A stretch of DNA of 29,455 nucleotides from the IMG/VR virus record IMGVR_UViG_3300007555_000027, positions 1-29,455 of that record. One strand, given 5' to 3'. Positions 1 to 29,455 of this stretch are shown one piece after another. The stretch's first letter is position 1, and each line of letters opens with the position of its first letter. A model generated the notes under the pieces. It did no database searches and was not told where the DNA came from. It saw nothing but the letters and a program-made list of their open reading frames with translations. Source of the stretch: a virus. Made by a program: the position numbers and the translations under genes.

Positions 1-339
1 AGTAGCCGAGACGAAGCGTTTGCTGCTGGCCAAGGTGGCGGCGCTGGTGGCGGCGGTGGTGGTTTCATCAGCAGAAACTCAGGTTCAACTACCGAGGGTG
101 CTGGCGGCGGTGGTCGCCAATTGTCGGGTACTGGTGGTGCGTCGGGCCTATTAAGCGGCTCTACTGCTGGCGGTTCAGCAGGTAGTGCCGCAGCTAATGC
201 TTCCACAGGCGGCGGTGGCGGCGGCTGGGGTGCTAAAGGCGGGAACGGCGGCGGTGGTAGCGGCGGCGCGGGCGGTGCGGCTATCTCAGGAACAGCCGTG
301 GCGTTGACAAACAACGGTACAATATACGGAAGCACATAA
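1..339 (+). CDS. Glycine-rich tail adhesin/fibre, C-terminal part (5' truncated)
   Basis: The reading frame is open from base 1 and stops at 337-339, so only the last 112 codons are in the window. The translation is dominated by runs of Gly (GGGAGGGGGG, GGGGGGWGAKGGNGGGG) separated by Ser/Ala/Thr segments, and ends in a compact tail, AISGTAVALTNNGTIYGST. Poly-glycine-rich repeats of this kind are known in distal tail-fibre adhesins, where they can pack as polyglycine-II helices that present receptor-binding loops. The stop overlaps the next start (TAATG), which indicates translational coupling with the tail stabilisation gene. The N-terminus lies outside the window; the tail-fibre start at 29223 may belong to the same gene or to its upstream neighbour. 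The adhesin role is inferred from composition and position. Confidence 0.75.
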   Translation, partial: SSRDEAFAAGQGGGAGGGGGGFISRNSGSTTEGAGGGGRQLSGTGGASGLLSGSTAGGSAGSAAANASTGGGGGGWGAKGGNGGGGSGGAGGAAISGTAVALTNNGTIYGST

Positions 340-1817
340 TGGCACTTATTCCACTTAAAGTACCCGCTGGGTTTTACCGAAATGGCACCGACCTTGATTC
401 TGCTGGTCGTTGGCGGGATGGCAGCTTGGTTCGTTGGCGTGACGGCTCTTTGCGACCGATCGGTGGTTGGCAAAACCGAAAGACTGGCTTCAGCACACAC
501 CCGACGCGCGGAATGCACTCGTGGGAGGCCAACGATGGCACGGCTTGGCTTGCAGGTGGCTCTCACACTGAGCTGAGCGTGATGACGGGATCAAACACGG
601 TTTACGACGTTGCTCCATCTAATTTGGCCACTGGGCGATCCGACGCTGGAATTGAGACTGGTTATGGCTACGGTTTCTACAACACTGGTTTTTACGGATC
701 ACCGCGCCCTGACTACGGAAACTACTCAGAGGCGACGACGTGGAGCTTGGACAACTGGGGCGAGTACCTTGTCGCCTGCAATACAGACGACGGTCGGCTG
801 CTTGAGTGGCGGCTAAACACCGGCACAGATGCAGCGGTAATTGCTAACGCGCCGACAGGAAACTTCGGCCTTATTGTTACAGAAGAGCGCTTCATCTTTG
901 CACTTGGCTCTGGCGGCAACCCTCGCAAAATTTCGTGGTGCGACCGTGAGGACAACACACTCTGGACCCCAGCGGCGACCAATGAGGCGGGCGATATTGA
1001 ATTGCAAACCTCTGGGCAGATTATGCTGGCGACCCGCACCAAGGGTCAGACGCTCATCCTAACTGACGTAGACGCCCACACGGGGACGTACATAGGACCG
1101 CCTTACGTCCATGGGTTCACGAGGGTAGGTACGTCCTGCGGGGCTATTTCACGGCGCTGCGCTGCAGACGTGGACGTTGGTGTTTTCTGGATGGGTCAGC
1201 GCGGATTTTATATGTTTGACGCCTCAGGTGTCAGCGAAATTCCATGTGAAGTGCATGACTACGTTTTCAGCGATATGAACACTGCACAGCAAAGCAAAAT
1301 TTGGGCGCTAAATAACGGTCAATTCGGAGAGGTGTGGTGGTTCTACTGCTCTGGTGACAGCACGGAAATCGACAGATACGTTGCATTTGACTACAAGGAG
1401 CGGCACTGGTTGATAGGTGAGCTTGATCGCACGTCAGGCGTTCAGCGCGGCGTATTCAAATACCCATTCATGACGACAGCCGCATCTAAACTTAAAGAAC
1501 ATGAGGTGGGGTTGAATGTTGGCGGCGAGCGCATCTTTGCAGAGACTGGGCCAATCTCAATTGGTTCTGGGGATCAAGTTATGAGCGTCACGCAGCTTAT
1601 TCCAGACGAGCAGTCTCAGGGTGACGTTGACGTGTCATTTAAAACGCGCTTTCACCCGAATGACGTTGAGCGTACATACGGGCCATATGACCCAAACAAC
1701 CCAACGTCAGTCAGATTCAGTGGTCGTCAAATGCGTATGCTGGTTGAGGGTGATCGCCTTGCCCACTGGAAAGTCGGTACAATGCGTGTTGACGCGAAGC
1801 CAATGGGTAAGCGCTAA
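339..1817 (+). CDS. P22 gp10-like tail stabilisation/accessory protein
   Basis: The 492-residue product begins MALIPLKVPAGFYRNGTDLD and soon carries the repeated RWRDGSL phrase (GRWRDGSLVRWRDGSLRPIGGW). This is the hallmark start of phage stabilisation proteins related to P22 gp10, the tail hub that plugs the portal and carries the needle and fibres. The rest is rich in Trp, Tyr and Gly, in keeping with a beta-propeller-like fold. Its length is close to that of the family. The start overlaps the upstream stop by one base and the stop overlaps the next start (TAATG), so it sits in a tightly coupled tail operon. It would act in the virion at the portal-tail junction. Confidence 0.85.
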   Translation: MALIPLKVPAGFYRNGTDLDSAGRWRDGSLVRWRDGSLRPIGGWQNRKTGFSTHPTRGMHSWEANDGTAWLAGGSHTELSVMTGSNTVYDVAPSNLATGRSDAGIETGYGYGFYNTGFYGSPRPDYGNYSEATTWSLDNWGEYLVACNTDDGRLLEWRLNTGTDAAVIANAPTGNFGLIVTEERFIFALGSGGNPRKISWCDREDNTLWTPAATNEAGDIELQTSGQIMLATRTKGQTLILTDVDAHTGTYIGPPYVHGFTRVGTSCGAISRRCAADVDVGVFWMGQRGFYMFDASGVSEIPCEVHDYVFSDMNTAQQSKIWALNNGQFGEVWWFYCSGDSTEIDRYVAFDYKERHWLIGELDRTSGVQRGVFKYPFMTTAASKLKEHEVGLNVGGERIFAETGPISIGSGDQVMSVTQLIPDEQSQGDVDVSFKTRFHPNDVERTYGPYDPNNPTSVRFSGRQMRMLVEGDRLAHWKVGTMRVDAKPMGKR

Positions 1818-2173
1818 TGACTGCCCCTGTACTCCCGCCACTTGGCCCAGACTGGAAGCAGTGGGGCAGGCAGCTTTCCAGCTACCTATCCCGACAGCTT
1901 CCTCGGCTGTTCACAAGGTCTGCTGACGACAACCCATCTGATAATGGCATTTTGCTGTGGGATGAGGTTGCAGGCTATCCAGTGGTCAGCCGCAACAACC
2001 AGTTTGTTGAGGTTGTCGTGAAAGTTGACGTTCCGCTCACGAACGAAGGCTCTGCTGGAGACAGGACTGGATTGATTAGCTGGGACACAAACTATATTTA
2101 CCTTTGTAACGGCACTTACGATGGCACAACTGAAATTTGGTCGCGTACATCTCACCTTGGAGGGTCGTGGTGA
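1817..2173 (+). CDS. Small tail-associated structural protein (hypothetical)
   Basis: The product has 118 residues. It opens with a Pro-rich segment followed by an amphipathic helix (DWKQWGRQLSSYLSRQL), then a beta-rich C-terminal half containing ISWDTNYIYLCNGTY and an aromatic ending. The C-terminal half resembles the small receptor-binding or capping beta domains seen in marine podophage tail genes, but no family can be named with certainty. Coupling on both sides (TAATG before, TGATG after) and the position between the gp10-like protein and ejection-type proteins argue for a virion component made with the tail. Confidence 0.7.
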   Translation: MTAPVLPPLGPDWKQWGRQLSSYLSRQLPRLFTRSADDNPSDNGILLWDEVAGYPVVSRNNQFVEVVVKVDVPLTNEGSAGDRTGLISWDTNYIYLCNGTYDGTTEIWSRTSHLGGSW

Positions 2174-2649
2174 TGGATGATTGTAAGGCTGTTAATTTGC
2201 CAAGTAATGTTGTAATGTTGCACAAGGAGCCTCGCGTTAGTGTTTTGCCAGTCTTGGATGCAGATTACGATGAGTTTATACCCATTGGCATGGACCTCAT
2301 AGCGCCGGCAGTTTTAAGGCAGTCCGAGAATGTCAGCTTGGACGACGTAGAGGACGACATAAGGGGCGGCGGCTCGATCATGTGGGTCATACACGTCGGG
2401 GATACGCTAGTTGCGGCGCTTACTACTTGCGTTGTTAAGCACCCCCAAAGAAAAACCCTAAAGATTGAGTTTATGGGCGGAAGCCGAATGAGTGAATGGA
2501 TGGACGACGCGATTAAATACCTACGGAAAGTCGCATTAGACGCAAATCTTGCGGCTTTAGAGGCTGACGGTCGCAAAGGTTTCGATAAATACGTGGACAA
2601 TTCACCCTTTCGTGAAGTCTACACACACTATGTGATGGAGTTGAACTAA
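2173..2649 (+). CDS. GNAT-like / T7 gp13-like internal protein
   Basis: The start is placed at 2173 because it overlaps the upstream stop as TGATG and has a GGAGG nine bases upstream; a longer in-frame start at 2137 would run into the preceding gene. The 158-residue product has an acetyltransferase-like pattern: a beta strand (IMWVIHVGDTLVAALTTCVV), a second strand (TLKIEFMGG), a long helix (MDDAIKYLRKVALD) and a closing segment FDKYVDNSPFREVYTHYVMEL typical of GNAT-fold phage proteins. T7 gp13 and similar proteins encoded near ejection genes have this fold and help virion assembly. Catalytic activity cannot be claimed. Confidence 0.65.
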   Translation: MDDCKAVNLPSNVVMLHKEPRVSVLPVLDADYDEFIPIGMDLIAPAVLRQSENVSLDDVEDDIRGGGSIMWVIHVGDTLVAALTTCVVKHPQRKTLKIEFMGGSRMSEWMDDAIKYLRKVALDANLAALEADGRKGFDKYVDNSPFREVYTHYVMELN

Positions 2650-3476
2650 TGGGTTCTAAGACGACAACAGAGCAGAGCATGCCTCAGTTCCAAGAAGATT
2701 TTCTGATTAATGAAATCTTGCCAATGGCGACAGATATCGCAAACCGCGAGTATACGCCGTATGAGGGCGAGCGCGTTGCGGGGATCACGCCGCTTCAACA
2801 GCGCGCGATGTCTGGCTACGGAAACTTGCAGGCTGGGACCGAGCAGTACGGACAAGCGGCTGACATTTACTCAAATATGGCGCAGGCACAGACAGATGTC
2901 AGTGCCTACATGAACCCGTATCAGCAGAACGTAATCGACGCGTCCTTGCGCACACTGGGCGGCGCTCAGGAGCAGGCTTTAAACATGCAGGGCGCACAGG
3001 CATCTGCAGCCGGAGCTTTTGGCGGGTCGCGGCATGGCGTGGCAGAGGCTGAAACCAGAAAGGCTTACGGCCAGCAGGCGTCAGACTTGGTCACAAATCA
3101 AATGCAGGCGGGATACCAAAACGCTCAAGCAGCCGCACAGAATGACATGGCTCGACGGATGAACGCCGCCGCTGGATTGACTGCAACGGCTGGCCAGAAC
3201 TTAGAAGCACAGAAGGCGGTGCTTGGGGCGCAGATGCAGGCCGGTGAGACGTCCCGTGGCTTGAACCAGCAGGGCTTGGACGTCGGCTATGCTGACTTCA
3301 TGGCTGAGCAAAACTTTCCGCTGACAGGGCTGAACACTTTGCTTGGAGCGGCGTCCGGAATACCAACTGGGTATGGCACGACAACGGAATCCAGCGGCGG
3401 GTTCGGCAATGCTCTTAGCGCAGTCGGATCATTCGGCATGGGCATGGGGCCGCAGGGCTTCGGAATATTTAAGTAG
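2649..3476 (+). CDS. Putative DNA-ejection / internal virion protein
   Basis: The 275-residue product is rich in Ala, Gln and Gly. A central helical region (about residues 80-205) is full of heptad-like A/Q/M repeats, for example NPYQQNVIDASLRTLGGAQ and GAFGGSRHGVAEAETRKAYG, and the C-terminus is glycine-rich and hydrophobic (GFGNALSAVGSFGMGMGP). Proteins of this composition sit downstream of tail genes in many podophages and are ejected ahead of the DNA to form a channel across the envelope. The start overlaps the previous stop (TAATG). The role is inferred from composition and from being the first of three similar genes. Confidence 0.65.
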   Translation: MGSKTTTEQSMPQFQEDFLINEILPMATDIANREYTPYEGERVAGITPLQQRAMSGYGNLQAGTEQYGQAADIYSNMAQAQTDVSAYMNPYQQNVIDASLRTLGGAQEQALNMQGAQASAAGAFGGSRHGVAEAETRKAYGQQASDLVTNQMQAGYQNAQAAAQNDMARRMNAAAGLTATAGQNLEAQKAVLGAQMQAGETSRGLNQQGLDVGYADFMAEQNFPLTGLNTLLGAASGIPTGYGTTTESSGGFGNALSAVGSFGMGMGPQGFGIFK

Positions 3477-3485
3477 GAGCGGATA

Positions 3486-4565
3486 ATGGCATACGCACTG
3501 ACACAAGACGACATCGACCGCTTCGGAATACCAAACGCAAAGGCGGGTGATATTGCAAATCCTGCTGACAGGGCGTTGTTAAGCCTGCCACCCGAAGCCG
3601 AAGCGCCAGTATCCGCAGCGGAACCGATAGTTGGCAATCAGCAGACGTTAATGGGGCTTCTGGAAACGCCGATCCCGCAAGACCCGTTTGAGAATTTGTC
3701 GCGTGGCCAGCGGACAATGATAGGTTTCGCTGCTCTGAAGGATGCTGGCCTTGCGCTGCAAGGCAAAGATGGTGGCGCTGTTCAAGGCGTAATTAGTGAC
3801 ATTACTAATCGCGCCGACATGGAGCGCAAGCGTCAAATGCAACTAGGAAATTTACAGCAGGAGAGGAAGCGGCAGGCGGCTCTTGATGCATTTTTGACTA
3901 ACGGCGTTGCCGGCGGCGTGGCGGGCGCGATGTCAGGCCAGCCTGCGTCAGCGAAGGGCGTCGAGGCGCAGATTGCAGCGCTGCAATCGCAGGTTGGCGC
4001 ATACGCACAAATGGATCAATTGGACCTATACGCGCAAAGAATGAAAGAGCTTTTGGGGCAAAGAGATCGCTTAGAAGAAGCCGAGGTCACTGAGGTCGAG
4101 AAGTCTAAAGGCATTACCGGACAGCTATCTCAAGCAAAAGAGGCTGTTGCAACTGCAAAATCGGCGCTTGCCGCTGCCACCGGCTTGAGTGGAGACGAAT
4201 TGAAAAAGCAACTTGACGCAGGTGCTATCGACCCAAGATCGTTTGCCTTTACACGTCAGAGCTTTGTGCCCGACAGTAAGGACTTTAAGGATTTCCAAGC
4301 AGCCGCGTCAAAGCTCGGCGCGATGATGACCTTCAGCAATCTGAGCGAAATATTGGATCGGGGAGTTGTCCTCGGGACGCTCAGCGACGCTGACTTCGCG
4401 ATAATTGGAAATTTGACTGGCGTCATTGACCCAATAAACATGCCGCAGCAAACGGCTCAGACTATTTTTCAGGCGTACAATAACTTGAACAAGACAATAG
4501 AAGCTATTGAGGCCGAAAACGCCAGCGGCGACCCATTCGACGCTTTGACAAAAAAGTACCAATAA
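3486..4565 (+). CDS. Putative internal virion / ejection protein 2
   Basis: The 359-residue product follows a clear ribosome site (AGGAGCGG, six bases before ATG). The N-terminus is proline-containing and extended; residues about 110-225 are strongly helical and charged (DMERKRQMQLGNLQQERKRQ; LDLYAQRMKELLGQRDRLEE) and likely coiled coil; the C-terminal third is globular and ends in a Lys/Gln tail. No enzyme motif was seen. The position between two Gly/Ala-rich proteins of ejection type suggests a virion core protein. Confidence 0.6.
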   Translation: MAYALTQDDIDRFGIPNAKAGDIANPADRALLSLPPEAEAPVSAAEPIVGNQQTLMGLLETPIPQDPFENLSRGQRTMIGFAALKDAGLALQGKDGGAVQGVISDITNRADMERKRQMQLGNLQQERKRQAALDAFLTNGVAGGVAGAMSGQPASAKGVEAQIAALQSQVGAYAQMDQLDLYAQRMKELLGQRDRLEEAEVTEVEKSKGITGQLSQAKEAVATAKSALAAATGLSGDELKKQLDAGAIDPRSFAFTRQSFVPDSKDFKDFQAAASKLGAMMTFSNLSEILDRGVVLGTLSDADFAIIGNLTGVIDPINMPQQTAQTIFQAYNNLNKTIEAIEAENASGDPFDALTKKYQ

Positions 4566-4581
4566 GGGAAGGTTTCGGACA

Positions 4582-6537
4582 ATGGCCACCATAGACCAGC
4601 TAAAAAAAGCCGCTGTAGAGGCGGATCGTCAAGGCCAAGAGGGTGACGTGCGCGCCATTCTGGCGGAGATTGAGCGTCGAACCGCATCCAGCAAGGTGTC
4701 AGAAGCGGCACCCGCAGAAAAGCCAAAGGCGACCACAATGGGCGCGGTCCGAACCCTTGCCCAAGGCATTACTCTTGGGTTTGGAGATGAGGCGGAGGCT
4801 TACGTCAGGTCGACATTCAGCGGTCGAGATCGAGACGAAATACTAGCTGAAGTGCGTAAAAACATTTCTCAATTCAAGCAGGCGAAGCCGGTTCTTGCTG
4901 CCGGTTTGGAGATGGGTGGCGCAGTCGCATCATCGATAGTGCCGGCGGGTCTGGCAGTTAAGGGCGGCTTAGCAGCAGCTAAGGGTGCAGGCATCGCCAA
5001 GGCCGGACTTAGAGGTGCTGGTGTTGGTGCTGCTGAGGGCGGCGTTGCCGGCTTTGGTGTCGGTGAAGGTGGGCTTGAGAATAGACTTCAAAGTGCTGCA
5101 ACAGGTGCAGCGCTCGGCGGCGTCCTTGGCGGTGTTTTGCCAGTGGCAGGTGCTGTTGGTGGTGATGTGTTACGCCGCGCCGCAGACGGGCTTGGAGTGG
5201 GTGGCCAGCAGCGCGCTGCAACGGTAGCCGAGCGCCGTGTAGGCAAGGCGCTTAGCGACGAAGGTTTAACGCCAAAAGCTGCACTGGCCAAAGTAGGCGA
5301 GGCGCAATCTCTTGGTGCGCCGATGATGCTGGCAGACATTGGACCAGCAACTCGCGGTGCGGCATACGCCTCTCAGGCGGTACCATCATCACAAAGAGCT
5401 GGCGTCCTTGACGTAGTGTCTGAGCGCGCAGTTTCTCAGGGTGGCAGGATTGCTGACGTAACGGCAGACAGTATGGATGCGTCTGGTGCATATGGGGCTG
5501 ACTATCTGGATGAGCTGTATGAGAAATCAGCAGAGAAATTCCGCCCACTGTATCAAGCTGCTGACAAGCCTATCGACGCAGCGCCATTCCGCAAGTATGC
5601 AAACCGCAAGGTATTCAAAGATGCCTTCTCGGCCATTCAACAGCGCGCAGACACGCTTGGCGAAAAAACCCTTCCAGACCTTGAGACTGCACTGTCGGGC
5701 GATCAGGTTCCAACGCTTTACCTGCAAGACATTGCGCAGGGGTTGGATCGCGTTATCAACTCAAACACGAGTAAAATTGAAGGGCCAAGTGACTTCGCCA
5801 AGGACGTTATGACAGTTCGCAATGAGTTTAAGTCAGCCATCGGAGAGCTTAACGACGCTTACAAGAAAGCTGATGCACAATTTGCTGATTACTCTGACTT
5901 GACGCGAGCGTTCAAAGTGGGCGACGATTTTGAAAAGTTATCATCTCAAGACTTTGCCCGCAAAGTTGCAAAGATGACACCGACAGAGGTTGATGCGCTA
6001 AAGACGGGGATGATTACTAAGATCCGAAACATTGCATCTGGAACAGATCGCACCGACTATGTGCAGAGATTGTTTGGCTCACCAAAACGTCGCGACGCCC
6101 TCGAAAAAGCCTTCCCAAGCGCCGAGGAGTTTTCAAACTTCCGCAAATACATGGAGGCAGAGACGTCCATCGCGGCGACAAAGAAGCGCGTTTACGGCAC
6201 CAGTGGAACTGTCGAGAACTTGCAAGAGATGTCCGAGCAAGGCATCGACCCTCTGTCTATCGTGCAGCTTTTCACGGGCGGCACTGGAGAGGCCATTCGT
6301 CAAGTCGGGAACAATCTTGGTGCGCGTGCGCAAGGCGTAGGTGGCCCCGTGGCGGCGGAAATGTCGGACCTGCTGTTCTCCCAAGGTGCGAAAGCGCAGG
6401 GTCAGGCAGTGGGCCGGATTACAGCACGTCAGGCCCAAGACGAGCTGTTGCGCCGTAGACTTAGCTCACAGCCTGAGCTGTATGGCGGCATACTAGGCGC
6501 AACAGCCGGCTTAAATCAGGACGATCTAGGCTATTAA
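4582..6537 (+). CDS. Large putative ejection protein with glycine-zipper membrane segment
   Basis: The 651-residue product opens with ATIDQLKKAAVEADRQGQE, an N-terminal helix common in phage internal proteins. Residues about 105-205 form an unusually long Gly/Ala/Val-rich segment (VGAAEGGVAGFGVGEGG; TGAALGGVLGGVLPVAGAVG) with glycine-zipper spacing that could insert into membrane. The remaining 440 residues are charged and helical. This two-part layout fits a protein that leaves the virion and lines a conduit through the host envelope. It is the last gene of the rightward tail block; its stop overlaps the stop region of a leftward small gene by four bases. Confidence 0.65.
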   Translation: MATIDQLKKAAVEADRQGQEGDVRAILAEIERRTASSKVSEAAPAEKPKATTMGAVRTLAQGITLGFGDEAEAYVRSTFSGRDRDEILAEVRKNISQFKQAKPVLAAGLEMGGAVASSIVPAGLAVKGGLAAAKGAGIAKAGLRGAGVGAAEGGVAGFGVGEGGLENRLQSAATGAALGGVLGGVLPVAGAVGGDVLRRAADGLGVGGQQRAATVAERRVGKALSDEGLTPKAALAKVGEAQSLGAPMMLADIGPATRGAAYASQAVPSSQRAGVLDVVSERAVSQGGRIADVTADSMDASGAYGADYLDELYEKSAEKFRPLYQAADKPIDAAPFRKYANRKVFKDAFSAIQQRADTLGEKTLPDLETALSGDQVPTLYLQDIAQGLDRVINSNTSKIEGPSDFAKDVMTVRNEFKSAIGELNDAYKKADAQFADYSDLTRAFKVGDDFEKLSSQDFARKVAKMTPTEVDALKTGMITKIRNIASGTDRTDYVQRLFGSPKRRDALEKAFPSAEEFSNFRKYMEAETSIAATKKRVYGTSGTVENLQEMSEQGIDPLSIVQLFTGGTGEAIRQVGNNLGARAQGVGGPVAAEMSDLLFSQGAKAQGQAVGRITARQAQDELLRRRLSSQPELYGGILGATAGLNQDDLGY

Positions 6538-6707
6538 GACTTAGCTTTGCTGGCGCGCTTGGGTTTCTTGAGCGCGTCTAGCTCTGCGTCCATTTCCTCG
6601 ATCAACTTGGCCGCGTCCTCGCACGCTTTCATCATTGCCCGTGGGTTGGTGATCCGGTGCGGCTGGCTCAGCAAGTGTACCAAGTTGATCTGCTTGTCGT
6701 TTAGCAT
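6534..6707 (-). CDS. Small charged helical protein (57 aa), leftward
   Basis: A 57-codon frame on the minus strand starts at 6707, seven bases after a strong GGAGG ribosome site (reverse complement of 6715-6719), and stops at 6534. The product has a His/Gln-containing N-terminus (LVHLLSQPHRITNPRAM), an acidic amphipathic helix (EDAAKLIEEMDAELDALKK) and a Lys/Ala-rich tail (KPKRASKAKS). No family is recognised. It converges on the last ejection gene with a four-base overlap. Its promoter would lie in the gap to the right, where a TACAAT hexamer is present on this strand. A regulatory or DNA-binding role is possible from its basic tail but unproven. Confidence 0.75.
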   Translation of the reverse strand: MLNDKQINLVHLLSQPHRITNPRAMMKACEDAAKLIEEMDAELDALKKPKRASKAKS

Positions 6708-6753
6708 GTGTTATCCTCCGTTAGATGCTCGTTAACTTTTACCAGCGCGGCGC

Positions 6754-6782
6754 TTGAATTGCAAACTTGGCCAATCTAGCAT
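6754..6782 (+). promoter_or_regulatory. Candidate sigma70-type promoter
   Basis: TTGAAT at 6754-6759 and TAGCAT at 6777-6782 are separated by 17 bases, the ideal spacing; each matches the consensus at four of six positions. A transcript starting near 6789 would meet the terminator at 6824-6870 before any rightward gene, so this promoter would drive a short untranslated RNA. Confidence 0.35.
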
Positions 6783-6786
6783 TGTA
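6781..6786 (-). promoter_or_regulatory. Candidate -10 box for the leftward 57-aa gene
   Basis: The minus strand reads TACAAT here, a close match to the bacterial -10 consensus, 74 bases before the start at 6707. The sequence expected at -35 is weak (A-rich). A GTTAAC site at 6731-6736 lies between this box and the gene. Confidence 0.35.
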
Positions 6787-6788
6787 GC

Positions 6789-6870
6789 AGATGTGTTTTG
6801 CCTTTTTTCACATTGTCTCAACTGCCCTCAAACGTGTCAGGTTTCGCACTGCACGCTTGGGGGCTTTTTT
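6789..6870 (+). ncRNA. Candidate small RNA of about 80 nt
   Basis: This stretch lies between the promoter-like pair ending at 6782 and the U-tract of an intrinsic terminator at 6870, and contains no plausible gene. A 5-bp stem (ATGTG at 6791-6795 with CACAT at 6809-6813) precedes the terminator hairpin, giving a two-hairpin RNA with a U-rich single strand between. The alternative is that it is only the end of the tail-operon message, terminated about 330 bases after the last gene. Confidence 0.3.
6824..6870 (+). terminator. Intrinsic terminator, rightward
   Basis: GCCCTCAAACGTG at 6824-6836 pairs with CACGCTTGGGGGC at 6852-6864 over 13 positions with one U-G wobble and one A-C mismatch, and is followed directly by six T residues (6865-6870). 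It would end transcription from the tail operon or from the candidate promoter at 6754. Confidence 0.7.
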
Positions 6871-6895
6871 ATTTAGGGGGGTTGCATGTCTGATC

Positions 6896-6921
6896 TGTTA
6901 ACCTTATGTTAACTGTATAAG
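6896..6921 (+). promoter_or_regulatory. Early promoter region with paired GTTAAC sites
   Basis: Two TGTTAAC copies at 6896-6902 and 6907-6913 are spaced 11 bases start to start, about one helical turn, and are followed by a TATAAG box at 6916-6921. The first early gene starts at 6945. A repressor on the paired sites would cover the region just upstream of the -10 box. The related imperfect palindrome upstream of the ribbon-helix-helix gene (13145-13161) suggests that protein as a candidate binder. Confidence 0.4.
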
Positions 6922-6944
6922 CAATTAAACAAAGGAATAACGAA

Positions 6945-7133
6945 ATGTATTTTACATCAATCAAAATCGGCGCTTGCCACCATGCCCACGCTCAAAACGA
7001 AGACAAAGAGGCTGCGCTGCTGGAAACCATTGAACTGAGCCGCAAGATTGTTGACTGGAAAGATGGCGCTACGCCGCGCTTCACAATCGTTTACCCGAAC
7101 GGCAAGCAGTATGGCCGCAACGTAGCGGTTTAA
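6945..7133 (+). CDS. Small early protein (62 aa)
   Basis: The start follows AAAGGA with good spacing. The product begins MYFTSIKIGACHHAHAQNED, has a central helix (EAALLETIELSRKIVD) and ends in two short strands (RFTIVYPNGKQYGRNVAV), so a small alpha/beta fold is likely. The HHAH stretch could bind metal, but no family is known to me. It is the first gene of the rightward early block and is followed directly by a very stable hairpin at 7140-7155. A host-takeover role is only a guess from position. Confidence 0.7.
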   Translation: MYFTSIKIGACHHAHAQNEDKEAALLETIELSRKIVDWKDGATPRFTIVYPNGKQYGRNVAV

Positions 7134-7139
7134 CCCAAC

Positions 7140-7155
7140 GGGGGCTACGGCCCCC
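7140..7155 (+). other. UACG-tetraloop hairpin without U-tract
   Basis: GGGGGC, loop TACG, then GCCCCC: a six-base-pair all-GC stem closed by C(UACG)G, one of the exceptionally stable tetraloops. No T-run follows, so it is more likely an RNA stabiliser, processing signal or weak terminator than a standard intrinsic terminator. Confidence 0.6.
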
Positions 7156-7179
7156 ACAATTAAGCAAAGGAATAACGGA

Positions 7180-7266
7180 ATGAAAAACACCATCCACCGC
7201 ATCGCAGAGTTTATGTTTCTGGTCATACTGGCTGGCGGCACAATCGCGTTCTCTGGGGGTCTTTAA
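7180..7266 (+). CDS. 28-residue single-pass membrane peptide
   Basis: The frame follows AAAGGAATAACGGA, almost the same leader as the preceding gene (AAAGGAATAACGAA). The peptide has a polar N-terminus (MKNTIHRIAEF) and one hydrophobic span (MFLVILAGGTIAFSGGL) that reaches the stop. Its size and topology fit a small phage membrane peptide. The next gene starts two bases after its stop. The repeated ribosome-site context and snug spacing make translation likely; the function is unknown. Confidence 0.6.
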   Translation: MKNTIHRIAEFMFLVILAGGTIAFSGGL

Positions 7267-7267
7267 T

Positions 7268-7522
7268 ATGGAGACCGTCGCCAGCATCGAGCGCATCATC
7301 AAGTGCAAACAAGATGCCGTAAATTCCATTACATCCAAGCACGGTTCGGGCGTCAGGCCGTCTCACGTCAGCGCCGACCTCGCAATCCTGCACCAATACA
7401 TCCGCGACGCCGAGTGCTGCGCGGATGCTCTCAGGCTCGGACCGATTACCGCAGCCGCAATCCACCAGAAGCCACTCGACGACGTTTATGCGTGGCTAAA
7501 TCAAAACCAAGAAGGAACTTGA
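7268..7522 (+). CDS. Small early protein (84 aa), hypothetical
   Basis: The 84-residue product is mainly helical (SIERIIKCKQDAVNSITSKH; ADLAILHQYIRDAECCADAL) with a C-terminal LDDVYAWLNQNQ helix. No domain is recognised. The frame begins two bases after the membrane peptide stop with only a weak purine signal (GGGGGTC) upstream, so it is probably coupled to it. It ends one base before the next start. Confidence 0.6.
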   Translation: METVASIERIIKCKQDAVNSITSKHGSGVRPSHVSADLAILHQYIRDAECCADALRLGPITAAAIHQKPLDDVYAWLNQNQEGT

Positions 7523-7523
7523 A

Positions 7524-8084
7524 ATGACAAATCAAAACACTGAACAGAAAACCATCGTGCTGACGGGAAGCACGCGCACGGGTTCTGCGTTCGGCATCGT
7601 GTTAGGCACTGGCGAGGGTTGCTTCATCCCCGTGGCCGTCGCCAGCGCCGGTGAGGCGCAAATGGGCATTATGTATACCGCAGAGTGCATCCCCAACCCT
7701 AACGAGCTGAGCCACAGCAATACGCCACTCATGTGTGTCAGAATTGAGCGGAAAATGTTTGCAGAGGGTGCGGCACCCGTCAAGCAGGCCGCGCCAGCGC
7801 TGCCGCAAATAACCGCCGACGAAGCTCGCCGTTTTACGTCAGAGACAATGAAGTCGGGCGTGTGGACTAATGGCGAGATATTTCGTGAATTGATGGGAAG
7901 CCAGAACGCCAAACGCGAAGACAATGTAGAAGCCTACGCGGCTATTGGCAACGAACTGCGACGCATGTTCAATGCTGACCTGTGCGCCAAGTTTTCAATG
8001 TATCGCACCGCATCGCAAACCAAATCGAGTGCCGAATGGTACACATGCTCTGATGATGTTGAGCCATGCGAGATGTTGGATTAA
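7524..8084 (+). CDS. Early protein with possible OB/cold-shock-like and winged-helix parts
   Basis: The 186-residue product starts after AAGGA. Residues about 10-75 form a beta-rich stretch (GSAFGIVLGTGEGCFIPVAV ... TPLMCVRIERK) whose order resembles a cold-shock/OB-type domain. Residues about 95-175 look like a winged helix (ITADEARRFTSETMKSGVW; EAYAAIGNELRRMF; AEWYTC). The combination would fit nucleic-acid binding. Both domain suggestions are by eye and need a fold search. It sits in the early operon and would be made soon after infection. Confidence 0.65.
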   Translation: MTNQNTEQKTIVLTGSTRTGSAFGIVLGTGEGCFIPVAVASAGEAQMGIMYTAECIPNPNELSHSNTPLMCVRIERKMFAEGAAPVKQAAPALPQITADEARRFTSETMKSGVWTNGEIFRELMGSQNAKREDNVEAYAAIGNELRRMFNADLCAKFSMYRTASQTKSSAEWYTCSDDVEPCEMLD

Positions 8085-8113
8085 ATCAATGGTAAACATA
8101 ATTGGAGAAAACA

Positions 8114-8296
8114 ATGCGCCATTCAAAGCAATCAGATCACAGGGTGGAGCAATCGCAGATCATCCTCAGCCGATTAATGCGGATCAACGAGATCATGCTG
8201 GAGCGCAGCTCTGTGAGGGGCCGCGCAAATTTGAAACAGGAATGCGAAGAAGTGCGCGCCCTCTTGCAGATGCTCAAACCCTATCTCCGGCAATAA
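8114..8296 (+). CDS. Small helical protein (60 aa)
   Basis: ATG at 8114 is chosen because GGAGA lies six bases upstream; the TTG at 8102 would include that ribosome site in the coding sequence. The product is basic and helical throughout (QSQIILSRLMRINEIMLERS; LKQECEEVRALLQMLKPYLR), possibly a helical hairpin. No family is recognised. Confidence 0.6.
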   Translation: MRHSKQSDHRVEQSQIILSRLMRINEIMLERSSVRGRANLKQECEEVRALLQMLKPYLRQ

Positions 8297-8334
8297 CGCC
8301 TGCGGAAAAACTTGAAGAGCGGCTTGGCATCGCA

Positions 8335-8745
8335 ATGCTAAAGGAGGCCTTGAATAACCCCCTAATCCCGAACCCTGAGAAATGGCGGAAAGCAACTGCA
8401 TTCGCCCAAGCTCGCCGCGATCAACTCACGAAGGAGCGTCGGGAGCGTGTAAAGATTTACGCCGAAGAAGGTGAGATGACAGTCGCGCAGACGGCAGAGC
8501 TTGAGCGCGTGGTCCAAACGACTATTCGAAGCGATTGCCAAGTGCTGGGTGTTAGATTGAAGGCGGGTATGATAAAAGTCACGCCGTACCAAGCGGACAT
8601 CGCGGCACGTCGAGAGATGCTTGAGGAATTGGCAAAAACTGGGATGACACGTCAGGCTGCATCCGTTGAGCTGGGCGTCAGTGAAGCCACAATAAGGCGC
8701 GACCTGATGATCATGAGGCTTACGTGGCTGGGAGATAACCGATGA
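8335..8745 (+). CDS. Double helix-turn-helix DNA-binding protein
   Basis: Two HTH-like units are visible in the C-terminal part: MTVAQTAELERVVQTTIRSD followed by CQVLGVRLK, and GMTRQAASVELGVSEATIRR followed by DLMIMRLTW. The second is a textbook HTH with Ala at the turn-proximal position. The 136-residue form starting at 8335 is conservative; an in-frame ATG at 8242 would give 167 residues and overlap the upstream gene by 55 bases, and neither start has a well-spaced ribosome site. Likely a phage transcription regulator. Its stop overlaps the next start (ATGA). Confidence 0.65.
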   Translation: MLKEALNNPLIPNPEKWRKATAFAQARRDQLTKERRERVKIYAEEGEMTVAQTAELERVVQTTIRSDCQVLGVRLKAGMIKVTPYQADIAARREMLEELAKTGMTRQAASVELGVSEATIRRDLMIMRLTWLGDNR

Positions 8746-8942
8746 GCGATCGTAGAATACTCATGCTAGAAAACAACCTTAATGAGGCTCGCACGCTGAT
8801 TAGCGTGCTGCAAGCTAAGGTTGCACGCCAGCGCGACGACATAACACGGATGCGCAATCGCGTTGACACGTTGATGTTCGATAAAAAAGAAATCACTAAA
8901 AAACTGAACAAGTTTCGGGAGGTCGGAAATGAATACGAATAG
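8742..8942 (+). CDS. Coiled-coil protein (66 aa)
   Basis: The start overlaps the previous stop (ATGA). The product is one continuous charged heptad-like helix (LENNLNEARTLISVLQAKVA; VDTLMFDKKEITKKLNKFRE), so it is probably an oligomerising small protein. It lies between two DNA-binding-type genes and could act as a partner or co-regulator, but nothing specific can be assigned. Confidence 0.65.
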   Translation: MSDRRILMLENNLNEARTLISVLQAKVARQRDDITRMRNRVDTLMFDKKEITKKLNKFREVGNEYE

Positions 8943-9300
8943 GCGTCATGAAATAAAATCGCACACTAGGGCCATCTGGGAGATGTCAAATGCTGGCGTT
9001 CCTCAGCGTGATATAACCAAAGCCCTCGGCTTGGGGCGTGGAGTTGTGAGTGGGGCCGTAAGTAGAGGACGTAAATCAGGTCACTGCAACCAAAAGGTGA
9101 GGACGAAACAAACTGTTCGCAATAACTCTCCGCTCAACTATGGCTACGTCAATCAAATTATTGACGCTCTGTCAGTCGATCAACTTGAATGGCTGCTAAA
9201 AGTCAGTGAAGAAGTGGGCTACAAGACTTGCGCAGAATACGTGGCGGAATTGGTGCAGGACGCGCATGAAGAAGCGAAAGCAAAGGAGAGAAACCGATGA
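8929..9300 (+). CDS. GcrA-like helix-turn-helix regulator
   Basis: ATG at 8929 follows GGGAGG and overlaps the upstream gene by 14 bases. In the 123-residue product the first 50 residues (AIWEMSNAGVPQRDITKALG, then GRGVVSGAVSRGRKSG) match the spacing of the GcrA N-terminal HTH, where W-x-G, Q-I-A-x-x-L-G and R-x-x-V-x-G-x-x-R-G-x-S-G recur. GcrA is a cell-cycle regulator of Alphaproteobacteria that works with sigma70 at methylated GANTC sites. The C-terminal half is helical (NQIIDALSVDQLEWLLKVSE) and unlike GcrA. The likeness is by eye; a generic resolvase-type HTH is the alternative. Confidence 0.6.
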   Translation: MNTNRRHEIKSHTRAIWEMSNAGVPQRDITKALGLGRGVVSGAVSRGRKSGHCNQKVRTKQTVRNNSPLNYGYVNQIIDALSVDQLEWLLKVSEEVGYKTCAEYVAELVQDAHEEAKAKERNR

Positions 9301-9581
9301 ATAGAGACGATATACTGCACGAGGCGATTTCTGCCATAACTGTAGACCGTGCCGCAACTCATGGCGATGCAGAAAACAGTTTCGCTTCGATCGCGCAGCT
9401 CTGGGATTGGTGGTTGCACAACCGACCAGTGCCAGAGGCAGAGCTGCTGCCAGAGGACGTTGCCATGATGATGACATTGTTTAAAATTGCTCGAATATCC
9501 GGTAATAGCCAGCATGACGATAATTTTATCGATCTCGCTGGCTACTGCGCCCTCGCAGGCGAAATATCAACGCAGAAATAG
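9297..9581 (+). CDS. DUF6378-like protein
   Basis: The start overlaps the previous stop (ATGA). The 94-residue product has the order ITVDRAATHGDAENSFASIA, then an aromatic helix (QLWDWW), then EDVAMMMTLFKIARIS and DDNFIDLAGYCALAGE, which is the pattern of DUF6378 proteins frequent in phages. The D-H-G-D and D-D-x-x-D-x-A-G arrangement is suggestive of a helical metal-binding or nucleotide-related fold, but the family function is unknown. It is the last rightward early gene and converges with the leftward nuclease gene with a 15-base overlap. Confidence 0.7.
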   Translation: MNRDDILHEAISAITVDRAATHGDAENSFASIAQLWDWWLHNRPVPEAELLPEDVAMMMTLFKIARISGNSQHDDNFIDLAGYCALAGEISTQK

Positions 9582-9929
9582 ACCTGCTATGTCATCATCT
9601 TCGGCCTGCTGTGTAAAATCAGCGGGCCGAAGTGTCGTCGTGACGGCCTTCATGTCAGACGCACTGAAGACGCGCAGCAAGTTTTCCCTGAGAGCCACGA
9701 GAACAAAAATATCAGCATCGCTGCCGCCACGGTTGAACCTATAGCTTCCGTATTGTGAGATTACCCCCGCAGTTTTTACCTCAACACGCAGTACACGATT
9801 AGATGGCAGCGTCACATGCAGATCGCAGGTATTGTCTATATGCGAGACGTTCAGGCCAGCCCTTTGCAGCTTGTAAGCGGCGTAAAACTCGCCAGCGCGT
9901 CCGAGGCTGGCATCAATGCGACCTCTCAC
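9567..9929 (-). CDS. PD-(D/E)XK nuclease, Hjc/intron-endonuclease-like
   Basis: The 120-residue product uses GTG at 9929; an in-frame stop lies about 35 bases further upstream and no ATG is available between. It shows the full order of a Holliday-resolvase-like PD-(D/E)XK nuclease: GRAGEFYAAYKLQRAG with Glu14, DLHV with Asp36, then VLRVEVKT with Glu50 and Lys52. Known relatives cut branched or specific DNA. It sits last in the leftward lysis operon, 89 bases after the endolysin, which is odd for a DNA enzyme and raises the possibility of an inserted homing-type gene. A RuvC-like resolvase is already encoded at 13323. Confidence 0.7.
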   Translation of the reverse strand: MRGRIDASLGRAGEFYAAYKLQRAGLNVSHIDNTCDLHVTLPSNRVLRVEVKTAGVISQYGSYRFNRGGSDADIFVLVALRENLLRVFSASDMKAVTTTLRPADFTQQAEDDDIAGLFLR

Positions 9930-9949
9930 ATCAGCCGCCAGAGTGGTCG

Positions 9950-10013
9950 TGTGGTCGGGGTGTTAGATTCCATCAACGCACTCAATTAAGTGTTAAAAGA
10001 AAACCCGACCACA
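9950..10013. repeat. 10-bp perfect inverted repeat upstream of the nuclease gene
   Basis: TGTGGTCGGG at 9950-9959 and CCCGACCACA at 10004-10013 are perfect reverse complements separated by 44 AT-richer bases. The pair fills the gap between the endolysin stop and the nuclease start. It could be an operator, a long-loop hairpin or a trace of insertion. On the minus strand the right arm is followed by TTTTCTTTT, which gives it some terminator character. Confidence 0.55.
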
Positions 10014-10018
10014 GTTTC

Positions 10019-10474
10019 TTATGTCATCAGCTCGAAGTGAGGTCCATCAATAAATGGGCGACGACCTTGTGATCGACGTAGGTCGATATAAGAGTTCATG
10101 GCCTCTTCCATTGTGCCGTCCCAAGAACCGATGTCATCAATGTGCCATGCAGCGCCCCAGCGTACTTTGCAGCCAACAGCGTTTGCGCCTTCTTTCATGG
10201 CGTCAGCCAAATCATCATAGACGTTAAGTTCCCATGATCCACGACCACCGATGTAAGCCATGAGATCAACGGCGTTGCCGTCTAGGTGCTTGGACTTCAT
10301 AGTCTGTGATGCACCCTTGGCCACTAGCTCTTTCTGCATCTCAATCGTCCGCATACCTTGGATAACGCCAAAGTCGATCTTGGTTGCTGTGATAGCGTGT
10401 TTGACGACAGCGACCAGTCGCTCGTCCACGCCTTCCAGCTTATCAAGGCTGCGCTGTGATAATTTAAAGCTCAT
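10019..10474 (-). CDS. Endolysin, L-alanyl-D-glutamate peptidase type (M15/VanY-like)
   Basis: The 151-residue product carries the metallopeptidase signature SKHLDGNAVDL, with His63 and Asp70 as zinc ligands, an upstream QGMRTIEMQKEL segment, and the closing GPHFEL motif with His146 as third ligand. Phage enzymes of this family cleave the peptide stem of peptidoglycan during lysis. There is no signal peptide, so release through the holin is expected. Its ATG overlaps the holin stop (ATGA), and AGGA precedes it. Its length is normal for a single-domain phage peptidase. Confidence 0.9.
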   Translation of the reverse strand: MSFKLSQRSLDKLEGVDERLVAVVKHAITATKIDFGVIQGMRTIEMQKELVAKGASQTMKSKHLDGNAVDLMAYIGGRGSWELNVYDDLADAMKEGANAVGCKVRWGAAWHIDDIGSWDGTMEEAMNSYIDLRRSQGRRPFIDGPHFELMT

Positions 10475-10839
10475 TTCTTTTTCCTATCCATAAAGCCTTC
10501 AGCCGCACCTGCACCAAAGTAGAAGCCAAGAATAACAATCATCGACCAGCCAATCTGAAAATCCTCAAGTACGCGCTGCACCTTATCTGCATCGGCCACG
10601 CGGTCCATCAGCGTGAACCCCAGAACCATTGCGAAGCACGTCAGGTAGGTTGCTGTGAATGAGAACGCAATCACGCGCTGGGCCAGCTTAAATGGAGCGT
10701 AAGCCTGCATGATTTCGACCTTGGCTTTGGTCTTTGCTTCAATCTGCTCTTCAGTCGAGGTGTGAAAGCTGTCAATCAAATCAATGCCTGATTTGATGAC
10801 TTCACCTGATCCGAATATTTTACCGAGTATTCCCGCCAT
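10471..10839 (-). CDS. Holin, GTA 3-TM type
   Basis: The 122-residue product starts MAGILGKIFGSGEVIKSGID, followed by a charged helix (about residues 28-45), a first hydrophobic span (residues 55-77, VIAFSFTATYLTCFAMVLGF) and a second (residues 96-113, IGWSMIVILGFYFGAGAA), ending in MDRKKK. This matches the GTA_holin_3TM family, common in alphaproteobacterial phages and gene transfer agents. It would permeabilise the inner membrane for the endolysin, whose start overlaps its stop. Confidence 0.85.
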   Translation of the reverse strand: MAGILGKIFGSGEVIKSGIDLIDSFHTSTEEQIEAKTKAKVEIMQAYAPFKLAQRVIAFSFTATYLTCFAMVLGFTLMDRVADADKVQRVLEDFQIGWSMIVILGFYFGAGAAEGFMDRKKK

Positions 10840-10848
10840 TTGTCTCTC

Positions 10849-11298
10849 CTATAGTGGCTTACCTAACTGGTCAATTGCATCCCACACGCTGTCCAAATCA
10901 ACCTGTAGTCGCTCCATTTTCTCATCGATGCCATTTGTTATCAACTCGGCACGTTCGACTTTGCTGCGAAGATCAAGCAGCGTCTTTTGCTGCTCAAGGA
11001 CACTTACCATTTGGGTACTGATTTGCGACAGTTGCGAATTAAGACCCGCCACATTGTTGTCGCCTACAGTCTGCTCTATAGCCTGCACTCGCGACGACAC
11101 ATCCAACAGGCTTACTTGGATTTCTTCGCTGACGCTGATAACCCCAAGGACGGTATCCTCAACACCCCAGAACCTGTTTATGACATCATATGAGTAGTAA
11201 ATGCCGCCCGATAGCGATGTCACAATCGGCAGGGCGAAAGCAAGATATACTCCCTTAAACGTAAACCCGCCGACTTTAAGCTCCGTTTCATCCGCCAT
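10849..11298 (-). CDS. Membrane-anchored coiled-coil protein in lysis operon
   Basis: The 149-residue product has a short cytoplasmic N-terminus, one TM span (residues 16-36, GVYLAFALPIVTSLSGGIYY) and then a long helical region with heptads (VSSRVQAIEQTVGDNNVAGL; LRSKVERAELITNGIDEKME). An N-in, C-out anchor with a periplasmic coiled coil is the topology of an i-spanin or a holin partner. It lies directly before the holin gene and overlaps the preceding secreted-protein gene by 11 bases. The role in lysis is inferred. Confidence 0.7.
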   Translation of the reverse strand: MADETELKVGGFTFKGVYLAFALPIVTSLSGGIYYSYDVINRFWGVEDTVLGVISVSEEIQVSLLDVSSRVQAIEQTVGDNNVAGLNSQLSQISTQMVSVLEQQKTLLDLRSKVERAELITNGIDEKMERLQVDLDSVWDAIDQLGKPL

Positions 11299-12061
11299 AC
11301 GCTATGCCTGCTGTGTAGATGTCTTTGGCTGTTTTGAACTCGCCAGCTAAATAGCCCTCAAAGCCTAAGCCGCCGTAAGCTTCGTTATTCTGACCGTAAA
11401 ACTCCAAAATCAAGAGGTCGGATGTGGCGTCGTAAGTTATTGATTTGTATGCGGCAACGCTGATATTGTTGCTCTCGGCCCAACCATCAGTGAATGATGT
11501 GATATGTGTGCTGCTCGACGCTGCCAAGAAGCCAGCAGCCTCTTGCGCGTAAGTCTCTACATCAGCCAGTGCAGTGTTGTAATCTTCTACGTCGGATTCA
11601 GTGACCGACATATCAGACACCTGAACCACTTCCTGAAAATCAAGTTGATCTTGCACCGTGTCAACCTCAGCGGCCATTTCAGCCACCACACCAACTGTGG
11701 CAAATGTAGTGGTCGCATCAACTAGCGCATCAATGGCCAACGACATGTTTTCGAGGGCGATGTCAGCCTGATCATCAAGCAACATGGACGTGTTGTAATA
11801 TGTGTTATTCTGCACGTTGGTCAGTGCATCGTTGTACGCCGACACCATTGTTGCGCTTAACTGCGCCCGCGTAACAGAGCCATCAGGTGCAATACCACCT
11901 TTGGCTGCGTAGTAACTAGCCCCCGTCGCCAACGTCCGTGACAGCCTTACCTGATCCATCACCGCGTTTGCTGTTGTCTGGAGGTTGGTTATTGTCTGGT
12001 TTGCTACGGCGGCGGAACCTGTCAGACAAACTAGGCTGGTTGCGATTATTCTGCTGAGCAT
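11288..12061 (-). CDS. Secreted helical protein (257 aa), unknown function
   Basis: ATG at 12061 has AAAGGAG seven bases upstream. The N-terminus is a clear signal peptide (MLSRIIATSLVCLTGSAAVA, cleavage before NQ). The mature part is helical, acidic, nearly Cys-free and rich in Thr/Ala/Asp (DTVQDQLDFQEVVQVSDMSV), with an aromatic-glycine C-terminus (YGQNNEAYGGLGFEGYLAGE). No family is recognised. It would be exported to the periplasm. The first 146 bases of this gene overlap the end of the upstream gene in another frame. Confidence 0.8.
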   Translation of the reverse strand: MLSRIIATSLVCLTGSAAVANQTITNLQTTANAVMDQVRLSRTLATGASYYAAKGGIAPDGSVTRAQLSATMVSAYNDALTNVQNNTYYNTSMLLDDQADIALENMSLAIDALVDATTTFATVGVVAEMAAEVDTVQDQLDFQEVVQVSDMSVTESDVEDYNTALADVETYAQEAAGFLAASSSTHITSFTDGWAESNNISVAAYKSITYDATSDLLILEFYGQNNEAYGGLGFEGYLAGEFKTAKDIYTAGIAYGG

Positions 12062-12653
12062 CAGGAAGCTCCTTTCCGATCATAAGCAAGGTATCCCAAA
12101 ACACCTTATTTGCTGCGTACCCTACCACAAAAACGTAAGGGTTTGAACGGTACTTTTCAAACGCATCCCTGCCGATCAATAAACGGCCCGTTGCGATGTC
12201 ATTGATAGGGCATGGCGTGTTTGCCAGCGCCATAGCCTTGAACACGCGAGCTTCAGAACACATAACTGAGATGCCTGAGACCTGCAGACCTAATCCGCCA
12301 ACTTGCTGCGGTGCGCCCATCAGGCGAGCATCTTTGCGGCGGTTGCAGTGGGCGTCTTGCTCCATTGTGCCTTCAGCCAAACCAAACAGGCTCACTTGAA
12401 AACCCTTGCTGGACGGTATTAAGCAGCTATCGTTGCCGCCCCCGCCCATCATTGTCGGTGCCATTGCGGTAGGGACGGGGTTACTCATAGCACCCTGCGA
12501 ACCATTGTAGGTCGTGTTTTCAGTGCTGTTGTTGCTGTCTACGTTAGACCCAGAACCAATGTTGGTGCTCAGGTCTCCATTGATGTCTTGGGCGTGTGCT
12601 GCGCTTGCTGTCAGTAGATACAGGCCGAACCATATGTGACTAAATCTGGACAC
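11916..12653 (-). CDS. Secreted Cys-containing protein (245 aa), unknown function
   Basis: The product begins with a signal peptide (SHIWFGLYLLTASAAHAQ, cleavage after AHA). A low-complexity Asn/Ser/Thr region (about residues 20-60) precedes a folded core with several Cys (SCLIPSS; AHCNRR; VMCSEA; TPCPIN), probably disulphide-bonded in the periplasm. The last 48 residues are hydrophilic and disordered in style (RFRRRSKPDNNQPPDNSKRG) and are written over the signal-peptide region of the next gene. It overlaps the upstream lipoprotein gene by 43 bases. I recognise no family; the core looks conserved-protein-like rather than random. Confidence 0.75.
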   Translation of the reverse strand: MSRFSHIWFGLYLLTASAAHAQDINGDLSTNIGSGSNVDSNNSTENTTYNGSQGAMSNPVPTAMAPTMMGGGGNDSCLIPSSKGFQVSLFGLAEGTMEQDAHCNRRKDARLMGAPQQVGGLGLQVSGISVMCSEARVFKAMALANTPCPINDIATGRLLIGRDAFEKYRSNPYVFVVGYAANKVFWDTLLMIGKELPDAQQNNRNQPSLSDRFRRRSKPDNNQPPDNSKRGDGSGKAVTDVGDGG

Positions 12654-12814
12654 ATAATCTCCAATGCAGCTTGCGTCTGGCCGATATAGTGCAGCGTTTC
12701 CGCGTCCTTATTTCGCTGGCACAGCGGATCACTATTGCAGGCGGCTGTGTACGTCATAGGCTGGTTGACCGTCGTGCAGCCCGCAACAAACAGTATAGGG
12801 AGCAGGCGTATCAC
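12611..12814 (-). CDS. Small outer-membrane-type lipoprotein (candidate o-spanin)
   Basis: The 67-residue product has a short signal peptide ending in a lipobox, ILFVAGC, with Cys13 as the lipidated residue, followed by Thr-Thr at +2/+3, which favours outer-membrane sorting. The mature chain has four more Cys (CNSDPLC; MCPDLV; ACIY) and no TM. Its start overlaps the stop of the upstream membrane/coiled-coil gene (ATGA). A small lipoprotein directly after an N-anchored coiled-coil protein is the layout of two-component spanins. Confidence 0.75.
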   Translation of the reverse strand: MIRLLPILFVAGCTTVNQPMTYTAACNSDPLCQRNKDAETLHYIGQTQAALEIMCPDLVTYGSACIY

Positions 12815-13068
12815 TTATCAGACCTTTTTTCAATCACCATGCGTATTGCTTTTATATTTTCGTCAATTCGGCCCAGCATCACAGCCTGCAACTGAGATGT
12901 TTTCTCAATTTCAATAATGCGAACTTCATGGCGAGCTATCTCGCGGGCGTTGGACGCTACCGATGCATCAAGAGTTGACACATACCAAACAAGGCCAAGC
13001 GACTGCATAACGATAGTCACAATAACAGTGATCGGTACGGACTTTGATAGGTGCCAATTTTCGGTCAT
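12811..13068 (-). CDS. N-anchored coiled-coil membrane protein (candidate i-spanin)
   Basis: The 85-residue product has a short polar N-terminus, a TM span (about residues 11-31, VPITVIVTIVMQSLGLVWYV) and a periplasmic helix with heptads (AREIARHEVRIIEIEKTSQL; AVMLGRIDENIKAIRMVIEK). It is the first gene of the leftward envelope operon. It is shorter than lambda Rz, but the topology and the overlapping downstream lipoprotein gene fit a reduced i-spanin. A generic phage holin-accessory protein is the alternative. Confidence 0.75.
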   Translation of the reverse strand: MTENWHLSKSVPITVIVTIVMQSLGLVWYVSTLDASVASNAREIARHEVRIIEIEKTSQLQAVMLGRIDENIKAIRMVIEKRSDK

Positions 13069-13174
13069 ACATCCGCCAGAATATTAGAGTGAACTTTTTA
13101 TTAACTTAACATAGGCATGTGGCTTGCGCAAACAGAACACAACTGTTAACACCGTGCTAACGATGGAGAGCGAG
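13069..13174. promoter_or_regulatory. Divergent control region with palindromic operator
   Basis: This gap separates the leftward envelope operon from the rightward replication operon. On the minus strand TTAAGT and TAATAT are 17 bases apart ahead of the leftward start at 13068. At 13145-13161 lies a 17-base imperfect palindrome, GTTAACACCGTGCTAAC, just upstream of the ribbon-helix-helix gene. An autoregulatory operator is the natural reading. The AT-rich TTATTAACTTAACAT at 13098-13112 is a further likely promoter element. Confidence 0.5.
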
Positions 13175-13339
13175 ATGAATAAACTGAAGCAAATTGGACC
13201 GCGCATTCGTGAGGATGTCTACGATGCGCTACATACGTTTAGCTACGACAGCCGGATGAGCATGTCGCTGATCGTCGAACTGGCGTTGCGCGATTACCTG
13301 AAAGCTGGAGGGGTCGATTTAAATGATAATCGGGATTGA
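13175..13339 (+). CDS. Ribbon-helix-helix (CopG/Arc-like) regulator, 54 aa
   Basis: ATG at 13175 is chosen because GGAGAG precedes it by a normal distance; an in-frame TTG at 13124 would place the start upstream of the 13145 palindrome. The product follows the RHH plan: an N-terminal strand with basic residues (KQIGPRIREDVYDALHTFSY), helix A, a turn at DSRMSMS and helix B (LIVELALRDYLKAGG). RHH dimers bind short palindromes and often repress their own genes. The stop lies 17 bases inside the resolvase gene. Confidence 0.7.
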   Translation: MNKLKQIGPRIREDVYDALHTFSYDSRMSMSLIVELALRDYLKAGGVDLNDNRD

Positions 13340-13772
13340 TTGCGGATACCGCACAGGTGGCGTGGCTCTTGTTGGCGACGACTGGGCAGAGGTTCACGAC
13401 CTTCCGACATACAGCGAAGGTGGTGTTGATGTCCTTGCGTTGATGGACATTATTAAGTCAGTTGAAAAGGTTGATCACATATATATTGAGCGTCAGCAGG
13501 CAATGCCGCGCCAAGGCGTCGTGTCTACCTTTAAGCTAGGATACGGCTTTGGTCAAATCAGCAGCACATGCGCGCTTTCAAAGGTGCCGTTCTCGCTGGT
13601 GTCGCCGGCGAAGTGGAAGCGGGCCTTGGCTTTGCCGAAGGATAAGGATTCTGCACGGCGTCTAGCGCAGCAGTGGTTCCCAGAATTAAGTGAACGGCTA
13701 AAACGCAAAAAAGACGAACACCGAGCAGAGGCGCTGCTGATCGCCAAGTGGGGTAAAAACAATGCCGGTTAA
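13323..13772 (+). CDS. RuvC-like Holliday junction resolvase
   Basis: The 149-residue product has the RNase H/RuvC-type fold with acidic residues in the expected order: MIIGIDCGYRTGG with Asp6, HIYIERQQ with Glu56, and the C-terminal KKDEHRAEALLIA with Asp131 and Glu136. Phage RuvC-like enzymes resolve branched replication and recombination intermediates before packaging. GGAGGGG lies upstream of the ATG. It overlaps the RHH gene by 17 bases and the exonuclease gene by 11. Confidence 0.85.
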   Translation: MIIGIDCGYRTGGVALVGDDWAEVHDLPTYSEGGVDVLALMDIIKSVEKVDHIYIERQQAMPRQGVVSTFKLGYGFGQISSTCALSKVPFSLVSPAKWKRALALPKDKDSARRLAQQWFPELSERLKRKKDEHRAEALLIAKWGKNNAG

Positions 13773-14553
13773 GACTGATTTAACGAATGAAGCGTACCAC
13801 CTTGACCCAGCGCTGAGCGCATCGGGGGCCAAGACGATCGCAATGCAGTCGCCGGCACACTTTAAGTATGCAAAGCGCAAGGCAAGCACCGCTTTTGACA
13901 CCGGAACAGCGGTTCACACTCTGGTACTGGAACCGCACTTGAGCAACACAGTGTGGTGCGGCCCAGAAACACGCAGGGGCAACGCATGGAAAGATCAATA
14001 TGCAGCCGCAGCCGAAGAGGGCGCGATCCTACTGACTGAGGGCGATTACCAAGTCGCAGTGGAAATGGCCAACTCTGTGCGGTCAAACGCAGCCGCAATG
14101 GAGCTGCTGGGCGGCGACCTGCTGGTTGAGGCAAGCATATTCTCACACGACGAGGCGACTGGCGTTGATATGCGCTGCCGCCCAGACGGTTGGCGCAAAG
14201 ACATTGCCGCCGTCATAGACTTGAAAACTACAATTGACCCATCACCATCTGGCTTTGCGAAGCAGTGTGCCAACTTTGGCTATCACCTCCAAGACCAGTG
14301 GTATCGTCGCTGCATGTTAAATGATGGCCACGAGGTCGATCGGTTTATCTTTATCGCCGTGGGTAAGGACGCACCTTACCCCGTAGGCGTATACGAATTG
14401 GACTTCCAGTCGCTCGACGAAGGCGCGGCTGGGGTACAATGCGCATTGGAGAAATATCACCAAGCGCTCAAAACGAATGTATGGGAATACGGATATGGTG
14501 ACTTGCAAACGATCCAAATCCCGTCCTATGCATTTAACTTTACGGCAATCTAG
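13762..14553 (+). CDS. RecE-like PD-(D/E)XK exonuclease (DUF3799 type)
   Basis: The 263-residue product starts with YHLDPALSASGAKTIAMQSP, the family entry motif, then FDTGTAVHTLVLEP. The catalytic core has RPDGW near residue 140, AVIDLKTT near 152-156 and YHLQDQWYRRC near 175, the PD, D/E-X-K and Q-x-x-x-Y elements of RecE/DUF3799 nucleases. These enzymes chew 5' ends of double-stranded DNA to prepare single-strand annealing. An SSB-like protein follows directly, but no RecT/Erf/Beta-type annealing protein was recognised in the window. Confidence 0.85.
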   Translation: MPVKTDLTNEAYHLDPALSASGAKTIAMQSPAHFKYAKRKASTAFDTGTAVHTLVLEPHLSNTVWCGPETRRGNAWKDQYAAAAEEGAILLTEGDYQVAVEMANSVRSNAAAMELLGGDLLVEASIFSHDEATGVDMRCRPDGWRKDIAAVIDLKTTIDPSPSGFAKQCANFGYHLQDQWYRRCMLNDGHEVDRFIFIAVGKDAPYPVGVYELDFQSLDEGAAGVQCALEKYHQALKTNVWEYGYGDLQTIQIPSYAFNFTAI

Positions 14554-14569
14554 TCAGGAGACACACATG

Positions 14570-15136
14570 CCAATTTCATTCGGATCAAACGACAGTGCAG
14601 GCGCAAGCAACTACGTGCGCGCAAACCTACCGCAAAATCGCTGGTGGGCAAAGACAGATGCAGGCGACGAGCCAATCGACATGGATCGCGGACTTGCCAT
14701 CGACATCAAGGACGTCACGTTCGGCTGGCTTCACATCGATGTAGGCGTTCGCGACTGGCAACCTTGGCCAAGCCCATCACAGGGTACGCCACGCCCAAGC
14801 GAAAACCACAAGAACGGCTTCGAGGTAAGCTGCTGGCTGGCAGATGGTCGCTCATCAACATTTAGCGGCAACAGCTACGGCTTGGGCCAGTTTATCGCCA
14901 AGCTGTATAACGAGGCGGAAAAATCGCCAGAGTTTGCAGAGGGCAAAGTGCCGGTTGTGCAAGTCACGTCATCCACTCCCGTGCTGATCGGCAAGGGGAC
15001 ATCATACGATGTAGGCTTCAACATTACGAAGTGGATTAACAAGCCGGCTGAAGACGCAGCACCCGCACCGGCACCGGTTGCAGCAGCGCCAGCGCCTGCA
15101 CCAGCAGCGCCTGCGGATAACAACTTCGGCTTCTAA
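14570..15136 (+). CDS. SSB-like single-stranded DNA-binding protein
   Basis: ATG at 14570 follows CAGGAG; a longer frame from 14477 overlaps the exonuclease gene and has no ribosome site. The 188-residue product has a beta-rich core with many aromatics (NRWWAKTDAGDEP; VTFGWLHIDVGVRDWQPWP; FEVSCWLADGRSSTFSGNSY), then an Ala/Pro linker (about residues 163-182) and a short tip ending DNNFGF. Core, flexible linker and tip with terminal Phe is the plan of SSB and gp2.5 proteins. The fold itself is not proven from sequence alone. A strong hairpin follows the stop. Confidence 0.65.
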   Translation, partial: PISFGSNDSAGASNYVRANLPQNRWWAKTDAGDEPIDMDRGLAIDIKDVTFGWLHIDVGVRDWQPWPSPSQGTPRPSENHKNGFEVSCWLADGRSSTFSGNSYGLGQFIAKLYNEAEKSPEFAEGKVPVVQVTSSTPVLIGKGTSYDVGFNITKWINKPAEDAAPAPAPVAAAPAPAPAAPADNNFGF

Positions 15137-15141
15137 AGAAC

Positions 15142-15166
15142 TGAGGGGCGCGGCATGCGCCCCTCA
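15142..15166 (+). other. Perfect 10-bp hairpin without U-tract after the SSB-like gene
   Basis: TGAGGGGCGC and GCGCCCCTCA pair perfectly around a five-base loop (GGCAT). No T-run follows. It lies between the SSB-like and primase-helicase genes, where it may stabilise the upstream message or reduce read-through. Confidence 0.65.
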
Positions 15167-15190
15167 AACTAACTACAAAAAGGGAAAAAG

Positions 15191-17386
15191 ATGTCCGAAG
15201 CATATTTCAAAAAGGTTTTAGATGGTGCGGTCACTGACGTAATTGCGTCTATGTCTGGCGGGAGAAACGAAAACCTCAATAAAGCTGCATTCTCAATCGG
15301 GCGTCACGCCCACCTTGCGCCGGCAAGCATCGACAGCGCGATTATGTCGCTGCATGCAGCCGCCAAGCAGATTGGACTGGATGCCATTGAGACAAAGATG
15401 ACGATCGGGTCAGGGTTCAAGCGTGGGGGCGAAAACCCAAAGGAGCTTGAGAACTCAGACAGCACGCCATACGTGACCAGCGAACTCGATCGCCTTGTGA
15501 CGCGTCTGGCTCAGAAGGATTTAATCGCACGCGATGACGAAACCCGTGCGGAAAAGATACGCAAGGCCAGTGATGCGTGGGATCGTGCTGTGCCGATTAC
15601 ACGCGAGAACACAGACGCGGTGCGCCCAGCGCTGCTGTATCTAAACTCGCGTGGTTTAAGAGCGTCCACAGCAGACGGCGTGGCAAAGTTTAGCCCGAAC
15701 GTATACGACGGGCCGGCGATCATCTTTGCCGCAACTACACCGCAGGGCACGGTCGAGGGCATCCAGAGCGTGCTATTAACGCCGGAAGGCAAAAAGCGCG
15801 AAGTAAATGGCATCAGCAAGTATTCCCGCGGTGTCATTGCCGGAAACGTAATGCAGGTGGGCGAGGCGCAAGGCGACAAGCCGATCTGCATTGTTGAGGG
15901 GCCAGAGGATGCGCTGAGCGTCAGGCAGGCTGTGCGGGACGAGGCGATTGTCGTCTGCACGTTCGGCAAGGCCGGAATGTCAACGTACACGCCACCACGG
16001 GCGTCCGACGTTACGATATGCGCCGATCCTGACCTAGACGTTGATAAGTGCGCGGATGTCTTGCAGGGTGACGGGTCAACGGCGGTTCACGTCGTGCGGT
16101 TCGACATGCTTGGCGTCGAGAATGTAAAAGATGCCAATGACTATCTGCGTGAGGCGGGCGAGGACAAGCTGCGTGAGGCGCTCGCCGGCGCAAAGCCTGT
16201 GTCCGTCGTTGTGCAGGAAAAGATGGAGAGCGAGAGGCAGTGGCCGACCGCGTTCACGCCGATCGATCCGACGCTGATACCGAAGCGACGCTGGGTGTAT
16301 GACACGGCGTACATCCGGTCATATGTGTCTGTGCTGGCGTCTCAGGGCGGCGTGGGCAAGACAAGCCTGCAAATTGTAGAGGCGCTAGCGATCTGCACTG
16401 GCCGAGACCTGCTTGGTGAGCCTGTACGCGAGCGCACAAACTGCTGGCTGATCAACTTAGAAGACCCGATGGAAGAGGCCCAGCGCCGCATCGCAGCCGC
16501 AATGATGCACTACAACGTAAAGGCTGAAGACATCGAGGGGCGTCTGTTCGTGGATGCTGGACGCGATGTGCAGATAAAGTTTGCGCTTCAGGGTCGTGAC
16601 GGTGTCCAGACGAACGACGAAATGGTTCAGTACATGTCCGACAAGATACAGCAGCACAACATCGGCATGGTTTTCATTGACCCGTGGGTCGGTGCAAACG
16701 ACATTAACGAGAACGACAACATGGCGATGAACTCCGCCGTAGCTGCTGCGCGCTGGGTTTGTGACAAGACAGACTGTGCGATGGTGTTGACGCACCACGT
16801 CCGCAAGAGCAACGGCGAGGACGCGTCTGCTGACAGCATACGTGGTGCCGGCAGTCTGCTGTCAGCAGCCCGCGCAGCAAGAGTTGTCAATAAGGTGAGC
16901 GAAGAGGACGCGATGAAGCTGGGCGTCAGCGAGATAGAGGCGCGTGGCATATTCCGAGTGGACGACGGCAAGTCAAACCTTGCACCGCCGGCAGCGAAGG
17001 CCGTCTACAGGCGCATGCACGGCGTGCAGCTCCCGAACCAAGAGTACGTGGGCGTTTGTGTCCCATTTAAAATGCCAGATTTATTTGACGGCGTGAAAGC
17101 CAAGCACGCGATGCTGGTTCAGCGCGCAGTGGGGCAGGCAGAGGAAAACGGCGACCCGTACCGCGAAAACGTGCGCAGCAAGCGATGGATTGGCAAGGCT
17201 GTCGCCAGTGCGCTTGAGCTGGACATCGACAAGAAGTCGGAAAAGGCGAGAGCCAAGGCAATAGCGGAGAAGTGGATACAGACCGGCGTGCTGAAGATTG
17301 AGCAATTTGCTGACAAGCGCGCAGGTAGGGACGTCACAATCGTGTCGGTGGGTGAGTGGATCACAAGAGAGGAGGCGGGGCTGTGA
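15191..17386 (+). CDS. Toprim / RepA-type primase-helicase
   Basis: The 731-residue product has an N-terminal PriCT-like helical segment (about residues 25-75), a Toprim domain with CIVEGPEDALS near 232 and TICADPDLD near 275, and a RepA/AAA_25 helicase domain with Walker A GGVGKTS near 386, Walker B MVFIDPW near 492 and the LTHHVRK motif near 533. The end (about residues 655-725) looks like a winged helix. Such fused proteins make primers and unwind DNA at phage origins. AGGGA precedes the start. It is the core replication protein; no phage polymerase is present, so the host polymerase presumably extends. Confidence 0.9.
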   Translation: MSEAYFKKVLDGAVTDVIASMSGGRNENLNKAAFSIGRHAHLAPASIDSAIMSLHAAAKQIGLDAIETKMTIGSGFKRGGENPKELENSDSTPYVTSELDRLVTRLAQKDLIARDDETRAEKIRKASDAWDRAVPITRENTDAVRPALLYLNSRGLRASTADGVAKFSPNVYDGPAIIFAATTPQGTVEGIQSVLLTPEGKKREVNGISKYSRGVIAGNVMQVGEAQGDKPICIVEGPEDALSVRQAVRDEAIVVCTFGKAGMSTYTPPRASDVTICADPDLDVDKCADVLQGDGSTAVHVVRFDMLGVENVKDANDYLREAGEDKLREALAGAKPVSVVVQEKMESERQWPTAFTPIDPTLIPKRRWVYDTAYIRSYVSVLASQGGVGKTSLQIVEALAICTGRDLLGEPVRERTNCWLINLEDPMEEAQRRIAAAMMHYNVKAEDIEGRLFVDAGRDVQIKFALQGRDGVQTNDEMVQYMSDKIQQHNIGMVFIDPWVGANDINENDNMAMNSAVAAARWVCDKTDCAMVLTHHVRKSNGEDASADSIRGAGSLLSAARAARVVNKVSEEDAMKLGVSEIEARGIFRVDDGKSNLAPPAAKAVYRRMHGVQLPNQEYVGVCVPFKMPDLFDGVKAKHAMLVQRAVGQAEENGDPYRENVRSKRWIGKAVASALELDIDKKSEKARAKAIAEKWIQTGVLKIEQFADKRAGRDVTIVSVGEWITREEAGL

Positions 17387-17802
17387 GGCCGCTATATGAG
17401 AGCCAGCAGGATAGGGACAACGAGCAAGCCTTGGCGCGCATCATAGAGGCGGAGTTCAACTGCCAGCTCACAAAGATGCCGATCAAGCTGTCTCTCGACT
17501 TCATGGCAACCAGAGACGGCAGCGCCGTGGCATTTATAGAGGCGAGGCAGCGAAGAACGAGGATGCTGCAATACCCGACCTACATGATCTCGCTCTACAA
17601 GGTGATGATGGCGAACACGCTGACGCAGGCGACGGGACTGCCGTGCTTCCTTGCGGTGCAGTGGAGCGACGCCGCAGGCATATGTAAGTTGCCAACTAAC
17701 GACATGGATATACAGACAGGCGGATCAACACGTCGCAACGATCCGCAAGACATAGAGCCGATGGCGTACTTCGACGTGTCTGCATTTAAGGTGCTGTCGT
17801 GA
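17383..17802 (+). CDS. PD-(D/E)XK-like protein with altered motif
   Basis: GTG at 17383 overlaps the helicase stop (GTGA) and has AGGAGG upstream. In the 139-residue product the order acidic helix (EQALARIIEAEF), LSLDFMATRDGS with Asp39, then VAFIEARQRR with Glu53 and Arg55 mirrors the nuclease pattern D-x(n)-E-x-K, but Lys is replaced by Arg. It could be a weak or inactive nuclease-fold protein or a variant with migrated lysine. It closes the replication operon. Confidence 0.65.
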   Translation: MRPLYESQQDRDNEQALARIIEAEFNCQLTKMPIKLSLDFMATRDGSAVAFIEARQRRTRMLQYPTYMISLYKVMMANTLTQATGLPCFLAVQWSDAAGICKLPTNDMDIQTGGSTRRNDPQDIEPMAYFDVSAFKVLS

Positions 17803-17806
17803 GGTG

Positions 17807-17945
17807 TTCCACAGTTGGTGTTTGTGACTGTGGAATACGTGCGACACCGTGGTAATATTAACCCGTATTCTCTCCACCACAGTGTACCCCTATGTATAGG
17901 GTACTGTGGAGGAAGGGGATGAGGTGGGAGGAAACGACTGTGGAA
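17807..17945. repeat. ACTGTGGAA repeat array, candidate origin or operator cluster
   Basis: Five copies of ACTGTGGAA or close forms lie in this gap: minus strand at 17807-17815, plus at 17827-17835, minus at 17877-17883 (seven bases), plus at 17903-17911 (ACTGTGGAG) and plus at 17937-17945. The first two form a perfect inverted repeat with an 11-base spacer, and the third and fourth lie in a longer bulged hairpin (17877-17909) around CCCTATGTATAGGG. The location right after the primase-helicase operon suits an iteron-type origin or a regulator-binding array. Confidence 0.6.
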
Positions 17946-17987
17946 AGATTTAACGTGACAAAGGTGGGAGGGCTGGATCATGGCTAA
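17919..17987 (+). CDS. Possible 22-codon leader peptide
   Basis: A short frame begins at ATG 17919, a few bases after GGAGGAAGG, and its stop overlaps the start region of the next gene (start 17980), so translation could feed into that gene. The peptide is polar (MRWEETTVERFNVTKVGG). It runs through one ACTGTGGAA copy. It may be chance; conservation would be needed. Confidence 0.2.
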   Translation: MRWEETTVERFNVTKVGGLDHG

Positions 17988-18582
17988 GGGTAAAGCAGGG
18001 GCGAAGAAGCGTCCGACGCACAAGGAGATCAAGGACAAGGGTTCGTTCTCAACTGAGGGTGAGGCGAAGGTGATCAGTGCTGGCGTGTGGGGACAGTTGC
18101 GTCCACTCGATGAGAAGGCGAGAGTTAAGACGGAGCGCTGGGGTGATACGCTGCCCGATCTTGTGTCACCTGAGCTGGCGGGTAGGTTTGAGGCGGCATA
18201 CGAGGCGCTGTACGAGAAGGTTTACGCGAATGATGTGGTTGGCACCAATCAGATTGCGTCGCAGCTTATGCGGGCGTGGGATGTGCTGGAGGCCGAGGCG
18301 ATCGCTGCTGGGCATCAGCCGCTGCTACCTGACGGGTTCTGCGTGAACCTTGGCGGGCATGTGACGTGCTTTGCGGCGTCGGGCATTAGTGAGTTGCGCA
18401 AGAAGCATCCTGATTGGGTTGTGTACGCGTTCGAGGACGCGGCAAGGCTGCTGAAGCACGACTGGACAGAGAAGTTTGTCGCCGAGGCGTTCAAGGCGTT
18501 TCCAAAGGCAAGCGTGACCAGAGTGAAGCGTCCGGATGAGCTGGTGAATTACGATCTGGGCGGTGACGAGATACCATTTTGA
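17980..18582 (+). CDS. Protein with SSB-type acidic C-terminal tip (200 aa)
   Basis: The 200-residue product has a basic N-terminus (MAKGKAGAKKRPTHKEIKDK), a helical middle (FEAAYEALYEKVYANDVVGT; QIASQLMRAWDVLEAEAIAA) and a mixed C-terminal part (YAFEDAARLLKHDWTEKFVA). It ends GGDEIPF, almost identical to the SSB tip DDDIPF that binds replication and repair proteins. Family unknown. GGGAGGG precedes the start. The place between the repeat array and TerS suggests a DNA-replication or packaging adaptor. Confidence 0.7.
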   Translation: MAKGKAGAKKRPTHKEIKDKGSFSTEGEAKVISAGVWGQLRPLDEKARVKTERWGDTLPDLVSPELAGRFEAAYEALYEKVYANDVVGTNQIASQLMRAWDVLEAEAIAAGHQPLLPDGFCVNLGGHVTCFAASGISELRKKHPDWVVYAFEDAARLLKHDWTEKFVAEAFKAFPKASVTRVKRPDELVNYDLGGDEIPF

Positions 18583-18593
18583 GAGGATAGACG

Positions 18594-19049
18594 ATGGCAC
18601 GAAGTGAAATAGCAAAAGAGAAACTCGCTGCGCTCGATGCGCGTGGCGAGGACGAGATATTCGAGGAGCTGGCGTCAGGCACGAGCATGCGCGACCTGTG
18701 CAAGCAGATGAACGTCGGGCACAAGCTGTGGTACAAGTGGCTCGACGGTGTGAACGGTCGTCGCGGGCGATATGAGGCCGCACTGACAGAGGCTGCGCAC
18801 TTTTACGCAAGTCGGGCAGTGAGGACAGCTCAGGAGACTGAGCCGGCGACTGTGAACGCTGACAGGCTGAAGGTGGACACGGACAAGTGGATCGCGTCGA
18901 AGCTGAACGTGCAATACGATACGAGGCAGCGCGATGTGGCGATCAACATCAGCGTGACAGACTTGCATGCGCAGGCTGCGATGCTGCTTGGTGAAGTGTT
19001 GGAGGGTGAAGCTGAGGACGTGACGCCGTACGATGCGGATGACGTGTGA
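18594..19049 (+). CDS. terS: Terminase small subunit
   Basis: The 151-residue product has an N-terminal HTH-like unit (IFEELASGTSMRDLCKQMNV, then GHKLWYKWLDG), a helical oligomerisation part (YEAALTEAAHFYASRAVRTA) and a C-terminal beta/acidic tail (VAINISVTDLHAQAAMLLGE), the layout of Sf6/P22-type small terminases, which bind the packaging site as a ring and hand DNA to TerL. Length is typical. AGAGGA lies upstream of the ATG. Its large partner begins 303 bases downstream. Confidence 0.8.
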   Translation: MARSEIAKEKLAALDARGEDEIFEELASGTSMRDLCKQMNVGHKLWYKWLDGVNGRRGRYEAALTEAAHFYASRAVRTAQETEPATVNADRLKVDTDKWIASKLNVQYDTRQRDVAINISVTDLHAQAAMLLGEVLEGEAEDVTPYDADDV

Positions 19050-19182
19050 GCGGCGTAAACACGCATTGGCGTACAATCGGATGCGCGGGCGCGCGCGGTA
19101 TCATAGTACCTCATTTGTGTCAACGACGATGCCGCGTTTAGGCGATTTCGCGGTGCCGCATAAGTCCAGTTTAGCTAAGTCA

Positions 19183-19211
19183 TTGATTTCATTGAATCCG
19201 TTTATTAACAT
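19183..19211 (+). promoter_or_regulatory. Candidate promoter for the large terminase gene
   Basis: TTGATT at 19183-19188 and TAACAT at 19206-19211 lie 17 bases apart, each with four consensus matches, in an AT-rich stretch about 140 bases before the terminase start. Confidence 0.35.
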
Positions 19212-19267
19212 AATGGACATTATAGGTCACTCGCTCTGCCAGATGCCTGAAAACGCCGATTTGACCC

Positions 19268-19290
19268 CCCCGCCAAAACTTTCGGCGGGG
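19268..19290 (+). other. 7-bp GC hairpin ahead of the large terminase gene
   Basis: CCCCGCC and GGCGGGG pair perfectly around AAAACTTTC. No U-tract follows on either strand, so it is listed as a structure, possibly a leader hairpin or protein-binding site. Confidence 0.45.
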
Positions 19291-19352
19291 TGCAATTGCC
19301 AATGACCTAATCACACTTTCCCGCCCCCCTGACCCAAGCAATAGGTGTTAAC

Positions 19353-20777
19353 ATGACCCCGCAAAAAAATTCTACAGATAACCCGTTTTTGAAATTGATG
19401 TCGCGATACCACGGCGACCCCGTTGCCTTCGCCCGCGAGGTGATCGGCATTGAGCCTGACGAGTGGCAGGTTGAGCTTCTGAACGCTATTGCCAACCCTG
19501 ACAAGCGCCGCATATCCGTTCGTTCTGGCCACGGTGTCGGCAAGTCTACGGGAGTTGCCATTGCCGCTGTCTGGCACGTCTTGATGCGTGTTCCGAGCAA
19601 GACGGTTGTGACGGCCCCCACCAGCTCGCAGCTTTTTGACGCCTGTTTCGCTGAGATGAAGAACGTGGCCAAGCGTTTGAAGCCACCGTTCAATGATTTG
19701 CTTGAGATTAAGTCTGACCGCATTGAGCTGAAGAGCAGCCCCGAAAGCACGTTTATTTCGTGCAGGACGTCCCGTGCTGAGCAGCCGGAAGCGCTTGCCG
19801 GTGTCCACAGCCAGAACGTGCTTCTGATTGCGGATGAGGCGTCTGGTGTTCCGAACGCTGTATTTGAGGCTGCGTCGGGTTCGATGTCGGGTCACAGCGC
19901 CACCACGGTTCTCACGGGGAACCCAACGCGTAATACTGGCTTCTTTTATGATACGCACACGCGACTTCGCGAGGATTGGCACACGATGCACGTGAGCTGT
20001 GTTGCCAGTGCCCGTGTGAGCGATGATTTCGTTGAGGACATGAAGAAGCGATACGGCGAGGACAGCCCCGCGTACCACGTCCGTGTTCTTGGCAACTTCC
20101 CCCCGTCTGAAGAGGACACGGTTATTCCGGTGTCGCTGATCGAGCATGCGATGGCCAACGACATTAAGATTGACGAGGACACGCCGGCGGTGTGGGGTTT
20201 GGACGTTGCGAGGCAGGGCGGTGACAGCTCAGTTTTGGCGCGCAGGCAGGGTCCGGTGATCCACCCGCTGACAACGTGGCGCAACTTGGACCTGATGCAG
20301 CTCACCGGCGCTGTTAAGGCGGAATATGACATCCTGCCCCCGTCCAAACGTCCCGTTGAGATCATCGTTGACAGCAACGGCTTTGGCGCTGGCGTTTTGG
20401 ATCGTCTGCGCGAGTTGGACTTGCCGGCGCGCGGCCTGAACGTGTCCGAGCGCAGCTCCCAGAAGGAGACGTATTTGAATTTGCGTGCTGAGCTGTGGTT
20501 CAAGGCGAAGGAGTGGCTTGAGGGCATGGATGTGCGCCTGCCGAGGGATGACGGCCTTTATGCCGACCTTGCGGCCCCGCGGTATCATTTTACCTCATCG
20601 GGCAAGATGCAAGTTGAGGGCAAGGATGCGATGAAGAAGCGCGGCGTCAATTCGCCTGACCGTGCAGATGCTGTCTGCCTTTGCTTGGCCAACCAGCATA
20701 CGACGATGGCGTTTGGGCGTAGCTCGTCCGGATCGTGGAATAAGCCGATACGACGCTCGATACGCGGCGTTGTTTGA
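19353..20777 (+). CDS. terL: Terminase large subunit
   Basis: The 474-residue product has the ATPase Walker A SGHGVGKSTG (about residues 56-65), the Walker B VLLIADEAS (about 154-162) and a coupling segment STTVLTGNPTRN-like region near 187. The C-terminal RNase H-type nuclease shows WGLDVARQGGDS near 280, EIIVDSNGFGAG near 336 and SPDRADAVCL near 432, giving the three acidic positions. It pumps DNA into the prohead and makes the packaging cuts. Length is normal. The upstream leader has no good ribosome site, only AGGTG before ATG. Confidence 0.95.
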   Translation: MTPQKNSTDNPFLKLMSRYHGDPVAFAREVIGIEPDEWQVELLNAIANPDKRRISVRSGHGVGKSTGVAIAAVWHVLMRVPSKTVVTAPTSSQLFDACFAEMKNVAKRLKPPFNDLLEIKSDRIELKSSPESTFISCRTSRAEQPEALAGVHSQNVLLIADEASGVPNAVFEAASGSMSGHSATTVLTGNPTRNTGFFYDTHTRLREDWHTMHVSCVASARVSDDFVEDMKKRYGEDSPAYHVRVLGNFPPSEEDTVIPVSLIEHAMANDIKIDEDTPAVWGLDVARQGGDSSVLARRQGPVIHPLTTWRNLDLMQLTGAVKAEYDILPPSKRPVEIIVDSNGFGAGVLDRLRELDLPARGLNVSERSSQKETYLNLRAELWFKAKEWLEGMDVRLPRDDGLYADLAAPRYHFTSSGKMQVEGKDAMKKRGVNSPDRADAVCLCLANQHTTMAFGRSSSGSWNKPIRRSIRGVV

Positions 20778-20838
20778 TCAATTTGCCCTATCCGTAAAAT
20801 AATGTTAATCAGACCCTGCGGTACCCTCCCGATCCGCT

Positions 20839-20856
20839 GAGACGTCCCACCGTCTC
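20839..20856 (+). other. GAGACG/CGTCTC hairpin
   Basis: GAGACG, loop TCCCAC, then CGTCTC form a perfect six-base-pair stem three bases before the strong terminator. It may act with it as a tandem structure. Confidence 0.5.
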
Positions 20857-20858
20857 GA

Positions 20859-20892
20859 CCCCACGCGTGTTCCCTACGCGTGGGGTTTCTTT
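20859..20892 (+). terminator. Strong intrinsic terminator after terL
   Basis: CCCCACGCGT and ACGCGTGGGG form a perfect 10-bp stem around GTTCCCT, followed by TTTCTTT (20886-20892). It separates the terminase transcript from the structural operon. Confidence 0.9.
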
Positions 20893-20907
20893 GCGCGAAA
20901 AATAGTG

Positions 20908-20913
20908 TATTAT
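20908..20913 (+). promoter_or_regulatory. Candidate -10 box of the structural operon
   Basis: TATTAT lies in an AT-rich stretch 30 bases before the first structural gene and just after a strong terminator, where a new promoter is needed. No good -35 hexamer is present at 17 bases, so an activator or a phage-specific factor may be involved. Confidence 0.35.
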
Positions 20914-20942
20914 GCTGATTAAGTTACACATGTGGAGCTGGT

Positions 20943-21599
20943 ATGGCTGAGGAAAAGAAAAAACCGCGCGGCTTAGCGCAGGCGTTGGGTTTTAAGGACG
21001 GTCGCGACATGTTCGACGGCGGCGGCAGGAACGCGGTCGGCGACACCTTCAAGGGCGGTGGACCCCTGAGCGCATTGGCCAACGCTATGAATATTGCGCC
21101 CGCAGGTTATCACGCGAGGCAGGCGGAGGCCAGAGCCAACGCCCCAGCGCCAACACGCGCTGCGCAAATGCAGCAGCGGGGTTATCGCCAGCCGACGCGC
21201 GGCACGAAAGACTACAGATTTTTTCAAGATATTCGTGACGGCGGCGGAATGGGGTACAGCGGCAACAGTTTTCAAGGCGCAGGCGGGTACTCTGTCTTGG
21301 CGAAAATGCTTGGTGTAAATCCGCTCGGCTATGATGAGCGCATGGCCGAGGCACAGGCACTTGCCGCCACGACACCGCATATCGCGAGTGGCACAAGCGT
21401 CAGCGCCCCGCGGCGCGATTTTAGCGGAACCGAATTCGAACCGGCATCTTACCAGTTCGAACCTGTTGCAACGTCTCCGGTTTCTGGTCCGCTGCCAATT
21501 GAGGCAATGTCAATGGAAGAGCTGATCCGTATTGCTAATCAGGGTATTCACAACTCGACGCGCGATCGTCTCGGAAACGGTACTTTTATATACAAATGA
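20943..21599 (+). CDS. Putative virion protein with internal duplication (218 aa)
   Basis: GGAG precedes the ATG. Residues about 22-71 and 96-145 are two copies of one unit: FDGGGRNAVGDTFKGGGPLS aligned with RDGGGMGYSGNSFQGAGGYS, then AMNIAPAGYHARQAEARA with MLGVNPLGYDERMAEAQA. The linker is basic and Gln/Arg-rich, and the C-terminus is polar. No family is known to me. It is the first gene of the structural operon, beside a transglycosylase, and may be an ejected or internal protein. Duplicated Gly-rich motifs suggest binding to a repeated partner. Confidence 0.65.
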   Translation: MAEEKKKPRGLAQALGFKDGRDMFDGGGRNAVGDTFKGGGPLSALANAMNIAPAGYHARQAEARANAPAPTRAAQMQQRGYRQPTRGTKDYRFFQDIRDGGGMGYSGNSFQGAGGYSVLAKMLGVNPLGYDERMAEAQALAATTPHIASGTSVSAPRRDFSGTEFEPASYQFEPVATSPVSGPLPIEAMSMEELIRIANQGIHNSTRDRLGNGTFIYK

Positions 21600-21610
21600 G
21601 GTACTAACTC

Positions 21611-22129
21611 ATGGATGACTTACTTACTTTCGACAAACTTGTTGAGGCATTGATCCGTCGCGAGAGCAGCGGACGCGCCGATGCTATTTCTGATGGTGGC
21701 GCTGTGGGCCTTATGGGCATCATGCCAAAAGACTTCATGCAATCCCCACGCCGCAACGTGCCGAGCATATTCGACGTTGCGCGCGATGCCGGTTTTGAGA
21801 TCGAGCCGGAAGACGAGACCAAGAGCATGGCGATCCAGCTCCTAAAAAACCCAGACCTCAACATGGCTGTTGGCCGTCCTTACCTGCGTGAGCTGATGGA
21901 CGTGTTTGACAACGACACCGAAGGCTCCCTGACTGCGTACAACGCGGGCGTTAAGGGCTACGTCGACGCGGGTTCTTCTGCTGCCAACATGGATACCCGT
22001 GAGGCGCGTGAATACTCGACAAAGCTAAAGCAAGACTACAAGGACATCTTTGGATCGACTTTGCCTGACAATCTTGGCACTTTGACGTCACTGCGACCAC
22101 GCAGAAGGCCACGGGGGTTGTTAGACTGA
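21611..22129 (+). CDS. Virion lytic transglycosylase, SLT type
   Basis: The 172-residue product begins with VEALIRRESSGRADA, the SLT motif with catalytic Glu18, followed by GGAVGLMGIMP and the late motif GSLTAYNAG near 115. These are the hallmark blocks of lysozyme-like transglycosylases that cut the glycan strand. Lack of a signal peptide and the location in the structural operon point to a virion enzyme that opens peptidoglycan at DNA entry. The C-terminal Arg-rich tail (LRPRRRPRG) is unusual. Its stop overlaps the next start (TGATG). Confidence 0.85.
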   Translation: MDDLLTFDKLVEALIRRESSGRADAISDGGAVGLMGIMPKDFMQSPRRNVPSIFDVARDAGFEIEPEDETKSMAIQLLKNPDLNMAVGRPYLRELMDVFDNDTEGSLTAYNAGVKGYVDAGSSAANMDTREAREYSTKLKQDYKDIFGSTLPDNLGTLTSLRPRRRPRGLLD

Positions 22130-23892
22130 TGCTTTTAGAACGCTACATCCCGCCAAACCTGCGCGGCCCGATCCGCGACGCCGGAAACATCGGCTACTCG
22201 ATATTGGACAACGTGATCGGCATCGAGGACGGATACCGAAGCGCCGGCGAGCGTTTTAAGGACGAATTGTTCGAGAACCCTAAAGGCGTTGCCAAGCAGA
22301 TCGGCTCCGGCATGCTTGAGGGCGCGAAAGACTTGCTTTCCGACCCGATCGGCACCGCAATCGGCACCGCAAAGGGTGTTATAACGGATGTAGCACAGTC
22401 AACAGGCCGCGCAGCCAAAGGTGCTGCGGGATACCTGCCAGAAGGCGTTGAGCTGAAGAGCGCGACGATGGAGCAAATCCGTGCCGCGAATGACGCCTAC
22501 ACCGGCGACCTATTTGCGATGACTGGCGTGATACCTGCTGCCAGCGGCACCCGCGCCGCTGTCCGTGCTGCGGGCAACGTAGATGTTGGCGCTCGTACAG
22601 CGGACGCAATCGGCCTTGGCCGCTCAATCGCGTCTGGCGACATCGAGGGCATCGGCGAAGTGTTCCAGCGTAGCGGCGAGGCTCGCAGCTTGAGCGCTGA
22701 CATACCCAGAAAACCTGTGCGTGGTTATGACCCGAAAGATATTTCTCGCCTTGAGGCTAACATTGGCCTGCGTGATGAGCGCGGACGTGCCAAGCCAGAA
22801 GCGCTCAAAGCGCTCGCGTCTCAATTTGACGCTGCTGGCAATCGGATTAGCAACATTAAGCCTGATAAAAAGACCGGACTGACGTACAATCACCCTGCAT
22901 CGAACGTGCGTATGAACACGCCCGTCGAAGAGCAGGTTGTAGACAGCCGCACGCGTGGTGAAGCCAACCCCCGCAAGGACACCACCATCAAGCTGGGCGA
23001 TGGGCTTATTGCGGCGTTCGGGGACCGTGTTGTCGCGGATCGAGACATATTAGGTTATTCCGATAGGAAGTTAAGAAGCCCGCACAGTTTGTTCGGCGGT
23101 TCTGGCTTCTTGCGTGACAGCTTGAATAAAGAGATATGGGCATCTGACGAAAATGTCACAAAGCCACTGCTCGCATCTTTGAATAGGGCATCACAAGATG
23201 GCCTTACCCCTCGCATGATTTACACGTCTATGGGCGCACAGTCATCAGACTTTGCCACAAACGAGCTGATCAGAGACTACATTCGAGACGTCGATGTTGA
23301 TCCAAAAATGCGTGAGCTTTTGGCGGATAAACTAAAGGCGTCTAAGGACTTTACCGATAAAGATTTCCCGTACGAAGATTTGATCTCTGGCGGCGACACG
23401 CGCCGCAATACGCGCGGCCTCTTGGATGGTGTTGACGAGTACATCGGCAATATGAACGGCTCAAATCGTCGCGCTATTTGGCAGGCATTAGATAGCGCAA
23501 AATTCCGCGACGCTGGTATACCTATTGGCGAGATGCGTTTGGCACAGACTGATCCTGACCTGTTGTACGCCAATCCCTTTGACACTGGCCTAAATTTAGG
23601 CTCTCCGGACCTCAGCAAGGGGCTGTCTGCCAAGGCGGCGCACCCAGTGTATCCAACGGCCATAGCTGGTGAATATGACGGCAGCTTGCCGGTGCAGGTT
23701 CCAGCAGCCCTTACATTTAGAGATTTCTTTAATATGCGTCGCGGTTTGCTTGAAGGTGTTAAGCCAAGCGCAGCAGCATCAGACCAGAGATCGTTCTTGA
23801 TGTCTCACGGAAACATCGTATCAGAAGCGGATCGGCAGATGGTAGATGAGATTGACGAATTTACAGAATACTGGCGCGCTTTCAACGAGTAG
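22129..23892 (+). CDS. Large putative internal virion protein (587 aa)
   Basis: The 587-residue product has an N-terminal part with helical and glycine-rich stretches (MLEGAKDLLSDPIGTAIGTA; TGVIPAASGTRAAVRAAGNV) and a long polar C-terminal part with conserved-looking blocks (YTSMGAQSSDFATNELIRDY; FRDFFNMRRGLLEGVKPSAA; NGSNRRAIWQALDSAKFRDA). No enzyme family can be named. It is coupled to the transglycosylase and placed just before the portal, as are internal proteins or head-associated effectors in several marine podophages. Virion packaging is inferred from context only. Confidence 0.65.
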   Translation: MLLERYIPPNLRGPIRDAGNIGYSILDNVIGIEDGYRSAGERFKDELFENPKGVAKQIGSGMLEGAKDLLSDPIGTAIGTAKGVITDVAQSTGRAAKGAAGYLPEGVELKSATMEQIRAANDAYTGDLFAMTGVIPAASGTRAAVRAAGNVDVGARTADAIGLGRSIASGDIEGIGEVFQRSGEARSLSADIPRKPVRGYDPKDISRLEANIGLRDERGRAKPEALKALASQFDAAGNRISNIKPDKKTGLTYNHPASNVRMNTPVEEQVVDSRTRGEANPRKDTTIKLGDGLIAAFGDRVVADRDILGYSDRKLRSPHSLFGGSGFLRDSLNKEIWASDENVTKPLLASLNRASQDGLTPRMIYTSMGAQSSDFATNELIRDYIRDVDVDPKMRELLADKLKASKDFTDKDFPYEDLISGGDTRRNTRGLLDGVDEYIGNMNGSNRRAIWQALDSAKFRDAGIPIGEMRLAQTDPDLLYANPFDTGLNLGSPDLSKGLSAKAAHPVYPTAIAGEYDGSLPVQVPAALTFRDFFNMRRGLLEGVKPSAAASDQRSFLMSHGNIVSEADRQMVDEIDEFTEYWRAFNE

Positions 23893-23912
23893 ACCGACAA
23901 AGGAACCAATAA

Positions 23913-26036
23913 ATGGACTATGAAATCAACCAGATGATGTCGGTGCTCGAAGAAGAGCTAAACCCAGACGTGATGAAGGACGACGAGCTGCAAGGCATCG
24001 TCGGCAAGGAGATTGAAGACGCAATCGACTACATCGACAACTGGATCAGCCCGATGCGCGCAACGGCGACGCAGTATTATCGCGGCGATCCGTTCGGCAA
24101 TGAAGAGGAAGGCCGCAGCCAAGTTGTCTCAATGGACGTACGCGATACCGTACAGGCCATTATGCCGTCCTTGATGCGTATCTTTCACGGCACAGATCGC
24201 ACTGTTGAGTTTGTCCCGCAGGGTCCAGAGGACGTTGCAAGCGCTGCACAGGCCACAGACTACGCCAACTTCATCATAAATCGCGATAATAACGGTTTCC
24301 TCGAAATGCACAGCGCGTTTATGGATGCACTAGTTCGTAAGGTTGGCATCATCAAAGTCTACTGGGATGACCAGACTAAGTTTGAGACGTACGACATGAG
24401 CGGCCTCGATGACGCGTCTCTTAACGCGCTGATGTCTGACCCAGATGTCGAAATCGAGATTACGGCGTCCACGCCTGTCGGCGAGCCAATGATGGACGAA
24501 ATGACCGGCATGATCATTGAGCCTCCGATGGAGCATTCCGTTCGCGCCACATACACGCACCCAGACGGTCGTGTGAAGGTCGAGGCTGTCCCGCCGGAAG
24601 AGTTTCTGATTTCTCGCGAAGCTAAGTCGGTCGAGCAGGCTGACTACGTTGCACACCGTCGCATTGTCACCGTCTCAGAGCTTGTTGCAATGGGTTACGA
24701 CTTCGACGAGGTGTCAAAGCTAGGCTCAGCGCACGAAGACATGTCAACCAACGTCGAGCGCTACACGCGCAACAAGGCGCTGTCTAACGAGATGAATGAG
24801 CGCAACGATCCTGCGATGAAAAAGGTTCTCTACGTCGAGAACTACATCAAGGTCGATTATGATGGCGACGGCATTGCTGAACTGCGCAAAATTTGCACAG
24901 CAGGCGACGGCAACAAAATCCTAATGAATGAGCCATGCACAATGGCACCGTTTGCCACAATGTGCCCCGATCCTGAAGCTCATGATTTCTTCGGGCATTC
25001 CGTCGCTGAGACAGTCATGGACATTCAGCGCATCAAGTCTTCCATCATGCGCAACACGCTTGACAGCTTGGCGATGTCCATTCACCCACGCATTGCTGTG
25101 ACCGAGGGTATGGTCAACATGGATGACGTTATGTCAACGGAAGTCGGCGCGATTATCCGACAGCGCTCTGCCGGTCAGGTGCAGCCACTGTCCATGCCAT
25201 TTGTCGGTCGCGAGGCGTTTCCGGTCCTGCAATACATGGATCAGGTCAAAGAGGCCCGCACAGGCATCTCAAAGGCGTCTGCAGGGCTTGATGCCGGCGC
25301 TCTGCAATCATCTACCGCAACTGCGGTCAACGCCACTGTAAGCGCAGCGCAGCAGCACATTGAGCTGATCGCCCGCATCTTTGCTGAGACCGGCGTCAAG
25401 CGCATGTATCAACTGGTGCTGCACTTGATTACGACGCACCAAGATCGCGAGCGCATGGTCCGATTAAGCAACGAATTTGTGCCGATCGACCCACGCGCAT
25501 TCGACTCAAATATGGACGTCACTATTAACGTGGCTTTGGGTCGAGGTTCCGACACTGAGCGCATGATGATGCTCCGACAGATCGGCGAGATGCAGAAAGA
25601 GGCGATGGCGACGATGGGTCCGCAGAACCCGCTGACCGACATCAGCAAGCTCTCCAACACTCTGAAAGCAATGACAGAGCTTGCAGGCTTCAAGGATACC
25701 TCGCAATTCTGGGCAGACCCAGCACAATTCCAGCCGCCGCCAGCGCAAGATAAGCCCGACATCAACGAGCAGTTGATACAGGTGCAAATCCAGCAGATAC
25801 AGGCGGACATGCAGAAGAAGGCGGCAGAGTTGCAGCTTGGGCGCGAAAAGATGATTATGGACGATGATCGCAAGCGCGACGAGCTTGAGGCTGAGCTATA
25901 CGTTAAGGCTGAAGAAATGCAGGCCAAGTACGGCACGCAGCTCAACGTGGCCAAGATCAAGTCTGACATGTCGATCGACCGCGAAGTGATGAAGGCGCAG
26001 GCCGACATAATTAAGGATGCTACGCGTGAAGTCTAA
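23913..26036 (+). CDS. Portal protein, P22 type
   Basis: The 707-residue product starts after AAAGGA. The N-terminal block YIDNWISPMRATATQYYRGD, then SQVVSMDVRDTVQAIMPSLM and RIFHGTDRTVEFVPQGPED, is the typical start of P22-like portals, and the centre has the stem/wing segments (FGHSVAETVMDIQRIKSSIM). The end is a long Gln/Met-rich helix with many charged heptads, like the barrel of P22 gp1. Twelve copies form the DNA gate at one capsid vertex. The length near 700 residues also fits the P22 class. Confidence 0.92.
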   Translation: MDYEINQMMSVLEEELNPDVMKDDELQGIVGKEIEDAIDYIDNWISPMRATATQYYRGDPFGNEEEGRSQVVSMDVRDTVQAIMPSLMRIFHGTDRTVEFVPQGPEDVASAAQATDYANFIINRDNNGFLEMHSAFMDALVRKVGIIKVYWDDQTKFETYDMSGLDDASLNALMSDPDVEIEITASTPVGEPMMDEMTGMIIEPPMEHSVRATYTHPDGRVKVEAVPPEEFLISREAKSVEQADYVAHRRIVTVSELVAMGYDFDEVSKLGSAHEDMSTNVERYTRNKALSNEMNERNDPAMKKVLYVENYIKVDYDGDGIAELRKICTAGDGNKILMNEPCTMAPFATMCPDPEAHDFFGHSVAETVMDIQRIKSSIMRNTLDSLAMSIHPRIAVTEGMVNMDDVMSTEVGAIIRQRSAGQVQPLSMPFVGREAFPVLQYMDQVKEARTGISKASAGLDAGALQSSTATAVNATVSAAQQHIELIARIFAETGVKRMYQLVLHLITTHQDRERMVRLSNEFVPIDPRAFDSNMDVTINVALGRGSDTERMMMLRQIGEMQKEAMATMGPQNPLTDISKLSNTLKAMTELAGFKDTSQFWADPAQFQPPPAQDKPDINEQLIQVQIQQIQADMQKKAAELQLGREKMIMDDDRKRDELEAELYVKAEEMQAKYGTQLNVAKIKSDMSIDREVMKAQADIIKDATREV

Positions 26037-26268
26037 GCAGCAAATAATTGACGACGGGAACGAGGCTTCCCGTCTTCTACGTGACACTGATTTCATCCGC
26101 TTTATGGCTGAGATCGAGCAGGATTGCTGGGAGGAATTTAAGACAACCTCAGCCAGCGATAGTGAGGCCCGCGAGGGCATTTACATGAAACTGCGCGGCG
26201 TTCAGGCGGTAGGCCAGAAGCTGCGTGCAATGCAGGATAATGCAGCTATTGAAAAAAAGTCAAAATAG
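26026..26268 (+). CDS. Small protein after the portal (80 aa)
   Basis: GTG at 26026 is preferred because AAGGA lies eight bases upstream; the ATG at 26017 overlaps that signal. The gene overlaps the portal by 11 bases. The product is helical and charged (QQIIDDGNEASRLLRDTDFI; MAEIEQDCWEEFKTTSASD) and is of a type often found between portal and scaffold genes. Function unknown; an assembly helper is possible. Confidence 0.7.
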   Translation: MKSKQQIIDDGNEASRLLRDTDFIRFMAEIEQDCWEEFKTTSASDSEAREGIYMKLRGVQAVGQKLRAMQDNAAIEKKSK

Positions 26269-26289
26269 CGCATAATAGGGAGTAGACGC

Positions 26290-27294
26290 ATGTCAGACAC
26301 CAGCAACCCACTAGGGACTGATCTGAACACCGCACAAAATGCAATCAGAGCCATGATCGCGCCTCAAGAGGATAACGTGACAGAGCCTGATGCGCTTGAG
26401 GGTGAACCCGTAGAGCAATCTATGGACGAAGCCGAAATGCCGGAAGAATATTCAGAGGAGCAATCTGAAGAATATGATGAAGGCGAACTCGAAGCAGAGG
26501 ACGAAGCTGAAGAGTTTGACGACGCATCCTTTGACCTTATGTCGGCAACTGTCGATGTAGACGGCGAAGAGATTACCGTTGAAGAGCTAAAACGCGGACA
26601 ACTCCGGCAGAGAGATTACACTCGTAAAACTCAGGCGCTTGCAGAACGCACCCGTGAGGTGGAGACGCAAGCAGAAGAGATTGAGCGAGAGCGTGCCCAA
26701 TACGCTCAGATGCTGCCAGCACTACAGCAGCGGATAGAGCAATCGGTCGAACAGGAGCCAGACTGGGACACTCTGTATGATGCAGACCCTACGATGGCAG
26801 CGAAGGCAGAACGTCAGTGGCGTAAGCAGAACGAAGAGCGCAATGCTCAACTGCAAGCGGTACAGGCTGAACAGCAGCGGATGCAGCAGCTACACCAGCA
26901 AAAGGTGCAGCACATGCAGATGCAATTTGTTGAACAGCAGCGTGAAGTGTTGCCTGAGATTATCCCAGAGTGGCGTGACAAAAAAGTCGCCACAAAAGAA
27001 GCGGGCGATCTAAAAGATTTCTTGGTTCGGGAAGGTTTCAGTGAGCAAGACATTAGCGGATTGACGAATGCAACGCTTGTGAAACTAGCGCGTAAGGCAA
27101 TGCTATATGATCGCGGACAAACGCGTGCGAAGACGGCAAAACAGAAGCCGAAACAGCAAGCGTCCAAGACATTGAAAAGCGGAAGCCGAGCGACACAGCC
27201 GAGACCAAAGGGCGAGCAACAACAAGCGCTACAGCGCGTACGTCAAAGTGGCCGTGTCAATGATGCCGCGGCTGCAATCAAATCTCTACTTTAG
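26290..27294 (+). CDS. Capsid scaffolding protein
   Basis: The 334-residue product has an extremely acidic N-terminal third (EEYSEEQSEEYDEGELEAED), a short VDGEEITVEELKRGQLRQRD segment common in phage scaffolds, a Gln/Glu-rich coiled coil (about residues 115-220; QQRMQQLHQQKVQHMQMQFV) and a basic C-terminus (about residues 275-320) that could bind the coat protein. Its position between portal and coat genes is the classical scaffold position. GGGAG precedes the start. It should be absent from mature virions. Confidence 0.85.
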   Translation: MSDTSNPLGTDLNTAQNAIRAMIAPQEDNVTEPDALEGEPVEQSMDEAEMPEEYSEEQSEEYDEGELEAEDEAEEFDDASFDLMSATVDVDGEEITVEELKRGQLRQRDYTRKTQALAERTREVETQAEEIERERAQYAQMLPALQQRIEQSVEQEPDWDTLYDADPTMAAKAERQWRKQNEERNAQLQAVQAEQQRMQQLHQQKVQHMQMQFVEQQREVLPEIIPEWRDKKVATKEAGDLKDFLVREGFSEQDISGLTNATLVKLARKAMLYDRGQTRAKTAKQKPKQQASKTLKSGSRATQPRPKGEQQQALQRVRQSGRVNDAAAAIKSLL

Positions 27295-27303
27295 GAGGCC
27301 ATT

Positions 27304-28257
27304 ATGGCTATCGTAGCAAATACATTCACCTCTTTTTCAGCCAATGGCGTGAGAGAGAGCCTTTCTGACATCATCTCAAACGTGTCCCCAGAAGAAGTGC
27401 CTGTGCAGTCAAACATCGGCTCTGAAAACGTGTCCAACACGTATTTTGAGTGGCAGACAGACACACTTGCAGCAACTTCTACAGCGGCTGTAATCGACGG
27501 CGACGACGTTTCATCATTCGATGCAACATCTGCCACAACACGCGTGGGCAACTACACGCACATTCTTCGCCGCACAACTGTTGTTGCTGACAACCTTTCT
27601 TCACAAGATTTGGCTGGCCGTAACGACGAACTTAGCTTCCAGCTTGCAAAGCGCGGCAAAGAGCTACGCCGTGACATCGAGGCTGTGTTGACAGACAACA
27701 ACGCTCAAGTTGCTGGCAACTCTTCAACTGCACGCGAAACTGCCGGTTTGGGTGCATGGATCGCAACCAACGATAACTTCGGCACTGGCGGTGCTTCACC
27801 AACTGGTGACGGTTCCGATGCGCGTACAGACGGCACGCAGCGCGATTTGACAGAAGCAATGGTCAAAGATGCGATGCAAAAGGCGTACACAGCAGGCGGT
27901 CAGCCATCAATCTTGATGGTCGGTCCACACAACAAAACTGTTGTATCCGGCTTCGCAGGTATTGCGGCTCAGCGTTACCAAGCACCTTCAGATGGCCCAA
28001 CAACCATCATCGGCGCTGCTGACGTCTATCTATCTGATTTTGGTACACTTTCTGTGACGCCAAACCGCTTCATGCGTGAGCGTGACGCGCTGCTGCTTGA
28101 CCCTGAGTACGCGTCTGTATGCTTCTTGCGCCCAATCCAGCAAGTTGAACTTGCGAAGACTGGCGACGCAGAGAAGCGTATGGTCATCGCAGAGTTTGGA
28201 CTGAAGGTCTTGAATGAGCAGGCACACGCTGGTGTGTTCGACTTGACTACATCATAA
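27304..28257 (+). CDS. Major capsid protein, DUF5309/SU10-like
   Basis: The 317-residue product starts MAIVANTFTSFSANGVRESL, followed by PEEVPVQSNIGSENVSNTYF and EWQTDTLAAT, the recognisable opening of the DUF5309 coat family of marine and other podophages. A later block (AGGQPSILMVGPHNKTVVSG) and the ending LRPIQQVELAKTGDAEKRMV match the HK97-like fold of this group. AGGAGG gives a strong ribosome site. A very stable UUCG hairpin follows the stop, which fits a highly expressed gene. Confidence 0.93.
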   Translation: MAIVANTFTSFSANGVRESLSDIISNVSPEEVPVQSNIGSENVSNTYFEWQTDTLAATSTAAVIDGDDVSSFDATSATTRVGNYTHILRRTTVVADNLSSQDLAGRNDELSFQLAKRGKELRRDIEAVLTDNNAQVAGNSSTARETAGLGAWIATNDNFGTGGASPTGDGSDARTDGTQRDLTEAMVKDAMQKAYTAGGQPSILMVGPHNKTVVSGFAGIAAQRYQAPSDGPTTIIGAADVYLSDFGTLSVTPNRFMRERDALLLDPEYASVCFLRPIQQVELAKTGDAEKRMVIAEFGLKVLNEQAHAGVFDLTTS

Positions 28258-28264
28258 GTCATGA

Positions 28265-28286
28265 CGGGGCGGCTTCGGTCGCCCCG
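28265..28286 (+). other. UUCG-tetraloop hairpin after the coat gene
   Basis: CGGGGCGGC, loop TTCG, then GTCGCCCCG: a nine-base-pair stem with one G-U pair, closed as C(UUCG)G. There is no U-tract. It starts seven bases after the coat stop and ends before the next ribosome site, so it may protect the coat message or attenuate read-through. Confidence 0.7.
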
Positions 28287-28306
28287 ATCACTTCAGGAGG
28301 GTAACT

Positions 28307-28606
28307 GTGAAAAGAATTTTCAGCCAAGACGACGCCACCGGAATTACGAAATACTGGCACGTCACGGGAAATGGTGAATACGTTGTTGAGACACAGCAGA
28401 ATGTCTCCGCTATCGTTGAGGCGAACAAGCGCCAGTACAACGACACACCTAACAAACATGGCGATCTTAATAAGGTGGCCACGATCCCGCTTTCAGTGTA
28501 CTATGAGCTGAAGCGCAAAGGTATAGCTGACGATCCAAAAGCCTTAAAAAAGTGGATGAACGACAGCGAAAACCGAGTATTTAGAACAAGGGCAGGTACG
28601 CTGTGA
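28307..28606 (+). CDS. Small protein after the coat gene (99 aa)
   Basis: GTG at 28307 follows AGGAGG seven bases upstream. The 99-residue product starts with a beta-hairpin (FSQDDATGITKYWHVTGNGE), then a polar stretch (NKRQYNDTPNKHGDLNKVAT) and a C-terminal helical half (LSVYYELKRKGIADDPKALK; KWMNDSENRVFRTRAG). Similar small proteins are found after coat genes in marine podophages; no function is known. The stop overlaps the adaptor start (GTGA). Confidence 0.75.
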   Translation: MKRIFSQDDATGITKYWHVTGNGEYVVETQQNVSAIVEANKRQYNDTPNKHGDLNKVATIPLSVYYELKRKGIADDPKALKKWMNDSENRVFRTRAGTL

Positions 28607-29226
28607 GCATCACAACATACGCAGAGCTGAAAACGTCAATCACTGACTTTCTCAACCGCGACGATCTAGACACAGCCACCCCGACGTTTATTTCGTTGGC
28701 CGAGGCTGATATGCAGCGCAAGATACGCCACTGGCGTCAAGAAAAGCGCAGCAATGCCAACCTCAACTCGCGATACAGCGATGTGCCAAGTGATTTCTTG
28801 GAGGTTATTCGGTTTGGCGTGTCTGGCGGAAATCACTCAACTCTTGAGATTATAAGTCAGGGCGACATGCTCGATCTGCGCATGAAGAGCAGGGACGCGT
28901 CTGGCTCTCCGCGTTATTATGCGCTTACGGCAGGCGAAATTGAGCTATTCCCGACGCCATCAGCGGTCACGGCGACTGAGTTGTACTATTACAGCAAAAT
29001 TGACGGCTTGAGCGACAGCAACACGAGCAATTGGCTTCTGCAGAACCACCCTGACGCCTATTTGTACGGCGCACTGGTCCACTCCGCTCCATACTTGGCC
29101 GACGATGCCCGTGTGGCGGTCTGGGCCTCGTTGTATCAAAATGCAATTGGCGCTATAAACACTGAGAGTGAATCCGTCAAATTTGGTGGCTCTGGTCGTC
29201 GCCTTAAAATCAGAGGGCTAACATGA
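28603..29226 (+). CDS. Head-tail adaptor, P22 gp4-like
   Basis: GTG at 28603 overlaps the previous stop. The 207-residue product begins YAELKTSITDFLNRDDLDTA and FISLAEADMQRKIRHWRQEK, typical of phage adaptor proteins that dock under the portal, followed by a beta-rich middle (SPRYYALTAGEIELFPTPSA) and a helical end (DAYLYGALVHSAPYLADDAR). Length fits the group. Its stop overlaps the tail-fibre start (ATGA). It would form the ring between the portal and the gp10-like protein. Confidence 0.85.
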   Translation: MSITTYAELKTSITDFLNRDDLDTATPTFISLAEADMQRKIRHWRQEKRSNANLNSRYSDVPSDFLEVIRFGVSGGNHSTLEIISQGDMLDLRMKSRDASGSPRYYALTAGEIELFPTPSAVTATELYYYSKIDGLSDSNTSNWLLQNHPDAYLYGALVHSAPYLADDARVAVWASLYQNAIGAINTESESVKFGGSGRRLKIRGLT

Positions 29227-29455
29227 GCTTTTCCAACACATACGAAACATACATTTTGAACTGGGCGTTTAATGCGTCGTCAGTCACACGCCCCACATCT
29301 TGGTATATTGGGCTGTTTACGTCTGACCCAACTGAGGCACAGGGCGGTACTGAGCTATCTGGCAGTGCATATGCCCGTCAGTCTGCCACATTCACTGTGA
29401 GCGGCAATGCGGCGACAACCAGCAACGTAATTGAGTATCCATCGGCCACAGGCTC
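29223..29455 (+). CDS. Tail-fibre protein, N-terminal part (3' truncated)
   Basis: The frame opens at 29223 (ATGA overlap with the adaptor gene) and stays open to the window edge, giving 77 residues. The start NTYETYILNWAFNASSVTRP followed by WYIGLFTSDPTEAQGGTELS and GSAYARQSATF is the common opening of phage tail-fibre/Gp80-like proteins that attach fibres to the tail. If it is one gene with the Gly-rich fragment at 1-339, the missing middle must be of length 1 modulo 3. It may equally be a short separate gene. Confidence 0.8.
   Translation, partial: MSFSNTYETYILNWAFNASSVTRPTSWYIGLFTSDPTEAQGGTELSGSAYARQSATFTVSGNAATTSNVIEYPSATG

What the first reader, a model, noticed from the sequence alone, without database searches (positions are those of the whole stretch)
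17807..17945. ACTGTGGAA repeat array next to the primase-helicase operon
Five copies in both orientations lie within 140 bases, with a perfect inverted pair and a longer bulged hairpin. It is the densest repeat signal in the window and sits where an origin or a late-switch operator is expected. The adjacent nuclease-like and SSB-tip proteins may bind here.
Basis: seen in the sequence. Interest (0 to 1): 0.6.

Follow-up and report, generated by a model that had tools for sequence, protein, structure and literature searches.

The report
Phage replication origin read by helicase
The repeats are most likely the phage's replication origin, recognised by the C-terminal winged-helix domain of its own primase-helicase: across 139 related phage proteins two residues of that domain track three bases of every repeat, an unusually clear natural protein-DNA recognition code.

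Summary
Five ACTGTGG copies in both orientations lie in 17807-17945, and 60 random sequences of matching composition never gave five. The array is a conserved ~140-bp element found upstream of the 200-aa gene in the marine phage relatives examined. Architecture is constant: inverted and direct boxes, an AT-centred palindrome flanked by boxes, a final box. The box word switches in concert between phages (ACTGTGG, ACTGAGG, ACTGCGG, GGTGTGG, GGTGCGG, GGTGAGG).

One protein tracks these switches. In the primase-helicase (15191-17386), residue 711 (wing tip of a predicted C-terminal winged helix) tracks base 5 (Q-A, D-C, A/T/H-T), and residue 662 tracks bases 1-2 (R-AC, Q-GG). A rule fixed beforehand held in 71/73 and 72/73 unseen proteins; the next-best columns scored 50 and 63. 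Base 5 switched about 15 times independently. TerS, TerL, the 200-aa protein, the nuclease and SSB do not track it. Distant prophages and phage-plasmids of alphaproteobacteria carry cognate arrays directly after the same helicase gene.

Best reading: an iteron-type replication origin bound by the helicase itself, as in P4 alpha and PICI pri-rep-ori, but with T7 gp4/RepA-type enzymes. Binding is strongly supported by co-variation; origin activity is inferred, not tested.

The parts
17807..17815 (-). box 1 (ACTGTGGAA on - strand)
   Evidence: exact match; conserved position in relatives
17827..17835 (+). box 2 (ACTGTGGAA)
   Evidence: conserved spacing of 20-21 bp to box 1
17846..17852 (+). degenerate box ACCGTGG (1 mismatch), at about the place of further plus-strand boxes in other lineages
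   Evidence: weak, position inferred by eye
17853..17861 (.). A+T stretch TAATATTAA between left boxes and palindrome (possible unwinding site, inferred)
   Evidence: sequence
17877..17883 (-). box 3 (CCACAGT; left arm of the central hairpin)
17884..17904 (.). central imperfect palindrome GTACCCCTATGTATAGGGTAC; arms differ between lineages but remain complementary
17903..17909 (+). box 4 (ACTGTGG; right arm of the central hairpin)
17937..17945 (+). box 5 (ACTGTGGAA), 110 bp from box 2; spacing 109-110 bp recurs in diverged relatives
15191..17386 (+). primase-helicase (Toprim + RepA/T7 gp4-type RecA-fold helicase + C-terminal winged helix), proposed box-binding initiator
   Evidence: Pfam Toprim_3, AAA_25, DUF7146; fold match to T7 gp4, Twinkle and RSF1010 RepA
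17099..17350 (+). winged-helix domain of the primase-helicase (residues 637-720)
   Evidence: AlphaFold: full-length model pLDDT mostly 80-88 here; domain alone mean pLDDT 91
17174..17176 (+). codon 662 (Arg), co-varies with box bases 1-2 (R with AC, Q with GG)
17321..17323 (+). codon 711 (Ala, wing tip), co-varies with box base 5 (Q-A, D-C, A/T/H-T)
17980..18582 (+). 200-aa protein with SSB-like C-terminal tip (DEIPF); in this phage group the array lies roughly 110-320 bp upstream of its start
   Evidence: no family match

Best explanation
The array is an iteron-type replication origin. Copies of the phage's primase-helicase bind the boxes through their C-terminal winged-helix domain; residue 711 at the tip of the wing reads base 5 of the box and residue 662 reads bases 1-2, while the invariant TG and GG of the box and the invariant residues of the domain form the common part. 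Boxes in both orientations around an AT-centred palindrome would place two sets of helicases facing the palindrome, where the duplex opens; the fused helicase and primase then start two forks, with the host polymerase, since no obvious polymerase gene was found in the complete relatives. SHOWN by sequence: the conserved array, concerted word switching, and near-perfect co-variation with two residues of one protein, including in unseen data. INFERRED: direct binding (very likely), origin activity, opening at the palindrome, and bidirectional start.
For: Array conserved in the relatives with fixed architecture and confined to one place per genome. The word switched about 15 times at base 5 and about 8 times at bases 1-2 on a primase-helicase tree built without the C-terminal domain, with matching residue changes (15 and 7). 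Of all columns of six proteins only prim 711 and 662 determine the word completely. Rule written down before fetching new loci: base 5 right in 71/73 unseen proteins (next-best column 50, baseline 21), bases 1-2 in 72/73 (next 63, baseline 49). Close relatives differ in residue and word together, and in those pairs every box base-5 column shared by both arrays is changed. The Q-A, D-C and K-G (two distant homologues) pairings fit known side-chain/base preferences (own knowledge). The domain is a confidently predicted winged helix. Distant homologues (about 35-50% identity) in alphaproteobacterial prophages and phage-plasmids mostly have a similar array starting within tens of bases after the helicase stop codon, with their own words; Q662 goes with GG in the ones inspected. 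[quoted passage not shown]
Against: No replication or binding data. GC skew shows no turn at the array. In this phage group the array stays next to the 200-aa gene even when up to 1.7 kb of other genes separates it from the primase-helicase, which would also suit an operator. Two near-identical phages (L360, L369) have G at base 5 with Q at 711, and L234 has AG at bases 1-2. Some homologues of bacterial genomes (L310, L311, L313) showed no array in the sequence held. The winged helix finds only weak PDB matches (best E 0.013).
Confidence: 0.8

Rival explanations
1. Operator: the primase-helicase binds the boxes to regulate transcription of the 200-aa gene and the packaging operon downstream (a switch from early to late expression) or its own operon, and the array is not an origin.
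For: In this phage group the array sits just 5' of the 200-aa gene and the TerS/TerL genes; co-variation shows who binds, not why.
Against: In distant prophages and phage-plasmids the array follows the helicase gene while the downstream genes differ; no sigma-70-like promoter was found in 13000-19600; 5-9 boxes around a palindrome are more than a simple operator needs. Both roles could coexist.
Confidence: 0.12
2. Packaging site (cos or pac): TerS binds the boxes and the palindrome is the cleavage site, as in lambda cos or SPP1 pac upstream of the terminase genes.
For: Location upstream of TerS (18594) and TerL (19353); in the distant relative Sinorhizobium phage phiM5 the terminal repeat lies just upstream of TerL.
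Against: No TerS or TerL column tracks the word (best normalised MI about 0.3-0.4, whereas prim 711 and 662 determine it completely); arrays occur after helicase genes with no terminase found nearby (L317, pVL1_6, pR24_3); near-complete contigs do not end at the array.
Confidence: 0.04
3. The boxes are bound by the 200-aa SSB-tipped protein or the PDDEXK nuclease.
For: The 200-aa gene is always adjacent within this phage group.
Against: No column of either protein tracks the word; the nuclease gene was not found in many relatives that have the array.
Confidence: 0.02
4. Chance repeats or an RNA hairpin (for example a terminator).
For: A hairpin with compensatory arm changes exists.
Against: Concerted switching of unpaired boxes together with protein residues is not explained by base pairing; no terminator-like T-run at the array; folding energy z = -1.4.
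Confidence: 0.01

Closest known systems
Satellite phage P4 alpha protein with its iteron origin (ori/crr)
   Same: One protein combines primase, helicase and sequence-specific origin recognition (Ziegelin et al. 1993, title seen in the reference list of PMC8965321; domain details from my own knowledge: C-terminal winged helix, short iterons in both orientations).
   Different: Here the primase is Toprim (DnaG/T7 type) and the helicase RecA-fold (RepA/T7 gp4 type), not an archaeo-eukaryotic primase with an SF3 helicase; no detectable sequence relation to any solved domain.
PICI/SaPI pri-rep-ori replicons
   Same: Fused or adjacent primase and initiator gene followed immediately by an origin made of two iteron sets flanking an AT-rich region (PMC6092414).
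   Different: Different helicase family (own knowledge); here a recognition code is visible at single-residue level.
RSF1010 (IncQ) RepA/RepC/oriV
   Same: The helicase part is closest to RSF1010 RepA; iterons and a palindrome in the origin (own knowledge).
   Different: In RSF1010 a separate protein, RepC, melts oriV and RepA is loaded there; here the iteron-binding domain is fused to the helicase.
Bacteriophage T7 gp4 / Twinkle primase-helicase
   Same: Overall primase-helicase fold.
   Different: These are not known to bind an origin specifically and have no such C-terminal winged helix (own knowledge).
Geminivirus Rep-iteron pairs
   Same: Virus-specific iteron words matched by residues of the replication protein (own knowledge; this literature was searched but not read).
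   Different: Rolling-circle endonuclease, unrelated protein.

Membership tests
Iteron-type replication origin | Cluster of short repeats next to the gene of the protein that binds them | tested here: met
Iteron-type replication origin | Repeats bound by a cognate replication initiator | tested here: inconclusive
   near-perfect co-variation with two residues of the primase-helicase; no binding assay
Iteron-type replication origin | Supports autonomous replication | not testable with these tools
   indirect only: cognate arrays on circular phage-plasmids pVL1_6 and pR24_3 whose incomplete gene tables list no other rep gene
Iteron-type replication origin | A+T-rich unwinding region | tested here: inconclusive
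   short AT runs and a TATA-centred palindrome seen; no melting analysis
P4 alpha-type initiator | Primase, helicase and origin-binding winged helix in one polypeptide | tested here: met
   for domains; origin binding inferred from co-variation
P4 alpha-type initiator | Archaeo-eukaryotic primase plus SF3 helicase | tested here: not met
   Toprim_3 and AAA_25 instead; fold match to T7 gp4 and RepA
PICI/SaPI pri-rep-ori module | Origin immediately 3' of the pri/rep gene | tested here: met
   distant homologues and some phages: array starts within tens of bases of the stop; in the window it is 420 nt and one gene away
cos/pac packaging site | Bound by TerS | tested here: not met
   no TerS column tracks the box word; indirect test, no binding assay
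cos/pac packaging site | Genome ends or cuts at the site | tested here: inconclusive
   contig ends vary and several contigs close as circles with assembler-length overlaps

The most novel reading that the evidence does not exclude
A widespread, uncharacterised replicon class of alphaproteobacterial phages and phage-plasmids in which a RepA/T7 gp4-type helicase is its own origin-recognition protein and loader, and in which lineages repeatedly rewrite all iterons together with one or two wing residues, creating orthogonal origins, possibly under pressure from co-infecting relatives or satellites that would otherwise share the origin.
Probability: 0.35. Interest if true: 0.85.

Novelty: new variant of a known kind. 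Interest (0 to 1): 0.72.

Why it matters
It points to a specific origin and initiator for a large group of uncultured marine phages from sequence alone, and it offers a natural recognition code: about 15 independent base switches matched by one wing residue and about 8 by a second. That makes it directly testable how a self-loading primase-helicase picks its origin, how all boxes of an origin can change in concert without loss of function, and whether word switching makes co-infecting phages or satellites incompatible. It also gives a simple way to find origins in prophages and phage-plasmids with the same helicase.

Tried and rejected
GC-skew origin signal: none, skew follows coding strand. 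DNA similarity to cultured phages: no match for the region or the 200-aa protein. Packaging-site reading: considered first because of TerS/TerL downstream, rejected as no TerS column tracks the word. TerL relatives phiM5 and ctjtQ328 inspected: no comparable array in the stretches fetched. Tree congruence of each protein with the word was not discriminating (prim 11, p200 13, TerS 15 changes); the column test was. A simple inverted-repeat score for the palindrome was noisy because of bulges. Apparent absence in L037/L038 was caused by my 420-bp search window; the predicted ACTGCGG boxes are there further upstream. First protein alignment failed on a locus with stop codons. Rhizobium phage RHph_X2_26 has the helicase but not this C-terminal motif, and no array.

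Full report
OBSERVATION. The window is an IMG/VR virus record with a podovirus-like gene set: RuvC-like resolvase, RecE-like exonuclease, SSB-like protein, primase-helicase (15191-17386), PDDEXK nuclease (17356-17802), then the repeat array, a 200-aa protein (17980-18582), TerS (18594), TerL (19353), SU10-type portal (23913) and major head protein (27304). The array holds five copies of ACTGTGG: 17809-17815 (-), 17827-17833 (+), 17877-17883 (-), 17903-17909 (+), 17937-17943 (+); three of them extend to the full ACTGTGGAA, and these are the only exact 9-mers in the window. None of 60 first-order Markov windows had five copies of any 7-mer within 140 bases (best four).

CONSERVATION. From IMG/VR, relatives of the 200-aa protein, nuclease and TerL were fetched. 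The same element lies upstream of the 200-aa gene in nearly all of 92 non-redundant loci, and in loci first scored as lacking it (L037, L038) the boxes were found further upstream. Architecture is constant: one or two minus boxes, plus boxes at about 9-10 bp pitch, a spacer, a minus box, an AT-centred palindrome, a plus box, and a last plus box. Palindrome arms change between lineages but stay largely complementary. The densest cluster of the phage's own word in each of 25 near-complete or partial genomes is at the array.

WORD SWITCHING. Each genome uses one word for nearly all its boxes, but the word differs between genomes: ACTGTGG, ACTGAGG, ACTGCGG, GGTGTGG, GGTGCGG, GGTGAGG. In close relatives every base-5 column shared by the two arrays is substituted, and occasional relic boxes keep the old base.

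THE BINDING PROTEIN. For six proteins I asked which alignment column predicts the word. In the primase-helicase one column determined base 5 completely (Q with A, D with C, A/T/H with T) and one determined bases 1-2 completely (R with AC, Q with GG). No column of the 200-aa protein, TerS, TerL or nuclease came near for base 5; for bases 1-2, which changed less often, SSB (0.94) and nuclease (0.91) each had one high but unclean column, neither matched by any base-5 column above 0.63. The two columns are window residues 711 and 662. The rule was written down and tested on loci fetched afterwards. In total 71 of 73 unseen proteins fit at base 5 (next-best column 50, majority baseline 21) and 72 of 73 at bases 1-2 (next 63, baseline 49). 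In that total, L360/L369, whose word my original pattern missed, were scored by hand as GGTGGGG failures. On a tree built without the C-terminal 110 residues, base 5 changes 15 times and residue class 711 changes 15 times; bases 1-2 change 8 times and residue 662 seven times. Not every gene could be tested: the exonuclease, resolvase and small RHH-like protein had too few aligned copies.

STRUCTURE. AlphaFold gives the whole protein at mean pLDDT 76, resembling T7 gp4 and Twinkle, with RSF1010 RepA closest for the helicase part. The C-terminal domain alone is a confident winged helix (mean pLDDT 91): helices 637-652, 667-675, 682-697 and a two-strand wing 701-708/713-720. Residue 711 is in the turn of the wing; 662 lies in the loop before the second helix. 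PDB matches to the domain are winged helices but weak.

BEYOND THIS GROUP. Homologues at roughly 35-50% identity in alphaproteobacterial genomes carry a similar array, usually starting right after the helicase stop codon, with words such as GGTGGGGCA, GGTGCGGCA, GGTGGCGCA and GGTGGAGCA. Neighbouring terminase, head and integrase genes show that L323 is a prophage and L317 an integrase-bearing element. Circular phage-plasmids or plasmids of Methylobacterium, Microvirga and Rhodoplanes show the same; one of them also carries repBC. Where the primase is a separate gene, the winged helix belongs to the helicase. Not all homologues have it: a few showed no cluster in the DNA held, and Rhizobium phage RHph_X2_26 lacks both motif and array.

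MECHANISM. The most likely reading is an iteron origin bound by the fused primase-helicase, which thereby loads itself. This matches the arrangement described for PICIs, where the origin is immediately 3' of pri-rep, and P4 alpha, a primase-helicase with origin recognition. What is shown is co-variation; binding is a strong inference, and origin activity a good one resting on analogy, on the association with replication genes, and on recurrence next to the helicase in different contexts. An additional operator role for the downstream operon cannot be excluded.

LIMITS. IMG/VR loci share ancestry, so counts of sequences overstate independence; the tree counts are the fairer figure. Parsimony counts depend on the tree. 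No expression, binding or replication data were available. I did not find this system described in the papers searched, but only part of the literature is held.

Noticed in passing
window 17980-18582 and 14477-15136: The 200-aa protein ends in DEIPF and the SSB-like protein in NNFGF, SSB-like acidic/aromatic tips; the 200-aa protein is present in all 25 genomes compared yet matches no Pfam, PHROG or NCBIfam family.
   Followed up: partly
complete relatives G013, G010 (L197/L198, L191/L192): No obvious DNA polymerase gene among the large ORFs of complete relatives, so the host polymerase is probably used; not all ORFs were scanned.
   Followed up: partly
L360 and L369, just downstream of the primase-helicase: Word GGTGGGG/GGTGGGA although residue 711 is Q: the one clear exception to the base-5 rule; these proteins have Ala just before the KRQAR wing motif where relatives have Asp or Glu.
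   Followed up: partly
L127-L129: Mixed array with GTGAGG, GTAAGG and TTAGG boxes; possibly an intermediate or a relaxed specificity.
   Followed up: no
L108, L232, L144: Relic boxes keep an old base (CCGCAC or GGTGCGG) in arrays otherwise switched to T, as expected for stepwise switching.
   Followed up: partly
L046 / G011: Primase-helicase and 200-aa genes interrupted by stops or frameshifts in one contig (sequencing error or decay).
   Followed up: no
window 17922-17931 and 17962-17971: Direct repeat AGGTGGGAGG, resembling the GGTGnGG words of other lineages, just upstream of the 200-aa gene.
   Followed up: no
between primase-helicase and array in relatives: The gap varies from 15 to about 1,720 nt with different inserted genes, suggesting an insertion hot spot beside the array.
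   Followed up: partly
L245 versus L275: Primase-helicases almost identical outside the C-terminus (tree distance 0.003) but with different 662/711 residues and a different array, suggesting that domain and array can be swapped together.
   Followed up: partly
L172 (Sinorhizobium phage phiM5) 1-357: Annotated direct terminal repeat directly upstream of TerL in the closest cultured relative by TerL (48.5% identity).
   Followed up: no
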